The position numbers were made by a program, and so were the translations under genes. From positions 1 to 52,445 of the forward strand of contig MWZA01000167.1 of the NCBI GenBank assembly GCA_002050455.1: a DNA stretch of 52,445 nt, given 5' to 3'. Below, one piece after another: positions 1 through 52,445 of this stretch; within the stretch, counting starts at the first letter, position 1; every line of letters begins with the position of its first letter. The notes under the pieces are model-generated. The model did not search any database, had not been told where the DNA came from, and worked only from the letters and a program-made list of their open reading frames with translations. The stretch is from Acidobacteria bacterium 5-1 (GTDB lineage: Bacteria; Acidobacteriota; Blastocatellia; Pyrinomonadales; Pyrinomonadaceae).

Positions 1-182
1 GTCGGTCGCTTAAATCAAGACTCGAAAGCCGGTCTTGCCGGACTGCCAGATTTGAATAACCTTCAATCCAGAATTTTCTTCCGGCGGGCGCATATTTCAA
101 ACTCAAAAAGGCTGTCGGCGGCGGCGTAATCAAGGTTCTGGAAGAAAATCATATTCCGGTTGATTATATTGCAGGCGCGAGT

Positions 183-2189
183 ATGGGCGCACTTATCGGC
201 GCATTATACTCAACGGGTAGAACACCCGCCGAAATGGAACAATTAGTCGAAACGCTCGATTGGGACAACCTTTTGCGCGGAAAACCGGCTTTCGGCGATT
301 TGACTTACCGGCGCAAAGAAGACCGCCGCAACCTTTCTGGCGCAATCATTTTGGGCGGAAAAGGCAGCAGCCTCAGACTGCCGAACAGTTTGAATCCGGG
401 ACACGAAATTGGTTTAGTGCTTGACCGTCTGATGCTGCCGTATGGCAGTAACACGGACTTTGATAACTTGCCAATTCCGTTTCGCGCGGTGGCGACCGAT
501 TTGGTCAACGCCGAAACGGTTGTTTTGAAAAGCGGTTCGCTTTCGCAGGCGTTGCGAGCGACAATGGCGATTCCCGCCGTTTTCGCGCCCGTCGAGTTGA
601 ACGGAAAAATACTGGCGGACGGCGGAATTTTGAACAACATTCCGACCGATGTCGTCAAGGAAATGGGAGCCGACATTATTCTCGTCGTCAACACTGAAAC
701 GCAGCTCGGCGACCGCGCTTCGCTTCGGGATTTAGTCAGCATTTTGGGGCAGACTTTTTACGTCGTAACGGTTGAAAATTCGCGCCGCAGTTTGCGGCAA
801 GCTGATATTATCGTCGCGCCTGACTTAGAAAATTACGGCACGTTTAGTTTCGGCGCGGGCAAAGAAATCGCCGAACTCGGTTACAAAGGCGCACAGCAGA
901 AAGTAACTCTGCTCAAAAGTCTCGCGCTCGATGAAGCTGATTGGCAGCAATATGTTGCGTCGCGCCGCGCCAAAGTGCGCTCCGATATTCAGCCGATTCC
1001 CGATTTTTTGGCGATTGAAGGAACGGAAAATCTCAAAGCCAAGCGAAAAATCGAGCAAAAGTTAGATGACAAATACAAAAACAAACCGCTTGACCAAAAA
1101 GCTCTGGCAAATGACTTGACGCAGCTGACGGGAACTGAAAGATTTGACAACTTAGGTTACGGAATAATTCGCCGTCAAGATAAAACCGGATTGGTGATTC
1201 GCGTCTATGACCCGAAGGAAAGAACGCAAAGAAGTACGGTTCTCGAAGTCGGCGTTGATGTTAATAACTCCGAAACCGACGATGTTAATTTTAATGCCCT
1301 CGCCCGTTTGACTTTTTTTGATGTCGGCAGTGACGGGACCGAATGGCGCAACGATGTCAGTATCGGTTCGAGAACTTTGTTCGCAACGGAATTTTATCGT
1401 CCATTTGGTCAAAGCAAATTCTTTGCCGCGCCGAATGCTTTTTATGAAGACCGCAAAGTCAATTTTTATGAGGATGGCAACCGTTTGGCGGAATACTCGT
1501 TTCAGACGGTGCAAGCCGGAATTGATTTTGGCTACCTGTTAAATCGCAACAGCGAACTGCGTTTCGGTTATTCAATCGGGCATCAAACAGCCTCACGGCG
1601 CATCGGCAACCCGCTTCTTTCTGATCTGAGCGGAAAGGTGAGTCTTGCCTCCTTGCGCTGGAATTACGACACGAGAAACAATGCCCAGATTCCGACTCGC
1701 GGAATCGAGTTGAGAAATTCGCTTAATTATTACTTTGACAGTCCGGGCGCGGCAAACAGTTTTCCGCAAGCCGAATCGAGAATTAATGCTTTTCATCAGC
1801 TCGGCGATAAAAACATCATTTTCGGATTCGGTGGCGGCGGAACGACGTTCGGCAAAACCGCGCCGCTGTTCGAGCAATTCGCGCTCGGCGGATTATTCAA
1901 CATCGGCGGTTACGGAAGCAGGGAATTTCGCAGCAGCCATTATCTAAAAGGCGGTTTCGGCGTATTGCGTAAAACCTTTTCCGCGCCGCCTTATATCGGT
2001 GGAAAATTATATTTGGGCGGTTGGTATGAAGGCGGAAGCGCGTTTGAAAATTTCGACGCGGCAAAATATCGCCAAAGCGTAACGGGCGGCGCACTGCTTG
2101 AAACGCGAATCGGTCCAATTTTTGTCGGCGGCAGTTTTGCCGAAGGCGGACGCAGAAAACTCTATTTTTCATTAGGACGATTTTTTTAG
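183..2189 (+). CDS. Patatin-like phospholipase fused to POTRA/Omp85-type beta-barrel (PlpD-like, type Vd autotransporter-like); 5' end abnormal or truncated
   Basis: GASMG nucleophile elbow, ADGG catalytic-Asp motif, then POTRA-like segment and C-terminal barrel ending in GRFF. In-frame coding similarity continues upstream of M183 (GGGVIKVLEENHIPVDYIAGASMG) but an in-frame TAA lies at 57-59. Confidence 0.8.
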   Translation: MGALIGALYSTGRTPAEMEQLVETLDWDNLLRGKPAFGDLTYRRKEDRRNLSGAIILGGKGSSLRLPNSLNPGHEIGLVLDRLMLPYGSNTDFDNLPIPFRAVATDLVNAETVVLKSGSLSQALRATMAIPAVFAPVELNGKILADGGILNNIPTDVVKEMGADIILVVNTETQLGDRASLRDLVSILGQTFYVVTVENSRRSLRQADIIVAPDLENYGTFSFGAGKEIAELGYKGAQQKVTLLKSLALDEADWQQYVASRRAKVRSDIQPIPDFLAIEGTENLKAKRKIEQKLDDKYKNKPLDQKALANDLTQLTGTERFDNLGYGIIRRQDKTGLVIRVYDPKERTQRSTVLEVGVDVNNSETDDVNFNALARLTFFDVGSDGTEWRNDVSIGSRTLFATEFYRPFGQSKFFAAPNAFYEDRKVNFYEDGNRLAEYSFQTVQAGIDFGYLLNRNSELRFGYSIGHQTASRRIGNPLLSDLSGKVSLASLRWNYDTRNNAQIPTRGIELRNSLNYYFDSPGAANSFPQAESRINAFHQLGDKNIIFGFGGGGTTFGKTAPLFEQFALGGLFNIGGYGSREFRSSHYLKGGFGVLRKTFSAPPYIGGKLYLGGWYEGGSAFENFDAAKYRQSVTGGALLETRIGPIFVGGSFAEGGRRKLYFSLGRFF

Positions 2190-2204
2190 AAAAAAATTAA
2201 TTAG

Positions 2205-2335
2205 AAGCTATCTCAAAAATACGCGCGAAACGTTTAGAGTCCACGCAGAGAGCGTATCTTCCGCCGCGCTTGGCGGGCGGAGCAAACTATAAAGTTTGGA
2301 CTCTGAACGCTTGAAATTTATTTTTGAGATAGCTT
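2205..2335. mobile_element. 131-bp MITE-like element with AAGCTATCTCAAAAAT / ATTTTTGAGATAGCTT ends
   Basis: Inverted terminal repeats flanked by TTAG on both sides (2201-2204 and 2336-2339). Confidence 0.7.
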
Positions 2336-2605
2336 TTAGATTCTATTGATATAAAATCGGTTTGGTCGCCAAAATGCAGTAAAAAGACATTTATCGGCGG
2401 ATTGGCAAACCAAAGATGAAGATGTTGTTACAAGGAATAGCCAGTTACTACGATATTATAATCGAAGAAATGGAAGGCGGGTCGCAACCGTAGGTGTTTC
2501 TTTTGTATATTTCAGCCGCGCTGTTCGATAAGGCAAGTTACCAGCCGATTCAAAAATAATAAGCCTAAAAACAAAATCTCAACACTAGACCACTTTGGGA
2601 GAAAT

Positions 2606-2640
2606 AAGAAAAAGGCTCTCTGAAATAAATTCAGAAAGCC
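2606..2640 (-). terminator. Rho-independent terminator downstream of tRNA-Pro
   Basis: On minus strand GGCTTTCTGAA-loop-TTCAGAGAGCC followed by TTTTT. Confidence 0.7.
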
Positions 2641-2660
2641 ATTGTTTATTATATTAAGTA

Positions 2661-2737
2661 TGGTCGGGGCGAGATGATTTGAACATCCGACCTCACGGTC
2701 CCGAACCGTGCGCTCTACCAGGCTGAGCCACGCCCCG
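2661..2737 (-). tRNA. tRNA-Pro (anticodon CGG), CCA encoded
   Basis: Reverse complement CGGGGCGTGGCTCAGCCTGGTAGAGCGCACGGTTCGGGACCGTGAGGTCGGATGTTCAAATCATCTCGCCCCGACCA folds as cloverleaf; loop TTCGGGA. Confidence 0.95.
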
Positions 2738-3241
2738 TCAAACTCGACTTACAGATTCTATGTTACTGCGTCGGTTAAGTCAAACCAAGCTGAAAGGGCA
2801 GACAACTTTATCAGTATTAAGCGCGTCAACAATTATGATTTTTTCGGGATTTGTCGACAAATTTATGGTTGCTTAGTCTTGGCTCAAATCTTTGTTTTTA
2901 TGGTAACTGCCGAAACAATTGCGAAAATTTTAATTAAAATAATGGCAATATTTCGGCAATAAATTTTGAGAAAGACTTGTGTTTAATAAAATTCTTTTGG
3001 AAAATAAAAGTATATTGGGTTAAACGAACTCAAAAAAACGCCGTAGTAAAACATTAAAATTTTGCCTTTGAATAGAAAAAAAGGTATATTTTAACTAGAT
3101 TAGGGAATAAATTCTGCATACTGAGAATTTTGCGTGAGAATTTGCGGTAAATATGTTATAAAACAAATTCGCCTCTCTTTCATATCAGGCGAAGCTTAAT
3201 TTAAAAAATTTTATTATATTATTATAAAAGTATTACAAAGT

Positions 3242-5764
3242 ATGGAAAAAGACGAAAGACTGCTGCCTCTACCGGAAACAAAAGATCTGCAGCCGACAAA
3301 CCAAGACTATTCAACTAATTACGCGCCTTTCTATGATGACGACACATTTGACGAAAGACGCTCAATCCGCGAGTATTTTAACGTTGTCTATAAACGCCTG
3401 CCGATAATTTTGGCATTGACGATTATTACGACCGCTGTGGTTGCGTTTTATATGTATAAGCAGCCTTCGATCTTTCAAGCCCGCACGGAGATGATAATCG
3501 AACCGCGCAAACCGAAACAACAAACAAAAGATGCTATCAACATTAATTTTGGCAGCGATCTTAATTATAACAATACACAGCTGCAACTTCTTCAAAATCC
3601 CGATTTGATGCGCGATGTAGTTGTCCGGTTAGGTCTTCATCGCCAGCCAAATCTTTTTGACGGGCAGAGCAAAGGATTTTTTTCAACCCTTAATTCAATG
3701 TTTTTCGGTGGAAAGGCTGATTCGGAGAAAACTTCTTCCCTTCCGGTCTTGACTGAAACTTCGACCGATTCAAACCAATCAAACCAAATCATTTTAACAC
3801 CTGAGGAAAAAGACCGCGCTGAAAGATATGCCTTTAATTTTCTCAGCAATTTGGAAATTGAAAAGGTTAAAGACACAAATTTAGTTAATGTTAGCGTCAA
3901 AAGCCCGAAACCGGAACTTGCCGCAGCGGTTGCCAATAAGGTCGCGGATGTTTTTATCGAACAAGACATTAAGCGTGAAACCGAAGGCGCGAAAAAAAGT
4001 TTGGAAGAATTGTCAAAATCAATTGATGACTTGAAAAATACGATTGCCAATCAAGAACAGGAACGCATTAATTATCTTAGAAATACCGGAATGCCGCTGG
4101 CAAAGGGACAAGATTTTTTGGCAGACCGGCTGCAGACAATCAGCGGTCAATTGCTGACGGCAGAAGATGATCGCCGAAAATTACAGGGTTTATACGAAGC
4201 CGCTGTGCGGGCAAGTCAGCAGGGCGACATTTTAGCGGTTGTCGGCGACAATAAAGCGATTCAAGATGCACGCAGTCAAAATTTAACCCGGAAATCCGAT
4301 TTGGAAAAACGAGTTGAAGGAATTGATAAGCAAATTCAGGAAGCAGAAACTCAAAGACAGGAACTTTTGGTAAAATATACGTCTGAATATCCGGGAGTTA
4401 AAATAATTGATGCCAAAATTGAATCGCTGAAAGATAGTCGGAATAGAATTCAAAAGGAAGTTTCGGAAAAAATTACATCCGAAGGCACAAAACTTACTAA
4501 AAGTGCCGAAAGAGAAGTTCTCGCTAGTCTGCAGGCGCAGCTTCAAGCCTCGCAACGGCGCGAAGGGCAGCTTCGTTCGGCTTACAACAACGAAATTAGT
4601 TCCGCCAATTTGCAGGGACAAGCCGAAATCCGCTTGACTACTTTATCAAGAGAAATTGACACCAACCGCACCCTGCTTGATGCTTACATACAGAGTCAGA
4701 AACAGCAGGAATTGGCGATAACCAGCAGTAAGCCCGATAATCTTAAAATTTCCAATTATGCTCAAACGCCGCTCGCGCCAATCGGACCAAACAGAACTCG
4801 AAATATTTTTGTTGCATTTTTAATCTCGCTGGCGGCAGGAATCGGTTTGGCGTTTTTGCTTGATTATCTTGACGATTCGATTAAAACTTCCGATGATGTC
4901 GGCAGATATCTCGGCTTGCCGACCTTGGCATTGATTCCGCATCAGAGCTTGGTTGACAAACGAAAACTTAATCTTTTGCCCGGCAAAAATGGGAACGGCA
5001 ACAGCAATTCGCTGGCTTTAATTGCGCTTGAAGATAACCGCTCAGCGATGGCGGAAGCCTATCGTCATTTGCGGACATCGCTGTTGTTTTCGTCCGCCGG
5101 AAAACCGCCGCAAACGATTCTGGTAACTTCTTCGCAGCCTGCCGAAGGTAAAACGACGACTGCTATTAATTCGGCAATTACGCTGGCTCAATCCGGCGCG
5201 GATGTGGTGATTATTGACTGCGATTTACGTCGTCCGCGTCTGCACAGCCATTTCGGGTTGGACAACACCAACGGTTTAACAAATTATCTTTCGGGTGAGA
5301 GAAATCCCGACGATTTGCTTAAGCCTTTTCCCGGGTTGCCAAAACTCAAAGTCATCACGAGCGGACCGATTCCGCCGAATCCGGCAGAACTTTTAAGTTC
5401 AAACGAGATGAAAAATTTGCTGCAGTTCTTAAAAGGTAATTACAAACATATTATCCTTGATTCGCCGCCCGCGATTTCTTTTACCGATGCGGCTATTCTT
5501 TCAACATTAGTTGACGGCGTGATTTTGGTTGCGCTGGCAGGTCGAAGTTCGATTCATTTGATGCGCCGCTTCAAGCAACGCCTGAGCAATATCGGAGCGC
5601 GAATTTACGGTGTCGTTCTTAATGGTATCAAACCAAATTCGGCTGAATACGGTTATTATGGTTATGGTAATAGTTATAATTACTATACACCCGACGGAAA
5701 TGACGATTCGACGCCTTTGATGGAAGAAGAGAAAGTTTTTTCGGTTCACGATACGAGAAATTAA
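3242..5764 (+). CDS. Exopolysaccharide chain-length regulator/tyrosine autokinase (Wzz + BY-kinase)
   Basis: Wzz N-terminus, coiled coil, Walker A SQPAEGKTTTAIN, IIDCDLRRPR, C-terminal Tyr cluster YGYYGYGNSYNYY. Confidence 0.92.
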   Translation: MEKDERLLPLPETKDLQPTNQDYSTNYAPFYDDDTFDERRSIREYFNVVYKRLPIILALTIITTAVVAFYMYKQPSIFQARTEMIIEPRKPKQQTKDAININFGSDLNYNNTQLQLLQNPDLMRDVVVRLGLHRQPNLFDGQSKGFFSTLNSMFFGGKADSEKTSSLPVLTETSTDSNQSNQIILTPEEKDRAERYAFNFLSNLEIEKVKDTNLVNVSVKSPKPELAAAVANKVADVFIEQDIKRETEGAKKSLEELSKSIDDLKNTIANQEQERINYLRNTGMPLAKGQDFLADRLQTISGQLLTAEDDRRKLQGLYEAAVRASQQGDILAVVGDNKAIQDARSQNLTRKSDLEKRVEGIDKQIQEAETQRQELLVKYTSEYPGVKIIDAKIESLKDSRNRIQKEVSEKITSEGTKLTKSAEREVLASLQAQLQASQRREGQLRSAYNNEISSANLQGQAEIRLTTLSREIDTNRTLLDAYIQSQKQQELAITSSKPDNLKISNYAQTPLAPIGPNRTRNIFVAFLISLAAGIGLAFLLDYLDDSIKTSDDVGRYLGLPTLALIPHQSLVDKRKLNLLPGKNGNGNSNSLALIALEDNRSAMAEAYRHLRTSLLFSSAGKPPQTILVTSSQPAEGKTTTAINSAITLAQSGADVVIIDCDLRRPRLHSHFGLDNTNGLTNYLSGERNPDDLLKPFPGLPKLKVITSGPIPPNPAELLSSNEMKNLLQFLKGNYKHIILDSPPAISFTDAAILSTLVDGVILVALAGRSSIHLMRRFKQRLSNIGARIYGVVLNGIKPNSAEYGYYGYGNSYNYYTPDGNDDSTPLMEEEKVFSVHDTRN

Positions 5765-5793
5765 ATTTTTGTGGTTGTTTTTTCTCTTTTGCC

Positions 5794-5954
5794 AAAACAA
5801 AAAGGCAGGTTCGGTCTAATTGAAAAATAGTGAACAGTCAATAGTTGATAATTAATAGTTTCTCCGTCATCCATGCAAACTATTAATTGTTAACTATCAA
5901 CTATTGACTATTGTTCAGTAAAAAGTTTAACTAACTAATCCTAACTTGTTTTCG
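5794..5954. repeat. Palindromic element, family B copy 1
   Basis: AAAACAAAAAGGCAGGTTCGG...AATAGTGAACAGTCAATAGTTGATAATTAATAGTTT / AAACTATTAATTGTTAACTATCAACTATTGACTATTGTTCAG...AACTTGTTTTCG; same outer flanks as 44484-44638. Confidence 0.75.
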
Positions 5955-5959
5955 TATTA

Positions 5960-7081
5960 TTAAACAAATATGGTAAAAACTTCGTTTGAAAATAAAAAAC
6001 CTTTTGGCGTTAGTTTTAGAAATTTTTCGTCGAATTCAATCAGTCCGGCTTCTTTCAAATACTGTAATTCTTTTCCGTGTTCTTCCGCCAAATTAGTTTC
6101 AAACCGCTTTTCGTAGGCGTGAATATCAACGCCTTTGGTCAACCGCAGACCTAAAAACAGATATTCGGATTTAGGGGAAATCTCAACTTGTTCGACAATC
6201 GCCGAATTTTGCTTTTCAATCAGTTCAATATATCGCAAAGTATCGCGTTCATTTGCCCAACGCTGCTTTTCCCCGTCAAAAGAATGCGCCGAACAACCAA
6301 AACCGAAAACCACGTCCAAAGTCCAATACTTTGAATTATGCCTTGATTCAAAATTCGGCAAACTAAAATTCGAGATTTCATACTGCCGAAAACCTTCAGT
6401 TGAAACCTTTTCGAGCATCAACTGATACATTTCGGCGGCTAAATCTTCATCGGGCAGAGGTTGTCGTCCACTTCTGATTTGTTCAGCAAGCGGCGTGGCT
6501 TCGTGAATTTCTAAAAGATAAAGCGAAAGATGCTCAGGCTTAAGTTTTAATGCTTCATTCAGATTGCATTCCCAATTTTTGAGAGTTTGACGCGGCAAAC
6601 CCGCAATCAAATCAAAGCTAACATTATCAAAATCCGCATTTCTTAAAAGTTCAACCGTTTCGCGGACATCTTGCGCCGTATGTTTTCTGCCGAGCCGTTT
6701 GAGTTCCGTATCGTCAAATGTCTGCGCTCCGAAACTTGCCCGATTTACGCCGAGATTTTTATATGCTTGCAAAGTTTCCGGCGTAACCGTCGCCGGATTC
6801 ATTTCCATCGTAATTTCCGAGTTTTCATCAACGGAGAATTTTTTATAAACCGAATCAAGTATTTTTTCGAGTTGTTTTGGAATCAGAAGCGAAGGTGTTC
6901 CGCCGCCGAAATAGATTGTATCAATGGTTTCCTTTTGTGAAAAATTTTCGATTTCTTTAGCGAGCGCAGAAACATAGCGTTCAACCGCTTCGCCCGATTT
7001 ATAAACGTCTGTTGCAAAATCGCAGTAAGAACACCGCGAGCGGCAAAACGGAATATGAAGATAGACGCCTGCTTTACTCAT
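5960..7081 (-). CDS. hemW: Radical SAM heme chaperone HemW-like (coproporphyrinogen III oxidase-like)
   Basis: YLHIPFCRSRCSYCDF, FGGGTPSLL, GFGCSAHSF. Confidence 0.92.
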   Translation of the reverse strand: MSKAGVYLHIPFCRSRCSYCDFATDVYKSGEAVERYVSALAKEIENFSQKETIDTIYFGGGTPSLLIPKQLEKILDSVYKKFSVDENSEITMEMNPATVTPETLQAYKNLGVNRASFGAQTFDDTELKRLGRKHTAQDVRETVELLRNADFDNVSFDLIAGLPRQTLKNWECNLNEALKLKPEHLSLYLLEIHEATPLAEQIRSGRQPLPDEDLAAEMYQLMLEKVSTEGFRQYEISNFSLPNFESRHNSKYWTLDVVFGFGCSAHSFDGEKQRWANERDTLRYIELIEKQNSAIVEQVEISPKSEYLFLGLRLTKGVDIHAYEKRFETNLAEEHGKELQYLKEAGLIEFDEKFLKLTPKGFLFSNEVFTIFV

Positions 7082-7121
7082 AAAAATGTGGGAATTTAAG
7101 TGTAATCCTTAAATTAAAAAA

Positions 7122-7976
7122 TCACTTGTCAACTAATTTATATGCTTTGCTGTTGGCAAAGGATTTCTCTTGGCGAATAACATTATCCAACCGATTTTGC
7201 TTCCATTGCGACAAAGTTCGATATAAAAATTCATTCCGTTTCAAAAGATTTTTTATTTTATTTGAAGAATTGTTATTTTCCGGCGCGGCGCGTTCGCCCT
7301 GCCACATTTCAACATAATCGCTTTGCTGCGGCGCGTTGACAAAAAGCGGTTTGCTCGCGGTTTTCTCGGCTAAAACCATTAGATAAGTTTGTTTGTCGTT
7401 TATCAGTTCGACGCGCCCCTTAATTTGTTTCGGGTCGGCGGCTTCATACCAATTTCCGCGCACTTCCGCCGCAATCACTCGTTTGACCGCGAAACCGTTC
7501 TCTTCGCTCAAAGCGCGGTAAAAAAGTTCGGGAGAAAATTGATAAAAACCATGTCCGAGAAAATTATTTCCGCCCGTGATAATGACGAGATGCCCGCCGA
7601 CTTTGACCATTTTCATTGCATTGGCAAGCGCGGTCGGGAAATTAAAGATATGTTCGAGCGTTCCGCCGTCCAACACAAACGTAAATTTTTCTTTTAGTTC
7701 ATCGCCGATTGGCTGGTTTAAATCGTGTAGAATTGCCGCGTTTTCATAATCTGAAATGTCCATCGCAAAAACTTCTTCCGCGCCTAAAAAGTGAAAAAAA
7801 TCATAACTTGTTTTTACGCGGGTTAAATTTTCTAAATTAAAAGTGTCGGTCAGAGCTTTATAATCCGAGTTAAAAAATTGGAATAGTTGGTTGCCGAGCA
7901 TTAAAGTCTTTTGAAAATTAACTTTTCGCTCACGCGCCGAAAGCAGAAATTTGGCGACATCTTTATCTATTCCCAT
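7122..7976 (-). CDS. Class I SAM-dependent methyltransferase-like protein
   Basis: GTLEHIFNFPTALANAMKMVKVGGHLVIITGGN motif pattern. Confidence 0.65.
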   Translation of the reverse strand: MGIDKDVAKFLLSARERKVNFQKTLMLGNQLFQFFNSDYKALTDTFNLENLTRVKTSYDFFHFLGAEEVFAMDISDYENAAILHDLNQPIGDELKEKFTFVLDGGTLEHIFNFPTALANAMKMVKVGGHLVIITGGNNFLGHGFYQFSPELFYRALSEENGFAVKRVIAAEVRGNWYEAADPKQIKGRVELINDKQTYLMVLAEKTASKPLFVNAPQQSDYVEMWQGERAAPENNNSSNKIKNLLKRNEFLYRTLSQWKQNRLDNVIRQEKSFANSKAYKLVDK

Positions 7977-7994
7977 AATCCGAATTATAGCCGT

Positions 7995-8342
7995 AAAATT
8001 ACGAATTATGAATTACGAGTTACGAGAGATTGCTCGAAATTACAAATTTATACTTGTTAATTTAAGCTGTCGTATTAAATGCGGAAGCCCGCACGCGCGT
8101 AAGGGCATATTTTTCACACTTATTGAATTTGGGTCAGGACTTTCTCAAAAGTCGGGAATTCGGCAGCAAAACTATAAACTCTAAGCTATAAATTTTTAAC
8201 TAATTTGCACAGACAGATTGTTTTTCTGCAAATTAGTTGAGAGTTTAAAGTTTTGCTCCTGCACATTTTGAGAAAGTCCTATTGATATTACATTGTAAAA
8301 AAGTGTATTTTTCGTAATTCGTAATTCGTAATTCGTAATTAA
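7995..8342. repeat. Long interrupted palindrome with GAATTACGAATTACG-type arms, interior occupied by MITE-like element 8136-8280
   Basis: Left arm AATTACGAATTATGAATTACGAGTTACGAG (from ~7997); right arm CGTAATTCGTAATTCGTAATTCGTAATT (~8312-8339). Confidence 0.75.
8136..8280. mobile_element. MITE-like element, family A copy (145 bp)
   Basis: Perfect 15-bp terminal inverted repeats AGGACTTTCTCAAAA (8136-8150) / TTTTGAGAAAGTCCT (8266-8280). Confidence 0.8.
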
Positions 8343-10585
8343 TTTGCCAGTTGATTTTCCAGAGAGGTTTTCCAAACATTTTCTAATTCTGCAATTTTCG
8401 CGGAAATAACTTGTTTGTCATTGAATCTAATTTCTAAATTTTCGCCGCCAACTTTTCCCAAAATTTCAAACGGGCAGTTAGCGGCAATTTCTTTCACCTT
8501 TTCCAGATTTTCCGCTGCAAAACTTACCACGATGCGCGACGGCGATTCGCCGAAAAGCTGTGCTTCGGTTGATAAATTTTTGTCCTTTAAATCAATTTCC
8601 GCCCCGATTGCCTTGCGGTTTAATGACGAAAAACAACTTTCGGCAATTGCTACCGCCAAACCGCCGTCCGAGCAGTCGTGCGCTGATTTCAGCAAATATT
8701 CATCGGCTAATTTCAAACAGGTTTCCTGCACTTGTTTTTCCAAATTCAAATCAATTTCAGGAACTTCGCCGCTTTCAATAAGTTCTTTGGTCGTAAAACC
8801 CAAAATTGTCTGCGCGTATTCGCTGACCGATAAATCATCTTTTGTTTCGCCTAACAGCGCGATAATGTCGCCTTCATCCTTAAAACCCGGCGTGATTATT
8901 TTTCGCGCGTCTTCCAAAAGCCCGACCATTCCAATTACGGGTGTCGGCAAAATTCCGCGTCCTTCGGTTTCATTATAAAAAGAAACATTGCCCGAAACGA
9001 CGGGCGTTTCAAACATCTCACACGCCTCTTTCATTCCGTCAATCACGTCTGAAAATGACTGCATAACTTCCGGTCTTTCCGGCGAAGCAAAATTCAAACA
9101 ATTGGTTACGGCAATCGGTTTTGCGCCGACACAGACGACATTTCTCGCGCCTTCGGCAACCGCCAGTTTCGCGCCTTCTTTCGCATTTACCGCAACGAAA
9201 CGCGCATTTCCGTCCAGACACATCGCAATCGCTCGCCGAGTTTCTTTAACGCGCACAACCGCCGCATCCGCGCCCGGCAAAACCGCCGTATTCGTCCGAA
9301 CCATATAATCATATTGCTGATAAACCCAACGCTTTGAACAAATATTTGGTGCGGCGAGAAGTATTTTCAATACTTCATTTTGGTCTTCGGTCTTTGGTCT
9401 TCGATCTTCGGTCTTTGATTTTTGCCTTTCGCCTTTCGCCTTTCGCCTTTCGTAACGCGGTGCTTCGTCGGTCAGTTTATCAACCGGCAAATCGGCGACC
9501 ATTTCGCCGTTATGAAAAATTTTTAAACGATTTCCTTCAACCACGCGCCCGACGACAACCGCGTCTAGTTCCCATTTATTAAAAATTTCGATAATTTGCT
9601 TTTCGTGTCCTTTGTAAGCGACGATAATCATTCGTTCCTGCGATTCGCTTAAAAGCATTTCATACGCCGTCATATCAGTTTCGCGCTGCGGAATAAGCGT
9701 TAAATCTAGCTCCAAACCCGTTCCGGCACGCGCCGCCATTTCAACCGAAGAAGAAGTCAGACCAGCTGCGCCCATATCCTGAATTCCCGCAATCGCGCCG
9801 CTTCGCATTGCTTCCAGACACGCTTCCAATAATAATTTTTCCAGAAACGGGTCGCCGACCTGCACCGTCGGACGTTTTTCGAGTGCTTCTTCGTCAAATT
9901 CTGCCGAAGCCATTGTCGCGCCGTGAATTCCGTCGCGTCCGGTTTTTGCGCCGACATACAAAACCGGATTTCCGATGCCGCTTGCCTTGCCGAAAAAAAT
10001 CTGGTCTTTGCGGACAATTCCCAGAGCAAACGCATTGACCAGCGGATTTAAATTATAAGCGTCATCAAAAACGACTTCACCGCCGACGGTTGCTGTTCCG
10101 AAACAATTACCGTAATGCGCGATGCCGTCAACCACGCCTTTTAGGAGAGATTTATTGCGGTTGGCGTGTTTTTCGTGATTTAAACTGCCGAAACGCAAGC
10201 TGTTCATCAAAGCAATCGGACGCGCTCCCATCGTAAAAACATCGCGCAAAATTCCGCCGACACCGGTTGCCGCGCCTTGAAAAGGTTCGATAAAACTCGG
10301 ATGATTGTGCGATTCGACCTTAAAGGCGACGCACCAATCGTCGCCAATATCAACCACGCCCGCGTTTTCGCCCGGTGGAACGATAACTCTTTCGCCGCTC
10401 GTCGGCAGACGTTTCAGATGAACACGCGAAGATTTATAACTGCAATGCTCCGACCACATCACGCTGAAAACGCCGAGTTCGGTGAAATTCGGTTCGCGTC
10501 CGAGAATCTGTTTGATTTTTTCGTATTCTCCGGCGGTTAAATTATGCTGTGCAATAATTTCGGGAGTGATTGCGGAATTATTCAT
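8339..10585 (-). CDS. purL: Phosphoribosylformylglycinamidine synthase subunit PurL, with a repeat-derived internal insert
   Basis: [57 protein letters not shown]. Confidence 0.95.
9376..9454. repeat. Short-word tandem repeats inside purL
   Basis: tggtcttcggtctttggtcttcgatcttcggtctttgatttttgcctttcgcctttcgcctttcgcctttcg, encoding [24 protein letters not shown]. Confidence 0.9.
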
Positions 10586-10621
10586 CGGTAATGCTCTCTA
10601 ATAAGAAAATCTCGTTTAAAA

Positions 10622-10680
10622 CAAAAAAGAGAGTTTATGCGTTTCAGACTTGTTTTTCAAATCCGATTCAATAAACTCTC
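10622..10680 (-). terminator. Terminator or attenuator hairpin between the TlpA-like gene and purL
   Basis: GAGAGTTTAT (10629-10638) pairs with ATAAACTCTC (10671-10680), U-run on minus strand. Confidence 0.55.
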
Positions 10681-10732
10681 CCTAATATTTTAATTTTCAG
10701 CAGCGAATTAGCACTGATTTTGAGGAAAAACT

Positions 10733-11374
10733 TTAATTCGCTTTTGTGTTTTGTATTTGCTTTGCTGCTTCTATCGGTAAAGTTTTATCAATTTCGCCTC
10801 GCACGATTTCAGGTTTAATTTTTCCTTGTCGAATATAAACAACTTCGCCTTTTTCATTGAGCAGAACGGTAAAGGGAAGTCCGCCTTGCCAGTCTTTGGT
10901 GACCGAAGCGATTGCTGCTTCTTCATTGTCGGTTTTTAAAAGATAAGCGGGCATCTCAGCTTTCATATTTACTAAAAACTTTGGAACTTCACGATTTATT
11001 TCCGCCGAATCATCAAGCGAAATAGTAATAAAATCAATTTTCCCTTTATAATCCGCGTCAATTTTCACAAGTTCGGGAAATTCTTCGCGGCATGGGTCGC
11101 ACCATGTTGCCCAAAAATTAATGAGTAAAGGTTTTGACATTTCACCGTCGCGTTTGAGCAAATTTTTGAGCGCAGCTTCATCAATCTGCGTAACTTTCGG
11201 CAGATTTAAAACTGTTGCAGTTGCTTTCGGTGGAGTTTTTTTAACGGAGGTTCTCGGTTTGGGCTTTTGCTTTTGTCCAAAAGTTTCTGTTACAAGCACT
11301 TGAGCGAAAATGATAACAAAACCAAACAGAAGAATATTTTTCATTCTCGCCCAATTTATTGAATTTTTTTTCAT
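10733..11374 (-). CDS. TlpA-family thioredoxin-like protein
   Basis: LINFWATWCDPCREEFPELVKI. Confidence 0.9.
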   Translation of the reverse strand: MKKNSINWARMKNILLFGFVIIFAQVLVTETFGQKQKPKPRTSVKKTPPKATATVLNLPKVTQIDEAALKNLLKRDGEMSKPLLINFWATWCDPCREEFPELVKIDADYKGKIDFITISLDDSAEINREVPKFLVNMKAEMPAYLLKTDNEEAAIASVTKDWQGGLPFTVLLNEKGEVVYIRQGKIKPEIVRGEIDKTLPIEAAKQIQNTKAN

Positions 11375-11385
11375 CCTTTTAACCT

Positions 11386-11979
11386 TTATTCTTTCCTCTT
11401 AATTGAGCAGCCGAAAGCGTTTGCGCTGGTTTTCGCAATTGTTTTTCCGTTCAACGCGGAATCAAACGCAACGGTCAAATAACTTTCCGTAACATTTTTA
11501 CCCGAACGGTCATTGTCAATCGCGCCGTGATACATCAAAACATTTTTCTCGTTAAAATAAAACGCTTCGGGCGTAACGTTCGCGCCGAGTTGGTCTGCCA
11601 AAACGTTTCCTTTGTCAACCAACATCGGGAATTTATAATTTTCTTCGGCGTGCGATTTGACCCAAGCGAGCGATTCGGTTGAATTGGAATTGATGCCGAT
11701 AAAGTTGATGCCTTTGGCTTTGTAACTTTCGGCAATTTTGTTGATTCTTCCGTTGTAACCTTTAACGACCGGGCATTGCGCCGAAAGAAAAATGACAACC
11801 GCGCCGTTTTTACCTTTCAAATCATTGAAAGATTGTTTTTTGCCGTTGATGTCGGGCAAAGTAAAATTGTCCAAAGTTTTGCCGACGGCAAAATCGTCGT
11901 TTGCACGGCTCATCTTGGCAAATGAAACAAATGCAATTAACACAAAAAGCGCGACAAATAAAATGTTTTTCCGCTTCAT
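11386..11979 (-). CDS. Redoxin/AhpC-TSA family thioredoxin-fold protein
   Basis: Signal peptide; LPDINGKKQSFNDLKGKNGAVVIFLSAQCPVVKGY. Confidence 0.88.
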   Translation of the reverse strand: MKRKNILFVALFVLIAFVSFAKMSRANDDFAVGKTLDNFTLPDINGKKQSFNDLKGKNGAVVIFLSAQCPVVKGYNGRINKIAESYKAKGINFIGINSNSTESLAWVKSHAEENYKFPMLVDKGNVLADQLGANVTPEAFYFNEKNVLMYHGAIDNDRSGKNVTESYLTVAFDSALNGKTIAKTSANAFGCSIKRKE

Positions 11980-12159
11980 TGATTTTTACTCCTTAAAATT
12001 TAAAAAATATCGAAGCAATAAGTTTAATAACCAATTGTTTCAATGACAAGTTGTGCTGTTTTTACGAGCCTCAAACTTATTATGTTTCGCTTTGACAAAA
12101 ATTATTTCCCAAATCTGAGATGTTTAAATTTTAATTTTAGACTGAAAGTTTCAGACAAA

Positions 12160-13407
12160 CTAACGAAAAAGTCTTGGCAAACGATTGTTCAAATTTTTCG
12201 GCAGTAGAATTTCCATTGCATCGTCAACCGTTACGATTCCGGCAATTTCGCCCAAATCGTCAATCACGGGCAAAGCAAGAAGATTATATTCGGCGATTGT
12301 CTGGGCAACTTCTTCCGCGTCGTCATTTGGGTGCGCGAACTGAAATTTATCGCGCATCACCTGTGAAAGCTGAAAAGTCGGGTCGGCTAAAATCAGACTC
12401 CGCAGAGAAATCAGCCCGGAAAGTTTCCAAGAATTTTCTTCTTCGACAATGTAAAGGTAATAAATCATATTTGGCGTTTCCGCCATATCGCGCAGACGCG
12501 CAATCGCTTGGCTGACAGTTAAATCTTTCGGAAGCGTAACAAATTCCGTCGTCATCAAACCGCCCGCCGTGTCTTTGTCGAAAGGAAGAAGCTCGGCAAC
12601 GTCGGCTTTTTCTTCTTCTTCCATCAAATCAAAAAGTTCCTGCGCCCTTTCTTCGTCCATTTCGCCCAGTACGTCAACCGCGTCGTCCGGCGACATTTCT
12701 TCCAAAAGATCGGCGGCACGCTCTCCGTCCATTTCTTCGAGAATTCGCGCTTGGTTTTCCGTGGACATTTCCTCTAAAGTGTCGGCGGCGATTTCGTTGT
12801 CAAGAGATTCGACGATTTCCGTGCGGTGAATCGGCGACAAGGTTTCAGCAAGCTGTGCGATTTCAACCGGATGAAGCCGCGAAAGTTTGTCTTTTGAAGA
12901 TTTTAACTGCACGGCGACGCTTGATTTATCGGTTGCCAAATAGCCGACATCCGCCCAGTCAAGCACTTCGACAATGCGACTGCTGCCATAAAAACCGGCG
13001 GGCATCAAACGACGCAAAAATCCCTGAAGGCTGACATCCGCGCCGGTTACGCGCCAGCGCGTTCCAACTTCGATAATCTGCACGTCGTTGACACGCACGA
13101 CGCGCTTGCCGTCAACATCTATTAACTGATTATCCAAAACGTCTTTCGCCAATAAAACTTCGCCCGTCCGACGAGTGAAAGGTCGCAAATCAAGCACTAC
13201 CGAATTCATTCCGGCTCCGTTTTTATCAAGCGCGGAAATTTTCGATTGCGGCATAAAAAAATTTCGGCGGCGATAACGCGCCACAAGTCCGATAACCGGT
13301 GGATAATCTTCTTCGCCGTAGCGCACAATTACATCTTTTATGACGGCAATTTTTTCGCCTTCGGCATCGAAAATCGGACGACCGAGAATTTGCGACAAAT
13401 ACAACAT
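12160..13407 (-). CDS. PRC-barrel + MgtE N-terminal domain + CBS pair protein without MgtE membrane domain
   Basis: N-terminal PRC-barrel (LGRPIFDAEGEKIAVIKDVIV), acidic EEMxxERAADLLEEM repeats, two CBS domains, no transmembrane segment. Confidence 0.8.
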   Translation of the reverse strand: MLYLSQILGRPIFDAEGEKIAVIKDVIVRYGEEDYPPVIGLVARYRRRNFFMPQSKISALDKNGAGMNSVVLDLRPFTRRTGEVLLAKDVLDNQLIDVDGKRVVRVNDVQIIEVGTRWRVTGADVSLQGFLRRLMPAGFYGSSRIVEVLDWADVGYLATDKSSVAVQLKSSKDKLSRLHPVEIAQLAETLSPIHRTEIVESLDNEIAADTLEEMSTENQARILEEMDGERAADLLEEMSPDDAVDVLGEMDEERAQELFDLMEEEEKADVAELLPFDKDTAGGLMTTEFVTLPKDLTVSQAIARLRDMAETPNMIYYLYIVEEENSWKLSGLISLRSLILADPTFQLSQVMRDKFQFAHPNDDAEEVAQTIAEYNLLALPVIDDLGEIAGIVTVDDAMEILLPKNLNNRLPRLFR

Positions 13408-13574
13408 AACTTAAAGATAAACGATGTCTGTCAAAGGTTGAAGTGTAAAACGAAACTTTAGAAAAATTTTACCGCTCATTTTTGTTTGAAAAAAATAAAT
13501 CTTGTATGATTACAAATAGTTCAAAGTTTAAAGCTGAAGTTTGTGATTTTAATTTTGAACTTTGAACTAATTTT

Positions 13575-14165
13575 ATGTTTTGCACAAAATGCGGCGCACA
13601 AAATTCGGACGAAGCAGTTTATTGCCAAAAATGCGGCACTGTTCTTGAAGCCGAAGAGGAAACAAGGCTGGCGCGTCCGGCAAGAAACAATCTAAACGAT
13701 GATGACGAAACGCAGATTTTTTCGATTCGTCCGACGTTAATGTTTGTCAAGGTCGGTTACGGCTTGGCGGTTTTGGGCGCGTTTTTATTGGTTTTTTTGC
13801 TTTATTATGCAGGAAATCTGTTCGGTTTGGATATTCCTTGGTGGTTTTCCATTTTAGCCGGACTTTCTCTGCTTTTGATACCGGCGTTTTATCACTTTAA
13901 ACAAAAAACAGTGCGTTATATTCTGACCGATGCAAAAATTGAGATTGATCAAGGTTTAATTTCTCATACAACTAAAAATGTTCCGCTTCGCACGATTCAG
14001 GACGTAACCGTTTCGGCGACAGTTCCGCAGAGACTTCTCGGCTTTGGCAATCTGGTTATCGAAAATGCGGGCGAAAACAACAGCCAAATTGTTTTGAAAA
14101 ATATCAATTCACCGAAAAAATATGCGGAAGTTTTGCTCAAACAAATGCGGCAACTTAATAGATAA
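13575..14165 (+). CDS. Zinc-ribbon plus bPH2/YdbS-like PH-domain membrane protein
   Basis: MFCTKCGAQNSDEAVYCQKCG; two TM segments; YILTDAKIEIDQGLI...VPLRTIQDV. Confidence 0.8.
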   Translation: MFCTKCGAQNSDEAVYCQKCGTVLEAEEETRLARPARNNLNDDDETQIFSIRPTLMFVKVGYGLAVLGAFLLVFLLYYAGNLFGLDIPWWFSILAGLSLLLIPAFYHFKQKTVRYILTDAKIEIDQGLISHTTKNVPLRTIQDVTVSATVPQRLLGFGNLVIENAGENNSQIVLKNINSPKKYAEVLLKQMRQLNR

Positions 14166-14166
14166 A

Positions 14167-14238
14167 GAATTCAAACAGGATAGACAGGATTTACAGGATA
14201 ATAAAATTTGTTTTATCCTATCTATCCTGTTTGAATTC
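14167..14238. repeat. Palindromic short-word repeat (ACAGGATAGACAGGATTTACAGGAT type)
   Basis: GAATTCAAACAGGATAGA perfect 18-bp arm with inverted copy ending TCTATCCTGTTTGAATTC. Confidence 0.9.
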
Positions 14239-14250
14239 TTGCTTTGAAAT

Positions 14251-15276
14251 ATGAAAACTATTTTTATAACCGGCGGCGCGGGTTTTATCGGCTCGACTTT
14301 TGTTAGATTAATTTTAGAAGAAACTTCCAATGTTGAAATTATCAATTTTGACGCGCTGACTTATGCGGGAAATTTAGAAAACTTAAACGGATTAGACAAA
14401 ACGCGCCATAAATTTATCAAAGGCGACATCACCAAGCGCGAAGAAGTTTTCGACGCTTTACCAGAAAAGGCGGAAGCAATTTTTAATTTTGCCGCCGAAT
14501 CGCACGTTGATAGAAGCATCAATTCGGCAAGCGAATTCGTTTTGACAAATGTTCTCGGAACGCAGGTTTTGCTGGACGCGGCACGCGCAAAAAATATACG
14601 TCGTTTTGTGCAGATTTCAACCGACGAAGTGCAGGGAAGTTTGCCCGAAGACAGCAATTTATTTTTTACTGAAGATTCGTCTCTAAAGCCGAATTCGCCG
14701 TATGCCGCGTCAAAAGCCGCCGCCGAACACTTTGTCCGCGCCGCGCACGAAACTTTTGGTGTTGGCACAATTATTACCCGTTGCGGAAACAACTACGGCG
14801 GGCGGCAATTTCCCGAAAAACTGATTCCGCTGATGATTGCCAACGCGATGAACGACGAACCTTTGCCCGTCTATGGCGACGGAAAAAACGTGCGCGATTG
14901 GATTTTTGTTGAAGACCATTGCCGCGCTATTTGGCTGGCATACGAAAAAGGCAAATCGGGCGAAAGCTACAATATCGGCGCGAGAAATGAGCGGCAAAAT
15001 ATCGAAGTTGTCAAATCAATTCTTGACGCGCTCGGCAAACCGCATTCGCTCATTAAATTTGTAACCGACCGGCTCGGACACGACCGGCGTTACGCAATTG
15101 ACGCGACCAAAGTTGAAAATGAACTCGGCTGGAAGCCGCAAACGACATGGGAAGAAGGTTTGCAAAAGACAATTCGCTGGTATCAGGAAAATCAAGATTG
15201 GGTGAATCGCATCAGAAACGGCGCGTATCGTGATTATTATAAAAATCATTACAGAATGGAAGTCGGAGGCAAATGA
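14251..15276 (+). CDS. rfbB: dTDP-glucose 4,6-dehydratase
   Basis: ITGGAGFIGSTFVR, STDEVQGSLPE, YAASKAAAEHFV. Confidence 0.93.
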   Translation: MKTIFITGGAGFIGSTFVRLILEETSNVEIINFDALTYAGNLENLNGLDKTRHKFIKGDITKREEVFDALPEKAEAIFNFAAESHVDRSINSASEFVLTNVLGTQVLLDAARAKNIRRFVQISTDEVQGSLPEDSNLFFTEDSSLKPNSPYAASKAAAEHFVRAAHETFGVGTIITRCGNNYGGRQFPEKLIPLMIANAMNDEPLPVYGDGKNVRDWIFVEDHCRAIWLAYEKGKSGESYNIGARNERQNIEVVKSILDALGKPHSLIKFVTDRLGHDRRYAIDATKVENELGWKPQTTWEEGLQKTIRWYQENQDWVNRIRNGAYRDYYKNHYRMEVGGK

Positions 15277-16136
15277 GAATTTTAATCACTGGCGCAAACG
15301 GAATGGTCGCAAGAGCAGCAATTGATTATTGCCGTTCAATCGGCGATGAGATTACGGCATTAACGCGCCAAGAATGTGATATTGCGAACGCCGGACAAGT
15401 AGAAAAAGTTTTTCAAAGTGAAAAGCCCGATGCCGTGATAAATTGTGCGGCTTACACGGATGTTGACGGCGCGGAAACAAACAGGGAAATTTGTTACAAG
15501 GCAAACACAACCGGTGTCGAAAATTTGGCGTTGGCTTCTAAAAAGATTGATTGCGCGTTTGTAACGATTTCTACCGATTTTGTTTTCGATGGAACAAAAG
15601 ATGATTTTTATACGCAGCGCGATACGCCAAATCCGCAGAGCGTTTATGCCAAATCAAAACTCGAAGGCGAAATTCGCGCTCGAAATGCTTATGCCCGTTC
15701 AATTATCGCACGTTCAGGCTGGATTTATGGCAACGACGGTACGAATTTTTTAAGCGTTCTGCCCAAACTTCTGGCGGAAGGAAAACAAATTAAAGCGATT
15801 TCCGATTCTTTCGGAACGCCGACTTTTGCTAAAGATTTAGCGCGGCGACTTCGTGAACTTGCCGAACTCGATTTGCCCGCCGTTTATCACGTTACAAATG
15901 CGGGCGAAGGCACAAGTTACGCCGGTTTTGCACAAAAAGTTTGCGAGATTAACGGAATCAATAAAAATTTAATTAAAAGTGTTTTGACCAGAGGTTTGAA
16001 GCGTCCCGCGCCGCGTCCGCAGTTTTCGCGGCTTAAATGTTTGTTTAGCCCAAAATTCGGACTTTCCCCACTGCCGGATTGGGAAGAATCTCTGACAAAC
16101 TATTTGATTTCGCAAAGTATTCCAAATTCCTGTTGA
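15273..16136 (+). CDS. rfbD: dTDP-4-dehydrorhamnose reductase
   Basis: MRILITGANGMVARA, ISTDFVFDG, YAKSKLEGE; ATGA overlap with rfbB. Confidence 0.9.
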   Translation: MRILITGANGMVARAAIDYCRSIGDEITALTRQECDIANAGQVEKVFQSEKPDAVINCAAYTDVDGAETNREICYKANTTGVENLALASKKIDCAFVTISTDFVFDGTKDDFYTQRDTPNPQSVYAKSKLEGEIRARNAYARSIIARSGWIYGNDGTNFLSVLPKLLAEGKQIKAISDSFGTPTFAKDLARRLRELAELDLPAVYHVTNAGEGTSYAGFAQKVCEINGINKNLIKSVLTRGLKRPAPRPQFSRLKCLFSPKFGLSPLPDWEESLTNYLISQSIPNSC

Positions 16137-16155
16137 TTGCAAATAAATTCCGGTG

Positions 16156-17085
16156 TTAAGCCGTAATAATTACGGCTTTCGAGCCGGTCAGTTCCGAGAA
16201 ATCTTTAGTAAAAATTGTATCAACGCGCCGAATCTGACCAATTGTTTCAACAATATCTTGAGTTGAAACAAAACCGTCTTCGACGTGCGCGATTGCCCAC
16301 ACCGGAATATGTGAAGCCGTCCGCAGAGTTTCTTCGACAAGGCGCAAATACTGTGATTTTGTTTCGATGAGCGTTCCGAGTTTGCCCGCTTGCGCCTTTT
16401 CCAAATCGTTCCAAAAGTCATCGCCGAAACGAAGCCATTCCTCGCGCCAAGCAGTCCATCCCAAATAATTTTGCTGGCTTTGATTGTGTGCCGACGGAAG
16501 CCGCAAAAACATCAAATCCATATAATTTTCAGCGATAAAATCGTTGGCGTTTTTGTTTTGACAGGTGTTGTTCTGCCCGTTGTTGACAGGTTCGGGCGAC
16601 ACGCTCCAGAGCCGTCGGAAAACGTTTGATAGCGGCTGCCGAAGTTCGAGCGTTTCTTTATCGAAAGACAAAAGATAATCGCCGACGCTCATGCCGACGC
16701 TCAAAGCAATTGCCTGCGCGACGGGCGAAGAAAGTTTTTCGATGTTGTTCCGCACATTGTCAAACCACCACGCATCAGTTTCATTAAACCATTTTTTCAG
16801 CGATTCGTTTTGCAGACGATAACGCGGGACGTAAGCGTCTTCCAAAATCGAATTAACGTCTTCGTCAGACAATTTTTCGGCGTTGTTTAGAATTACGGCA
16901 ACGGCTTTTGTCCAAGCCGACTGCGTTAAATCATTGGCGAGAACGCGCACCGTCCAGCGTTTCAGATATACGCCGAGATTCGGCTCACTCATAAAGGGCA
17001 AAATGGCGGAATTAAATTTCAGACGGCGTAGAACATTAAGTTCAAAAGCAAGCCAGCCCTTCGGTGTAATGGATTTTGTGAACAT
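16156..17085 (-). CDS. Uncharacterised protein; possible degenerate D12-class DNA adenine methylase homologue
   Basis: ILPFMSEPNLGVYLKRWTVRVLANDL resembles the D12 N-terminal motif; DLMFLRLPS at the expected DPPY position. Confidence 0.4.
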   Translation of the reverse strand: MFTKSITPKGWLAFELNVLRRLKFNSAILPFMSEPNLGVYLKRWTVRVLANDLTQSAWTKAVAVILNNAEKLSDEDVNSILEDAYVPRYRLQNESLKKWFNETDAWWFDNVRNNIEKLSSPVAQAIALSVGMSVGDYLLSFDKETLELRQPLSNVFRRLWSVSPEPVNNGQNNTCQNKNANDFIAENYMDLMFLRLPSAHNQSQQNYLGWTAWREEWLRFGDDFWNDLEKAQAGKLGTLIETKSQYLRLVEETLRTASHIPVWAIAHVEDGFVSTQDIVETIGQIRRVDTIFTKDFSELTGSKAVIITA

Positions 17086-17090
17086 AAAAT

Positions 17091-17158
17091 TCCGAGTGCC
17101 AAGTGCTAAGTGTAAAATGAGGGAATACAGGACTTAGAACTCAATACTAAGCACTTTA
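17091..17158. repeat. Palindromic short-word repeat (AAGTGCTTAGTATTGAGTTCTAAG type)
   Basis: GTGCCAAGTGCTAAGTG ... CTTAGAACTCAATACTAAGCACTT. Confidence 0.75.
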
Positions 17159-17757
17159 TCGGCGAAAGATTCCAACTCCTTGAAACCTTCCAGCGAAAGA
17201 AATATCTTAACAACCTTCGGGTCAAATTCGATACCCGACCATTCGATTAAATAGCGTTTGGCTTCCAGTTCGGAAATCGCCGCTCTGTATGGACGCGCAT
17301 CGGTCAGAGCGGCAAAAGTGTCGGCGACGCGCAGAATTCTTGCCGCCAAGGGAATCTGCTCGCGCTCCAAAGCGTCGGGATAGCCGCTGCCGTTCCACCA
17401 TTCGTGATGCCAGCGCACGAGCAGTTGAACAGCCCGGCTCAAACCGCGTTTTGCCGTTTCCTGCTCGCCGATAACCGGATGCCGCTGCATGTCAATCCGT
17501 TCATCTTCGCGCAGCATCCGTTTGCTTTTAATGTAATCACGATTCATCACAATTTCCCCGATATCGTGAACCAGCGCGGCTTGCCGCAAAGAAAGACGGT
17601 CGTGCGAGGCAAGATTATAGTTTCGCGCCAAAGCGTCGGCAAGCACGGCGATTCTCTCGGCGTGCGGATGCGTGTAACCTTCAAATTTGTCCGCAGCAGT
17701 GGCAATTTTCAAAAATTTTTCTTCAAAATCTTCTTTCGTTACAGACAGATTTTCCAT
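17134..17757 (-). CDS. HD-GYP-type phosphohydrolase domain protein
   Basis: HDIGE, HHEWWNGSGYPDAL, RILRVADTFAALTDARPYR. Confidence 0.88.
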   Translation of the reverse strand: MENLSVTKEDFEEKFLKIATAADKFEGYTHPHAERIAVLADALARNYNLASHDRLSLRQAALVHDIGEIVMNRDYIKSKRMLREDERIDMQRHPVIGEQETAKRGLSRAVQLLVRWHHEWWNGSGYPDALEREQIPLAARILRVADTFAALTDARPYRAAISELEAKRYLIEWSGIEFDPKVVKIFLSLEGFKELESFADKVLSIEF

Positions 17758-18014
17758 AAAACGCAGTTTAAGGCAAAGGAGTAAAATGTTTTTTGATTAT
17801 TTTCTAAATTACCAATTAATAAAGAGTCTGCCATTAGTTTTTACTATTTTTTTGTCAAACTGTCGAGCAGAGTTTGCGCTTCTCTGATTAGTTTGGAAAA
17901 ATCGCCAAAAGCCGGTTCAATATCGTAGATTTGACAGCCGCCAAACAAATTGAGAAAGTTTCTCAAGATTGGTTCGGCAAATTTGAAATTTGAAATTTTT
18001 TACATTTTTTACAA

Positions 18015-18767
18015 ATGACTAAGGATAAAACAATCATCCGCGAAGTTGCGACTGTTCAAGAATTAAACGGCTGCGTTGCGCTTCAGCGCGAAGTTTTTGC
18101 TTTGCCGGAACTTGAAATTTCGCCTGTCCGACATTTTATTGTAACCAAACACGCTGGCGGTTTTACGCTCGGCGCATTTGCCGAAAATAAATTGGTCGGC
18201 TTTGTTTTGTCCGTTCCGGCTTTTTGCGGCGGCGAGCGTTTTTTTTATTCACACATCGCGGGCGTTCTGCCCGCGTTTCAAAGCTGCGGTATCGGCGCAC
18301 AATTAAAATGGGCGCAGCGCGAAAAGGCTCTGAGCAAAAACGTGAAATTTATCAAATGGACATTTCAGCCCGTTCAGGCGCGAAACGCTTTTTTCAATCT
18401 GGAAAAACTCGGCGCAATTGTCCGCGAATATAAACCAAATTATTACGGCACGGATTATTCGGCTTCAAACAAACAGGGCGAAAAAATCGGACTCGACAGC
18501 GACCGACTTTTTGCCGAATGGAATCTGGAAAGTGAAAAAGTGGAAAAGCTGGCAAAAGGTGAAAAATTTGTCGAAAACGGCGAAATTGTGCAGACCATCG
18601 AAACGCCGAATAATTGGGATGAATTGGTAAAAATAAATCCAAACAAAGCGATTGCCGAACAGGAAAGAATAAAAAAAGAATTTCAAAAAGCATTTGCCGG
18701 AAATTTTGTCTGCCGCAGCTTTGAAAGAAGCGAAAATGCTCCGCGCTATTTGCTTTATAAAAATTGA
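18015..18767 (+). CDS. GNAT-fold acetyltransferase-like protein
   Basis: LVGFVLSVPAF...YSHIAGVLPAFQSCGIGAQLKWAQREKAL. Confidence 0.8.
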   Translation: MTKDKTIIREVATVQELNGCVALQREVFALPELEISPVRHFIVTKHAGGFTLGAFAENKLVGFVLSVPAFCGGERFFYSHIAGVLPAFQSCGIGAQLKWAQREKALSKNVKFIKWTFQPVQARNAFFNLEKLGAIVREYKPNYYGTDYSASNKQGEKIGLDSDRLFAEWNLESEKVEKLAKGEKFVENGEIVQTIETPNNWDELVKINPNKAIAEQERIKKEFQKAFAGNFVCRSFERSENAPRYLLYKN

Positions 18768-18799
18768 TTTTCGGTATTACCGCCGTTATACTTTTAAAT

Positions 18800-19029
18800 A
18801 TGAAAACAGCAATATCAGTTTCGGACGAGGTCTTTGAGCTAAGCGAAAAACTTGCAAAAAAATTGAAAGTTTCACGCAGCCGAGTTTTTGCAATGGGCGT
18901 TGAAAAACTCGCGGAAGAATATGAAGATGAAGAAATAATTACCAACATCAATAAAGTATGCGCGAAGGTTGACACATCGGTTGACCCTGTTTTGTTTAGA
19001 ATGGCAATGCTCTCTTTACCGAAAGACGA

Positions 19030-19036
<7 letters not shown>
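18800..19036 (+). CDS. Ribbon-helix-helix/CopG-like antitoxin
   Basis: MKTAISVSDEVFELSEKLAKKLKVSRSRVFAMGVEKLAEEY; immediately upstream of and overlapping a MazF-like toxin. Confidence 0.8.
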
Positions 19037-21386
<2,350 letters not shown>

Positions 21387-21420
21387 ATTTCAAGCTGTGT
21401 TCTCATTTTTTATTTTATAT

Positions 21421-21581
21421 AGGACTTTCTCAAAATGCAGAAAAAGAGCAAAACTATTAACTGTTCACTCTACACTTTTAACTGATTTACAAAGGAAAAC
21501 CTTTTTTATCAAAAGATAGTTTATAGTCAATAGCGAACAGTTAATAGTTTGCTGCCGAATCTTCGATGTGTGAGATAATCC
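21421..21581. mobile_element. MITE-like element, family A copy (161 bp)
   Basis: AGGACTTTCTCAAAATGCAG left end; GAGATAATCC right end; palindromic core GCAAAACTATTAACTGTTCAC / GCGAACAGTTAATAGTTTGC. Confidence 0.8.
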
Positions 21582-21599
21582 GATTACAATCAATTTGTT

Positions 21600-22160
21600 A
21601 TGTCCGTAATTCTTGAACAAAATGAAGTTTTGCTTGATTTCACCAAACGGCTTGAAAAACTCGATATTTCATATATGCTGACGGGTTCGATGGCGATGGC
21701 TTATTACGCGCAGCCGCGAATGACCGCCGATATCGATATTGTCGTTGAACTTGATTTAAGCAAGGCAAACGAGATTATCAAATTTTTTGAGCCTGAATAT
21801 TATATTCCGCACGGTTCAATGCGTTCGGCAATTTCGAGAAACACGATGTTTAATCTGCTTCACGAAAAAACGCTCGTCAAAGTTGATTGCGTGTTGCGAA
21901 AAAATGATGAATTTCAGATAAACGCTTTTAATCGTCGAAAAAAAGTTGATTTTGCCGATTTTGATTTATGGATTATCAGCCACGAAGATTTGATTTTGTC
22001 TAAATTAAATTGGGCGAAAAAGACAAACTCGGAAATGCAGCTTCGTGATGTCGCAAATTTGCTGCGAAACAAGGTTGATATGAATTATCTTAATACTTGG
22101 TCGGAAATGTTGGAAGTTGATAACAAATTGAACGAAATTTTAGAAAAACTAAACAAATAA
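21600..22160 (+). CDS. Pol-beta superfamily nucleotidyltransferase (DUF6036/MNT-like)
   Basis: MLTGSMAMAYYAQPRMTADIDIVVEL (GSxA...DxD). Confidence 0.75.
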   Translation: MSVILEQNEVLLDFTKRLEKLDISYMLTGSMAMAYYAQPRMTADIDIVVELDLSKANEIIKFFEPEYYIPHGSMRSAISRNTMFNLLHEKTLVKVDCVLRKNDEFQINAFNRRKKVDFADFDLWIISHEDLILSKLNWAKKTNSEMQLRDVANLLRNKVDMNYLNTWSEMLEVDNKLNEILEKLNK

Positions 22161-22161
22161 A

Positions 22162-22380
22162 ATGTTACACGATACTTCGCCCGAATTTGAGAAAATGTGG
22201 CACGAAAAGTGGATGCAAAAAACTCCGCAAGAGCGTGTTAAATTCGCTTTTTCAATGTTTTCGTCCGCCCGCGCGATAATTATTTCTTCAATGCCGAAAA
22301 ATTTATCCGAAGCCGAACAAAAGTGTTATATCTATGAACGCACTTACGGCGAACCACTGCCCGAAGATTTTCCTGTTTAA
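22162..22380 (+). CDS. Small 72-aa helical protein partnered with the nucleotidyltransferase
   Basis: Begins 2 nt after the upstream stop; SPEFEKMWHEKWMQKTPQERVKFAFSMFSSARAII. Confidence 0.7.
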   Translation: MLHDTSPEFEKMWHEKWMQKTPQERVKFAFSMFSSARAIIISSMPKNLSEAEQKCYIYERTYGEPLPEDFPV

Positions 22381-22383
22381 CAA

Positions 22384-22428
22384 GAAAAGAGCATAGTTTA
22401 GCAATCAACTACGCTCTTTTCTGTTATT
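22384..22428. terminator. Terminator hairpin between convergent genes
   Basis: GAAAAGAGCATAGTT / AACTACGCTCTTTTC followed by a T-rich tract. Confidence 0.75.
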
Positions 22429-22438
22429 TTTTAATTGA

Positions 22439-23299
22439 TTATTTGTCCGAGTTTAATGCTTTGATTTTATTTGGTTCGGGCGGCAAAAATCGGCGTGGGT
22501 TGATTGATTTGTCGTTCAAACGCAATTCGTAATGCAGATGCGGTCCGGTTGAACGTCCCGTCGAACCTAGCAAACCGATAATTTGTCCGCGCTGAACGGT
22601 ATCGCCGATTTGAACTCCGATGCGGGAAAGATGCCCATAACGGGTGGTTAAGCCGTTGCCGTGGTCAATCTCAATCATATTGCCGTAACCGCCTTGCCAA
22701 TCCGCGTTGGTAATAATGCCGTTGGCAGGTGCGGCGACAATATCGCCACTGTTGCCATCAATATCTATGCCCGCGTGAAACTCGTAAGCGCGTCCGCCAA
22801 AAGGGTCATGGCGAAAACCAAATTCATTGTTGATTTCACCCAAATGCGCCCACATTGTCGGCAAAAATGCCGGATTGCTGGTTTTTTCAATCAGACTAAG
22901 TTGGCTTTCCAACCGGCTTTCCTCAGCTTTCCATTCCGCCGTTGTTAATTTAAGTGAATCTTCAGGTCCGCCGCTGTTGAGAATGAAATCTTCGCTCGCA
23001 GCGGGTCGCTCGTAATTAATTGTTTGATATTCGGCTTTTGAATTATTTGCGGAAACTTTTGACTGTTGGGCGGTTAAAGTTGATTCAGTTTGGGGAATTA
23101 TTTCGTTTTTTGCATTTTTTGCAAACGTATTGCTGTTGATAAATCCTGTAAATCCTAATGTTAAAATTACAAATGATAAAATTAAACTGGCGATGCCGGT
23201 TTGGAAAAGTTTTTTTGAAACTTCAAATCGGCGGATAAAAATTTTTGTTTTGGTTGTGTGTGTTAATAAAAAAATATAAGAACGGTCGTTCTTTTGCAT
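22439..23299 (-). CDS. M23 family metallopeptidase
   Basis: FGFRHDPFGGRAYEFHAGIDIDGNSGDIVAAPANG, GRSTGPHLHYELRLN. Confidence 0.93.
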   Translation of the reverse strand: MQKNDRSYIFLLTHTTKTKIFIRRFEVSKKLFQTGIASLILSFVILTLGFTGFINSNTFAKNAKNEIIPQTESTLTAQQSKVSANNSKAEYQTINYERPAASEDFILNSGGPEDSLKLTTAEWKAEESRLESQLSLIEKTSNPAFLPTMWAHLGEINNEFGFRHDPFGGRAYEFHAGIDIDGNSGDIVAAPANGIITNADWQGGYGNMIEIDHGNGLTTRYGHLSRIGVQIGDTVQRGQIIGLLGSTGRSTGPHLHYELRLNDKSINPRRFLPPEPNKIKALNSDK

Positions 23300-23308
23300 T
23301 ATGCTTTT

Positions 23309-23397
23309 AGCTCCTTTTTATGATTTCGCGCCGAACCCCGAAAGATTCAGCACACGGAATCACGAAAGCACAGCCAAACGGCGACTGACGCGAAACC
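23309..23397 (-). promoter_or_regulatory. Candidate structured 5' leader RNA upstream of the M23 peptidase
   Basis: 11-bp stem 23322-23332 / 23387-23397 with two G:U pairs valid only on the minus strand; internal hairpins; SD AGGAGCT at 23309-23315. Confidence 0.45.
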
Positions 23398-23568
23398 TTA
23401 CGAAAGCGTTCAATTTAAAAAACCAAAACACTTTCTTGGGGGATTAAATTTTCCCTGATTGTTCATTTATTTTTGAACGGAAAAACAGAAAGTATCACAA
23501 GCCATCACAAAAAACAAGTATCCCGACTACTTCTTGTAACGGCTTAATCCTGACATTAAAACAAAATT

Positions 23569-23781
23569 TTACTCTTTGGCTTTGCGGTTTGCCTTGAAAG
23601 TTCGGAGAACCATTAATCCGACTCCGATAAAAAGAGCAACAAAAGCCAAAATAACAAGCAATTTAATCGCTGTCGTCACAAAACCGATTAAAGCGATTAT
23701 TTGTTTTAATAATGTAATAATAAGGGCAAGAATGGCGAAAATGCTTCCCCATTTTCCTGCGGCTTTTAACCAAAATGACAT
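23569..23781 (-). CDS. Small predicted membrane protein
   Basis: Two hydrophobic segments and basic C-terminus. Confidence 0.55.
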   Translation of the reverse strand: MSFWLKAAGKWGSIFAILALIITLLKQIIALIGFVTTAIKLLVILAFVALFIGVGLMVLRTFKANRKAKE

Positions 23782-23873
23782 AATAAAATCCTTTCAATAC
23801 TACTGATTTCCTCAGGACGGCTCTGTTTGTAAAAAACATTTATAACTGACCTGTTTCTATCATACAAGATTTC

Positions 23874-24641
23874 CTACTTGTTTTTCCACGTCCGAATGCG
23901 TGTTTGAGTTTCAAAATTATTGTTTGAATCAAAATCTTCAGAACGAAAATTTACATCCTGTAACGCGCTGACAAAATTTGGCGTGTCGGTTTGGTTTGCA
24001 TAACTTGCCCTTTTTTGTTCGGTTTCCTTCGTTTTAAAAACATAATAGCGCAAAAAATAAATGCCTAAACCGATGAGCAGAACAGGCAGAACAAACCGCA
24101 TCAAAGGACGGAAATTAAAAAATGTCTGCAAGACAAACGACCCGCCGAGAACCGTCAAAACAACGCCCCAGAGTTTTGGATTATCGGAAAATCTCTGCAC
24201 GATAATATCTTCCGCGCCGTCGGGCGTTAAGCCTGAGCGCAGAAGCCGTGCGGTGCGCCACGAATCAAGCGCGGCAAAAAGCCACATTCCCAAAAATCCC
24301 AAAACAAAAAGCGGCATTCCGCCGGTTAAAACCGCCATCTGAAAAAGTCCGACAAACACAGCGAAATAAACCAACGCCTTCATTGTCTGACCGTTGTAAG
24401 CCGCGCCGAGTCCGGGACAAACAAGCGACAGAAGCGTAGCGATAAACGGCGAAGTTTGCCGTTTAACGATTGGAATATATGAAGATTGACGCTGGTTTCG
24501 CAGAAGTTCAACACCCGAAACGATACAATCCTGACAATAAGGAAAGCCTTTAATGCGGTGGTCACACATCGGACATAACGGTTTTCCGCAGCCGTTACAG
24601 CTGACAACCGCTACATTTTGATTGTGATAAGCACAGTTCAT
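23874..24641 (-). CDS. B-box-like zinc-finger membrane protein
   Basis: CAYHNQNVAVVSCNGCGKPLCPMCDHRIKGFPYCQDC followed by TM segments. Confidence 0.7.
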   Translation of the reverse strand: MNCAYHNQNVAVVSCNGCGKPLCPMCDHRIKGFPYCQDCIVSGVELLRNQRQSSYIPIVKRQTSPFIATLLSLVCPGLGAAYNGQTMKALVYFAVFVGLFQMAVLTGGMPLFVLGFLGMWLFAALDSWRTARLLRSGLTPDGAEDIIVQRFSDNPKLWGVVLTVLGGSFVLQTFFNFRPLMRFVLPVLLIGLGIYFLRYYVFKTKETEQKRASYANQTDTPNFVSALQDVNFRSEDFDSNNNFETQTRIRTWKNK

Positions 24642-25462
24642 TATTTATTTTCCTCGCTGACAAAAGTTCCGCTGATTGGTTCTTGGTTTGGGTTTTGTTC
24701 GATAATTTTTCCGCCGAGCATAATATCCGCGCCTTCTTTATAGGTTTGTCCGGCAAGTTCAAAACTCTTTTGATACATCCCGCTAATCGAACCGTCAGCG
24801 GAAACCGCCTGACTGAAAATCAAAGCGGCAAACATCATAATCAAGGCGACAGGCGCAAGCTGCGGAATCGGAATCGGGAAACTTAAGCCGCGAATCCATT
24901 CCGTTGCCTGTGCAATCCACGACGCACGGACGCTTTGTGCTTTTTGCGTGCCAAGGGTTGCTTGCAGAATTTTCGCGTTCAATCCGGCGGGAATCGGCAG
25001 TTCGTCCATTTTATAGGTGTAGCAAGCGGCGATTGAGCGCACGACTGCGCCCGGCAAATCCGTGCATTTTTCGCACAAAACGGCGTGGCGTTCCCATCGG
25101 TGAAAAACAGGCGCGGGCAGAAATCCGTCGAGATAATCGGTCAGATATTCTTCAAATTGTTCGCAAGCCATCGCCGTTTCAGGTGCGGTCATTGATAAAA
25201 TTCTTGCTTCAAGATGCGTCATCGAAGTTTTCGGCGGAGAAATTTCACGGCAAATTTGTAAAGCATCTTTAACTTCATTTAAAAGCCCATGGCATAACGG
25301 GCAGCGCAAAGCGTGGACGGCAACCGCTTTATGTGTCGGTCTGTCGAGGCTCCCGTCCAAATAATCTGTCAGCAGTTCCTCGAACTCCGAACATTGTAAG
25401 ATTTTTTCATCTTGATAACTCATAAAACTAAAACCCTTAATAAATTCAATAAAACTTTTCAA
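24641..25462 (-). CDS. Anti-sigma factor-like protein with two zf-HC2 (ZAS) modules
   Basis: HALRCPLC and HAVLCEKC, each preceded by CxxFEExLTDYLDG; TM segment. Confidence 0.8.
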   Translation of the reverse strand: MKSFIEFIKGFSFMSYQDEKILQCSEFEELLTDYLDGSLDRPTHKAVAVHALRCPLCHGLLNEVKDALQICREISPPKTSMTHLEARILSMTAPETAMACEQFEEYLTDYLDGFLPAPVFHRWERHAVLCEKCTDLPGAVVRSIAACYTYKMDELPIPAGLNAKILQATLGTQKAQSVRASWIAQATEWIRGLSFPIPIPQLAPVALIMMFAALIFSQAVSADGSISGMYQKSFELAGQTYKEGADIMLGGKIIEQNPNQEPISGTFVSEENK

Positions 25463-25545
25463 AATCTTTTTCGACGGTGGCGTTAATGTTCATATTTTCA
25501 CCTGAGAAAGATGTTTTGCACATTCGATTTATGCACGTCCTTCAA

Positions 25546-26154
25546 TTAAATATTGATGACTTTCATCCGGCGCAAAATCTTTGCCAGCTCAATCCTGCCG
25601 CGATTAATCCGCGATTTGACCGTTCCTTCGGGAATTTTCAAAACCTCGACGATTTCCAGATAACTGAGTTCTTCGATATCGCGCAAAATTACGCAGGTTC
25701 TCAAATCGGGCGGCAGTTTGTCAATTCCTTCCTGCACCTGAGCGCAAAGTTCACGGCGTTCAATGTCTTTCTGTGCCGAAGTTCCGACGGCGCGAAGATG
25801 AAACGTATGCTCTTCCACATCGTCGGCGTAAGTGTTTTGCGGATTGCGCTGCCGATGACGGTAATCGTCAATTATCAAATTTCGCGCCAGCCGCATCAGC
25901 CAATTTGCCAAATCACCCTGTTTCGCGTCGTATTGGTCGAGCGTTTTGTAAATCCTGACAAAAACCTCCTGCGTCAAATCTTCTGCCGCTTCGACGCTCG
26001 ACGTAAAACGATAGGCAAGATTAAAAATCCGACGCGAAAAGCTCGAGACAATTTCCTCCCAAGCCACGCCGTCTCCGGCGCGACACCGCCGCACAAGTTC
26101 CGCGCCATTGCTTGTCGCTACTGCTTTTAATGCTTCCAACGCTCGTTTCTCCAA
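25546..26154 (-). CDS. ECF sigma-70 family RNA polymerase sigma factor
   Basis: FNLAYRFTSSVEAAEDLTQEVFVRIYKTLDQYD; IPEGTVKSRINRGRIELAKILRR. Confidence 0.93.
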   Translation of the reverse strand: MEKRALEALKAVATSNGAELVRRCRAGDGVAWEEIVSSFSRRIFNLAYRFTSSVEAAEDLTQEVFVRIYKTLDQYDAKQGDLANWLMRLARNLIIDDYRHRQRNPQNTYADDVEEHTFHLRAVGTSAQKDIERRELCAQVQEGIDKLPPDLRTCVILRDIEELSYLEIVEVLKIPEGTVKSRINRGRIELAKILRRMKVINI

Positions 26155-26285
26155 TCAGCAATCATCTTTTGCTTCAAAGCCGCAAAGCTCAAACACTTGC
26201 CCTGTCAAACTGTTTTTACGAAAGGCGAAAAAGAAAAGTTCCAACTAAAAGTCATTAAGTTTAGTTTGCCATTGTGCCTAATACC

Positions 26286-26605
26286 TCAAGTAGTAAAGCG
26301 TTTATTAGTTAAAGTTGTGGACTCGGCGTTTAACGCTGTGCCAAACGGTAAAGTAGTTTGCTTGGAATTTGTGCCAGCCGCCTGATTCGTAATTGTTCTT
26401 GTTCCCAATCTGTCGGGATGGTTGAACTCGGTTGATTCCGCGCCACTCGCGTTGCTGATAGTTGAAAGCATTCCGTCGCCCAGATATGTATAGCTTTTCG
26501 TCCACGTCGGCACGGCATATGTGTATTTGACATATTCCGCCAATGTCGTCCCGCCCAAGTTGGCGTAAAATGTCGTCAGATAGGTCGTATAATTTTGCAC
26601 TAGGG
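26286..26605 (-). pseudogene. Truncated Rhs core-tip relic
   Basis: YANLGGTTLAEYVKYTYAVPTWTKSYTYLGDGMLSTISNASGAESTEFNHPDRLGTRTITNQAAGT..., homologous to 30.3-30.7 kb; stops after NKRFT, no toxin domain. Confidence 0.85.
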
Positions 26606-27295
26606 CGTGGCACGCTCCCCGTGACAATCTAAATCTACATCAAATTCAGAGGTCAAATAGTCACATAGCTCAATGAGTCTCTTTCCGTCTTGAAAAGACG
26701 TGTTTTGCCCATAAAACACTCGACGATACTCACCCTTATCAAGAACTTCCAGTAAGATCACAGGTTCATCCCTGCTTAGTTGAAATTGAGGATCACGGAC
26801 GAGTCCTTTTGGGGTAGTAAGTCGGTTCCTCACCTCGAATAGCACTCTGTTCCAACCAGATTTCGGACTCGCAAGGTGTTCTTTACGAAATCTGATCGGA
26901 TCCAAAGCCCTGTTTATGTCGAAAAAATATGCGTGATTCTCGCTTCCGCTTGAGCGAACGATCAGCGATTTTGCGTCGCCAAGACCACCTAGATTGGTCC
27001 AGAGTCGGAACTCAAATTCCTCGGGTCGGGCGGTTTTCGGAAGCGGAGCCAATCCTAGTTTTTGGGAAATTTTTTTAATGTCTGTTGTAAGACCCTCTTC
27101 GATGAATTCATAAGAATCAATCTCGATGAGGTCGCCACCACTTGGAAGATCGGCATTTACCTGAACACTTTCGTTCGTGTTTCGGTTAACACGCTGATCA
27201 GTGAACAAACAGCCGGATGACAGAAGAATTATAAAAGACGCGATTACAGAAAACAGAACTGATCTCCACATAGATTTGATACCTCGATGACCCAT
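26600..27295 (-). CDS. Lipoprotein, candidate immunity protein of the JAB-type Rhs-CT module
   Basis: Signal peptide with lipobox LLSSGC; directly downstream of the displaced CT. Confidence 0.6.
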   Translation of the reverse strand: MGHRGIKSMWRSVLFSVIASFIILLSSGCLFTDQRVNRNTNESVQVNADLPSGGDLIEIDSYEFIEEGLTTDIKKISQKLGLAPLPKTARPEEFEFRLWTNLGGLGDAKSLIVRSSGSENHAYFFDINRALDPIRFRKEHLASPKSGWNRVLFEVRNRLTTPKGLVRDPQFQLSRDEPVILLEVLDKGEYRRVFYGQNTSFQDGKRLIELCDYLTSEFDVDLDCHGERATP

Positions 27296-27303
27296 ATGGA
27301 ATG

Positions 27304-27573
27304 CTACCTTTGAATCCTACACAAAGCCTTTTTCCCATCGAACACTGCGACTTCTGTCCGCGATACTGTAGCTTCTGGCTTTCCTTTAGACCAGCGCTTG
27401 TCTCCTTCTGATGGTCTAACTTTAGTGTCTGTCGGGTGCGTATGAACAACGAGGGTAGTATAATCTGCCAACCCCCTTATTCGCTTTCTTTCAATTACCC
27501 AGTCATTGAACTCATCACCCATACCATCCTTTATATGTCTTTCCGTTGTACTCGTCCAGTCCATTTTCTTCAA
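27304..27573 (-). CDS. JAMM/JAB-type metalloprotease toxin fragment (C-terminal part of displaced Rhs-CT)
   Basis: VVHTHPTDTKVRPSEGD fits HxHPx7SxxD; in +1 frame relative to the upstream Rhs fragment. Confidence 0.7.
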   Translation of the reverse strand: MKKMDWTSTTERHIKDGMGDEFNDWVIERKRIRGLADYTTLVVHTHPTDTKVRPSEGDKRWSKGKPEATVSRTEVAVFDGKKALCRIQR

Positions 27574-28636
27574 TTCCTCCTATAGAAACCTTGCTATTGC
27601 TAATATAGATTACCCCACCCTGTTCTTTTCCGTTAGGAGCCTCCTCGGATTTGCTATTCTGCGTCTTTTCCCAAAGTTTATCAAAGTAAGGCTTAAGCAA
27701 GGAATAATAGGTTTTAAGATAATGGTTACATACGTCCAAAGTCTTTTTACCTTTGGCTTGTAAACTATTCGCTACCGCCCCGACTCCGCTCAACACTCCA
27801 GACCAACCCTGATCGCCTCTTGAATCACCACTGACGTAACTATTTCCCATCTTTCCGGCGATCACGCTGCCAAAACCTGCCACTACCGCTATTATTCCTA
27901 ATATCAACCCGGCGCGTCTGAAGCCGAAGGCATTCAGCACTTGCGATGCCGCACTTGCTCCTGCACTGATAGCTGACAGTATCCCAGCTATGGTTGCCGG
28001 AGCCGCCAAAACCCCCACAATTGTCACAACTGCCACTATGACGGCTACCGCCACCAATACCCATTTGAACAGTTTTTTGAAAAATCCCCAAAACAATCCG
28101 CTTGGGTCAGTATAATTTATCGGGTCGTTGCCGCAGTAAGCATATAAATTTAAGGTTTGTGGAGAAGCCAGATTTGCCGCACCCATTCCAATTGGGTCAA
28201 CCTGCGTGAATCTACCTTGCTTTGAATCATATGTTCGATTAACCGCATAATCAAGACCTGTCCGTGCGCTTCGGTCGTAAGAGGTAAATCGTTTGTTGGT
28301 TGAAGTTGTTGATTCGGCATTTAACGCTGTTCCAAATGGCAATGTCGTTTGTTCATAAGAGCTACCTGTTGCCTGATTCGTAATCGTTCTTGTTCCCAAT
28401 CTATCAGGATGATTGAACTCCGTGGATTCGCCGCCCGTGCCGTTCGGCGTAATGGTCGAGAGCATACTGTCGCCTAAATAGACATAACTCTTTGTCCATG
28501 TCGGCACATTTACGCCATATTCCGTGTATTCCGAAAGAACCGTTCCGCCGTTTGAAACGTAAATCGTCGCCAGATACGTTATCAAATCGTAAGCTATCAA
28601 TCGGGCATTGCTTGCTCCGTATTGAAAACTCTGCAA
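27515..28636 (-). pseudogene. Displaced Rhs core-tip + pre-toxin TM region + N-terminal part of JAB-like domain
   Basis: NRTYDSKQGRFTQVDPIGMGAANLASPQTLNLYAYCGNDPINYTDPSGLF; ends ...KEQGGVIYISNSKVSIGG...KGWYG*. Degraded Rhs homology extends upstream to ~28775. Confidence 0.85.
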
Positions 28637-28791
28637 CGGCGTTCCGTCATCTCGTCTGACGACTACAAGACGATTCGCCGAATCATATTCAAACCTGAGC
28701 CACGTTACGCCGTCTTTGGATAAGGCGCATGCTTGATTTTACTCCTTCATTGTATTTAAAACCTACAGGTGTAATCCAAATCCCGCAGTAT

Positions 28792-29349
28792 TCATTTTAT
28801 CCACTGCTTAGAATTTACAGACTTATCAACAGATTCCTCTAGTTTGTATAATATATTCAAATCTCTGTTTACAGCTTCGCTCGGATTTGTGGTTTCAACA
28901 CAACCGTGATAGTGACTTACCCTTTTCACGATTTTCCCATCAGAGTATGATATAAAGACAAAGGGGGAATCCGAGAGAACGGGGTTGGAACAATTTTCTC
29001 CCCGAACGTATTTGTCTTTAAGTTTGAAAAACTGCGAGTTTTCGAATAAATGAATCAATTGTTCCAATTGAGATCTATCCAGCTTACTCTCAACCAAGCC
29101 TTTCGTCTTAACATTTTTCTCTCCTTCAAAGACAACTTTCCCCGTGTCATAGATTGAAATCTTGTAAACTGGACATTGACCGAAGCACTCACCAAACCGT
29201 CTATCCAAAACAATGATGGGTTGCTCCAGTTGAAAGGAATTGTTACCTTTTGCTTCGGTGTCTTCGAGCAATGGTCCAGATACACTTGTAGAATTTGAGG
29301 CGCATGCCTGCAGGAATAAGATGATAAATACTAGTATAAACTTAAACAT
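28792..29349 (-). CDS. DUF6438-like lipoprotein, candidate immunity protein for the Rhs zincin toxin
   Basis: Lipobox LFLQAC; RRFGECFGQCPVYKISIYDTGKVVFEGEKNVKTKG; immediately downstream of rhs. Confidence 0.65.
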   Translation of the reverse strand: MFKFILVFIILFLQACASNSTSVSGPLLEDTEAKGNNSFQLEQPIIVLDRRFGECFGQCPVYKISIYDTGKVVFEGEKNVKTKGLVESKLDRSQLEQLIHLFENSQFFKLKDKYVRGENCSNPVLSDSPFVFISYSDGKIVKRVSHYHGCVETTNPSEAVNRDLNILYKLEESVDKSVNSKQWIK

Positions 29350-29369
29350 TGTTCTTTCTCCTCATTGAA

Positions 29370-32300
29370 TCAAAAGCACTTCTTACTAATTGTGGAATTG
29401 AAATCCTCGGGGCTTTCTGGGACATTTGAAATCGGCACTCCATTAGCGTCCACAGGATGTGTTATGCCGCTTACAACGTGCCTTAACTCGTGCAGAATGG
29501 TTACCTGCCGCGCCCTCGCAGCATCTCGCGGTCCGCTAGAATAACCACCGACTGTATCCAAAAAGAACTTATCACCCAAATAAATCTTGCCATTGGCTCC
29601 TGCACCTTCGGTTCCCCTTGCTACGCCTCCACCACCACCAATCTTCTCGTTATGTGTTACTTCTCGTCTTTTTTGTATTTTTTCTAAAATGTCTTTAGCA
29701 TCTAATCCCGAAGTACCTTCAATATATTTTTTACAAGCACCTTTGAGCCTCGCCAAAGCACCTGCGACTGCATTGTCTGTTATAATCTGAACTTGACTCC
29801 TCTCCGATCTTTTCCTTCTCTTTTTATCTTTGGTCTGAGCCAAGATATTCGCCACCGCTCCGACTCCACTCAGCACTCCAAACCAACTTGGATCGCGTTC
29901 TGAATCACCACTGACGAACGTATTTCCAATTTTTCCGGCTATCACGCTTCCAAAACCTGCTGCTATCGCTATTAGTCCAAATATCAAACCGGCTTTTTTG
30001 AAGCCAAGCGCATTGAGAACCTGCGATGCCGCATTTGCTCCGGCACTAATTGCTGAAAGTATTCCAACCAGGGTTGCCGGAACCGCCACGATTGTCAGCA
30101 CGGCGACTACGACGGCAATGGCAATCAAAACCCATTTGAATAGCTTCTTGAAAAATCCCCAAAACAATCCGCTTGGGTCGGTGTGATTTATCGGGTCATT
30201 GCCGCAATAAGCGTAAAGATTCAATGTTTGCGGTGAGCCAAGACTTGACGCACCTATCCCAATCGGGTCAACAGAGGTGAATCTACCCTGCTTGGAATCG
30301 TATGTTCGGTTGACCGCATAATCCAAGCCGGTTCTCGCGCTTCTGTCGTAGGAGGTGAATCGCTTGCTCGTTGAAGTTGTGGACTCGGCATTTAAGGCTG
30401 TGCCGAACGGCAATGTGGTTTGTTCATAAGAGCTACCTGTTGCCTGATTCGTAATCGTTCTTGTTCCTAATCTGTCTGGATGATTGAACTCCGTGGATTC
30501 GCCGCCCGTGCCGTTTGGTGTAATTGTCGAGAGTTGACTATCTCCGAGATAAACATAACTCTTTGTCCACGTCGGCACGGCTGATGTGTATTCGTGATAC
30601 TCCGAAAGAGTTGTCCCGCCTAAATTCGCATAAAGAATAGACTCGCCTGAAATGTAATCATAGTTCATCAGCCGTCCGTTTGACGGGCTGTATTGAAATG
30701 CCTGCAAATAAGTTCCGTCATCTCGTTTGACAATGCTCAAGCGATTTGCCGAATCATATTCCATTCTCAGCCAACTTCCGTCTTCAGCTAAAGCACGGGT
30801 TTGATTGCCTGCTACATCGTATTCAAAACCTGCCGTCGTGATGCGGTTTGAGGTTGCGTTATAGGTCAGATTGGCAATACCATCTCTTGGAATCGTCGTA
30901 TTATCCGCCGCCACGCCCGAAGCCGTTACCGATGTGCGATTGCCGTAGCGGTCATAACTATATTGCTGCTGCCACAGATTGCCGCCGTTGCCGCCTTTGG
31001 CTTTCGTCAAACGTCCCAAAGCGTCGTATTCATATTCACGATTCTTGTTATTGTCGAGATTGTTGATGATTTTCGAAAGATGTCCCGTTTTACCATTCAA
31101 GTTACCGACGCTGTTGTTTCGCTGGTAGTCGTAGCTCAAATCCAGCAGAGTCTGCCCACTTCTCTGCACTTTCTGATTTGTAAGCAGTCCCGTCTGCGGG
31201 TCAAAGGTGTAATCTTCATTAACCTGATTTGCTCCCGCCACTCCGATATTTATCGAAGTCGTCTGGTCTGATGCGTTATAGACAATATCTGCGGCTTGCT
31301 GCTGCCCGTCAACCTTCAAAGATGTCAAACGGCTGGCGACATCAAAGGTGTGCTGAACTACTTTGCGCGGACTGCCCGCCGAGCCGTATTGCGCCGGATA
31401 GCGAACATCCGTTACTCGATTGAGCGTGTCATACAAATAACTGGTCGTCATCGGATAACTCTCACGAGAAGCCACAGTTTGCGTGTAATCGCTGACTCTG
31501 CCTTCCGCGTCATAACTGTATTCTTCTTTGACCAGTCCGGGAGATTCTATCTTTTTGATACGTTCCTTGTCGCCCGTCGGCATATATTCATACGTTACGT
31601 TAAAGGCGGCGTTGATTGGCAGATTCGGCTCTCTCGGTCCTGACGAATCGTAAATTACTGCCTGCAAACGATTGAGCGCATCTTCCGCGCCATTGGCAAG
31701 ATTGTAATAAGCAAAGTTTGTTTTAACGCCTCTTGCATCGGTTCTCTGTGTCAAATTTGAGCGCGTGTCGTAAATAAAAGCCTCGCTCCACTGTGCGCCC
31801 GTTTGTCCCGCGCCGACAAATGCGCCCGCCTCGTTCAAAGTAGCGGTTTGCTCGGCAAGTTTTTGGCGCGTCAATCTGCCCAAACTGTCGTATTTGAAGC
31901 GGCGTTGCTGAACGCCCTGTTCGGTTTCGACAAGCCTGCCAACTGTATCGTAATTGTATTTTGTTACCAGACTGCCCGCCGCCAAAACCGAGCCGTTAGC
32001 ATTCGGATTCGGCTCGACGACTTCCGCCAATCTGCCTTGCTGGTCATAACGTCCCCAACGCTCTCGTCCCCAAGCATCCGCTACCCGCATTGTATTGCCG
32101 GGCAGATTCGAGGCTGAATCGGGACGCTGTGTTTCATTATAAAATGCCTGCGAAAAATTTCCGTCAGGTTCAATAACCTTAGTTGTTCTGCCCTGCGTGT
32201 CGTAAATCGTCTCAGTCCACTGCACCGCGTCGCCCGCTCTAAAGGGGCGCGACTGCTTCCAAACCTGTCCGAGTTTGTTGTATCTGGTTTCGACAATATC

Positions 32301-35300
32301 CCAGATATTGTTTGCGCCGAGTGCTTCTTCACGCTTTACCTGTCCCAAGCCGTTCAGATATTTTATGCTCTTTCCGGCAAGATTTCCTCCGGCTTCGTGA
32401 ACTTCTTCCGTTACGGTCATCGCCGCGTCGTCATAAAAATTAGCTGTGTAAGCTCCGGTCGAAGAAGAGGAAATGGTCGGGCGCAGCGTGTAGGAATCAT
32501 ACTGCGCGTTGGAAACATTCCCGTTTGCGTCGGTTGCCTGCGTAACCAAGCCGGTTTCAAATGCGTAAACCGCGCTCGTCGTTACTCTGTCAGGAGAATT
32601 CGGATCGCTTGAGCCGCGCGTCCGCGATTCGGGATAAGCATACTGCGTCGCGCTCGTATATTGGAAACTCATCTGCTGGCAGCACGAAGTCGTCGCCGTA
32701 ACCATATTGCCCGTAATGTCGTAACTTCTTGTTTCGCTTATCTCTCCCGTGTGATTTTGAGCATCCGTATAGTTTTTAACTTTTGTTACATTTCCCCTTG
32801 CCGCGGTGCTTGGGTCATATGCGTTGACTTGCTCATATTCAATACACCATTGGCAAGGGCTTAGCGTAGGCTCATCACAACTAGGGTCTTCCTCCCAAAG
32901 AAGACAGGTGTCGCCGTCTCTCGTTTCGGTTGTGTAAGGGTCGTAAGTATAATCGTGTTGAATAACGCCGGGAGTATTTGCAAGCGGCTGGCTTTGATAA
33001 TTGTCATACTCATATTCCGTCCACGAGGCTTTTGTTCCGTCTGGATTTTCAACTCCCTTCGCCGTTACTAAATTAAAATGGTGTCTGGCAATATAAGACG
33101 GGCTGTTTTCATATTGAGCAACACTGCACCGCATTTTAACTCCCGCATTATCATAATCGCACGAGCGCGTAACTTGATTGAACCTGCCGCCCGTATAATC
33201 ATATTCGGTTGTAACTTTTTGATTGTTTTCATCGTCGAAAACTTCCGTTCTTGACGGACGCGGCGACTCATATTCACCCTGCGCCCAGGTTACGACGGAA
33301 TGGCTGGCTAATTTGAATGTTCCGGTAATATTCGGAATAGTTATTCCATTAGCATCCGGCACGTAAGTTTCATCCTGATAAACAAGCCCGTCCTTATATT
33401 TATCGGGATGGGTGTCGGCAAGCGAACTGTAGTTATAGGCATATTGTCTGCTGACCGCTCCGTTCGGCTGCATAATGGTCGTTACCCGCGGCACAGCATT
33501 CTGTTGAAGATTGTAAGTGGTAACGGCGGAAGCGTCATCCATCCCGTCCCAACTTTCCGTTAAAATCTCGTATGTCGGAGCATCTGACAGATTTATGCCG
33601 TTTGTTCTTCCTGCGTCGTTAGCGGTTGTCAACGGATAATTATAAACGGCTTGTTTGGTCATTTGTCCGGCAGTAATAATTCCTTGCTCTTCGGCACTTG
33701 ACTGCCAATTCATCCCGCGCTGCTCTTGAACTTTCGTGAGCATTCCGTAAGTTGAGTAATACGAGGAATAATCAGACGAATTAGGGTCTGCGCCGCCAAA
33801 CCAATAGCCGGTTCTCGTCGCCGGATAATAAACGGCATCCAAAACCCACGGCGCGTTGTCTCTGACGACTACGCCCGTGCCGTAAGCAAAAGAATAGTTT
33901 AGCGGCAGCTGCCGGTAATGAAACCGCACCAATGTTCGAGTGCGTCGTCCTCCTTCAAATCCGAGTGTTCGCGGAGCGGTAACATTTAACAAATGTCCGG
34001 CTGAATCATAGTTGAAGAAAATAATCCGTCCCATCGTGTCGCTAACGGTTTCGATATTCGGACCTTGATTGTTTTTATAAGTAATGTTGATGTAATTGCC
34101 GTTAGCATCGGTAATTCTTGTCGGATAAACGGCTCCGTTGCCCGAAGCACCGTATAAAATGCTAGTTCCGTTGGGCATATTGACGTTAGCCGTAGAGATA
34201 CCGGAACTCAGCCTCGTGCTGTTATAGTCAATAAAAGTTCCGTCGCTCGTGTGTCCGCTAAAATATGAACCGGTTACCGAACCGGTAAAGCCGTGTCTTG
34301 TTCCGTCGGCATCCACAATCATACTGCCGCCGTTCGCTCCCAAATCCATCACTTTGCCGAAGCCGAGCGACCAGCCCGGAGAAGGAAAGCCGCGGTCAAT
34401 ATCGTAAGTCAACTGCGAGCCTGATTTGTTCCACAGCCGCGAGTTGTAATTCAAGTTCAAAGCCAAATCAATTCCGCGCCCCGGCAGAGAAATTACCGGA
34501 GCCGAGAGTTGAAAATTTCCGCTTCCCGCGCCGTCGTCGGCAGGATGCCCGGGCGGGTTGCCGGGATTGTTGCCCGGGTCATCAAATGATTGCCAGTTTC
34601 CGTCATTCCAACCGCCGTCTTCCGGCAAGTTCAGTTCGGGCGACGAGCCGCTTTCCGTTTCCTTACCGGAATCTTTTGTATTTGATTCGTCGTTATCTTT
34701 TTCCTTAACGCTATCGGATGAACGAGAAGAAATAGTGCGGCTTTCCGATGATTTTAAATTCGATTGCGGGGAATTTCCTGTCGTTGACGGATTAACTGTA
34801 ACTGTTGCCTGCGCCGTTTGATTAGCCCTTTTCACCGTTATGGTAAATGTTCCGGGAATCCGCGCCTTAAAGCGGCTGTCAAGAAGCGGGCGGGCGGCGC
34901 GTCCGCGTCCGGTATCGGAAACCTTCCATTTAAAATCAAGCCCGCTAAGCGGTTCATTTTGTGCGTCGTATCCGATTGCTGAAAAAATGACTTGCTCGCC
35001 TTGATTAACGGTAACCGAGCCGGGCAGAATCTGAATTCTGGCAACAGATGGATTTTGATTGGAACTGCCGGCTGAGAGAAACGCTCCGGCAAACCAGCCG
35101 GGAAAATTAACTGCCCAATCACCGGAAAAGAATCCGAATCTGACATCTTGGGTAAAATTATTTACCGCGCCGACGATTGTTTGCGGTGCTGCCGGAACTG
35201 ATACCGACAGTAAGTTGAAACACAAAACAAAACAGAGAATCCGTGTTATTCGGTGATGTTTATAGATTTGAACGGCTGTTTTTTTTGTCTTGGAAATTGA

Positions 35301-35315
35301 CTTTCTTGAACGCAT
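29370..35315 (-). CDS. Full-length Rhs/YD-repeat protein with N-terminal export signal, Ig-like domain and C-terminal zincin-like metallopeptidase toxin
   Basis: Multiple YD repeats, DPIGIGASSLGSPQTLNLYAYCGNDPINHTDPSGLF core end, C-terminal TILHELRHVVSG. Start Met chosen at MRSRKS; ORF track start 35348. Confidence 0.93.
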   Translation of the reverse strand: MRSRKSISKTKKTAVQIYKHHRITRILCFVLCFNLLSVSVPAAPQTIVGAVNNFTQDVRFGFFSGDWAVNFPGWFAGAFLSAGSSNQNPSVARIQILPGSVTVNQGEQVIFSAIGYDAQNEPLSGLDFKWKVSDTGRGRAARPLLDSRFKARIPGTFTITVKRANQTAQATVTVNPSTTGNSPQSNLKSSESRTISSRSSDSVKEKDNDESNTKDSGKETESGSSPELNLPEDGGWNDGNWQSFDDPGNNPGNPPGHPADDGAGSGNFQLSAPVISLPGRGIDLALNLNYNSRLWNKSGSQLTYDIDRGFPSPGWSLGFGKVMDLGANGGSMIVDADGTRHGFTGSVTGSYFSGHTSDGTFIDYNSTRLSSGISTANVNMPNGTSILYGASGNGAVYPTRITDANGNYINITYKNNQGPNIETVSDTMGRIIFFNYDSAGHLLNVTAPRTLGFEGGRRTRTLVRFHYRQLPLNYSFAYGTGVVVRDNAPWVLDAVYYPATRTGYWFGGADPNSSDYSSYYSTYGMLTKVQEQRGMNWQSSAEEQGIITAGQMTKQAVYNYPLTTANDAGRTNGINLSDAPTYEILTESWDGMDDASAVTTYNLQQNAVPRVTTIMQPNGAVSRQYAYNYSSLADTHPDKYKDGLVYQDETYVPDANGITIPNITGTFKLASHSVVTWAQGEYESPRPSRTEVFDDENNQKVTTEYDYTGGRFNQVTRSCDYDNAGVKMRCSVAQYENSPSYIARHHFNLVTAKGVENPDGTKASWTEYEYDNYQSQPLANTPGVIQHDYTYDPYTTETRDGDTCLLWEEDPSCDEPTLSPCQWCIEYEQVNAYDPSTAARGNVTKVKNYTDAQNHTGEISETRSYDITGNMVTATTSCCQQMSFQYTSATQYAYPESRTRGSSDPNSPDRVTTSAVYAFETGLVTQATDANGNVSNAQYDSYTLRPTISSSSTGAYTANFYDDAAMTVTEEVHEAGGNLAGKSIKYLNGLGQVKREEALGANNIWDIVETRYNKLGQVWKQSRPFRAGDAVQWTETIYDTQGRTTKVIEPDGNFSQAFYNETQRPDSASNLPGNTMRVADAWGRERWGRYDQQGRLAEVVEPNPNANGSVLAAGSLVTKYNYDTVGRLVETEQGVQQRRFKYDSLGRLTRQKLAEQTATLNEAGAFVGAGQTGAQWSEAFIYDTRSNLTQRTDARGVKTNFAYYNLANGAEDALNRLQAVIYDSSGPREPNLPINAAFNVTYEYMPTGDKERIKKIESPGLVKEEYSYDAEGRVSDYTQTVASRESYPMTTSYLYDTLNRVTDVRYPAQYGSAGSPRKVVQHTFDVASRLTSLKVDGQQQAADIVYNASDQTTSINIGVAGANQVNEDYTFDPQTGLLTNQKVQRSGQTLLDLSYDYQRNNSVGNLNGKTGHLSKIINNLDNNKNREYEYDALGRLTKAKGGNGGNLWQQQYSYDRYGNRTSVTASGVAADNTTIPRDGIANLTYNATSNRITTAGFEYDVAGNQTRALAEDGSWLRMEYDSANRLSIVKRDDGTYLQAFQYSPSNGRLMNYDYISGESILYANLGGTTLSEYHEYTSAVPTWTKSYVYLGDSQLSTITPNGTGGESTEFNHPDRLGTRTITNQATGSSYEQTTLPFGTALNAESTTSTSKRFTSYDRSARTGLDYAVNRTYDSKQGRFTSVDPIGIGASSLGSPQTLNLYAYCGNDPINHTDPSGLFWGFFKKLFKWVLIAIAVVVAVLTIVAVPATLVGILSAISAGANAASQVLNALGFKKAGLIFGLIAIAAGFGSVIAGKIGNTFVSGDSERDPSWFGVLSGVGAVANILAQTKDKKRRKRSERSQVQIITDNAVAGALARLKGACKKYIEGTSGLDAKDILEKIQKRREVTHNEKIGGGGGVARGTEGAGANGKIYLGDKFFLDTVGGYSSGPRDAARARQVTILHELRHVVSGITHPVDANGVPISNVPESPEDFNSTISKKCF

Positions 35316-35686
35316 GATTTTTGGTACCTTCGCAAACAAAATATACATACCATACGAAATTGATAGAACAATCGCAAAGAATTTTTCTATTTATTTCTAT
35401 ATTGCAATTGAAAAGTAACAAAACAGTTATATAAATGCAGCTTGTCGCTTCAATAATTAGCAAAATAACTCTGGTTATCTCAAAAGTTTTAATTTCTAGA
35501 AAAAAATCTACGCGAATGTTTATTTTTTCTCTGTATTTCTGAGTAAAAAACTATATCGGAAAGTTATCCATTGTAGTTTTTCAATAAAATACTGTATCTT
35601 GTGTCTTTGCTGCATATTTAGCGGAGCTGTAATTTATGCACAATTTTATTGATACGTTTTGAAGCGGAAAAGAATTATCCACAAGG

Positions 35687-36784
35687 TTGGTAACGAGCGG
35701 TTTGCGAAAATCTATAAAATTTATACTACTGTTTTTATTTGCTGTTTTTATTTTTTGGTTTTTCGGGCGAAATCTCGATTGGCAGGAAGTCAGCCAAAGT
35801 TTGCGAAAGGCAGACGCTTTTTATTTAATTCTGGCGGTTTTGATAATCTGTCTGGGTTATTTGCTGCGGGCGATTCGCTGGAAGGTTTTGCTTGAGCCGA
35901 TAACCGAAACTTCGCTCAAAGAACTTTTTGCAACGACGACGGTTGGGTTCGCGGCGATTTTTCTGGTTGGGAGAATGGGCGAGATTGTGCGTCCGATGTG
36001 GCTGCCGATGCGCGACAAGCGTGTGCGCCCTTCGGCGGCACTGATAACTTTAGGCGTTGAACGGATTTTCGACCTTGCTGCGCTGGTCTGTTTTTTCGCC
36101 ATCAATTTAATCTGGTTCACTGTTCCGGCAGGACGCGAAAACGAATTTGCTTATGTCAAATTTGTTGGTACTCTGATGTTGGTCGGCGTTTTCGTCGGTT
36201 TTTTGGGCTTATATTTTTACCAGAAACTTTCTGCTCGTTTTACCGCGTGGGCGGAGAAAGTTACCGACAAAAAGTTTGTTCCGCGCCGTGTCAGACGGGT
36301 TTTTATCAGTCTTTTGAAACAACTTGCCGCCTCCTTGCAGGTATTAAAAAATTGGCGTGAAATTGTCGCGGTTGTGTTTTGGACGATAATGCTTTGGCTG
36401 GCTATTGCCATCCCAACCTGGCTCGTTCTTCTGGCATTTGATTTGCCGCTCAGTTTCAGCGATTCGCTGTTTGTTATGGGTTGGGCGGCAATCGGTTCGC
36501 TCGTGCCGACACCGGGCGGCGCGGCAGGCGCGTTTCACGCGGCGACTGCTGGAGGCTTGGTATTTTTGAATGTCGCCCCAAACGACGCGGCGGCAACCTC
36601 GATTGCGATGCACCTTGTTTATTTCGCGCCTGCCGTCTTTTTCGGGATATACTATTTCTTGCACGGCGACATCAGCGTGGCGCGTTTTAAAAATTTACTT
36701 TCCAGCGAACACGCGACGGAGGAAATTGAACACGATGTTCAAGCAAAAATTCCAGATTCCAAATTCCAGATTCCAAATTTTTAG
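35687..36784 (+). CDS. Lysylphosphatidylglycerol synthase TM-region family (UPF0104/AglD-like) membrane protein
   Basis: Multi-TM; RAIRWKVLLEP, GRMGEIVRP, PTPGGAAGAFHAATAGG; TTG start likely. Confidence 0.85.
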   Translation: MVTSGLRKSIKFILLFLFAVFIFWFFGRNLDWQEVSQSLRKADAFYLILAVLIICLGYLLRAIRWKVLLEPITETSLKELFATTTVGFAAIFLVGRMGEIVRPMWLPMRDKRVRPSAALITLGVERIFDLAALVCFFAINLIWFTVPAGRENEFAYVKFVGTLMLVGVFVGFLGLYFYQKLSARFTAWAEKVTDKKFVPRRVRRVFISLLKQLAASLQVLKNWREIVAVVFWTIMLWLAIAIPTWLVLLAFDLPLSFSDSLFVMGWAAIGSLVPTPGGAAGAFHAATAGGLVFLNVAPNDAAATSIAMHLVYFAPAVFFGIYYFLHGDISVARFKNLLSSEHATEEIEHDVQAKIPDSKFQIPNF

Positions 36785-36864
36785 TTTCTGGTTTGGTGTT
36801 TTGAAAGTGAAAATTAAAACTCAAAAAATTAAATTTGGAATGTTGGAATCTGGAATTTGGAATT
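36748..36864. repeat. Palindromic short-word repeat (ATTCCAAATTCCAGATTCC type)
   Basis: AATTCCAGATTCCAAATTCCAGATTCCAAATTT ... AAATTTGGAATGTTGGAATCTGGAATTTGGAATT. Confidence 0.9.
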
Positions 36865-36872
36865 AAAAAGAT

Positions 36873-37370
36873 ATGCGATGTCCATTTTGCGGATTTTTAG
36901 AAGATAAGGTCGTAGATTCCAGAGAAGCCAAAGACGGCGATTCCATTCGCCGTCGGCGTGAGTGTCTGCAATGCAACAGGCGTTTCACGTCGTATGAGCG
37001 GATTGACGAAATTCCGTACATGGTCGTTAAAAAAGACGGCAAACGTGAAACCTTTGACCGCAATAAAATTTTGGCGGGCTTGCTCCGCGCTTGCGAAAAA
37101 CGCCCGATTTCCGCTTCTCAACTCGAATCAACCGTAGATTTGGTCGAAAAATTCGTGCAGGATTCACCCGACCGCGAATGTCCGACCAGCGAACTCGGCA
37201 AAATTATTATGAAACGCCTCAAAGAACTTGATAAAGTGGCTTATGTCCGTTTTGCGTCCGTTTATCTCGAATTTGAAGACGTTTCCGAATTTATGACCGA
37301 ACTTAAGTTTTTAGTGCGGGCGCGGGATAAATCAGCCAAAAGAAAGACAAAAGTAAAAAGACAAAAATAA
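36873..37370 (+). CDS. nrdR: Transcriptional repressor NrdR
   Basis: [45 protein letters not shown]. Confidence 0.95.
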
Positions 37371-37440
37371 GCCGCAGAATTATTGCTGCTTCCGGAAAAT
37401 GATTTTACTTTTGCCTTTGTACTTTTTACTTTTGCTTTTT
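37334..37440. repeat. Palindromic short-word repeat (AAAGTAAAAAGACAAAAG type) overlapping the nrdR 3' end
   Basis: GCCAAAAGAAAGACAAAAGTAAAAAGACAAAAAT ... TTTTACTTTTGCCTTTGTACTTTTTACTTTTGCTTTTTTT. Confidence 0.85.
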
Positions 37441-37463
37441 TTACCTGTTAATCTATCTTTATT

Positions 37464-39122
37464 ATGTTGAAAACCAACCGAACTTTGTTTCTCTCTTTTT
37501 TTATTTTGTCCTTTTCCTTAACTGCTTTCGCGCAGAATAAATTTGAAGGCTATAATCTTTTTCTCGATGTGCCGGACACGCAGAAAGCTGCAACGTGCGC
37601 TCTGCGTTATTCAGCACCGACAACCGACATCACCATCACCGATTTAAACCGTTCAACGCCGATGAAAGTTTCATCGTGCGGTGATTCAACCGCGCGGGTA
37701 ACCCAAAGCAATTCTTCAACGGCGGCGATGCGTGCCAGTTCAACCAACTATAAATGGTGTTTTAGCGGCGAAGATAAAAGATACAGAATCAGTTTCAAGG
37801 GCGATAATTATGTCGGTCAGGTAACTTACGATTGGATTGCCACGCCCGAAACGCCCGGCATTTACAATATTAAAGATTTTGGTGCGGTTGGCGACGGCAC
37901 AACCGACAATACAACCGCCTTTAAAAGCGCAATGGCTTTTATCGCCTCGCGCAACGGCGGAACTTTGCAGATTCCCGAAGGCGATTTTGTTGTTGGTTCA
38001 ACGGTTGCTTTGCCGTCCGGCATTATTATTCAGGGTATCAGCGGCATCACGACCGGCGCACCGACTAACAACGTCGTCAAGGAAAATCCCAGCCGAATCC
38101 GGCTTAAAGGCACAAACCGCGCTCTTTTCCGCATCGGCGAATGTGTAGAAAATGTGGCAATCAGGGATTTGGAACTTTACGGCTCAAGCAATGAAAATAC
38201 TTCCGGTATCGAAGCGGTCGGCGCGTTTATGTCGTCGCAGAATTTTTATTTCGAGCGCGTCGTTTTTAATAATTTCAATCGCGGGTTTTATGCTCACGGC
38301 TTACCGATAACTACCTTTGCCTGGCAGTTTGACTACGTAAAATTTAACCATTGTCGTTTTGTTTATAACCGCGATGCCGGAATTTATTCGGACGTTATCA
38401 ACTCCGATTGGAAAATCGAAGGAAGTATGTTTTTAAATCCAAAACGCACCCCGCAGCAAAATGCCAACTCAATGCACTTTGAACACGCGGGAGATATTTT
38501 GGTTTCAGATACTTACGGCGGCGGTTTTACAAACGCCATCGGTGGTATTTATCTTGACGTAACCGACAGCGCGGCTATAACGGTTATTAATTCTCAAAGC
38601 GAATCAATGACCGCCGCGCTGGTTTATAACGGCGCAATGCTGCCTGATGCCGGTGATTATTCATATCCGATAACGTTCGTCAACAACATTTTTGATGCTC
38701 CGATTATTTTCAAAGCCCGCCGCACATTTGTTTCAACCGGCAATCTTTACGGACCGAAAACATTTAGGGCTGATGACCGCTTGCGGGTTTATTCGACGGG
38801 CGACCGTTTTTGTTATGACGGTTACACTTTGGGTTGTCAAAATGCTATGTCGTCAAATAATTTTGATAAAGCGACGGTAGTGTTTATGACCGGACAGCCG
38901 GACGAAGGAATGGTTAAAGGTCGCTCGACATTTTTTGGCACGGACGTTCAATTCGGTGCGCCGGTGCAGATGCCTTCGCTTTTGCAAAACGCGCTTCCCG
39001 CCGGAAAACCAAACGGTTCAATGGTTTATTGTTCCAACTGCCGCCGCAGCACTACGCCGTGTCAAGCGGGCAGCAGCGGCGCACCGGCGATGGTCGTTGA
39101 TAATCAGTGGAGCTGTTTATAG
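37464..39122 (+). CDS. Secreted pectate-lyase-superfamily/right-handed beta-helix protein
   Basis: Signal peptide; YNIKDFGAVGDGTTDNTTAFKSAM. Confidence 0.85.
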   Translation: MLKTNRTLFLSFFILSFSLTAFAQNKFEGYNLFLDVPDTQKAATCALRYSAPTTDITITDLNRSTPMKVSSCGDSTARVTQSNSSTAAMRASSTNYKWCFSGEDKRYRISFKGDNYVGQVTYDWIATPETPGIYNIKDFGAVGDGTTDNTTAFKSAMAFIASRNGGTLQIPEGDFVVGSTVALPSGIIIQGISGITTGAPTNNVVKENPSRIRLKGTNRALFRIGECVENVAIRDLELYGSSNENTSGIEAVGAFMSSQNFYFERVVFNNFNRGFYAHGLPITTFAWQFDYVKFNHCRFVYNRDAGIYSDVINSDWKIEGSMFLNPKRTPQQNANSMHFEHAGDILVSDTYGGGFTNAIGGIYLDVTDSAAITVINSQSESMTAALVYNGAMLPDAGDYSYPITFVNNIFDAPIIFKARRTFVSTGNLYGPKTFRADDRLRVYSTGDRFCYDGYTLGCQNAMSSNNFDKATVVFMTGQPDEGMVKGRSTFFGTDVQFGAPVQMPSLLQNALPAGKPNGSMVYCSNCRRSTTPCQAGSSGAPAMVVDNQWSCL

Positions 39123-39552
39123 AAACTTCGGGCATTTAGCAGCCGACAATTGAACTTTACAGCTTTTCTGCTGCTTGCTGTAAATTTACTGTTCTCACAA
39201 TCAAAAATCTCAAATAATCCGGCAGCAAAACCTCATATTTACCTGCGGTTTTATTCGAATCGGCAAAGTTAAACACATTCTTTGAACACATCGTTTGTCT
39301 GTTTTTGTAACACCTGTCAACTACATAGATTTCTCCAAAAATTGAATTGGAAATTTAAGACTGAAAATTATCAGGAAGTTACTTTTTTTTCAATGTCTTG
39401 CAAAGGTTTTGCAGGTTGCTAAACAGGCTGTTTACCTGTAAAATAATAATGTATTTAAATCGGGTGGACTTCCGAATTTTATCTTATTCACGCCCTTTTA
39501 CAACAACTCAAAGAATAACGGAATTTCAGAAATTATTATTAAGGAAAAATAA

Positions 39553-42114
39553 ATGGATTCAGTATTAGAACGCAATCAGGTAAATATCGAAGACGAGATG
39601 CGGCGGTCGTATCTCGATTATGCAATGTCGGTCATCATCGGACGCGCTCTGCCGGACGTGCGCGACGGCTTAAAACCCGTCCATCGCCGTGTGCTTTGGG
39701 CGATGCAGGAACTCGGCAATTATCACAACAAACCGTATAAAAAATCGGCGCGAGTCGTTGGAGACACGATTGGAAAATATCATCCGCACGGCGACACGGC
39801 GGTTTATGACACGATTGTCCGAATGGCGCAGGAATTTTCGATGCGTTATATGCTCGTTGATGGGCAGGGAAATTTCGGTTCGATTGACGGCGACAACGCA
39901 GCGGCGATGAGATATACGGAAATAAGAATGCAGAAATTCACTTCCGAAATCATGGCGGACATCGAAAAGGAAACGGTTGATTTTCAGCCGAACTACGATG
40001 AGTCGCTGAGCGAACCGGTCGTTTTGCCGACGCGCATACCAAACCTGCTGGTCAACGGTTCGGAAGGTATTGCTGTCGGGATGGCGACGAAAATTCCGCC
40101 GCATAATTTGACCGAGATTGTAACGGCGACGATTGAACTCATCAAAAATCCGAATATTACGATAGATAAACTTATCGAAATCGTGCCGGGACCGGATTTT
40201 CCGACGGGCGGATTTATTTACGGGCGCGAGGAAATTCACCGCGCTTATCGTGAAGGACGCGGGATTTTGCAGATGCGGGCGAAAGCCGCGATTGACCGCG
40301 TCGGGCGCGGCGGCTCGGAGCGCGATGCGGTGGTTGTTACGGAAATTCCGTATCAGTTAAATAAATCGCGCCTGATTGAGCGCATCGCCGAACTCGTCAA
40401 TGAGAAAAAACTCGACGGCATTTCGGAAATCCGCGACGAATCAAACCGCGAAGGCATCCGCGTTGTTATTGAACTCAAACGCGATGCCGTGCCGCAAATT
40501 GTTCTCAACAAACTTTACAAACTAACGCAGCTGCAGATGTCTTTCGGCATTATCAGCATTGCGATTGTGGACGGACAGCCGCAGGTTCTTAATCTCAAAC
40601 AGATGCTCGAAGCGTTTGTTGAATTCCGGCGCGAGGTTGTCCGCCGCCGCACCGAATTTGAACTGAGGAAAGCGAAAGCGCGGGCGCATATTTTGGAAGG
40701 TTTGAACAAAGCGATTGACGCGCTTGATTATATTATTCCGCTGATTCGTAATTCGCGTTCGATTGACGAAGCAAAAGCGTGGCTGACGGGAAATTTTGCG
40801 GCTCTAACGGAAGTTAAATCTTGGCGCGGCGCACCTGCCGACAAAACGCTCTCCGGCTTTTTGAAAGACCTTGAAAAAGTTGTCGGCGGTTTAGAATTCA
40901 CCGACATTCAGGCGCAGGCGATTCTTGATTTGCAGCTTCGCCGTCTGTCGGCTTTGGAACGCCAAAAAATCATTGACGAACTCGAAGCGATTCTCAAATT
41001 CATCGGCGAACTCGAAAGCATTTTGGCAAACGAGCAGCTGCTTCGCCAAGTCATCGTTGATGAACTCAAAGAAGTCAGAAAAAACTTCGGCGATGAACGG
41101 AAAACAGTGATTGTTGATGCCGGAATTGAACTGAAAATCGAAGATTTGATTCCCGACGAAGAAGTGGCGATAACAGTTACGAAAGCCGGTTATATCAAGC
41201 GCACGCCGGTTTCGGCTTATTCGACACAAGGACGCGGCGGCAAAGGTCGTTTCGGCGCAAAGGCGAAAAATGAAGATTTTATTGACCATTTGTTCACTGC
41301 TTCGACGCATTCGTTTTTGATGATTTTCTCTGACGACGGACAGGTTTTCAAAATCAAAGTCCACGAAATTCCCGAAGCCGACACTGCGGCACGCGGCAAG
41401 GCTTTGGTGAATTTGATAAGCATTCCGTCAGAGCGCAAACTCGTCGAAGTTCTCGCTGTCAAGGATTTTACCGACGAAGTTTATGTAACGATGGTCACGA
41501 AAAAAGGGATTGTCAAAAAAACGTCTCTTTCGCTTTATCAAAACATCCGTGCCAACGGCATCAACGCCATTAACATTGACGATGACGACGAACTTCTGAG
41601 CGTTTTTGAAACCGACGGCACGAAGCAAATTTTTATTGCGACGCACGATGGAATGGCGATTCGATTCGATGAATCGGATGCGCGTCCGCTTGGCAGAGTC
41701 GCCCGCGGTGTTCGCGGTATCAAATTGCGAAAAGGCGATTATGTCGTTTCGGCTTGCGCCGTATCGAAAGAGGAAACTGAAAATATGCTTTCGGTTTCCG
41801 AACAAGGTTTCGGCAAACAAACCAAAGTCGGCACCTATCGTCTGCAAAATCGCGGCGGAGTTGGCGTGATAAATATGAAGGCGACAAAGAAAACGGGCAA
41901 AGTCGTCGCTGTCTTTCCGGTTGACCCGGACTCGGAAGTAATTATCATTACGCAGCAGGCGAAACTCATCCGCCTCGAAGCTGATAAAATCCGCAAAACC
42001 GGCAGAAGCGCGCAAGGCGTAACGCTGATTCGAATGAACGACGGCGATATGGTAACAAGCGCGTCGTTGTTAGATGTTTCGGAAGATGAAGAAATAATCG
42101 GCGAAGAAAGATGA
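39553..42114 (+). CDS. gyrA: DNA gyrase subunit A
   Basis: [51 protein letters not shown]. Confidence 0.97.
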
Positions 42115-42139
42115 TTAAATATTCAAAAAAGAATAATTG

Positions 42140-42175
42140 AGCCGATAGAAATTTAATTATCTATCGGCTTTTTTA
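42140..42175 (+). terminator. Rho-independent terminator of gyrA
   Basis: AGCCGATAGA-loop-TCTATCGGCTTTTTT. Confidence 0.85.
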
Positions 42176-42253
42176 TTCGCAGATTTTGCAACAAAATTCT
42201 TTCTTTGTGCGTGTGTTTGGTGTATTCTTTCCAAAAATCAGGAGAAATTCAAA

Positions 42254-44440
42254 ATGAAAACCCGCTCAAATTTTTATATTCTTTCTGTTCTTCTTTTGTG
42301 TTTAGCTGTTAATGCAAATTCACAATCTGCTGGCAAATTACCGTCGACAAATCAAATGACTGCCGCCGCCAAACTGCGCGAACTTTATCAAAACCGCAAC
42401 TACGAAGGCGGTTATGAACTCGGACAAAAATTAACCGGACAATTTCCCGAAAATCTCGAACTGCAAGCCTGGTTTATTGTGAATATGGCGCGAAACGATT
42501 CCTTTTTAAATAAAGAAGCTGTTAAAACAGCAAAAAAGTTAGTCGAAAACAATCGAGAAAACGCTTGGGCGCAGTTTGCCTTGGCAAATGCTTATATACG
42601 CAGCTTGCAGTATATTCAAAATCTGCAAAAAGATGATTTACAAATTAAAGAAGCAACTTCCGCCGCCGAAAAAGCGTTAAAACTCAACCCCGACGATGAA
42701 GATTTTATACTTCTTTTTGCTTCGTCGCTGCTAATTCAAAAAAAATATGATGAAATTTATGCCTTGTTGGATAAGAACTCATCGAAAATAAAAGACAAAT
42801 CGCGCCTGCTGCTGATGAAAGCGGAAGTCTTATATCGGCAGTCGGTTGATGAAAAAAATGATGAAGGAAGGAAAAAACTCAGTTTTAAAAACTTTGCCAA
42901 AGCTCTTGAAATAAGTCCGAATTCGGTCAACACTAATTATGTCTACGGCGTTTATCTGACCTACGATAAACGCTTTGCCGAAGCCTATCCGCTTTTTAGA
43001 AAAGCTGCCGCGCTTTCGCCAAGTGTTTTGCATATCAGAAAAGATTTTTGGAAAACAATTCTGCAAGGTCAACCCGCCAAAACCGACGCGCAAAGAAAAA
43101 GTGAAGTTATTGCGGATATAAACGGTTTAATGCGTCTGCGTCCCGATTCGGCAAAGGTTTTGGAAACCGTTTCTGCCTTTTACGAAGAATCTGAAATGCC
43201 GGACGAGAAAAGCGAAGTTGACGCGCTTATTCTCAAAAACTTTTCGCAATCGGCGCAGGCGGAACGGATTTTGATATGGCAAATTAGAAGATTTGATTAT
43301 TTTGGAGAAGACAAAAAGATTGACGAAAAAAAAAGAGCGCGGCTTGTGCGGATGATTAGAGATTTCATCAGCCGTCCGAATCATTTTAATAAAAATTATC
43401 TTGGCGAAGCCTACTCAAATCTTTTTTTTCAAATCAAAGATAATAAAAACACTTCAGACGCGGAACTTTTGCAGATTGCCGCTGAAGCGAGCAAATTAGA
43501 ACAAATTCAGCTGGACAAAATATATTCGATGATTGTTGCGGCTTTGATTGACCGAAAGATGTTTCGGGAAGGCGAAAAATTTGTTAGCATCGGTTTTGAA
43601 AAAGTTAAAAGCGAAAGCGAGACGCAGCGCAGTTCCCTAAAAGATGAAAAAGAAATCAAGCAAAACTTGAATCAAATGAATTCGACTCTGCACAGTATAA
43701 ATGGCTGGCTTTTTTTCAGAGAAGCGCGTCTTGATGAAGCCGAAAAAGAGCTTGAAACAGCCGTCGAACTTAACAATCAAGATTTAGCAACTTTTAATCG
43801 TTTGGGACAGATTTACGAAGCAAAAAATAAATTTGATAAAGCCGAAGATGCGTATATCAAAGGTTATTCGTCGCCTCCGTCATCAAATGAATTGAACTTA
43901 AAATCACTTAAATCCCTTTACGAAAAACGCGGCGGCAGTTCGGAAAATTTTGAAGCATATTTTGAGAAAGTCAAACTTGTTGAGCGTCAAATACGAAAGG
44001 AACGGATTCTTTCGGCAAAAATCAAAGACGCGAAAAATATATCGCCTTTTATTTTGAAAAATTTGGATGCCAAACCGATTTCGCTGGCAGATTTGAAAGG
44101 TAAAATCATTGTCATCAACGTTTGGGGAACTTGGTGCGCTCCATGTGTCAGGGAAATGCCTGAAATTCAGGCACTTCACAAAAAATATGTGAATGATAAA
44201 GATGTGGTGATTTTGACGATTAACAATGATGAGGATTTAGCGAAAGTGCAAAAATTTATGAACCAAAGAAAATTTAATTTCACTGTTTTGCGTGATGAAA
44301 ATTATCTTGATAATGTCGAATTTCCCAGTTTTCCCCGAACTTGGTTTGTTGACCGCGAAGGGAAAATCACTTTTGACGTGGGCTTTAGTGATAAATTGGT
44401 TGAAGAATTCGGTTGGCGGATTGAAGAACTGAAAAAATGA
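42254..44440 (+). CDS. TPR-repeat protein with C-terminal TlpA-like thioredoxin domain
   Basis: TPR-like helical repeats; IVINVWGTWCAPCVREMPEI. Confidence 0.88.
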   Translation: MKTRSNFYILSVLLLCLAVNANSQSAGKLPSTNQMTAAAKLRELYQNRNYEGGYELGQKLTGQFPENLELQAWFIVNMARNDSFLNKEAVKTAKKLVENNRENAWAQFALANAYIRSLQYIQNLQKDDLQIKEATSAAEKALKLNPDDEDFILLFASSLLIQKKYDEIYALLDKNSSKIKDKSRLLLMKAEVLYRQSVDEKNDEGRKKLSFKNFAKALEISPNSVNTNYVYGVYLTYDKRFAEAYPLFRKAAALSPSVLHIRKDFWKTILQGQPAKTDAQRKSEVIADINGLMRLRPDSAKVLETVSAFYEESEMPDEKSEVDALILKNFSQSAQAERILIWQIRRFDYFGEDKKIDEKKRARLVRMIRDFISRPNHFNKNYLGEAYSNLFFQIKDNKNTSDAELLQIAAEASKLEQIQLDKIYSMIVAALIDRKMFREGEKFVSIGFEKVKSESETQRSSLKDEKEIKQNLNQMNSTLHSINGWLFFREARLDEAEKELETAVELNNQDLATFNRLGQIYEAKNKFDKAEDAYIKGYSSPPSSNELNLKSLKSLYEKRGGSSENFEAYFEKVKLVERQIRKERILSAKIKDAKNISPFILKNLDAKPISLADLKGKIIVINVWGTWCAPCVREMPEIQALHKKYVNDKDVVILTINNDEDLAKVQKFMNQRKFNFTVLRDENYLDNVEFPSFPRTWFVDREGKITFDVGFSDKLVEEFGWRIEELKK

Positions 44441-44483
44441 AACGAAAAATGTTTTGCTTCGTTTGCCCGCGCAAAGTTATTCT

Positions 44484-44638
44484 AAAACAAAAAAAGGCGG
44501 TTCAGTTTAATCGGTAAATAGTGAAAAGTGAATGGTTAATAGTTTGTGCCGACAAAAGAGAAATTGTTAACTGTTCAATATCAACTATTCACTACTCTTG
44601 AGTTGAAAAGGTTAACTCACAAACCGGTTTTGTTTTCG
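44484..44638. repeat. Palindromic element, family B copy 2
   Basis: AAAACAAAAAAAGGCGGTTCAGTTTAATCGGTAAATAGTGAAAAGTGAATGGTTAATAG ... CAACTATTCACT...GTTAACTCACAAACCGGTTTTGTTTTCG. Confidence 0.7.
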
Positions 44639-44640
44639 TG

Positions 44641-45930
44641 TTATTCCGCGCTCATCGCTAAATTTTCCGTAACGCGCTCGATGTCTGCGCCAACTTTTTT
44701 GAGTTTTCTGACGATGTTTTCATAGCCGCGGTCAATGTGATAAACACGGTCAACAATCGTTTCGCCGCTCGCGCACAGCGCGGCAAGAACGAGTGAAGCC
44801 GAAGCGCGCAGATCGGAAGCCTGAACCGGCGCGCCCATTAAACGAGTTTTGCCGTGAACAACTGCCGTATTTCCTCCAATATGAATTTCCGCGCCCATTC
44901 TGATTAGTTCGGCGACGTGCATAAAACGGTTTTCAAAAATTGTTTCAACAACAGTTGATTTACCGCTCGCCTGCGTCATCAAAGCCATATATTGTGCCTG
45001 CATATCGGTCGGAAAAGCAGGATGCGGTTTGGTTGTTACATCTTTTGCTTTGAGAGGCGCGTCGCCGCATTTTACTAAAAGCGTATTTTCATCAATTTCC
45101 GTAATCTCAACTTGGGCTTCGCGTAATTTTTTAATAACCGCGACGAGATGCTTCGGCTGGCATTTGGAGATTTCCAATTCTCCTCCGGTAATTGCGGCAG
45201 CAACGATAAAAGTTCCGGTTTCGATGCGGTCGGGAATAATCGAATGCTCCGCGCCGTGTAAACCTTCAACGCCGTCAATGATAATTGTTTCCGTTCCCGC
45301 ACCTTGGACTTTCGCACCCATTTTGTTTAATAATTCGGCTAAATCTCCAATTTCCGGCTCACGCGCCGCATTGTGAATCGTCGTTTTGCCCTTCGCCAAA
45401 ACCGCCGCCATCATTACGTTTTCCGTTCCGGTAACGCTGACTTTTTCAAAAAATGTTTCCGCGCCGATAAGTCTGCCTTTCGGCGTACGCGCCACGACAT
45501 TGCCAGCTTCGAGGGAAACTTTCGCGCCGAGTTGTTCAAAGGCTTTCAGATGCAGATCAATCGGACGAGTTCCGATGGCGCAGCCGCCGGGCAGAGAAAC
45601 CTTTGCTTGCCCGAAACGCCCAAGAAGAGGTCCGAGTGCCAAAACGCTCGCCCGCATTGTTTTGACTAATTCGTAAGGTGCTTCAAAAACTTCGATATTT
45701 TCTGCTTTGACTTTGTGTGTGTGGAGTTCCGGCGTTAAAACCGTCGCGCCCAAATCTTCCAATAACCGACGCTGTGTAATTAAATCTTTGACATACGGAA
45801 CATTATGCAAAGTAACAGTTTCAGGCGTTAAAATCGTCGCCGCCAGACACGGCAAAGCGGAGTTTTTCGCGCCGCTTATTTCAACTTTTCCAATTAGCGA
45901 ATTTCCGCCTTGAATCAAAAATTTATCCAT
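44641..45930 (-). CDS. murA: UDP-N-acetylglucosamine 1-carboxyvinyltransferase
   Basis: MDKFLIQGGNSLIGKVEISGAKNSALP; LPGGCAIGTRPIDLHLK. Confidence 0.96.
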   Translation of the reverse strand: MDKFLIQGGNSLIGKVEISGAKNSALPCLAATILTPETVTLHNVPYVKDLITQRRLLEDLGATVLTPELHTHKVKAENIEVFEAPYELVKTMRASVLALGPLLGRFGQAKVSLPGGCAIGTRPIDLHLKAFEQLGAKVSLEAGNVVARTPKGRLIGAETFFEKVSVTGTENVMMAAVLAKGKTTIHNAAREPEIGDLAELLNKMGAKVQGAGTETIIIDGVEGLHGAEHSIIPDRIETGTFIVAAAITGGELEISKCQPKHLVAVIKKLREAQVEITEIDENTLLVKCGDAPLKAKDVTTKPHPAFPTDMQAQYMALMTQASGKSTVVETIFENRFMHVAELIRMGAEIHIGGNTAVVHGKTRLMGAPVQASDLRASASLVLAALCASGETIVDRVYHIDRGYENIVRKLKKVGADIERVTENLAMSAE

Positions 45931-46009
45931 AAAATTAACCGTTGACTATGCCAGTTACAACTTATCCTTATATAAAGTAATTGAAAACTTTATCACGACT
46001 TACGAGAGA

Positions 46010-46060
46010 ATAAAAAACTAAACCTGTGATTGTTCGTCAATCACAGGTTTAGTTTTTTAT
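46010..46060. terminator. Strong bidirectional terminator-type hairpin (perfect 23-bp arms)
   Basis: ATAAAAAACTAAACCTGTGATTG-TTCGT-CAATCACAGGTTTAGTTTTTTAT. Confidence 0.85.
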
Positions 46061-46075
46061 CTTTTCCAAGCGTCG

Positions 46076-47248
46076 TTATGGCATTAAAACGATTTTGCGC
46101 CAATCGTTTTTCTCGGTGTTGAATTTGTCATATCCCATCGGTGCTTCGCTCAAATTAAGGCGATGCGAAATAACAAACGACGGGTCAATTTTTCCTTCTT
46201 CAATTGCGGAAAGAAGTTTCGGCATATATTTCTGCATATGCGTTTGTCCCATTTTGAAGGTTAAGCCTTTGTTAAAAGCCGCGCCGATTGGAAACTTATC
46301 CATAAATCCGCCGTATGCGCCGGGAATCGAAACGGTTCCGCCTTTGCGGACACAGAAGATTGCTTGCCGGAGCGCGTGCGGTCGGTCGGTCGCCAAAAAT
46401 ACCGCAGCTTTAACGCGGTCGAGAATTGCGTCAGGCGTAGTGCCGTGCGATTCTAGTCCGACTGCGTCAATACATGAATCAGGTCCGCGTCCGCCCGTTA
46501 AATCTTTTAATTTGTCGTGAACTTCCGTGTCGTCGAAATTTATCGTTTCGACATTTTCGTTGTTAGCTTTGGCAAAATCGAGACGGTCTTGATAGTGGTC
46601 AATCAGAACGACTTTTTCCGCGCCGAGCATAAATGCCGATTTAGTTGCAAATTGCCCGACCGGACCCGCGCCCCAAATTGCTACCGTGTCGCCTTCCTGA
46701 ATATTGCAGTTTTCCGCCGCCATAAACCCGGTCGGAAAAATATCGGAAAGAAACAAAACCTTTTCGTCTTCAATCGAATCGGGAACTTTTATCGGTCCGA
46801 CATCGGCAAACGGAACTCGCGCATATTCGGCTTGTCCGCCCGCAAATCCGCCCATTAAATGCGAAAAACCGAAAAGTCCCGAACCAGCAAAACCATAAGC
46901 CGTTTCCTGTCCTTCGGGTTTCGGGTTTGAGTTATCGCAAACCGAATACATTTCGTGCTGGCAGAAAAAACAATTTCCGCACGCAATTGTGAACGGCACG
47001 ACTACTTTATCGCCCTGCTTTAAATTAGAAACTTCGCTGCCGGTTTCGACGACTTCGCCCATAAATTCGTGTCCGAGAATATCGCCTTCCATCATTGTCG
47101 GAATGTAACCGTTGTAAAGATGCAAATCCGAGCCGCAAATTGCCGTCCTTGTTATTTTGATAATCGCGTCGCGCTCGTTTAAAATTTTCGGGTCAGGCAC
47201 ATTCAGCACCTGCACATCTTCTTTTCCCATCCAACATACTGCTTTCAT
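46076..47248 (-). CDS. Zinc-dependent alcohol dehydrogenase family protein
   Basis: [41 protein letters not shown]. Confidence 0.9.
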
Positions 47249-47350
47249 TTTATAGTTCTCCCTAGTAATATTTTTTCACTATTTTTCACTATATGATAGA
47301 TGTATTGACAAATTAGGTTAGATTCTGAAAATAATCCGCCCGACTCGGCA

Positions 47351-47426
47351 CACTGTTCATTGTTCACTATTCACTGTTTTTTCAAAGGATTCCTATTCAT
47401 TAGTGAATAGTGAACAATGAACAGTG
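47351..47426. repeat. Palindromic short-word repeat (GTTCATTGTTCACTATTCACTG type)
   Basis: CACTGTTCATTGTTCACTATTCACT and perfect inverted copy AGTGAATAGTGAACAATGAACAGTG (25 bp). Confidence 0.92.
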
Positions 47427-47520
47427 AACAGCGAGTAAAACGCACTGACCGGCTAACTTTTAATTTGTCAAAACAGATAGAGGCTAGAGGTTAGATTTTA
47501 CTGACAGCTAACCTCTACTC

Positions 47521-48300
47521 CTATGCTGAAGCCTTCTTCGCTTGCGGCTCGCGTCCTGAAGTTTGACCTTCGACGGTAATAATCTCGCCGGATTCCATCA
47601 AACTTTTGAAACGATATAAATCACCGTAAACTTGCTGGCTCGGTTCTTCGCCGAAAAGTTTGGCGATTATTGCGCCGAGTTCTCCGGCTGGCGACTCGTA
47701 AGTTAGAAGGACGCGCACTTCCGTGCCGCGTGTTGAAGTCGGATTGAATTCGACTACGCCGGAATTCGGAATGTCCGAGCCTTCGACCGATTTCCAACCG
47801 ATGCGCTGGTTTTCCTGTTCGCTGGTGATTTCCGCGTTCCATTCGACCGTCGTTCCGAGCGGTGCTTTCGCCTTCCAGAACGAAGTTTTCTCGCCCGTTA
47901 CGGTAACCGATTCGAGATGCGACATAAACTTCGGCAAATTTTCAAAATTGCGCCAAAATTGGTAAAGCTCCGCCGGCGATTTGTTTATCGTTACGGCTTT
48001 GGTAACGTGAATTTTGCCGGAAACCCAACTGTTGTCAAACGGAGATTTCGGATTTGTTGATTTATCGTTGCTGTCAATTCCAAGCGCGTCATAAACCTGA
48101 CAATGTCCGGTTGCTCCGCGCAAAGCCAAACCGCCGCCTAAAATCGAAAGCATTACGCCCAATGTATCGCCGCGTTTCAGACCGTAAGTCAGTAGTGCGC
48201 CACCGCCGACTGCCGACACAACTCTTTCACTTGTTCCAATGTTTGTTTGCGTGTTGGTTAAAATATTTGCTAATGATTTTTCTTGATTTTTACTTTTCAT
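47521..48300 (-). CDS. YgaP-like membrane domain + SRPBCC/cyclase-dehydrase domain protein
   Basis: GTSERVVSAVGGGALLTYGL; VTINKSPAELYQFWRNFENLPKFMSHLESV. Confidence 0.85.
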   Translation of the reverse strand: MKSKNQEKSLANILTNTQTNIGTSERVVSAVGGGALLTYGLKRGDTLGVMLSILGGGLALRGATGHCQVYDALGIDSNDKSTNPKSPFDNSWVSGKIHVTKAVTINKSPAELYQFWRNFENLPKFMSHLESVTVTGEKTSFWKAKAPLGTTVEWNAEITSEQENQRIGWKSVEGSDIPNSGVVEFNPTSTRGTEVRVLLTYESPAGELGAIIAKLFGEEPSQQVYGDLYRFKSLMESGEIITVEGQTSGREPQAKKASA

Positions 48301-48324
48301 AAAATTACTCCTTCCCTTGTTCGT

Positions 48325-49371
48325 TTAAGTTAATTGTTCATTCGGCTTGAGTTCATTATTTTGATAAGACTCCTTATCAATCAAAGCCGTTAAAAACGAA
48401 GGCGAGATAAAAGACGTGCTGTCTTTGCCGAGCGCGTGTTTTTCGCCGATTCCGCCTTTTGAAGGCAAAACTTTATTGACCAAGCCGGAAATTTCCGCGA
48501 CTAATTCGGGAAACAGCGCGTTCATTTTTGCCGCGAGTTCGGCTTGAATTGAAATAATTGCTTCCGCATCGCCGTTGCGACACGCTTCGACAATTTGTTT
48601 CGCCGCGCTTTCCGCGCTGATTGAACTGACAGGCAAAGCATTTCCAATGCTGAACCACGCAAATTCCATTTCATTTTTTCCTTTGAAGAGAGCGTTAAGG
48701 TGGCTTCCGGTTCTCATCAAACCCGGACAAACGGTTGTAACTTGAATGTTATCTTTCGCAAGTTCGACGCGCATCGCACCGGAAAGACCGACAAGCGCAA
48801 ATTTACTCGCGCAATACGGCGCAAGATGCGGAACGCTCACTTTCCCGCCGATTGAGGAAATATTAACAATGCGACCTTCGCCCTTTCCGCACATCTTCGG
48901 AATAACCGCGCTCATTGTGTAATACGGTCCCCAAAAATGCACATTCATCGCATCTTCAAAATCTTCTTTTGTTTGAACTTCCAAAGGTCCAACTTGAATA
49001 ACTCCGGCATTATTTATCAAAACATCAATCTGTCCGTAATAATTGCAGACTTGTTCAACCATCTGATTAACTTCGTTTTGATTTCGGACATCGCAAACAA
49101 TATCTAAAACCTTTGCGCCGCGGCTTTCCAGATCTTTTTTGGCACGATCTAATTCCGCGCCGTCCCGCGCACAGATAGCGATTCTTGCGCCTTCACGTGC
49201 AAAAGTTCGCGCTAAAACCAATCCGAGTCCGCGCGAACTACCTGTAATTAAAACTGTTTTGTCTTGAAAACTGTATTTTTGACGCGGTTTTCCCCAAACC
49301 GTATAAGCTGTAACTGCGCCAACTCCGACTGCTGCCGCCAGCCACCAAGCGTTCCTTTTTTTATCTTCCAC
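48325..49371 (-). CDS. SDR-family oxidoreductase with N-terminal membrane anchor
   Basis: TVLITGSSRGLGLVLARTFAREGARI, NNAGVIQVGPL, YCASKFALVG. Confidence 0.92.
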   Translation of the reverse strand: MEDKKRNAWWLAAAVGVGAVTAYTVWGKPRQKYSFQDKTVLITGSSRGLGLVLARTFAREGARIAICARDGAELDRAKKDLESRGAKVLDIVCDVRNQNEVNQMVEQVCNYYGQIDVLINNAGVIQVGPLEVQTKEDFEDAMNVHFWGPYYTMSAVIPKMCGKGEGRIVNISSIGGKVSVPHLAPYCASKFALVGLSGAMRVELAKDNIQVTTVCPGLMRTGSHLNALFKGKNEMEFAWFSIGNALPVSSISAESAAKQIVEACRNGDAEAIISIQAELAAKMNALFPELVAEISGLVNKVLPSKGGIGEKHALGKDSTSFISPSFLTALIDKESYQNNELKPNEQLT

Positions 49372-49484
49372 CTTTTAAAACTCCTTTGCCTTTATTGGTT
49401 GATAAAGCAAGTAAAGTGCCACGCGGAGATTAAATAAATGAACGCTTTAGATAGTTTGAAAGCAACCGTGATAAAATTCAAAAT

Positions 49485-49970
49485 ATGGCTGAAAGTTTAT
49501 TCGTGCCAAAAACCGCTGACCGCCGAGTGATTTATGATGAGATTACGCCGCAAATTGCGGCTCTGGTTGAAGGCGAAGCCGATTTGATTGCAAATCTGGC
49601 AAACATTACGGCAGTTTTGAAGGAAGCATTCGGATTTTTTTGGGTCGGATTTTATCTTAAAAAAGGAAATCAACTTGTTTTGAGCGCGTTTCAAGGCTCA
49701 ATCGCCTGCACGCGAATTGATTTTGACAAAGGCGTTTGCGGGCATTGTTACACGACAAAGCAAACCGTGATTGTGCGAGATGTCGAAGAATTTGACGGAC
49801 ACATCGCATGCAGTTTGCTGGCAAAATCGGAAATCGTTTTACCGATTTCCGATAAATCGGGCGAGATTTTCGGCGTGTTGGATGTTGACAGCGATAAACT
49901 TGATGATTTTAACGAAACTGATGCAAATGGTTTGGAGAAAGTGGTGAAAATTGTTGAAAGGTTAATTTGA
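49485..49970 (+). CDS. GAF-domain protein, free methionine-(R)-sulfoxide reductase-like
   Basis: FWVGFYLKKGNQLVLSAFQGSIACTRI...GVCGHCYTTKQTVIVRDVEEFDGHIAC. Confidence 0.88.
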   Translation: MAESLFVPKTADRRVIYDEITPQIAALVEGEADLIANLANITAVLKEAFGFFWVGFYLKKGNQLVLSAFQGSIACTRIDFDKGVCGHCYTTKQTVIVRDVEEFDGHIACSLLAKSEIVLPISDKSGEIFGVLDVDSDKLDDFNETDANGLEKVVKIVERLI

Positions 49971-50075
49971 GCCAAACTTTCCCTCAATTATTATTGTTAG
50001 TAACTCTGAATTACATACACAAAACAGAACTTGTGCAGTTGAAATCGAAATTGAATGATTTAGCGGCATTTAATT

Positions 50076-50157
50076 GATAAATAGTTAATAGTTAAAAGCG
50101 AATAGTGAAAAGTTACAACCAAAACTATTAACTTTTAACTGTTCACTTTTAACTATC
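50076..50157. repeat. Palindromic short-word repeat (ATAGTTAATAGTTAAAAG type)
   Basis: GATAAATAGTTAATAGTTAAAAGCGAATAGTGAAAAGTTA ... ACTATTAACTTTTAACTGTTCACTTTTAACTATC. Confidence 0.8.
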
Positions 50158-50344
50158 TAACAGAGAAAAAAAATTCTAATCTTCTCTGTTCAACTGCGTA
50201 AGTTCCAACAAAACTTAAAAATTAAACTGTGCCAAAATATCCGAGGAATCCGCGTCGAAAAGCAAAAACCGTGTTTGGATGAGTTATTTGCCGCGCTATT
50301 ATTTTCAACTTTAATAATCGGTAATTTGGATTATACTAAATTTT

Positions 50345-51487
50345 ATGGAGCCGTTAGCCAATAAAATCAGACCGCAGATGCTCGGCGAATTTGTCGGGCA
50401 AAAACATCTGGTCGGCGCAGACAAACCGCTTCGCTTGGCGATTGAACAAAAACATATATTTTCGTTTGTGTTGTGGGGAATGCCCGGAGTCGGCAAAACA
50501 ACTCTGGCGCGGATTTATGCGAATGCAATCGGCGCGGATTTACACGAACTTTCGGCAGTTTCCGCCGGAAAAGACGATATTCGCAAAATCATCAAAGAGC
50601 CGCGACAAGAGAATCGCCCGCGCATTCTGTTTCTTGATGAAATTCACCGATTTAATAAAGCACAGCAAGATTTTCTTCTGCCGTTTGTTGAAAACGGCGA
50701 GCTTATTTTAATCGGCGCGACGACGGAAAATCCGAGTTTTGAAATTATTCCCGCGCTGCTTTCGCGTCTGCGCGTGTTTGTTTTGGAAGAACTTTCGGCG
50801 GAAGAAATGTCCGAAATTATTGAGCGAACCGATTATAAATTAGATAAAGAATCAAAAGATTGGCATATCCGAATGGCGAACGGCGATGCGCGGCAAGCCA
50901 TCACGATGATTGAAAATACGGCGCGGCTTTATGACGGCAAAGTAACGGTTGAGACGCTGAGAAATACTCTGCAGTCAAAGTTTTTGCGCTACGATAAACA
51001 GGGCGACGAACATTTCAACGTCATCAGCGCGTTTATCAAAAGTATGCGAGCCAGCCAACCCGATGCCGCGCTTTATTATCTGGCGCGAATGGTTGCCTCC
51101 GGCGAAGACCCGAAATTTATAGCGCGGCGAATGGTGATTTTTGCTTCCGAAGATGTCGGATTGGCGCAGCCGACCGCGCTGGTTGTCGCAAACGCGGTTT
51201 TCCGCGCCGTTGAAACAATCGGACTTCCCGAATGCGGAATAAACTTAGCGCACGGTGTTGCTTATCTGTCGAACTGCAAAAAAGACAAAAGCGCGTATGA
51301 AGCATATAAAGCGGCACTTGAAGATGTTAAAAAATACGGAAATTTGCCTGTTCCGCTCAATCTTCGTAACGCGCCGACTGATTTGATGAAAGAACTCGGT
51401 TACGGCGCGGGTTACGAGCGATATACAACAGAAGATTTATTGCCGAAAAAGTTGAAAGGCAAAAGGTATTTGCCAAAACACAAGTGA
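50345..51487 (+). CDS. rarA: Replication-associated recombination protein A (RarA/MgsA AAA ATPase)
   Basis: [46 protein letters not shown]. Confidence 0.95.
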
Positions 51488-51532
51488 AGTATTGATTGTT
51501 CAAGAAAAGTTATCACGCTTTTTAAAACTCTT

Positions 51533-51695
51533 AGGACTTTCTCAAAATGCAGAAAAAAGAGCAAAACTATAAACTGTTTACTATAAACTTTTAACTGATT
51601 TGTAAACAAAAATTTTTTTTATGAAAGATAGTTTATAGTGAATAACGGGCAGCTAATAGTTTGCTGTCAGAATCTTCGACGTTTGAGATAGTCCT
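51533..51695. mobile_element. MITE-like element, family A copy (163 bp)
   Basis: AGGACTTTCTCAAAATGCAGAAAAAAGAGCAAAACTAT left end; ATAGTTTGCTGTCAGAATC...GAGATAGTCCT right end. Confidence 0.8.
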
Positions 51696-51748
51696 AACTT
51701 TAATGAGTTTGCTCAAGAAGATTGTGGATTGCTGCAAATAACGACATA

Positions 51749-52445
51749 TTAAACAAAATCTCCAAACCGATTCTGCAAAACCGCCGCCGTGCAAATTGCC
51801 GCCGTTTCCGCCCGCAAAATTCTGCCGCCGAAAGTTACGATTTGAAAGCCTTTTTCACGCGCCGCTTCGATTTCCGCGTCTTCCCACCCGCCTTCCGCGC
51901 CGATTACCGCAACGATTTTTTTATTGTCTTCTAAAGCAGGAAAACTTTCTCCGTCTTTTTCGGCGAACAAAATTTTTGTGCCGTCCGCCGCCGCAATAAA
52001 TCTTTCAAAATCAATCGCCGTTTCAATCTGCATCAATTCGGCGCGTCCGCATTGTTTCGTCGCTTCGATGACGATTTTACGCCAGCGTTCCAACTTTTTT
52101 TCGCCGTCTTTGAGTTTCACATCGGCGCGTTTTGTGTTGAGCGGAATCAATCTTGTTACTCCTAATTCAACTGCTTTCTGCAAAACTAAATCGAACTTTT
52201 CACCTTTTAACAGCGCAACCGCCAACGTTAAATCCAAACTTGATTCGGTTGCTGTCGGCGAAACTTCTTTAATAATTTTTAATCGAGTTTCTTTTTTTGA
52301 AATGGTTTCAATCGCGCACAAAAATTCTTTGCCTGCGCCGTCGAAAACTTGAATCTTTTTACCTTCGCGCAGACGCAGAACGTCGCTTAAATGTCTTGTT
52401 TCTTCAAGTTCAAGCGTGATTTTTCCGGTGTTAAAATTTTCGGTT
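51749..52445 (-). CDS. rsmE: 16S rRNA (uracil1498-N3)-methyltransferase RsmE (5' end beyond window)
   Basis: VLQKAVELGVTRLIPLNTKRADVK, VAVIGAEGGWEDAEIEAAREKGFQIVTFGGRILRAETAAI; open frame to the window edge (RHLSDVLRLREGKKIQVFDGAG). Confidence 0.93.
   Translation of the reverse strand, partial: TENFNTGKITLELEETRHLSDVLRLREGKKIQVFDGAGKEFLCAIETISKKETRLKIIKEVSPTATESSLDLTLAVALLKGEKFDLVLQKAVELGVTRLIPLNTKRADVKLKDGEKKLERWRKIVIEATKQCGRAELMQIETAIDFERFIAAADGTKILFAEKDGESFPALEDNKKIVAVIGAEGGWEDAEIEAAREKGFQIVTFGGRILRAETAAICTAAVLQNRFGDFV

What the first reader, a model, noticed from the sequence alone, without database searches (positions are those of the whole stretch)
27304..28775. Displaced Rhs-CT module with a JAMM/JAB protease split by a +1 frame change and an internal ribosome-binding site
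The upstream frame encodes the expected JAB start (KEQGGVIYISNSK) and ends KGWYG* at TGA. The +1 frame continues DEFNDWVIERKRIRGLADYTTLVVHTHPTDTKVRPSEGD with the JAMM metal motif. Upstream of the second frame is AGGAGGAATTGAAGAAAATG, a strong Shine-Dalgarno. This could be decay, a sequencing indel, a +1 recoding event at GGG-TGA, or a separately translated toxin half.
Basis: partly seen in the sequence, partly recalled or inferred. Interest (0 to 1): 0.72.

Follow-up and report, generated by a model that had tools for sequence, protein, structure and literature searches.

The report
Broken spare toxin gene, immunity intact
A stored, unused bacterial toxin segment next to a large Rhs weapon gene carries a reading-frame break that separates the two halves of its metal-binding active site, while the neighbouring protective gene stays intact; relatives carry the same toxin unbroken, so this looks like ordinary decay (or an assembly slip), not a new way of making proteins.

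Summary
An intact Rhs gene (29370-35348) and its putative immunity gene are followed by a displaced Rhs core plus toxin end (frame 0, TGA at 27517-27515), the rest of that end in the +1 frame (to 27304), and a lipoprotein gene. The toxin half found no homologue directly; the lipoprotein led to relatives where it lies behind a single-frame domain with E-x-G-G and HTHP (seven intact copies in all). A profile of these picks exactly two of 308 window ORFs, the two frames (19.4 and 23.9 bits; best of 2000 shuffles 8.2). The Glu lies in one frame and HxH...S..D in the other, so neither product carries a complete JAMM site. Intact relatives do not share the break; one other copy (L078) is broken elsewhere. 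The Shine-Dalgarno sequence is real, but similar ones precede out-of-frame starts in four of seven intact relatives. Recoding at GGG-TGA and a separately translated half are poorly supported. Best reading: a recent frame break in an orphan toxin with immunity retained; an assembly indel in this MAG cannot be excluded. The JAMM-like toxin and lipoprotein pair matches no family model above threshold.

The parts
29370..35348 (-). Intact Rhs gene, 1992 aa, with Rhs-associated core and a C-terminal domain with a zincin-like HELRH motif
   Evidence: TIGR03696 E 5.8e-18, RHS_repeat E 2.4e-17; HELRH read in sequence
28792..29349 (-). Lipoprotein with DUF6438 domain, putative immunity protein of the intact Rhs gene
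   Evidence: PF20033 E 3.7e-26; position directly downstream
27515..28636 (-). Displaced Rhs core fragment plus first part of the C-terminal toxin domain (frame 0, from first TTG), ends at TGA 27517-27515
   Evidence: 81% aa identity to intact Rhs over 298 aa, TIGR03696 E 2.3e-19; profile of intact homologues 19.4 bits
27623..27625 (-). Glu codon of the E-x-G-G motif (putative JAMM glutamate), frame 0
   Evidence: E-x-G-G present in all 7 single-frame homologues
27525..27565 (-). Stretch in which the reading frame changes (position approximate)
   Evidence: Codon usage best at 27529-27530; +1-frame homology starts upstream of the TGA
27304..27573 (-). +1-frame continuation of the toxin domain (89 aa from TTG)
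   Evidence: Profile of intact homologues 23.9 bits; BLASTP to L078 second frame 30% over 86 columns
27400..27444 (-). HTHP...S-x2-D, JAMM metal-binding motif, +1 frame
   Evidence: Sequence; Prok-JAB PF14464 weak match E 0.035, below cut-off; HTHP invariant in homologues
27562..27581 (-). AGGAGG-N11-ATG, Shine-Dalgarno-like sequence before an ATG in the +1 frame
   Evidence: judged incidental
26600..27295 (-). Lipoprotein (probable start at 27271, lipobox LSSGC), putative immunity protein of the JAMM toxin
   Evidence: Homologues lie directly downstream of the JAMM domain in L063-L068, L078, L079
26286..26606 (-). Third, shorter Rhs core remnant with an internal TGA and no toxin end
   Evidence: 69% aa identity over 108 aa, repeat family D1

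Best explanation
This is an orphan (displaced) Rhs C-terminal toxin/immunity module downstream of an intact Rhs gene. The toxin was a single-frame JAMM-type domain; an indel in the 27525-27565 stretch, probably recent, broke its frame, so the Glu and the HxH...S..D parts of the putative active site are no longer on one polypeptide. The downstream lipoprotein immunity gene is intact. [quoted passage not shown] With the frame broken, the module can supply at most immunity. Shown: anatomy, homology of both frames to one domain, single-frame relatives, intact immunity gene. Inferred: inactivity, the mutation being real in the organism, toxin chemistry and target.
For: Displaced core 73-82% identical to the intact gene. 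Seven single-frame relatives, each followed by a lipoprotein of the same family. Both window frames and no other ORF match their profile. No further stop in the +1 frame, and its end CRIQR* corresponds to CTFNR*/CTFDRQ*/CYFDR* in relatives, so the break is recent relative to their divergence. The break of another relative (L078/L080) lies some 10-25 codons nearer the Glu, and L070 and L077 are damaged in other ways, so breakage is recurrent and not positioned. Neighbouring window genes, including a 1992-codon Rhs, are unbroken. Orphan rhs-CT modules lacking start signals and activated by recombination are documented in Salmonella (PMC3967940).
Against: The assembly is a MAG (223 contigs, 79% complete) and no reads or second assembly were available, so an assembly indel is possible. 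The displaced core does not look freely decayed (dN/dS 0.165 against the intact copy), although most of that divergence may predate displacement. An exact AGGAGG before a +1-frame start was found in none of 11665 comparable in-gene windows, so the Shine-Dalgarno sequence is unusual in itself.
Confidence: 0.65

Rival explanations
1. Assembly or sequencing indel: the organism carries the toxin in one frame and the break exists only in the contig.
For: MAG with 223 contigs; no other stop in either frame over the whole domain; intact relatives exist.
Against: Longest homopolymer in the 27515-27573 stretch is only four bases; other long genes of the window are unbroken; another relative in a different genome is also broken, at another place.
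Confidence: 0.27
2. Programmed +1 frameshifting at GGG-TGA makes a full-length toxin.
For: A slip at GGG-TGA would give a product of nearly the ancestral length; a second family member, L078, is also shifted in the same sense (E-to-H distance 3n+1 nt in both).
Against: Seven relatives are single-frame; +1-frame homology begins upstream of the TGA; the break in L078 is at a different place; no conserved slippery site; the orphan module has no start of its own.
Confidence: 0.04
3. The +1 frame is translated separately from AGGAGG-ATG (27581-27562) as a self-standing toxin half or regulatory peptide.
For: The only exact AGGAGG-N4-12-ATG in the window, none in 11665 in-gene control windows; L078 also has AGGAGG ahead of a +1-frame TTG.
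Against: The product lacks the conserved Glu and the first strands of the domain; SD-like sequences (one mismatch) lie behind out-of-frame starts in 4 of 7 intact relatives, mostly made by the conserved Gly-Gly codons; such near-matches occur in 2% of in-gene windows; nothing would bring the half to the Rhs carrier for export (inference).
Confidence: 0.04

Closest known systems
Orphan rhs-CT/rhsI modules (Koskiniemi et al. 2014, PMC3967940)
   Same: Core fragment plus toxin end plus immunity gene downstream of a main rhs gene, without start or export signals, sharing homology with the main gene
   Different: Here the toxin frame is broken; the host is not an enterobacterium; immunity candidates are lipoproteins; core identity about 80% rather than 95%
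Tox-JAB-1 and Tox-JAB-2 (DUF4329) toxin domains (Zhang et al. 2012, PMC3482391)
   Same: JAMM-type residues (E, HxH, S, D) at the C-terminus of Rhs proteins with an adjacent immunity gene
   Different: No match to either family's Pfam model; the immunity protein matches none of the known families; the paper lists Tox-JAB-1 in Bacteroidetes only, with Imm65, and Tox-JAB-2 with an NTF2-like immunity protein
Prok-JAB (PF14464) and RadC JAB domain (PDB 2qlc)
   Same: Sub-threshold matches in the right register: the Glu near profile position 19 and the HTHP region; RadC E 0.12
   Different: All below curated cut-offs; those proteins are intracellular, not Rhs toxin ends

Membership tests
Orphan rhs-CT/immunity module | Fragment homologous to the 3' part of an adjacent full-length rhs gene | tested here: met
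   27766-28715 matches the intact gene at 73-82%
Orphan rhs-CT/immunity module | Lacks the N-terminal part, start and export signal | tested here: met
   Open frame begins inside the core, 407 codons in all
Orphan rhs-CT/immunity module | Linked immunity gene | tested here: inconclusive
   Conserved linkage of the lipoprotein family to the toxin domain in 8 relatives; protection not testable
JAMM (MPN+) metalloenzyme domain | Upstream Glu and HxH-x(n)-S-x2-D | tested here: met
   Present in the window over two frames and in homologues in one frame
JAMM (MPN+) metalloenzyme domain | Significant match to a JAMM family model | tested here: inconclusive
   Prok-JAB E 0.0023-0.058, below cut-off, in 4 of 7 sequences scanned; RadC E 0.12
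JAMM (MPN+) metalloenzyme domain | Metal-dependent hydrolase activity | not testable with these tools
   Needs an enzyme assay on an intact relative
[quoted passage not shown]
   No match at E up to 1 for six intact relatives, nor up to 10 for the window pieces
Programmed +1 frameshifting | Frame break conserved among homologues | tested here: not met
   Seven relatives single-frame; the other frame-broken one is broken elsewhere
Programmed +1 frameshifting | Frame change located at the recoding codon | tested here: inconclusive
   +1-frame homology begins upstream of the TGA by 2.3-3.9 bits; codon usage points to 27529-27530; both modest

The most novel reading that the evidence does not exclude
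Orphan toxins of this family are made in two pieces on purpose: the second half has its own ribosome-binding site and the active site forms only when both halves meet, so the stored toxin stays harmless. L078 being shifted in the same sense, with an AGGAGG ahead of its second frame, is the only hint of recurrence.
Probability: 0.03. Interest if true: 0.8.

Novelty: new member of a known kind. Interest (0 to 1): 0.27.

Why it matters
The frame break itself is ordinary. What is worth keeping is a family of Rhs-borne JAMM-like domains with a conserved lipoprotein partner in this bacterial class, matched by no Pfam, NCBIfam, PHROGs or PADLOC model above threshold. It gives a clean set of intact toxin/immunity candidates for asking whether toxin JAB domains cut proteins or nucleic acids, a question raised by Zhang et al. 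2012, and it shows repeated loss of the toxin with the immunity gene kept.

Tried and rejected
Direct searches with the +1-frame half: 145 relatives, 396 genomes of the phylum, plasmids, PDB sequences, IMG/VR and GTDB contigs, all without a true homologue (the weak phylum hits were read and are unrelated). The frame-0 piece alone in the order: only itself. DUF4329 search: an Rhs end in L023 with a similar E...HTHP layout, but a different family. The closest same-genus Rhs (G007) carries another end. Fold of the lipoprotein from two sequences: mean pLDDT 43, not used.

Full report
Where and what. The window is contig 158 of a draft genome in 223 contigs, 79% complete, which looks like a metagenome-assembled genome. 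All the features lie on the minus strand. Reading 5' to 3': an intact Rhs gene of 1992 codons (29370-35348), a DUF6438 lipoprotein (28792-29349), a second Rhs core fragment with its own C-terminal end (from about 28715), a lipoprotein (26600-27271 or 27295), and a third, shorter core remnant (26286-26606) with an internal stop. The second fragment repeats the intact gene at 73-82% nucleotide identity over 27766-28715 and at 81% amino-acid identity over 298 residues. This is the arrangement known as orphan rhs-CT/immunity modules, which in Salmonella lack initiation and export signals and become active by recombination with the main gene (PMC3967940). A second array of this kind lies on contig 134 of the same genome.

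The frame break. Frame 0 ends at TGA 27517-27515 after ...GKEQGGVIYISNSKVSIGGIEENGLDEYNGKTYKGWYG. The +1 frame, open from about 27579, carries ...DGMGDEFNDWVIERKRIRGLADYTTLVVHTHPTDTKVRPSEGD... to a stop at 27304.

Finding relatives. The +1-frame half found no homologue directly in 396 genomes of the phylum, in plasmids, PDB, viral contigs or GTDB contigs. The downstream lipoprotein did: eight relatives in the phylum and two in GTDB contigs, L069 (Pyrinomonadaceae, 48%) and L070 (Chloracidobacterium sp. UBA7659, up to 90%). In six of the eight (L063-L068) the gene immediately upstream, same strand, ends in a single-frame domain with E-x-G-G, about 54-63 codons later HTHP, and a short tail with a conserved Cys. 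A profile of these recovered three more in the class: L079, intact and with the lipoprotein; L077, truncated; and L078, in which the domain is again split over two frames, with an unbroken lipoprotein behind it. L070 keeps only a remnant with HTHPD upstream of its lipoprotein. Lipoprotein genes without a recognisable toxin also occur (L061, L062, L069).

Both window frames belong to one domain. Against the profile of intact relatives (with the L077/L078 pieces), frame 0 scores 19.4 bits and the +1 frame 23.9 bits, covering successive profile positions (27-77 and 70-130); no other ORF among 308 in the window exceeds 1.5 bits, and the best of 2000 shuffles is 8.2 (frame 0 within its whole ORF scores 15.3). 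The +1 frame ends CRIQR*, as relatives end CTFNR*, CTFDRQ*, CYFDR*, and has no further stop. So the domain was one frame, and the break is recent relative to the divergence of these relatives.

Where the frame changes. Codon usage of the window's genes favours a switch near 27529-27530. Profile scores rise by 2.3-3.9 bits when the +1 frame is extended upstream of the TGA by DGMG, which corresponds to GSMG in L066 and RAMG in L078. Extending frame 0 to the TGA adds little. The evidence is modest and gives a range, 27525-27565, rather than a point; it argues against GGG-TGA being the place where the frame should change. In L078 the break is some 10-25 codons nearer the Glu. No break is shared, so conserved recoding is not supported.

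The Shine-Dalgarno sequence. AGGAGG-N11-ATG is real and unique in the window; no exact AGGAGG before a +1-frame start was met in 11665 in-gene windows, and near-matches in 2%. Yet four of seven intact relatives (L065, L066, L067, L079) also have an SD-like hexamer (one mismatch) ahead of an out-of-frame start between Glu and HTHP, mostly made by the conserved Gly-Gly codons. A product begun at 27564 would lack the Glu. I judge it incidental, with the caveat that an exact match is uncommon.

What the domain is. The residues E, HxH, S, D fit a JAMM signature. Pfam's Prok-JAB matches four of seven sequences below its cut-off, in the right register, and RadC is a sub-threshold PDB match. Neither Tox-JAB-1 nor DUF4329 matches; NCBIfam, PHROGs and PADLOC give nothing above threshold. 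Whether it is a peptidase or, as Zhang et al. (PMC3482391) suggest for toxin JAB domains, a nuclease is unknown. The partner lipoprotein family is confirmed by a profile built without the window's copy (86.7 bits) and matches no Pfam family above its cut-off. That the partner is a lipoprotein suggests protection in the envelope; this is inference.

Real or artefact. No reads are at hand. For a real break: no long homopolymer at the site, unbroken neighbouring genes, repeated damage in other copies of this family (L070, L077, L078) and a stop in the third remnant. Against: this is a draft assembly, and the core of the module still shows constraint against the intact copy (dN/dS 0.165, dS 0.84), which may mostly predate displacement. 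I put a real break at 0.65 and an assembly indel at 0.27.

Verdict. It is a broken orphan toxin with its immunity gene kept, in an apparently undescribed family of JAMM-like Rhs toxin ends (no paper found beyond Zhang et al.).

Noticed in passing
L059 (G000:C134:9000-26000): A second Rhs gene in the same genome is followed by several displaced core plus toxin-end plus immunity modules, most of them in open frames.
   Followed up: partly
L080 (reverse strand, 2371-2646): A zincin-like toxin end behind the broken JAMM module reads LLHGLKH, without the HExxH glutamate seen in the window's intact Rhs end (HELRH), so it may be a degenerate copy.
   Followed up: no
G016:C17, G016:C41, G096:C25, G096:C9: Runs of Rhs core matches close together on one contig suggest very large orphan arrays in this bacterial class.
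   Followed up: no
L061, L062, L069: Lipoproteins of the JAMM-toxin immunity family stand without a recognisable toxin upstream, as orphan immunity genes would.
   Followed up: partly
L023 (778-1902): An Rhs protein of the same phylum with an intact DUF4329-type JAB end (EYGG...HTHP), a different family from the one described here.
   Followed up: no
window 28792-29349: A DUF6438 lipoprotein sits in the immunity position of the intact Rhs gene; DUF6438 may be an immunity family for zincin-type ends.
   Followed up: no

What the first reader, a model, noticed from the sequence alone, without database searches (positions are those of the whole stretch)
29370..35315. Secreted Rhs protein carrying a zincin-like metalloprotease toxin
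The protein has an N-terminal export-like segment and Ig-like domain, a long YD-repeat shell and a canonical core end (DPIGIG...LYAYCGNDPINHTDPSGL). A pre-toxin hydrophobic stretch follows, then a ~160-aa C-terminus with TILHELRHVVSG, an HExxH-type zinc motif. Rhs-CT variability is established; this architecture and toxin may be a poorly described variant.
Basis: partly seen in the sequence, partly recalled or inferred. Interest (0 to 1): 0.75.

Follow-up and report, generated by a model that had tools for sequence, protein, structure and literature searches.

The report
Secreted Rhs toxin with metalloprotease tail
A soil acidobacterium encodes a large exported toxin-delivery protein whose tail belongs to a family of zinc-protease-like domains that I could not match to any named family, followed by a membrane-anchored protein that probably protects the producer; it looks like a weapon acting in the envelope of rival bacteria, a new version of a known kind of weapon.

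Summary
Confirmed: a 1992-aa Rhs protein (29370-35348, minus strand) with an export-type N-terminus, an Ig-like module, YD repeats, an Rhs core (E 6e-18) and a 153-aa C-terminus carrying HELRH. The C-terminus matches no Pfam, NCBIfam, PHROGs or PDB sequence, but is not isolated. Profile searches recover a family in Acidobacteriota (29 of 162 Blastocatellia genomes) with the pattern Cys...LLHELxH...PxD...N..I...Cys. HExxH is kept in 27 of 30 non-redundant members. Some members are Rhs tails, others stand-alone secreted proteins. A conserved Asp (window D1967) is the likely third zinc ligand. The gene 20 bp downstream is a predicted lipoprotein (DUF6438). In 14 Rhs-tail or cassette-like loci the next gene has an exported-type N-terminus (7 of 30 window genes do), although its family varies. 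This points to extracytoplasmic action, probably cleavage of an envelope protein. The locus also holds a frameshifted JAB-type orphan cassette and a truncated third core. Catalysis, zinc binding, toxicity and immunity are inferred; both structure models failed. Rhs toxins with zincin tails are known; this family and its immunity partners appear undescribed.

The parts
29370..35348 (-). Rhs/YD-repeat polymorphic toxin gene, 1992 aa (alternative start at 35315)
35184..35315 (-). export-type N-terminus with long basic n-region and hydrophobic core, ending VPAAP; end approximate
   Evidence: shared with the second Rhs protein of the genome
34776..35042 (-). Ig-like (Big_2-like) module, weakly supported
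   Evidence: E 0.0038, below cut-off; conserved in relatives
30165..30410 (-). Rhs-associated core ending in DPSGL
29832..30164 (-). hydrophobic pre-toxin segment, about 80% identical at DNA level to that of the downstream orphan cassette
29373..29831 (-). C-terminal zincin-like domain (aa 1840-1992)
29478..29492 (-). HELRH (H1953, E1954, H1957): predicted zinc-binding and catalytic motif
29448..29450 (-). D1967, candidate third zinc ligand (PxD motif); H1964 at 29457-29459 is the alternative
29733..29735 (-). C1872, first of the two family-conserved cysteines (partner C1991 at 29376-29378), candidate disulfide
28792..29349 (-). predicted lipoprotein with DUF6438 domain, candidate immunity protein, starts 20 bp after the toxin stop
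   Evidence: (E 3.7e-26)
27515..28740 (-). orphan cassette: displaced Rhs core and pre-toxin with a second tail; the frame closes early, and JAB-type residues (HTHP...SEGD) lie in another frame just downstream
   Evidence: JAB similarity weak, (E 0.061)
26600..27295 (-). lipoprotein-like gene after the second tail, candidate immunity protein of that cassette
26288..26600 (-). third, truncated Rhs core remnant without a tail

Best explanation
This is a polymorphic Rhs toxin exported through the Sec pathway. The YD-repeat shell would enclose the tail, and the core-end motif would mark its release point (inferred from studied Rhs proteins). The tail is a small zincin-like domain in which H1953, H1957 and probably D1967 bind zinc, E1954 activates water, and C1872 and C1991 may form a disulfide. 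It would act outside the cytoplasm, most likely by cleaving a periplasmic or envelope protein of competing bacteria. The DUF6438 lipoprotein encoded immediately downstream would protect the producer by binding the toxin in the periplasm. Shown here: architecture, family, motif conservation, and the genetic linkage to genes for predicted exported proteins. Inferred: zinc binding, proteolysis, toxicity, immunity, target.
For: Rhs core and repeats. Tail family with invariant C, L, H, E, C and near-invariant second H in a 14-row alignment; HExxH in 27 of 30 members; PxD and N..I...C also recur. A profile built without the window and its close relatives recovers the window tail at E 2e-8 and none of 300 shuffles. 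Best PDB matches of the family profile are serralysin-type metallopeptidases, not significant (E 0.08). Tail-to-lipoprotein linkage is kept: DUF6438 after the window tail and L013, a DUF6438-related lipoprotein after L012, L014 and L015. In 14 Rhs-tail or cassette-like loci the next gene has a hydrophobic exported-type N-terminus, against 7 of 30 window genes (Fisher p 1e-6). Orphan core-plus-tail cassettes lie downstream. The precedent VgrG2b is a metallopeptidase toxic in the periplasm with its own immunity protein (PMC6899460).
Against: No usable structure. One close relative has DELRH, one distant Rhs tail HELAR, one relative is a pseudogene. Several members are stand-alone secreted proteins with no Rhs part, so the domain is not always a delivered tail; members L026, L027, L030, L041 and L043 show no clear exported partner. 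The 14 loci are not independent, and candidates were chosen by eye. DUF6438 is mostly found away from Rhs genes. No outer-membrane export route was identified, and no T6SS sheath gene was found in this 79% complete genome.
Confidence: 0.66

Rival explanations
1. The tail is a degenerate or inactive zincin-like domain that acts, if at all, by binding rather than by catalysis.
For: DELRH in L013, HELAR in L024, and an HGLKH pseudogene in L015; L013 still has its DUF6438 neighbour.
Against: 27 of 30 members keep HExxH, the window included; inactivating changes are scattered, as expected of decaying toxin copies.
Confidence: 0.12
2. The tail is an ordinary secreted peptidase (nutrition or envelope maintenance) carried on a YD-repeat scaffold, not a weapon.
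For: Stand-alone relatives with signal sequences and no Rhs part.
Against: Displaced core-plus-tail cassettes at the locus and in the second Rhs locus of the genome; exchangeable tails behind a common core; an exported partner gene directly after most Rhs-borne tails.
Confidence: 0.1
3. The tail is a toxin directed mainly at eukaryotic predators or competitors of soil bacteria, not at bacteria.
For: Zincin toxins against eukaryotes are common in general (own knowledge).
Against: A dedicated exported partner gene next to the tail suggests self-protection, hence a bacterial target.
Confidence: 0.07

Closest known systems
Tox-MPTase1-5 and Tox-HopH1 zincin-like tails of Rhs and other polymorphic toxins (PMC3482391)
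   Same: small HExxH domain at the C-terminus of Rhs-repeat proteins
   Different: no Pfam or NCBIfam model reaches the tail even at E 10; the paper's table lists no immunity protein for these families, whereas here an exported partner gene is adjacent
VgrG2b C-terminal domain with PA0261 (DUF4157-type gluzincin; PMC6899460)
   Same: HExxH metallopeptidase acting in the periplasm, with a cognate immunity protein
   Different: carried by a T6SS spike; third ligand is Glu on a later helix; DUF4157/eCIS-type family, which the window tail does not match
eCIS_core (DUF4157) tail of the second Rhs protein in the same genome (L078, contig C134)
   Same: same N-terminal module and export type, zincin tail, lipoprotein-like gene downstream
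   Different: different zincin family (PF13699 E 5e-11)
Serralysin-type metzincins (e.g. PDB 1go8)
   Same: best, non-significant match of the family profile around the HExxH helix (E 0.08)
   Different: no HExxHxxGxxH signature in the window; Asp rather than His is the recurrent downstream residue

Membership tests
Rhs polymorphic toxins | YD/RHS repeats | tested here: met
   PF05593 E 2.4e-17
Rhs polymorphic toxins | Rhs-associated core ending PxxxxDPxGL before a variable tail | tested here: met
   TIGR03696 E 5.8e-18; PINHTDPSGL
Rhs polymorphic toxins | different tails behind similar cores, orphan cassettes | tested here: met
Rhs polymorphic toxins | toxic tail neutralised by a cognate immunity protein | not testable with these tools
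   only adjacency and predicted export of the partner
Zincin-like metallopeptidases | HExxH conserved across the family | tested here: met
   27 of 30 members
Zincin-like metallopeptidases | third zinc ligand | tested here: inconclusive
   PxD Asp recurs in most members (window D1967), but Glu in L012/L014 and absent in L013
Zincin-like metallopeptidases | zincin fold | tested here: inconclusive
   AlphaFold2 pLDDT 38; no significant PDB sequence match
Tox-MPTase1-5 / Tox-HopH1 | match to a known model | tested here: not met
   no Pfam or NCBIfam family up to E 10 for the tail; I did not verify that every one of these families has its own model in those libraries
PVC/eCIS metallopeptidase (DUF4157) | HExxHxxQ...E signature and PF13699 match | tested here: not met
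   HELRHVVS has no Q at that position; no PF13699 match
Metzincins | HExxHxxGxxH/D spacing and Met-turn | tested here: not met
   window is HELRHVVSGITHPVD: His at +11 and Asp at +14 from the first His, not +10; Met-turn not tested
T6SS-delivered Rhs effectors | PAAR/prePAAR N-terminus and a T6SS in the genome | tested here: not met
   no PAAR-type family match; export-type N-terminus instead; no VipB match in this 79% complete genome

The most novel reading that the evidence does not exclude
The tail founds a family of compact, disulfide-stabilised zincins with an Asp third ligand, used across Acidobacteriota both as Rhs-delivered periplasmic toxins and as stand-alone secreted enzymes. Unrelated exported proteins (DUF6438, BNR propellers, WG-repeat and TonB_C proteins) have been recruited independently as their inhibitors, giving the DUF6438 members beside these tails a first function.
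Probability: 0.42. Interest if true: 0.58.

Novelty: new variant of a known kind. Interest (0 to 1): 0.42.

Why it matters
Acidobacteriota are abundant in soil, yet my literature searches returned no paper on contact weapons of this family. A zincin family without a database model, with conserved genetic linkage to exported partner genes, gives a testable toxin-immunity pair and a first functional hypothesis for some DUF6438 proteins. The variety of partner families would also be a useful case of repeated recruitment of periplasmic inhibitors. The general principle, a metallopeptidase tail on an Rhs scaffold, is already known.

Tried and rejected
Both are unusable, so no fold search was run. 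Relatives found by the genome search were not handed to the predictor because its stated rule does not list them. Viral, phage and plasmid collections gave no relative, so distribution outside Acidobacteriota was not established. PDB sequence searches gave only non-significant matches. PADLOC and PHROGs: nothing. Metzincin, DUF4157 and T6SS-effector membership were considered and rejected on tested features. DUF6438 as an exclusive Rhs immunity family was rejected: most of its members in relatives are not beside Rhs genes. For one Pfam scan I read the frameshifted second tail across its two frames; the JAB match was below threshold. Literature: no paper in the held library mentions DUF6438; searches for acidobacterial Rhs toxins gave only general work.

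Full report
The window is contig C158 of a 3.2 Mb draft genome (79% complete). Named relatives from the same searches are Pyrinomonadaceae, Blastocatellia and Acidobacteria genomes assembled from metagenomes, and the window's genome lies in the same family as most of them.

It has RHS repeats (E 2.4e-17) and an Rhs-associated core (E 5.8e-18) ending in PINHTDPSGL, the boundary motif described for Rhs proteins (PMC8636562). The N-terminus looks like a signal peptide with a long basic n-region, and the same module opens the genome's second Rhs protein at 52% identity. The Ig-like assignment is weak (Big_2 E 0.0038). No T6SS sheath gene was found in this genome, so Sec export is more likely than T6SS loading; how the protein crosses the outer membrane is unknown.

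The tail (29373-29831) matches nothing in Pfam, NCBIfam, PHROGs or by sequence in the PDB. Single-sequence search finds four relatives at 34-39% identity in the family. Iterating with alignments extends this to 29 of 162 Blastocatellia genomes and 19 of 396 genomes sampled across the phylum. The 30 non-redundant members share a cysteine near the start, LLHELxH, a downstream PxD, and N..I...C near the end. In the 14-row alignment C33, L113, H114, E115 and C152 are invariant and H118 nearly so. As a partial hold-out, a profile built from distant members only recovers the window tail at E 2e-8 and none of 300 shuffles; the members had first been collected with profiles that included the window, so this is not fully independent.

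The motif is not universal. L013, the closest Rhs homologue with the same partner gene, has DELRH; L024 has HELAR; L015 is a pseudogene with an internal stop and HGLKH. The third ligand is probably the PxD aspartate, D1967 in the window. It recurs in most members, is Glu in L012 and L014, and is absent in L013. H1964 is an alternative.

The neighbour at 28792-29349 begins 20 bp after the toxin stop and is a predicted lipoprotein with a DUF6438 domain (E 3.7e-26; lipobox FLQAC). L013 also has DUF6438 directly downstream. L012, L014 and L015 have a lipoprotein that Pfam does not call, but it is linked to DUF6438 through L071. More distant tails are followed by BNR/YCF48-like, WG-repeat, TonB_C and unassigned proteins. 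All 14 listed partners have an exported-type N-terminus, against 7 of 30 window genes. These loci are not independent and were picked by inspection; five other members had no clear exported partner. The pattern still favours an extracytoplasmic site of action, and the conserved cysteine pair agrees with that. DUF6438 itself is widespread and mostly unlinked to Rhs genes, so only the members beside these tails are proposed as immunity proteins.

Downstream of the pair lies an orphan cassette: core and pre-toxin DNA about 80% identical to the main gene with a different tail, whose frame closes early while JAB-type residues continue in another frame. A lipoprotein-like gene follows (26600-27295), then a third core remnant. 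The relatives L013, L012 and L015 also carry JAB-like tails or fragments near the zincin tail. The second Rhs locus of the genome (C134) has a full-length protein with a DUF4157/eCIS-type zincin tail and two further cassettes. Both full-length Rhs proteins of this genome therefore end in HExxH-type or related zincin domains of different families.

Mechanism. I judge an antibacterial metallopeptidase tail acting in the periplasm most likely (0.66), by analogy with VgrG2b, a metallopeptidase that is toxic in the periplasm and neutralised by a cognate immunity protein (PMC6899460). Zincin-like tails on Rhs proteins were catalogued in 2012 (PMC3482391), so the kind is known. What appears new is the family, its occurrence both as Rhs tails and as stand-alone secreted proteins, and its partner genes. 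Structure prediction failed for want of an eligible deep alignment, so the fold, zinc binding and activity remain unproven.

Noticed in passing
window 27370-28740 (-): Orphan Rhs core with a second tail whose frame closes early; JAB-type metal-site residues (HTHP...SEGD) follow in another frame. JAB-like tails or fragments also lie near the zincin tail in L013, L012 and L015.
   Followed up: partly
L078 (contig C134 of the same genome): Second Rhs locus: full-length protein with the same N-terminal module and a DUF4157/eCIS-type zincin tail, plus two orphan cassettes, one followed by a small protein without a signal sequence.
   Followed up: partly
L032, L037-L040, L042, L044-L048: Stand-alone proteins with export-type N-termini, the same Cys...HELGH...PNDG...N...C pattern and no Rhs part; role unknown.
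   Followed up: partly
L024, L028, L036, L049: YCF48/BNR-type beta-propeller proteins, lipoprotein-like or secreted, directly after zincin tails: candidate immunity proteins (the one from L024 also weakly resembles Tli3, E 0.002).
   Followed up: partly
L013 3298-3933: Relative whose tail has DELRH instead of HExxH but keeps its DUF6438 partner gene.
   Followed up: partly
L099: The same locus of G229 carries two different members of the tail family in successive Rhs fragments.
   Followed up: no
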